This document shows, one piece after another, positions 1-10,583 of a stretch of 10,583 nucleotides of DNA (within the stretch, counting starts at the first letter, position 1; the number at the start of each line of letters is the position of its first letter). A program made the position numbers and the translations under genes. The DNA is from Lachnospiraceae bacterium UBA5902. Lineage in GTDB: Bacteria > Bacillota > Clostridia > Lachnospirales > Lachnospiraceae. The notes beneath the pieces are model-generated. The model did not search any database and was not told the origin of the DNA. It saw only the letters and a program-made list of their open reading frames with translations. The stretch spans positions 29,181 to 39,763 of the forward strand of contig DJEI01000055.1 in NCBI GenBank assembly GCA_002431865.1, written 5' to 3'.

Positions 1-1
1 T

Positions 2-583
2 GGGAACAGAGTCGATGGATGTGAGAAGAGAGTTGATATATGCGAGAATAGTATCGATGTTCGGAGATTACAGATAGGCTCGTATCAGGTTATTGTAACT
101 CCGCGAGATATCCTGCCAGATGAGAAAACGTTGCAGCTCATTCCACGCTGCATCGTAGCAGGAGTCGGCTGTAAAAAAGGAACGTCTGCGGATAAAATCG
201 AGCATGCGGTGAAGGATGCGTTTGCGAAAGCAGGCTTGCGGATGGAAGCATTATGTGCGGTGGCGAGTATTGATCTGAAGAAGGAAGAAGCCGGTTTGCA
301 GGAATTCTGTGCGGCGAGGAAAGTGCCATTTGAGACATATATGGCGGAAGAATTGCGGGCGGTACCGGGTACATTTTCAGCATCCGGGTTCGTAACCAGC
401 GTGACCGGCGTGGACAATGTCTGTGAGCGCAGTGCAGTAAAGTTTGCGAACGAGCATGGAGTGGGTAGCGGAGAGTTGTTGCTTCGCAAGCAGGTGAATC
501 ATGGTGAGCTGATGCTGAGCAAGCAGGCGCACGAGGGCGTAACGGTAGCGCTGGCGTATGTGGGTGTAGAGAGAGAAAAGTAA
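2..583 (+). CDS. cbiG: Cobalt-precorrin-5A hydrolase CbiG, C-terminal part (5' end outside window)
   Basis: CbiG opens the delta-lactone of cobalt-precorrin-5A and releases acetaldehyde, giving cobalt-precorrin-5B in the anaerobic corrin ring-contraction steps; it is cytoplasmic. The frame is open from base 2 to the TAA at 581-583, 193 residues, so the N-terminal and middle domains lie upstream. A TTG at 131 is only an internal Leu codon. What is visible matches the CbiG/CobE C-terminal domain: a GVGCKKGT motif, then a segment reading ASIDLKKEEAGLQEF, a VPFETY strand, and the SGFVTSVTGVDNVCERSA stretch typical of the family's end. Just upstream, residues coded by bases 8-64 form a degenerate 7-residue tandem repeat (RVDGCEK, RVDICEN, SIDV), probably an interdomain linker expansion. 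The last seven codons (from 561) are also the first bases of the 113-bp repeat filling the downstream spacer. Family call is secure; the full length is unknown. Confidence 0.9.
   Translation, partial: GNRVDGCEKRVDICENSIDVRRLQIGSYQVIVTPRDILPDEKTLQLIPRCIVAGVGCKKGTSADKIEHAVKDAFAKAGLRMEALCAVASIDLKKEEAGLQEFCAARKVPFETYMAEELRAVPGTFSASGFVTSVTGVDNVCERSAVKFANEHGVGSGELLLRKQVNHGELMLSKQAHEGVTVALAYVGVEREK
8..64 (+). repeat. Degenerate 21-bp in-frame tandem repeat in cbiG linker
   Basis: Units at 8-28 and 29-49 share 16 of 21 bases and code for RVDGCEK and RVDICEN. A third, partial unit follows at 50-64 (SIDV). The array may continue left of the window. The 21-bp period keeps the cbiG frame, and the array sits directly before the conserved C-terminal domain, where a linker is expected. 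Confidence 0.55.
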
Positions 584-990
584 GCAGAAAAACCCACGAG
601 GAGGGTTTGGAAGCTGGAAAACAGGCGAAAAAACCCAAAACCGGAAGCTGATACTAGAAAGTGAAGAGTAATCTGGGTGTAGCGAGTGGAAAACAAACAA
701 GAAAACCAACGCGATGGGCGTGGGAGCTGAAAAGAGAGCGAAAAAACCCAAAACTGGAAGCTGAAACCAGAAAGAGAAGAGCAATCTGGGGGTGGCGAGA
801 GAAAAGCAAGCAGAAAAACCCACGCGGTGGGTTTGGGAACCGAGAAACAAGCGAGAAAACCCAAAACCGGAAGCTGAAACCAGAAAGAGAAGAGTAATAT
901 GGGTGTGGCGAGTGAAGAGCAAGCGGAAAAACCCACGAGGAGGGTTTGGAAGCTGGAAAACAAGCGAAAAAACCCAAAACCGGAAATTAA
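561..990 (+). repeat. 113-bp tandem repeat array, about 3.8 copies, filling the cbiG-cbiH spacer
   Basis: Copies begin at 561, 674, 787 and 900, exactly 113 bp apart; the fourth diverges after about 985. Each starts with TGGG(T/G)GT and ends, where complete, near AGAGTAAT or GAGCAAT. Copies 1 and 4 are nearly identical over the AAACCC core region, while copy 2 is the most diverged. Copies 1, 3 and 4 carry AAACCC, GGGTTT and AAACCC in fixed order, at 590-595, 603-608 and 631-636 in copy 1. The first copy begins inside the last codons of cbiG, whose TAA stop (581-583) corresponds to CAA in copies 3 and 4. The purine-rich plus strand lacks minus-strand stop codons, which creates long spurious antisense ORFs. 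I see no convincing gene in the 474 bp between cbiG and cbiH. Confidence 0.93.
816..834 (+). other. Perfect 8-bp stem hairpin in repeat copy 3
   Basis: AAACCCAC (816-823) and GTGGGTTT (827-834) are perfect reverse complements around a GCG loop. Copies 1 and 4 keep a 6-bp AAACCC/GGGTTT version with a 7-nt loop, and copy 2 is degenerate. On the plus strand no U-tract follows, so a terminator for the operon is unlikely. On the minus strand the stem is followed by a T-rich run, so it could stop antisense transcripts. Confidence 0.6.
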
Positions 991-1047
991 ATCAAGAATC
1001 CCTGAAATAAAACCAAAACATAATAAATATTGCAACAGAGCAGTAAC

Positions 1048-1053
1048 GGAGAG
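1048..1053 (+). promoter_or_regulatory. Ribosome binding site deciding the cbiH start
   Basis: GGAGAG lies 4 nt before the ATG at 1058. It favours this start over the in-frame ATG at 899, which would add 53 residues coded by repeat copy 4. The conserved SAM-methylase N-terminus (LYIVGLGPG) begins at residue 9 from 1058. Confidence 0.7.
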
Positions 1054-1057
1054 CAGT

Positions 1058-1810
1058 ATGAGCGTAGAGAGTAAGAATGAATTATATATCGTCGGGCTTG
1101 GTCCCGGGGCAAGACAGAAGATGACACAGGAAGCAATTGACGTTGTGGAAGCCTGCGAAGTGATTGCGGGATACAAGGTATACATAGAACTTCTGAAACC
1201 GTATTACCCGAATAAAGAATATCTGGTGAATGGCATGCGGCAGGAGGTAGAACGGTGCCGGCTGGCACTGGAAACCGCAGCGAGTGGAAAGAAGACAGCA
1301 CTTGTCTGTAGTGGTGATGCAGGCGTGTATGGCATGGCAGGAATCACGCTGGAACTGGCGGCAGAATTCCCGGAGGTGGATGTACATGTAATCCCGGGCG
1401 TGACGGCGGCACTTTCTGGGGCGGCGTTGCTTGGCGCACCGCTTGGACATGATTTTGCAGTGATCAGTCTAAGCGATCTGCTGACACCGTGGGAGCTGAT
1501 TGAACGGCGTCTTGCGGCAGCAACTGAAGGAGATTTCGCAATCTGTCTGTATAATCCGTCCAGCCACAAACGGCACGATTATCTGCAGAAGGCATGTCAG
1601 ATTTTGCTGCAGAAAAAGTCCGGAGATACGGTCTGCGGAATCACGCGGAATATCGGGCGAGACGGCGAGGAGAAAAGAATTCTGACACTGGGCGAGTTAC
1701 TGGAAACGCAGGTGGACATGTTCACGACAGTATTTATCGGAAATTCCCAGACACGGAAAGTTGGCGACGCGATGGTGACACCGCGCGGATATAGAAGAGA
1801 TAACACATGA
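1058..1810 (+). CDS. cbiH: Cobalt-precorrin-3B C17-methyltransferase CbiH
   Basis: CbiH uses S-adenosylmethionine to methylate C17 of cobalt-precorrin-3B and drives ring contraction to cobalt-precorrin-4; it is cytoplasmic. The 250-residue protein has the normal length for the CobJ/CbiH family. It shows the tetrapyrrole-methylase signatures in order: VGLGPG (12-17), GDAGVYGMA (86-94), IPGVTAA (112-118), then HDFAVISLSDLLTPWE, which is typical of CobJ/CbiH, YNPSSHKR, FIGNS and a terminal MVTPRGY. The start at 1058 is chosen from the GGAGAG site and the family N-terminus. The frame stays open upstream through the repeat to an ATG at 899, but that extension is repeat-derived and has no family support. 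The TGA overlaps the cbiJ ATG as ATGA, which implies translational coupling of the two. The assignment to CbiH rather than aerobic CobJ rests on the CbiG, CbiC and CbiET context and is an inference. Confidence 0.95.
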   Translation: MSVESKNELYIVGLGPGARQKMTQEAIDVVEACEVIAGYKVYIELLKPYYPNKEYLVNGMRQEVERCRLALETAASGKKTALVCSGDAGVYGMAGITLELAAEFPEVDVHVIPGVTAALSGAALLGAPLGHDFAVISLSDLLTPWELIERRLAAATEGDFAICLYNPSSHKRHDYLQKACQILLQKKSGDTVCGITRNIGRDGEEKRILTLGELLETQVDMFTTVFIGNSQTRKVGDAMVTPRGYRRDNT

Positions 1811-2676
1811 AAGTAGTAATATTTGGCGGTACAACGGAGGGGCGGCAGCTTGCCGAGTATCTGGTACAATTAAACAAGAAACAGAAAAGTCAAACAATTG
1901 AACTCCATGTCTGCGTAGCATCGGAATATGGTGCGCAGGTACTGCCGGAGGATGCCACGCTCAAGGTGCATGTCGGACGGCTGGAGCAGGCAGATATGCA
2001 GAAATTCTTACAGGCAGTACAGGCAGACATCTGTGTGGATGCGACACATCCGTATGCGGTGATCGTGACACAAAATATTTATCAGGCGTGTAAAGCAGTG
2101 GAAGTTCCGTATGTCCGCGTGCGGCGGGAGATGCAGGAAGAATTTCAAAATGTAGATCACGATATACAGATGAAACATGCACATGTGGAAGATGCAGATG
2201 GGAATCGGCATATCTGTGAAGCATCGGACAGCTTCTATGTGGAAGACACACAGGCGGCGGTTGATTATCTGAAACGCGTCAAAGGAAATATACTGATTAC
2301 AACAGGCAGCAAGGAATTGTATTTATACACGCAGATCCCGGACTATGAATCGCGCTGTACGGCGCGTGTACTTCCAACCAAATCGGTGGTAGAGGCGTGT
2401 ACGGAACTGGGATTTACCGGGAAACATCTGATCTGTATGCAGGGACCATTTGATCTGGAAATGAATCTGGCAACCTTACGCTATGCAAATGCTGATTTCA
2501 TGGTGACAAAGGCAAGTGGGAAGAATGGCGGCTATGACGAAAAATGCGAGGCGGCGCTTGCCGCCGGTGTACATCTTGTTGTGATTGGACGTCCGAAGGA
2601 GCAGGTGGAACCAGTGATGTCACTTGCACAGGCAGAAAAATATTTGCGGGAGAAAACGGGTTCGGATTCAGAATAA
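1807..2676 (+). CDS. cbiJ: Cobalt-precorrin-6A reductase CbiJ (CobK family)
   Basis: This NAD(P)H-dependent reductase reduces the corrin macrocycle of cobalt-precorrin-6A to give cobalt-precorrin-6B. Sequence marks are the N-terminal nucleotide-binding FGGTTEGR (6-13), the DATHPYA motif (78-84), YVRVRRE, ITTGSKELYLY, the MQGPFDLEMN stretch and the KASGKNGGYDEK segment, all characteristic of CobK/CbiJ. At 289 residues it is longer than the roughly 250 usual for the family. The excess falls at about residues 113-147, between the VRRE segment and AAVDYL, where a 10-base identity (ATGTGGAAGA at 2183 and 2237, 54 bp apart) codes for HVED and YVED. This may be an old in-frame duplication in a surface loop. 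The gene starts on the cbiH stop (ATGA) and ends 152 bp before cbiET. Confidence 0.94.
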   Translation: MKVVIFGGTTEGRQLAEYLVQLNKKQKSQTIELHVCVASEYGAQVLPEDATLKVHVGRLEQADMQKFLQAVQADICVDATHPYAVIVTQNIYQACKAVEVPYVRVRREMQEEFQNVDHDIQMKHAHVEDADGNRHICEASDSFYVEDTQAAVDYLKRVKGNILITTGSKELYLYTQIPDYESRCTARVLPTKSVVEACTELGFTGKHLICMQGPFDLEMNLATLRYANADFMVTKASGKNGGYDEKCEAALAAGVHLVVIGRPKEQVEPVMSLAQAEKYLREKTGSDSE

Positions 2677-2683
2677 AATGGAA

Positions 2684-2751
2684 ACAGATGTGCAATCTGT
2701 ACTGAATAGAAACAGATGCGAGATCTGAAATAGATAGATGTGTTTGCATCT
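2684..2751 (+). repeat. Three consecutive small hairpins, diverged direct repeats
   Basis: In the 152-bp cbiJ-cbiET spacer, ACAGAT/ATCTGT (2684-2689 and 2695-2700), CAGAT/ATCTG (2713-2717 and 2723-2727) and AGATG/CATCT (2736-2740 and 2747-2751) form stems with loops of 5, 5 and 6 nt. The first two lie in near-copies of a GAAACAGATG unit 28 bp apart, so the array probably arose by duplication of one hairpin unit. No poly-T tract follows any stem. The remainder, to the GGAG at 2815-2818, shows nothing else clear. Confidence 0.6.
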
Positions 2752-2828
2752 TCTTAATTTGGATAGAAAATAAACGGCAGGATTTTATTTGTCTGACAGG
2801 ATAAGAGACAGAAAGGAGAATCGAAAGA

Positions 2829-4199
2829 ATGGGGAATAATAAAGCCACAACGATATATGTAATCGGCATGGGGCCGGGAAATGCGGATTGTCTGACCAGA
2901 GAAGCGGTGCAGGCATTGGTACAGGCGACCGTTTGTATCGGTGCTTCCCGTATGCTTCAGATCTGGAAGGACCTTTGTGAAGAAGATGGCCGCGATGTAG
3001 GGCAGACATTTTATAATGCATATAAGGCAGAGGAAATCGCAGATCTGATACGCAATCATGAAAATGAGACGATTGCAGTAGTTTTCTCCGGGGATATCGG
3101 CTTTTATTCCGGTGCGAAGAAGCTTTCGATGATGTTGCGGAAAGATGCGGGGAAAGCCTGCAATATGGTGAGTGATACGACAGGAGTAACCGAGCGGATA
3201 GAGGCAGGTAAAACAATCTATGAGCTTCGTTATATCCCGGGACTCTCCTCGGTGTTATATTTATTTGACAAGCTGGGTGAGACATGGGAGGATGCGGAGC
3301 TTATAAGCAATCATGGCGTCACTGCAAATGTTCCGGCGAAGGTGCGGCATCATGCAAAGGTCGGTACATTGCTTGGCGGTGAAAATCAGGTGGCGGAGAT
3401 CTGCAGACGGCTTACCGAAGTGGGATTGGGAGATATCGCAGTAATCGTTGGAGAGCGGTTGTCATATCCTGTTGAGAAAATCACGCAGAAGTATGCCAAA
3501 AATCTATGTGAGAGCGCATTTGACAAGCTGGCGGTTGCAATATTTATAAATGATCATCCGCAGCCAAGGCGTTTAACGCCGGGAATCAAAGATGAAATGT
3601 TTATCCGGGGAAAGGTGCCGATGACGAAGGAAGAAGTGCGGATGGTTGTAATTGCAAAGCTTGGAATTCAGGAAAGTACAGGACTGTTAAATTATGATCA
3701 GAACAGCGGGCAATGCATGACAAGCAACCCTGCACCGGTTATTTATGATGTAGGAGCGGGAACGGGTTCCGTCTCCATCGAGCTGTCACTCCTGACTGAG
3801 CAGGGAACGGTATATGCGATTGAGAAAAAGCCAGAAGCTGTGGAGCTGTTGTATGCCAACCGAGAGAAGTTCCATGTGGGTAATATGGAAATTCTCGCGG
3901 GCGAAGCAACGGAAGTGATTCCGATGCTTCCTGCACCGACACATGTATTTATCGGGGGAAGCAGTGGAAATCTGTTGAAGATTGTGGAACAGGTCTATAC
4001 AAAAAATCCAGATGCACGTATCGTTGTGACAGCAGTCACGATGGAGACACAGACAGAACTGCTGGCACTGGCAGAAGAGGCAAAGAAGCGGGAAAAGACA
4101 TTTGACATGATTCAGATGGCAGTGACTCGTAGCCGTGCGGTTGGTGCATATCATATGCAGCAGGCAGAAAATCCGGTATGGATTGCGACGTTTGGATAG
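2829..4199 (+). CDS. cbiET: Fused CbiE-CbiT: cobalt-precorrin-7 C5-methyltransferase and cobalt-precorrin-6B C15-methyltransferase (decarboxylating)
   Basis: The protein is a CobL-type fusion. The CbiE half is a SAM-dependent tetrapyrrole methylase acting at C5; the CbiT half methylates C15 and removes the ring C acetate carboxylate. CbiE marks are VIGMGPGN (11-18), FSGDIGFYSG (86-95), IPGLSSV (136-142) and HGVTANVPAK. After a KVPMTKEEVR junction, the Rossmann-type CbiT half carries YDVGAGTGS (306-314), IEKKPEAVEL and FIGGSSGN. Total length, 456 residues, exceeds a typical CobL of about 400-420. Apparent extra material is a loop at about residues 106-130, where DAGK and EAGK recur 19 codons apart, and a linker around residues 288-302 before CbiT. 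The ATG is supported by AAAGGAG ending 10 nt upstream. The flanking spacers, 152 and 105 bp, are long for an operon and repeat-rich. The family call is secure; the insert reading is inference. Confidence 0.95.
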   Translation: MGNNKATTIYVIGMGPGNADCLTREAVQALVQATVCIGASRMLQIWKDLCEEDGRDVGQTFYNAYKAEEIADLIRNHENETIAVVFSGDIGFYSGAKKLSMMLRKDAGKACNMVSDTTGVTERIEAGKTIYELRYIPGLSSVLYLFDKLGETWEDAELISNHGVTANVPAKVRHHAKVGTLLGGENQVAEICRRLTEVGLGDIAVIVGERLSYPVEKITQKYAKNLCESAFDKLAVAIFINDHPQPRRLTPGIKDEMFIRGKVPMTKEEVRMVVIAKLGIQESTGLLNYDQNSGQCMTSNPAPVIYDVGAGTGSVSIELSLLTEQGTVYAIEKKPEAVELLYANREKFHVGNMEILAGEATEVIPMLPAPTHVFIGGSSGNLLKIVEQVYTKNPDARIVVTAVTMETQTELLALAEEAKKREKTFDMIQMAVTRSRAVGAYHMQQAENPVWIATFG

Positions 4200-4227
4200 A
4201 AAATGAACAGGGATAGCCGGGAAGAGA

Positions 4228-4303
4228 CAATGGCATAAAAACACACGGGAACAGTTGGTAAAAATCAATGGTATAAAATACACAGTTACAGTTGGGGAGA
4301 AAT
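4228..4303 (+). repeat. Two 38-bp direct repeats in the cbiET-cbiA spacer
   Basis: Copies at 4228-4265 and 4266-4303 abut. Both start CAATGG(C/T)ATAAAA, contain an ACACA run and ACAGTTGG, and end in AAAT, with small indels between. The second copy reads GGGGAG where the first reads GGTAAA, which gives the cbiA ribosome binding site (4294-4299, 5 nt before the ATG). The start signal of cbiA therefore lies inside a duplicated unit. Confidence 0.75.
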
Positions 4304-4304
4304 A

Positions 4305-5813
4305 ATGGAACACAGAAATAAGATACAGGTTAATACCCCGCGTGTGATGTTCGCTGCGATGCGGAGCGGAAGTGGAAAAACGACCGTAACATGCAGTGTG
4401 CTGGCGGCACTAAAAAAAGAAGATATAAGAATACAGGCGTATAAATGCGGCCCGGATTATATCGATCCGATGTTTCATCGGACGGTGCTTGGAATCGACA
4501 CCGGCAATCTGGATACCTTCTTTGCGGATGCCGATGCGATTGGTCGTATTCTGGCGCGCGATACGAAGGATGCAGAACTTGTCGTGATGGAGGGCGTCAT
4601 GGGATATTACGATGGCGTTGGCGGCACAACGACGATGGCAAGTTCGTATGAATTAAGCAAGGTCACGAAGACACCGACCATTCTGATCGTGGATGCGAAG
4701 GGCGCGAGTGTCACGCTTGCGGCGACGATCCGTGGAATCATGGAATATAAGAAGGACAGCCGCATTGCAGGGGTAATCTTAAACCGCGTATCGCCGATGT
4801 TTTACAGCCGGATCAAGCATGTGATCGAGACGGAATGTGGTATTCCGGTGCTTGGATATCTGCCGGAAAATGCGTCATTTGCGGTACCATCCAGACACCT
4901 TGGATTGATGCAGCCGGACGAAATGCAGAAGCAGATAGACTGGGTGGAAACGGTTGCGGAAGCTACCCGGAAAACAATCGATATCAATGGAATTCTGGAG
5001 ATCGCGGCACAGGCAGAGACGTTACAGATACACAAGCCGGTTGACGTGAGACAGGATTCCGGGGATATGCAGCAACCGAATGATGGGCGACAAGACCCCG
5101 TCGATATACTGCATGAACTGGCTGACGCGGGACGGGAATCGGCGAACAAGTCCTGCGAGCATGTAGAAGAGAAAGAGGATTACAAGTTCCCATCCGGTTA
5201 TCGTATCGGCGTGGCAAGAGACGCGGCATTTTCTTTTTACTATCGGGAGAATCTGCGCATGTTAGAAGATATGGGAGCGACGCTTGTTTATTTCTCCCCA
5301 TTGGCAGATGCACATGTGCCGGAGGTGGATGCACTGATTTTTGGCGGCGGTTATCCGGAGCTTTATGCGAAGCAGTTGTACGAGAATCAGTCGATGCGCA
5401 CATCTGTCTGGCAGGCGTTGGAATCCGGCATGCCGTGCCATGCGGAATGTGGTGGATTCTTATATCTTGGCAGATCACTTGCCGATGTCGAGGAAAATGT
5501 ATATGAGATGGTCGGTTTTTTAGATGGCGCAGGATTCCGGACAGAGCGGCTGCAGCGATTTGGGTATGTAGAGCTGGCACCGCAGGAAGCGGATGCATTT
5601 GCGGTGAATACGATTCTGCGCGGACATGAGTTCCATTATTGGGACAGCACAGATTGTGGCGATGTCTGTCTGGCGTGGAAACCACTTTCCAAGCAGAAGA
5701 CCTATCCGTGTATGGTGAAGAAGAAAGGGACATTTGCGGGATTTCCACATCTGTATTACGCGGGTGCGGATGCATTTTTCTATGATTTGTTTTGTGGAAA
5801 CAGAGGCAAATGA
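4305..5813 (+). CDS. cbiA: Cobyrinate a,c-diamide synthase CbiA
   Basis: CbiA amidates the a and c acetate side chains of cobyrinate using ATP and glutamine-derived ammonia. The N-terminal half is a dethiobiotin-synthetase-like ATPase with P-loop SGSGKTT (21-27), then KCGPDYIDPMFH and EGVMGYYDG. The C-terminal half is a class I glutamine amidotransferase domain with FGGGYPELY, nucleophile Cys382 in HAECGGFLYLG and His482 in FPHLYY, so both catalytic parts look intact. Length is 502 residues against about 450-460 in the family. The excess sits at about residues 242-293, exactly between the two domains, and is built of degenerate 13-14-residue repeats (PVDVRQDSGDMQQ, PNDGRQDPVDILHE, LADAGRES...). 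This acidic, Gln- and Asp-rich stretch is probably a flexible linker. The gene has a strong GGGGAG site and lies 105 bp after cbiET and 117 bp before cbiC. Confidence 0.96.
   Translation: MEHRNKIQVNTPRVMFAAMRSGSGKTTVTCSVLAALKKEDIRIQAYKCGPDYIDPMFHRTVLGIDTGNLDTFFADADAIGRILARDTKDAELVVMEGVMGYYDGVGGTTTMASSYELSKVTKTPTILIVDAKGASVTLAATIRGIMEYKKDSRIAGVILNRVSPMFYSRIKHVIETECGIPVLGYLPENASFAVPSRHLGLMQPDEMQKQIDWVETVAEATRKTIDINGILEIAAQAETLQIHKPVDVRQDSGDMQQPNDGRQDPVDILHELADAGRESANKSCEHVEEKEDYKFPSGYRIGVARDAAFSFYYRENLRMLEDMGATLVYFSPLADAHVPEVDALIFGGGYPELYAKQLYENQSMRTSVWQALESGMPCHAECGGFLYLGRSLADVEENVYEMVGFLDGAGFRTERLQRFGYVELAPQEADAFAVNTILRGHEFHYWDSTDCGDVCLAWKPLSKQKTYPCMVKKKGTFAGFPHLYYAGADAFFYDLFCGNRGK
5037..5150 (+). 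repeat. Degenerate 39/42-bp in-frame tandem repeat in the cbiA interdomain linker
   Basis: Units start at 5037 (39 bp), 5076 (42 bp) and 5118 (shorter, diverged). The translated pattern is P-x-D-x-R-Q-D-x-x-D-(M/I), clear between units 1 and 2 and weak in unit 3 (LADAGRES). Periods are multiples of three and the array lies between the ATPase and glutaminase domains. Confidence 0.55.
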
Positions 5814-5871
5814 GTTTGTTGGGAGGGATCGGCAGATTTTAGGGATGGGATTGTTTCATAAGGATTATATT

Positions 5872-5937
5872 ATGCTTCTGCTCGAGATGAGCTGGGAGAA
5901 GAAGGAAGAAATAAATAGTAAGAGGGTATTATGTTAG
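5872..5937 (+). CDS. Possible 21-codon leader ORF overlapping the cbiC start
   Basis: In the 117-bp cbiA-cbiC spacer an ATG at 5872 follows AAGGA (5860-5864) by 7 nt and codes for MLLLEMSWEKKEEINSKRVLC. Its TAG (5935-5937) lies 4 bp inside cbiC, whose ATG is at 5931. The same frame can also start at an ATG at 5845, with a poorer ribosome site. The peptide resembles no family I know. It could be a translated leader coupled to cbiC, a decayed gene remnant or chance; the good Shine-Dalgarno spacing and the stop/start overlap are the only support. Confidence 0.25.
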   Translation: MLLLEMSWEKKEEINSKRVLC

Positions 5938-6572
5938 AAGAGATACAGTTACAGCAGGTGCTGCCACAGGAAATTGAGAAACGAAGCTTCGAGATTATTA
6001 CAGAGGAGCTAGGGAATGTTGAATTAGATCCGCTTCAGGCACCGATCATCAAGCGGGCAATCCATACGTCGGCGGATTTTGATTATCTGAAGAACCTGAC
6101 ATTTTCCGAGCAGGCGGTGGATCAGTTCCATACGGCGATAAAAAATGGTGCCTGTATTGTCACAGATACGCAGATGGCGAAATCCGGCATCAACAAGAAA
6201 GAACTTGCGAAATACGGTGGCGAAGTCTATTGCTTCATGAGCGATGAAGACGTGGCAGAAATTGCGAAGAAACAAGGTTCCACGCGGGCAGTAGCAAGTA
6301 TGGAGAAGGCGTGCACATTAGACAAACCGCTTATCTTCGCGATTGGAAATGCACCGACTGCGCTGGTGCGTCTGTATGAGTTGATCGACGAAGGAAAGCT
6401 GCATCCATGCGGTATCATCGGCGTGCCGGTTGGCTTTGTAAATGTGGTGGAGGCGAAAGAGCTTATCATGCGGGCACCCGTGCCGTATATTGTAGCGCGC
6501 GGCAGGAAAGGCGGCAGCAACATTGCCGCGGCAATCTGCAATGCGCTGTTGTATCAGCTGAGGGATATGTAA
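5931..6572 (+). CDS. cbiC: Cobalt-precorrin-8 methylmutase CbiC
   Basis: CbiC moves the methyl group from C11 to C12 of cobalt-precorrin-8, giving cobyrinate, the substrate of the CbiA encoded just upstream. At 213 residues it is family length. The catalytic His lies in AIHTSADFDY (His45). VTDTQMAKSGIN, FAIGNAPTAL, the IIGVPVGFVNVVEAKE stretch and the terminal RGRKGGSNIAAAICNALL are all diagnostic. The start ATG is preceded by GAGGG at 5922-5926. The first 20 residues form a Gln/Glu-rich N-terminal extension leading into the fold. No insertion or repeat is seen in this gene, unlike several neighbours. It is followed by 139 bp containing a palindrome before cobT. Confidence 0.97.
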   Translation: MLEEIQLQQVLPQEIEKRSFEIITEELGNVELDPLQAPIIKRAIHTSADFDYLKNLTFSEQAVDQFHTAIKNGACIVTDTQMAKSGINKKELAKYGGEVYCFMSDEDVAEIAKKQGSTRAVASMEKACTLDKPLIFAIGNAPTALVRLYELIDEGKLHPCGIIGVPVGFVNVVEAKELIMRAPVPYIVARGRKGGSNIAAAICNALLYQLRDM

Positions 6573-6578
6573 AATAAA

Positions 6579-6642
6579 TTTGTGCAAGCCTGATTTACAC
6601 AAATAAACAATATTTTGAAAATGTGCAAGTACATCTTGCACA
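6579..6642 (+). promoter_or_regulatory. Inverted repeat with an extra half-site upstream of cobT
   Basis: TGTGCAAG (6622-6629) and CTTGCACA (6635-6642) form a perfect 8-bp inverted repeat around TACAT, and a further TGTGCAAG lies at 6581-6588. TTTGTG (6579) and CACAAA (6597) can also pair. No T-run follows, so it is not a classic terminator. It could be a two-site operator for an unknown regulator or an mRNA hairpin between cbiC and cobT. The rest of the 139-bp spacer is AT-rich with no convincing -35/-10 pair. Confidence 0.45.
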
Positions 6643-6711
6643 AACGTAAAAAAGCGAGTTGATCTGATGTTAACGTAAATAGTGATATGTATGAGTTAAT
6701 AGGAAGAAATT

Positions 6712-7773
6712 ATGAACGAGACACAGCAGAAAATCTATACACAGGCAAAGGAAAAATGGGATGCGATTGCCAAACCGATCGACAGTCTTGGCGTGTTCGA
6801 GGATATGGTTGCCAGACTTTGCGCGATTGCGGGAACTGTGAATCCAGGTGATTATAAGCGGCGGGCGTTGCTGACGCTGTGCGCAGATCACGGTGTTGTG
6901 GCAGACGGCGTGACGCAGACCGATGCCAGCGTGACAAAGGTCGTGGCGGAGAATATCGCACACGGCTGTTCCGGTGTCAATTATATGGCACAGACCGCAG
7001 GCGTCGATGTCTATGCAGTTGATATCGGCATGTTGGGAGAGCCATATCTCGATGCAACATTTGACATGGGGCATATGATAAATCGGAAGGTACAGGCTGG
7101 AACCGGGAATCTCGCGAAAGAGCCTGCTATGTCGAGGGAGATCTGTGACCGGGCAATGGAAGCTGGAAAAGAGCTTGTGCGGGAATGCAAAGAAAAAGGT
7201 TATGAGATATTAGCCGTTGGTGAGATGGGAATCGGAAATACAACCCCGACCTCAGCCTTGCTTGCGGCACTGCTTGATCTGCCGGCGGAGTCGGTGACCG
7301 GGCGCGGCGCCGGGCTCAATGATGCCGGACTTACAAGAAAGGTGCAGGCGATCACGCAGGCACTTGCGCGTGTGCAGGGAACGACCGATGCGAAGCAGCT
7401 GCTCGCCGAGCTTGGCGGGCTGGAGATCGCGGGAATGGTCGGCGTATTCTTAGGTGCCAGACAGTATCAGATTCCGGTTGTGCTGGATGGGGCGATTACC
7501 TGTGTTGCGGCGCTCACTTCGATGCGGATAGAGCCGGAGGTTGTAGATTATCTTCTGGCATCACATGCATCGGAGGAAGCAAGTGGAAAGCTGGCATTGG
7601 ACGCACTCGGACTTCCGGCAGTAATCCACGGCAAACTGTGTCTGGGCGAAGGCAGTGGCGCGATGATGTTATTTCCACTTTTGGATATGGCATTTTCCAT
7701 CTATAAAAACATGGGAACGTTTGATGATCTGTCGATCGAAGCATACAGCCGGGACGGAAAGCCGGAAGAATAG
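6712..7773 (+). CDS. cobT: Nicotinate-nucleotide:dimethylbenzimidazole phosphoribosyltransferase CobT
   Basis: CobT transfers phosphoribose from nicotinate mononucleotide to a lower-ligand base, usually 5,6-dimethylbenzimidazole, giving alpha-ribazole phosphate for the nucleotide loop. The 353-residue length is normal. Family motifs run in order: PIDSLGVFEDM near the N-terminus, CADHGVVADGVTQTDASVT, EMGIGNTTPTSALLAAL, TGRGAGLNDAGL, GGLEIAGMVG, VLDGAITCVAAL, SHASEEASGK and LGEGSGAMMLFPLLD. Glu313 in the last motif corresponds to the catalytic base Glu317 known in Salmonella CobT. AGGAAG at 6701-6706 is the ribosome site. cobU begins 10 bp after the stop, the only tight non-overlapping junction in this cluster. 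No bluB or bza gene is present here, so the base actually used cannot be told. Confidence 0.97.
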   Translation: MNETQQKIYTQAKEKWDAIAKPIDSLGVFEDMVARLCAIAGTVNPGDYKRRALLTLCADHGVVADGVTQTDASVTKVVAENIAHGCSGVNYMAQTAGVDVYAVDIGMLGEPYLDATFDMGHMINRKVQAGTGNLAKEPAMSREICDRAMEAGKELVRECKEKGYEILAVGEMGIGNTTPTSALLAALLDLPAESVTGRGAGLNDAGLTRKVQAITQALARVQGTTDAKQLLAELGGLEIAGMVGVFLGARQYQIPVVLDGAITCVAALTSMRIEPEVVDYLLASHASEEASGKLALDALGLPAVIHGKLCLGEGSGAMMLFPLLDMAFSIYKNMGTFDDLSIEAYSRDGKPEE

Positions 7774-7783
7774 GGGGTAGACG

Positions 7784-8470
7784 ATGTTGCATATTGTATA
7801 TGGCGGAAGTGCCAGCGGGAAATCATCGTATGCAGAAAGCATCGCCATATCCTTACAGGGCGATGGGCGGCTGCTCTACATTGCGACGATGTATCCGTAT
7901 AAATGGAATACGACGGAGATTGATCCGGAGACGATGCAGCGGATCGAACACCACCGCGCGATGCGTGCTGACAAAGGGTTTGATACGGTCGAATGTTACC
8001 GGCATGTGGAACATATTGTGGCGAAGCGGCAGGACGTGTTATTGCTTGAATGTATGTCGAACCTGCTTGCAAATGAGATGTATCTGGAACCGGAGATGGA
8101 TGATGGCGGACTAGCGGAAACAATGTCGGAAGTGGAGAAAGCAGGAGTCGATGGTAATGTAGGTTCCGATGTGGAGAAAACAGGAATCGGTGGTAATGCA
8201 GGTTCCGATATGGCAGAGACAATGTCACCTATAAGCAAGAAAATTGTACAGGCGCTCATTAATTTGTCTGCGCGTGTGCAGGAACTGGTAATTGTCACAA
8301 ATGATGTGTTCTCCGATGGTGGAAGTCTGACCTACGATGAAAGCACGCGGGAATATGTGAAGAATCTGGCAGACATCAACTGTGTACTTGCACGGGAGGC
8401 AGAAACCGTGACAGAGGTTGTCTGTGGGATTCCAGTCATAGTCAAGAAAAATCACCCAATGGGGAAGTAA
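7784..8470 (+). CDS. cobU: Adenosylcobinamide kinase / adenosylcobinamide-phosphate guanylyltransferase CobU
   Basis: CobU phosphorylates the aminopropanol arm of adenosylcobinamide and then transfers GMP to it, giving AdoCbi-GDP, the substrate of CobS. Visible are the P-loop GGSASGKSS (7-15); RIEHHRAMR (53-61), whose His56/His57 align with the guanylylated His46 region of Salmonella CobU; the LLLECMSNLLANEMY segment (87-100); VTNDVFSDGG (171-180); YDESTREYVKNLADIN and a VVCGIPVIVKK tail. The protein has 228 residues against about 170-190 usually. The excess, about residues 105-148, contains two 13-residue copies (VEKAGVDGNVGSD, VEKTGIGGNAGSD) flanked by AETMS on both sides, so an in-frame duplication has enlarged a surface loop. 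The GGGGG at 7773-7777 overlapping the cobT stop serves as ribosome site, so translation is probably coupled. The 3' end may be the source of the repeats downstream. Confidence 0.94.
   Translation: MLHIVYGGSASGKSSYAESIAISLQGDGRLLYIATMYPYKWNTTEIDPETMQRIEHHRAMRADKGFDTVECYRHVEHIVAKRQDVLLLECMSNLLANEMYLEPEMDDGGLAETMSEVEKAGVDGNVGSDVEKTGIGGNAGSDMAETMSPISKKIVQALINLSARVQELVIVTNDVFSDGGSLTYDESTREYVKNLADINCVLAREAETVTEVVCGIPVIVKKNHPMGK
8132..8209 (+). repeat. 39-bp in-frame tandem repeat inside cobU
   Basis: Copies at 8132-8170 and 8171-8209 match at 35 of 39 bases. They are flanked by a shorter direct repeat, GCGGAAACAATGTC at 8114 and GCAGAGACAATGTC at 8213. The insert is rich in Gly, Asp and Glu and keeps the frame. 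Confidence 0.88.
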
Positions 8471-8484
8471 GGTTAAGAGTAGGA

Positions 8485-8668
8485 ATTGGGTAGAAATTAT
8501 GAATAGAAGAAAATTCCCCAATCATAATGCAGAAAAATGAGAAATCATTGGGTAGAAAATTGGGATATGAAAAATATCCCCAATTTCAGAGAAATAGGTA
8601 AGTGAAAATTGGGTAAAAAGCTAGGATTATCAAAAATCCCCCATGCAGGAACAACAGCAAGTAGGAGA
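8485..8668 (+). repeat. Three 61-62-bp tandem repeats with hairpins in the cobU-cobS spacer
   Basis: Units start at 8485, 8547 and 8608 with ATTGGGTA(G/A)AAA. Each has a C-run (CCCC or CCCCC) at the same offset of about 30-31 bases, so ATTGGG and CCCAAT can pair across the first units. The best stem is in unit 2: AATTGGGATAT (8558-8568) against ATATCCCCAATT (8574-8585), with one bulge and a GAAAA loop. The final codons of cobU also read ATCACCCAAT one period upstream, suggesting, weakly, that the array grew from the gene's 3' end. No T-tract follows the stems. The rest of the spacer is A-rich and ends in the cobS ribosome site, GGAGGAG at 8706-8712. Confidence 0.75.
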
Positions 8669-8722
8669 AATAAAATAAAAACGAAAAAGTTTGAGTAAAT
8701 CGATCGGAGGAGACAAGCAGCC

Positions 8723-9523
8723 ATGATGAAAGCAATCGCAATTGCATTTTCAACTTATTCCAAGATACCAATGCCGCATTTCAAATGGGATCCGAAAGCC
8801 TTGCAGTACAGCATGTGCGCATTCCCATTGGTTGGGGCTGTGATCGGTGCGGGCGAGTTTGCGATCTGGTATCTCTTTGGCTGTGTGTTTCAGTGGTCGG
8901 AAGTCTTTACAGCGGCGTTTCTTACGGGATTCCCAATCCTGATTACAGGCGGTATTCATATGGATGGATTCTTAGATACTGTAGATGCGAAATCTTCTTA
9001 TAAGTCCAAGGAGGAGAAGCTGCAGATTCTGAAAGATCCGCACACCGGGGCATTTGCAATTATCCGCGGCTGCCTGTATTTCCTGATTTATTTTGGATGC
9101 ATGGCGGAGGTCGTGCATGCGCTGAACAGGGAGATACAGTCTGGCACGCTGGCACACGCGATGCGGTTGATGGGTGTGTTCGCGGTAGGATTTGTGCTGG
9201 AACGTGTCTTGTCCGGACTTTCGGTCCTCACATTTCAGAAAGCAAAAAAGGAAGGCATGCTGGCAGATACCGCACGCCTTGTAAATAATCGTTCGAAGGT
9301 GATCATGTTCGTATGGCTTATTGCCTGCATTGCCGCAGGCTGTGTGATACAGCCGGTTGCAGCACTTGTGGCCACAGGCATTGCCATATTGATGTTTTTC
9401 TATTATCGTTTCATGTCGTATCGCACCTTTGGCGGGATCACCGGTGATCTGGCTGGATATTTCCTGCAGATGTGCGAGCTCTGGATGATAATCGGAACCG
9501 TCGTTTTGGTGCATGTGATTTAA
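8723..9523 (+). CDS. cobS: Adenosylcobinamide-GDP ribazoletransferase (cobalamin-5'-phosphate synthase) CobS
   Basis: CobS is the integral-membrane enzyme that joins AdoCbi-GDP to alpha-ribazole (phosphate), the last main step of the pathway. The 266-residue length fits the family. Conserved polar motifs are GGIHMDGFLDTVDA (76-89), DPHTGAFAII (105-114) and GGITGDLAGY (237-246), the Asp/His-rich metal and pyrophosphate sites. Hydrophobic segments include about residues 30-75, 110-130, 150-165, 195-225 and the C-terminal WMIIGTVVLVHVI. Two ATGs are adjacent (8723, 8726); the first is taken because GGAGGAG (8706-8712) is better spaced to it. The gene stands 252 bp after cobU behind a repeat array, so its expression relative to cobTU may differ. 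Its TAA overlaps the stop of the convergent lipoprotein gene through a shared TTAA, leaving no room for a terminator between them. Confidence 0.96.
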   Translation: MMKAIAIAFSTYSKIPMPHFKWDPKALQYSMCAFPLVGAVIGAGEFAIWYLFGCVFQWSEVFTAAFLTGFPILITGGIHMDGFLDTVDAKSSYKSKEEKLQILKDPHTGAFAIIRGCLYFLIYFGCMAEVVHALNREIQSGTLAHAMRLMGVFAVGFVLERVLSGLSVLTFQKAKKEGMLADTARLVNNRSKVIMFVWLIACIAAGCVIQPVAALVATGIAILMFFYYRFMSYRTFGGITGDLAGYFLQMCELWMIIGTVVLVHVI

Positions 9524-10233
9524 TTTCCCGTTGTTTCTGCATCGGTTGTGGAAGCGGTGCTGTTAGCAGACTTGACAAGGTTGATGATCTTGTCCTCAGG
9601 TGTCAGGTATCCGACATCACCGAGCAGAGCAGTTTTCTCTGCCATCAGTTCTTTCACGATGTTTGTTCTATGGGCAGCATCAAAGGTGTCTATGAAATAG
9701 TCTTCCAAGGTTCCTTTCTCGATTGGAACGTATGTAAATCCAGGTTTATTATCCGGAGATACGTAATATCCGCTTGTCTCGCTGTAGCGTAAAGTGTCGA
9801 AGAAGTTTACCGCAATTCCAAAATCTTCAAATTGCCAGCCAATGTACATTTGAAATGCGGAGAACTGGTCATCCGATCTTTCCGGATGCAGGAACGTGTC
9901 AACAAAGTATTTGGTATTTTCTTCGACAGATTTTTCCGCATCATAATCAACGGAGAAGCTGACATAATTCGGGGAACCAAACATTGTTGTCAGCATATCC
10001 ATATAGATATATGCAGGATTTGCATAGTCGTAAGAGTTGTAGACGTCGTTGTAGGCATCTTCGGAAACCCCGAAAGCATCGTAATCGAAATAGGTTTTGA
10101 ACAGTACCCAGAGGTTTTTGTCAAGGGCTTCACCGACAGCCATATCGTCTTCGTCTATCATCAGCTGGGGAAGGGAGTAACTATCCTCATAAAATGATAC
10201 GGAATATGCAGACTCATCCAGTGCATCCTTCAC
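9520..10233 (-). CDS. C-terminal fragment of a split lipoprotein gene, function unknown
   Basis: The frame of 237 codons starts at a GTG (10233-10231) and reads VKDALDESAYSVSF onwards; it lacks a signal peptide. Its first residues repeat the last residues (KDAL) of the ORF just upstream. Deleting one copy of the 14-bp duplication at 10219-10246 joins both into one 343-residue lipoprotein. The GTG overlaps the upstream TGA as GTGA, and an AAGGA created by the duplication lies 6 nt before it, so reinitiation is conceivable, but the product would stay in the cytoplasm. The protein is acidic and rich in Tyr, Phe, Asp and Ser, suggesting a folded extracellular domain, and ends in a Ser/Thr/Ala-rich tail. 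I recognise no family. Its stop overlaps that of cobS. It is probably a broken or phase-variable gene part. Confidence 0.65.
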   Translation of the reverse strand: MKDALDESAYSVSFYEDSYSLPQLMIDEDDMAVGEALDKNLWVLFKTYFDYDAFGVSEDAYNDVYNSYDYANPAYIYMDMLTTMFGSPNYVSFSVDYDAEKSVEENTKYFVDTFLHPERSDDQFSAFQMYIGWQFEDFGIAVNFFDTLRYSETSGYYVSPDNKPGFTYVPIEKGTLEDYFIDTFDAAHRTNIVKELMAEKTALLGDVGYLTPEDKIINLVKSANSTASTTDAETTGN

Positions 10234-10246
10234 AGTGCATCCTTCA
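10219..10246. repeat. Perfect 14-bp tandem duplication that shifts the lipoprotein frame
   Basis: CAGTGCATCCTTCA occurs twice without a gap (10219-10232, 10233-10246). Fourteen is not a multiple of three. On the minus strand the frame ends at a TGA spanning the junction (10232-10230). Removing one copy gives an uninterrupted 344-codon frame over 9520-10565. Confidence 0.95.
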
Positions 10247-10565
10247 GTGGCACGCTGGCTGCACTGTAAGGCATGCTAAAAAGCGTATCCGTCGTAACCG
10301 GGAATGTCAGTCCGTACAGACCGGCACCCTCTGGCAATTCCAGAGTCTCTGCGTCTGAAAGTCCGCGGCTAAATACCCAAGGGCAGTCCTTGTAACTGAG
10401 CTCACTTGAGGAAGCAGATGCTTCAGAAGTATCCGCATTGCTGCTTTCGGTTGTGGCAATCGTGTCGTTCCCGGAGTCCTTCTTCTTGCCACAGCCGGTG
10501 GTAAGGGTAAGGGCGGTTGCCAGCGACAAGCCAAGTGCAAGTGTTTTCATAAATTTTTTCTTCAT
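10230..10565 (-). CDS. N-terminal fragment of a split lipoprotein gene (signal peptide and linker)
   Basis: The 111-residue ORF begins MKKKFMKTLALGLSLATALTLTTGCGKKK: a positively charged n-region, a hydrophobic core and a lipobox-like LTTGC with Cys25, so a lipid-anchored, surface-exposed protein is expected. The Thr at -3 makes the lipobox slightly atypical. Residues 29-55 are a Ser/Thr/Asp/Glu-rich linker common after lipoprotein cysteines. The ordered part starts near residue 57 (YKDCPWVFSRGLSD) and stops after VPLKDAL, where the 14-bp duplication introduces TGA. The start is supported by AAGGCGG at 10575-10581. The promoter is outside the window. The fragment alone holds only about 55 residues of the mature domain, so it is unlikely to fold normally. 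Function of the intact protein is unknown; the gene is convergent to the cobalamin cluster and not necessarily related. Confidence 0.75.
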   Translation of the reverse strand: MKKKFMKTLALGLSLATALTLTTGCGKKKDSGNDTIATTESSNADTSEASASSSELSYKDCPWVFSRGLSDAETLELPEGAGLYGLTFPVTTDTLFSMPYSAASVPLKDAL

Positions 10566-10574
10566 TTTTATAAT

Positions 10575-10581
10575 CCGCCTT
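10575..10581 (-). promoter_or_regulatory. Ribosome binding site of the lipoprotein gene
   Basis: On the minus strand AAGGCGG lies 9 nt before the ATG at 10565-10563, supporting that start over the in-frame Met at residue 6. Confidence 0.55.
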
Positions 10582-10583
10582 TC

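Follow-up and report, generated by a model that had tools for sequence, protein, structure and literature searches.

A divided lipoprotein gene beside cobS

The stretch of DNA analysed here, 10,583 nucleotides in full and called the window below, carries a cobalamin-synthesis cluster, at the end of which a lipoprotein gene lies convergent to cobS. The gene is split by a 14-bp doubling, CAGTGCATCCTTCA, into an N piece and a C piece (Table 1). The doubling is a perfect tandem pair of exactly 2.00 copies; the bases flanking it show no match at offset 14 on either side, that is, no microhomology. It creates the TGA at which the N piece ends, and apart from the duplication both pieces are open throughout. 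A sequence-only reading of this DNA had reported an exact 14-bp repeat that shifts the frame of a minus-strand lipoprotein gene, with 344 clean codons left once 14 bp are taken out. The repeat was found in the sequence as described, and the two pieces, the first with a candidate lipobox near its N terminus, bear out the frameshift; by eye, that terminus looks to be of lipoprotein type. The arithmetic is also right: 1046 – 14 = 1032 bases, or 344 codons including the stop, gives a protein of 343 aa. The intact 343-residue homologue that was to be looked for exists three times over, as the clusters P0001, P0002 and P0005, all of this length. With its exact tandem doubling, a length that is not a multiple of three and relatives that have a single unit, the lesion fits the pattern of frame-inactivating short tandem duplications.

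Table 1. Features of the locus in window coordinates
Feature	Position	Strand	Basis or remark
Perfect 14-bp tandem duplication, two copies	10219..10246	-	repeat search, flank comparison
N piece, 111 aa: putative signal peptide with lipobox-like LTTGC, linker, start of conserved region	10230..10565	-	
C piece, 237 aa: GTG start, remainder of conserved protein	9520..10233	-	
GTGA overlap of restart codon and stop, 4 bases	10230..10233	-	AAGGA six bases upstream, inside copy 1
cobS, convergent neighbour	8723..9523	+	stop codon overlaps stop of lipoprotein gene
Last 18 bases of contig, upstream of lipoprotein start	10566..10583	-	rest of upstream region mostly outside assembly

The N-terminal sequence MKKKFMKTLALGLSLATALTLTTGC of the N piece has an end that looks lipobox-like by eye, and the same LTTGC is found in P0001, P0002, P0003, P0005 and P0007. 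By the general lipobox pattern, this would be a lipoprotein-type N terminus with a putative signal peptide. Neither piece matches a Pfam or NCBIfam family at E 0.001, nothing in the window matched Rfam at gathering scores, and plasmid records gave no match to 9520-10583. Other repeats occur in the window as well: 3.8 copies of a 113-bp unit at 561-985, which share bases with the end of cbiG and with the 5' extension of the cobJ frame, and 2.1 copies of a 39-bp unit, a frame-keeping length, at 8132-8213 inside cobU. The cobU stretch differs, by eye, in two genomes of the genus, G006 and MSJ-21, and the cobT of G006 (L032:14-736, cut at its start) has, also by eye, a frame-keeping insertion that is absent from the cobT of the window.

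One-piece relatives

Searches with the C piece (20 clusters, under a length limit of about 415 aa that leaves out forms of 453 aa) and the N piece (11 clusters, three of them common to both) gave 28 distinct homologous clusters; the 20 were viewed in alignments and the eight new ones from the N piece as sequences. Five clusters of 340-345 aa, P0001, P0002, P0003, P0005 and P0007, are single proteins unbroken across the boundary, and P0011-P0014 (332-335 aa) are more distant one-piece relatives. Internal gaps are present in P0016 (295 aa) and, just downstream of the boundary, in P0006 (413 aa). We noticed that these two, which belong to separate subfamilies, each go without about 40 residues just downstream of the boundary in the window; as each is a single-member cluster, the gaps are possibly chimeric. 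P0004 (356 aa) starts ten residues before the boundary, P0021 departs from the common sequence shortly after it, and eight more clusters at 77% identity or above are short (136-249 aa). Homologues that are naturally two proteins with this boundary, named in the sequence-only reading as what would speak against it, were sought, and since none of the 28 clusters starts or ends at the break, we rejected a naturally split family.

Within the genus, a profile search places the gene body in three of 37 genomes: that of the window, G006 and G035, which we take as Eubacterium sp. MSJ-21 (class Clostridia). Lineages without the gene thus exist. The other profile matches are confined to the signal peptide and linker, about the first 64 positions of the profile, and do not count here; with them the tally comes to 29/37. 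A sequence search also gave G033, with 26% identity over residues 26-149 (E 7.1e-4), at a place absent from the profile search; the DNA search listed 6/37 genomes, of which three matched over no more than 26-43 bases, at the end with the signal peptide. The comparison of strains that had been suggested is clear where it applies: both genus-mates with the gene body have a single 14-bp unit at the site and read the frame through without a stop, and the two-copy state is found in this assembly only.

Relatives can have an extra C-terminal domain of about 110 aa, which brings the protein of G006 to 453 aa; compared with EF-Tu domain 2 it scores 21.3 bits, below the cut-off of 30.3. The genes at L002:1168-2529 and L005:4494-6044, one in each relative, have this domain, and the form in the window does not. 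The gene in the window is the short form, which ends at the stop of cobS, and because P0001, P0002, P0003 and P0005 share the short 3' end, we do not count it as a lesion.

Doublings in the rest of the genome

Perfect doublings were counted in a sample of 19 stretches from this genome, 258,020 of its 2,316,437 bases (11%), at periods of 7 to 120, excluding units that are runs of 1-3 bases. There are 43, and the period exceeds 10 in two of them, the 14-mer and a 24-mer that lies within open frames. As a control, a first-order Markov model run in three replicates over periods 7 to 30 produced 47, 10, 5 and 2 doublings at periods 7, 8, 9 and 10 and none of period 11 to 30. Frames were checked around the 12 doublings of period at least 9, the other 31 being of period 7 and 8. 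In ten of the 12 the period is a multiple of 3; the two others are the 14-mer and a 10-mer in L028, the end point of one long frame on the minus strand. The 14-mer alone is a place where two long frames (100 codons or more) on the same strand, of 117 and 251 codons, end from both sides and none spans.

Restart signal

According to the sequence-only reading, the insertion builds its own restart site. The geometry of GTGA and AAGGA is as it described, and how often such geometry would arise anyway was gauged from 6,804 hypothetical 14-base doublings in seven unbroken genes, namely six of the cobalamin cluster in the window (the names of two, 2829-4199 and 4305-5813, are our own assumption) and the homologue in G006. 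In 2,212 of them (33%) the restored frame acquires a start codon that overlaps the stop, and in 87 (1.3%) a strong ribosome-binding motif accompanies such a start; these doublings are not independent, as neighbours share the next stop, and both features were chosen after the fact. The GTGA overlap is unremarkable, then, and the added ribosome site somewhat unusual.

It may be asked whether the two pieces form a working pair of genes, with translational coupling at GTGA yielding two separate useful products. Besides the overlap and its ribosome site, an AlphaFold model of the unbroken relative P0003 is in keeping with this, as residues 103-127, where the boundary would fall, are of low confidence and separate two parts that are predicted better. 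The model itself is poor (mean pLDDT 56.1); a PDB fold search returned nothing at E 0.001 or better (best 0.026), and a PDB sequence search gave one row only, at E 0.58. The long homologues in the alignments are all in one piece. The C piece has no signal peptide, so a restarted product could not be a surface lipoprotein. We regard such a pair as highly improbable.

Age and constraint

Over all 111 aligned codons of the N piece, dN/dS is 0.29 to G006 and 0.28 to MSJ-21; over all 237 of the C piece it is 0.31 and 0.40. The value between the genes of G006 and MSJ-21, 0.37, is near the 0.28-0.40 of the window. The corresponding figures for cobS are 0.06 and 0.18, so the lipoprotein gene evolves faster than cobS, yet under purifying selection. 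Since the pieces are open, their dN/dS is constrained and the two copies are identical, sequence comparison points to a recent duplication. For the lipoprotein gene of L005, dS against the window comes to 0.78 in the N part and 0.21 in the C part, which suggests a mosaic.

Contig end and broken copies in the family

The assembly is a 2.32-Mb draft (2,316,437 bases) in 111 contigs, 87.7% complete. The window covers bases 29181-39763 of contig C105 (39,763 bases), so that its end is the end of the contig, 337 bases past the repeat and 18 past the start codon. In G006 the upstream region contains an AT-rich low-complexity array of AAAAAGTATA units, and a similar array may have halted assembly at window position 10583.

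This setting raises the question of an assembly fault: the organism itself would have a single unit, and the merging of contig fragments or strain variants close to the contig end would have introduced the second. In favour of a fault are the distance of 337 bases to that end and the array upstream of the gene in G006, which could stop an assembler. The public clusters of the lipoprotein family also include likely chimeras: an antisense reading of the window, G006 and MSJ-21 yields the 8-residue tail of P0023, and one of MSJ-21 yields, weakly, the 4-residue tail of P0026. Odd tails occur even for the conserved cobS next door, whose cluster P0037 follows the sequence of the window over about 210 residues and differs from it thereafter. 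Against this, a 28-base repeat fits inside single short reads, 14 bases is less than the usual assembly word size, and the 258 kb sampled from the same assembly hold no second doubling of period at least 9 that ends frames in this way. We consider a fault unlikely, though it keeps an appreciable chance.

Other broken copies of the gene seem to exist, judging by the tail of P0021 and the first part of that of P0028, which match another sense frame of the locus. The tails of P0009, P0010, P0017, P0020, P0022 and P0024, the longer string of P0025 and the last part of P0028 had no match in the three loci searched. As a control for the frequency of short forms we took a cobS piece of the same relative size, calling short what is below 300 aa for the lipoprotein and below 230 aa for cobS. 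At 75% identity or more, 8/13 lipoprotein clusters are short versus 5/12 for cobS (best 120 of 2,442 matches), and by member sequences 120/233 versus 72/2,166 (cobS among the matches listed), where the 453-aa forms are missing from the lipoprotein counts and contig ends may account for short clusters. The excess could reflect repeated breakage under selection. For the two reasons just given, the hidden 453-aa forms and possible contig ends, we set aside recurrent breakage as evidence for a switch.

Discussion

The picture that we find best supported is a recent, private 14-bp tandem duplication by which the sequenced lineage probably lost the function of an accessory lipoprotein gene. The doubling would have arisen there as real DNA; translation of the N piece would give a short lipoprotein without function, and any C piece arising from restart at the GTG would, for want of a signal peptide, stay in the cytosol. 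One-piece homologues, single-unit genus-mates, dN/dS, uniqueness among the 12 doublings and presence in 3/37 genomes all count in favour of a private loss. Counted on the other side are the nearby contig end in an incomplete, 111-contig draft, the excess of short-cluster members (with 453-aa forms hidden, and cobS taken among matches listed), and the pairing of overlapping start and strong ribosome site in only 87/6,804 hypothetical doublings, which slightly favours a role. The ends of the repeat count there too, since exactly 2.00 copies without microhomology are not the usual signature of slippage. Lacking microhomology at its ends, the duplication could have arisen either by slippage on an imperfect repeat or by the filling in and joining of a staggered break.

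The sequence-only reading had left three options open: an ON/OFF switch of a surface lipoprotein, a fresh mutation or an assembly fault. The fresh mutation fares best and an assembly fault keeps some chance, but we found no positive support for the switch. In a switch, cells of the population would lose the lipoprotein on gaining the second copy and recover it on losing that copy. Reversion is open to a perfect tandem pair, and the target is a surface-type protein; reversible spontaneous duplication is, moreover, on record in pneumococcal capsule genes (described in PMC4022640 and PMC4243769). Yet the repeat is missing from both relatives, none of the 28 clusters has the boundary, and a restarted C piece has no signal peptide. 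Our data show no sign of both states in one population, the locus having one match in its own genome, and so short a pair should revert rarely: for a nine-bp insertion, PMC4022640 gives at most about 10^-5. We therefore hold a switch to be quite unlikely. A variant that combines it with the restart, such that the OFF state is a coupled one giving a short surface lipoprotein and a cytosolic C part from the duplication-made start, would be very unlikely indeed. With no repeat in the relatives and no hint of a mixed population, plain mutation is favoured over a reversible pattern.

Waite and co-workers reportedly described, in 2001 and 2003, spontaneous duplication in the type 3 locus, cap8E/wchA and tts of pneumococcus. 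As in those capsule genes, a short tandem doubling within a gene here inactivates a surface-product gene and is revertible in principle; unlike there, neither reversion nor both states are seen, organism and gene differ, and our locus has a restart signal. For Xenorhabdus nematophila, PMC6786866 lists tandem duplications in lrp, 26 to 116 bp long, among plain loss-of-function mutations; where the isolates tested reverted in phenotype, they never did so by genetic reversion. The likeness is a short tandem duplication acting as a plain loss of function, although the lengths differ from ours and the gene there is a regulator. The present case fits either pattern, the reversible pneumococcal one or plain loss as in X. 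nematophila.

Two further systems are more remote. Microhomology-mediated tandem duplication is known from fission yeast. An instance in ssp1 of a fungus is reviewed in PMC13207564. A local exact doubling with a premature stop is common to these and our locus, whereas microhomology at the ends, their defining feature, is lacking here; with exactly 2.00 copies and no microhomology, the mechanism of the fungi is unsupported. Simple-sequence contingency loci are repeat tracts of short units. They are reviewed in PMC4235727. A change in repeat number would shift the frame at our locus as it does at theirs, but two copies of a 14-mer are not a tract of short units. A repeat tract in related strains, which marks a phase-variable locus, was not found: G006 and MSJ-21 have a single unit, and P0001, P0002, P0003, P0005 and P0007 are unbroken.

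Until both states are seen in reads, a lone frame-breaking doubling in a draft genome is best treated as mutation or assembly slip. If the proportion of 120/233 held with the 453-aa forms counted, the gene would be one often broken in nature, which would suit recurrent loss or variation. And a doubling that proved both real and reversible would carry duplication-driven surface variation beyond the pneumococcal capsule genes, to a lipoprotein of a Clostridia bacterium.
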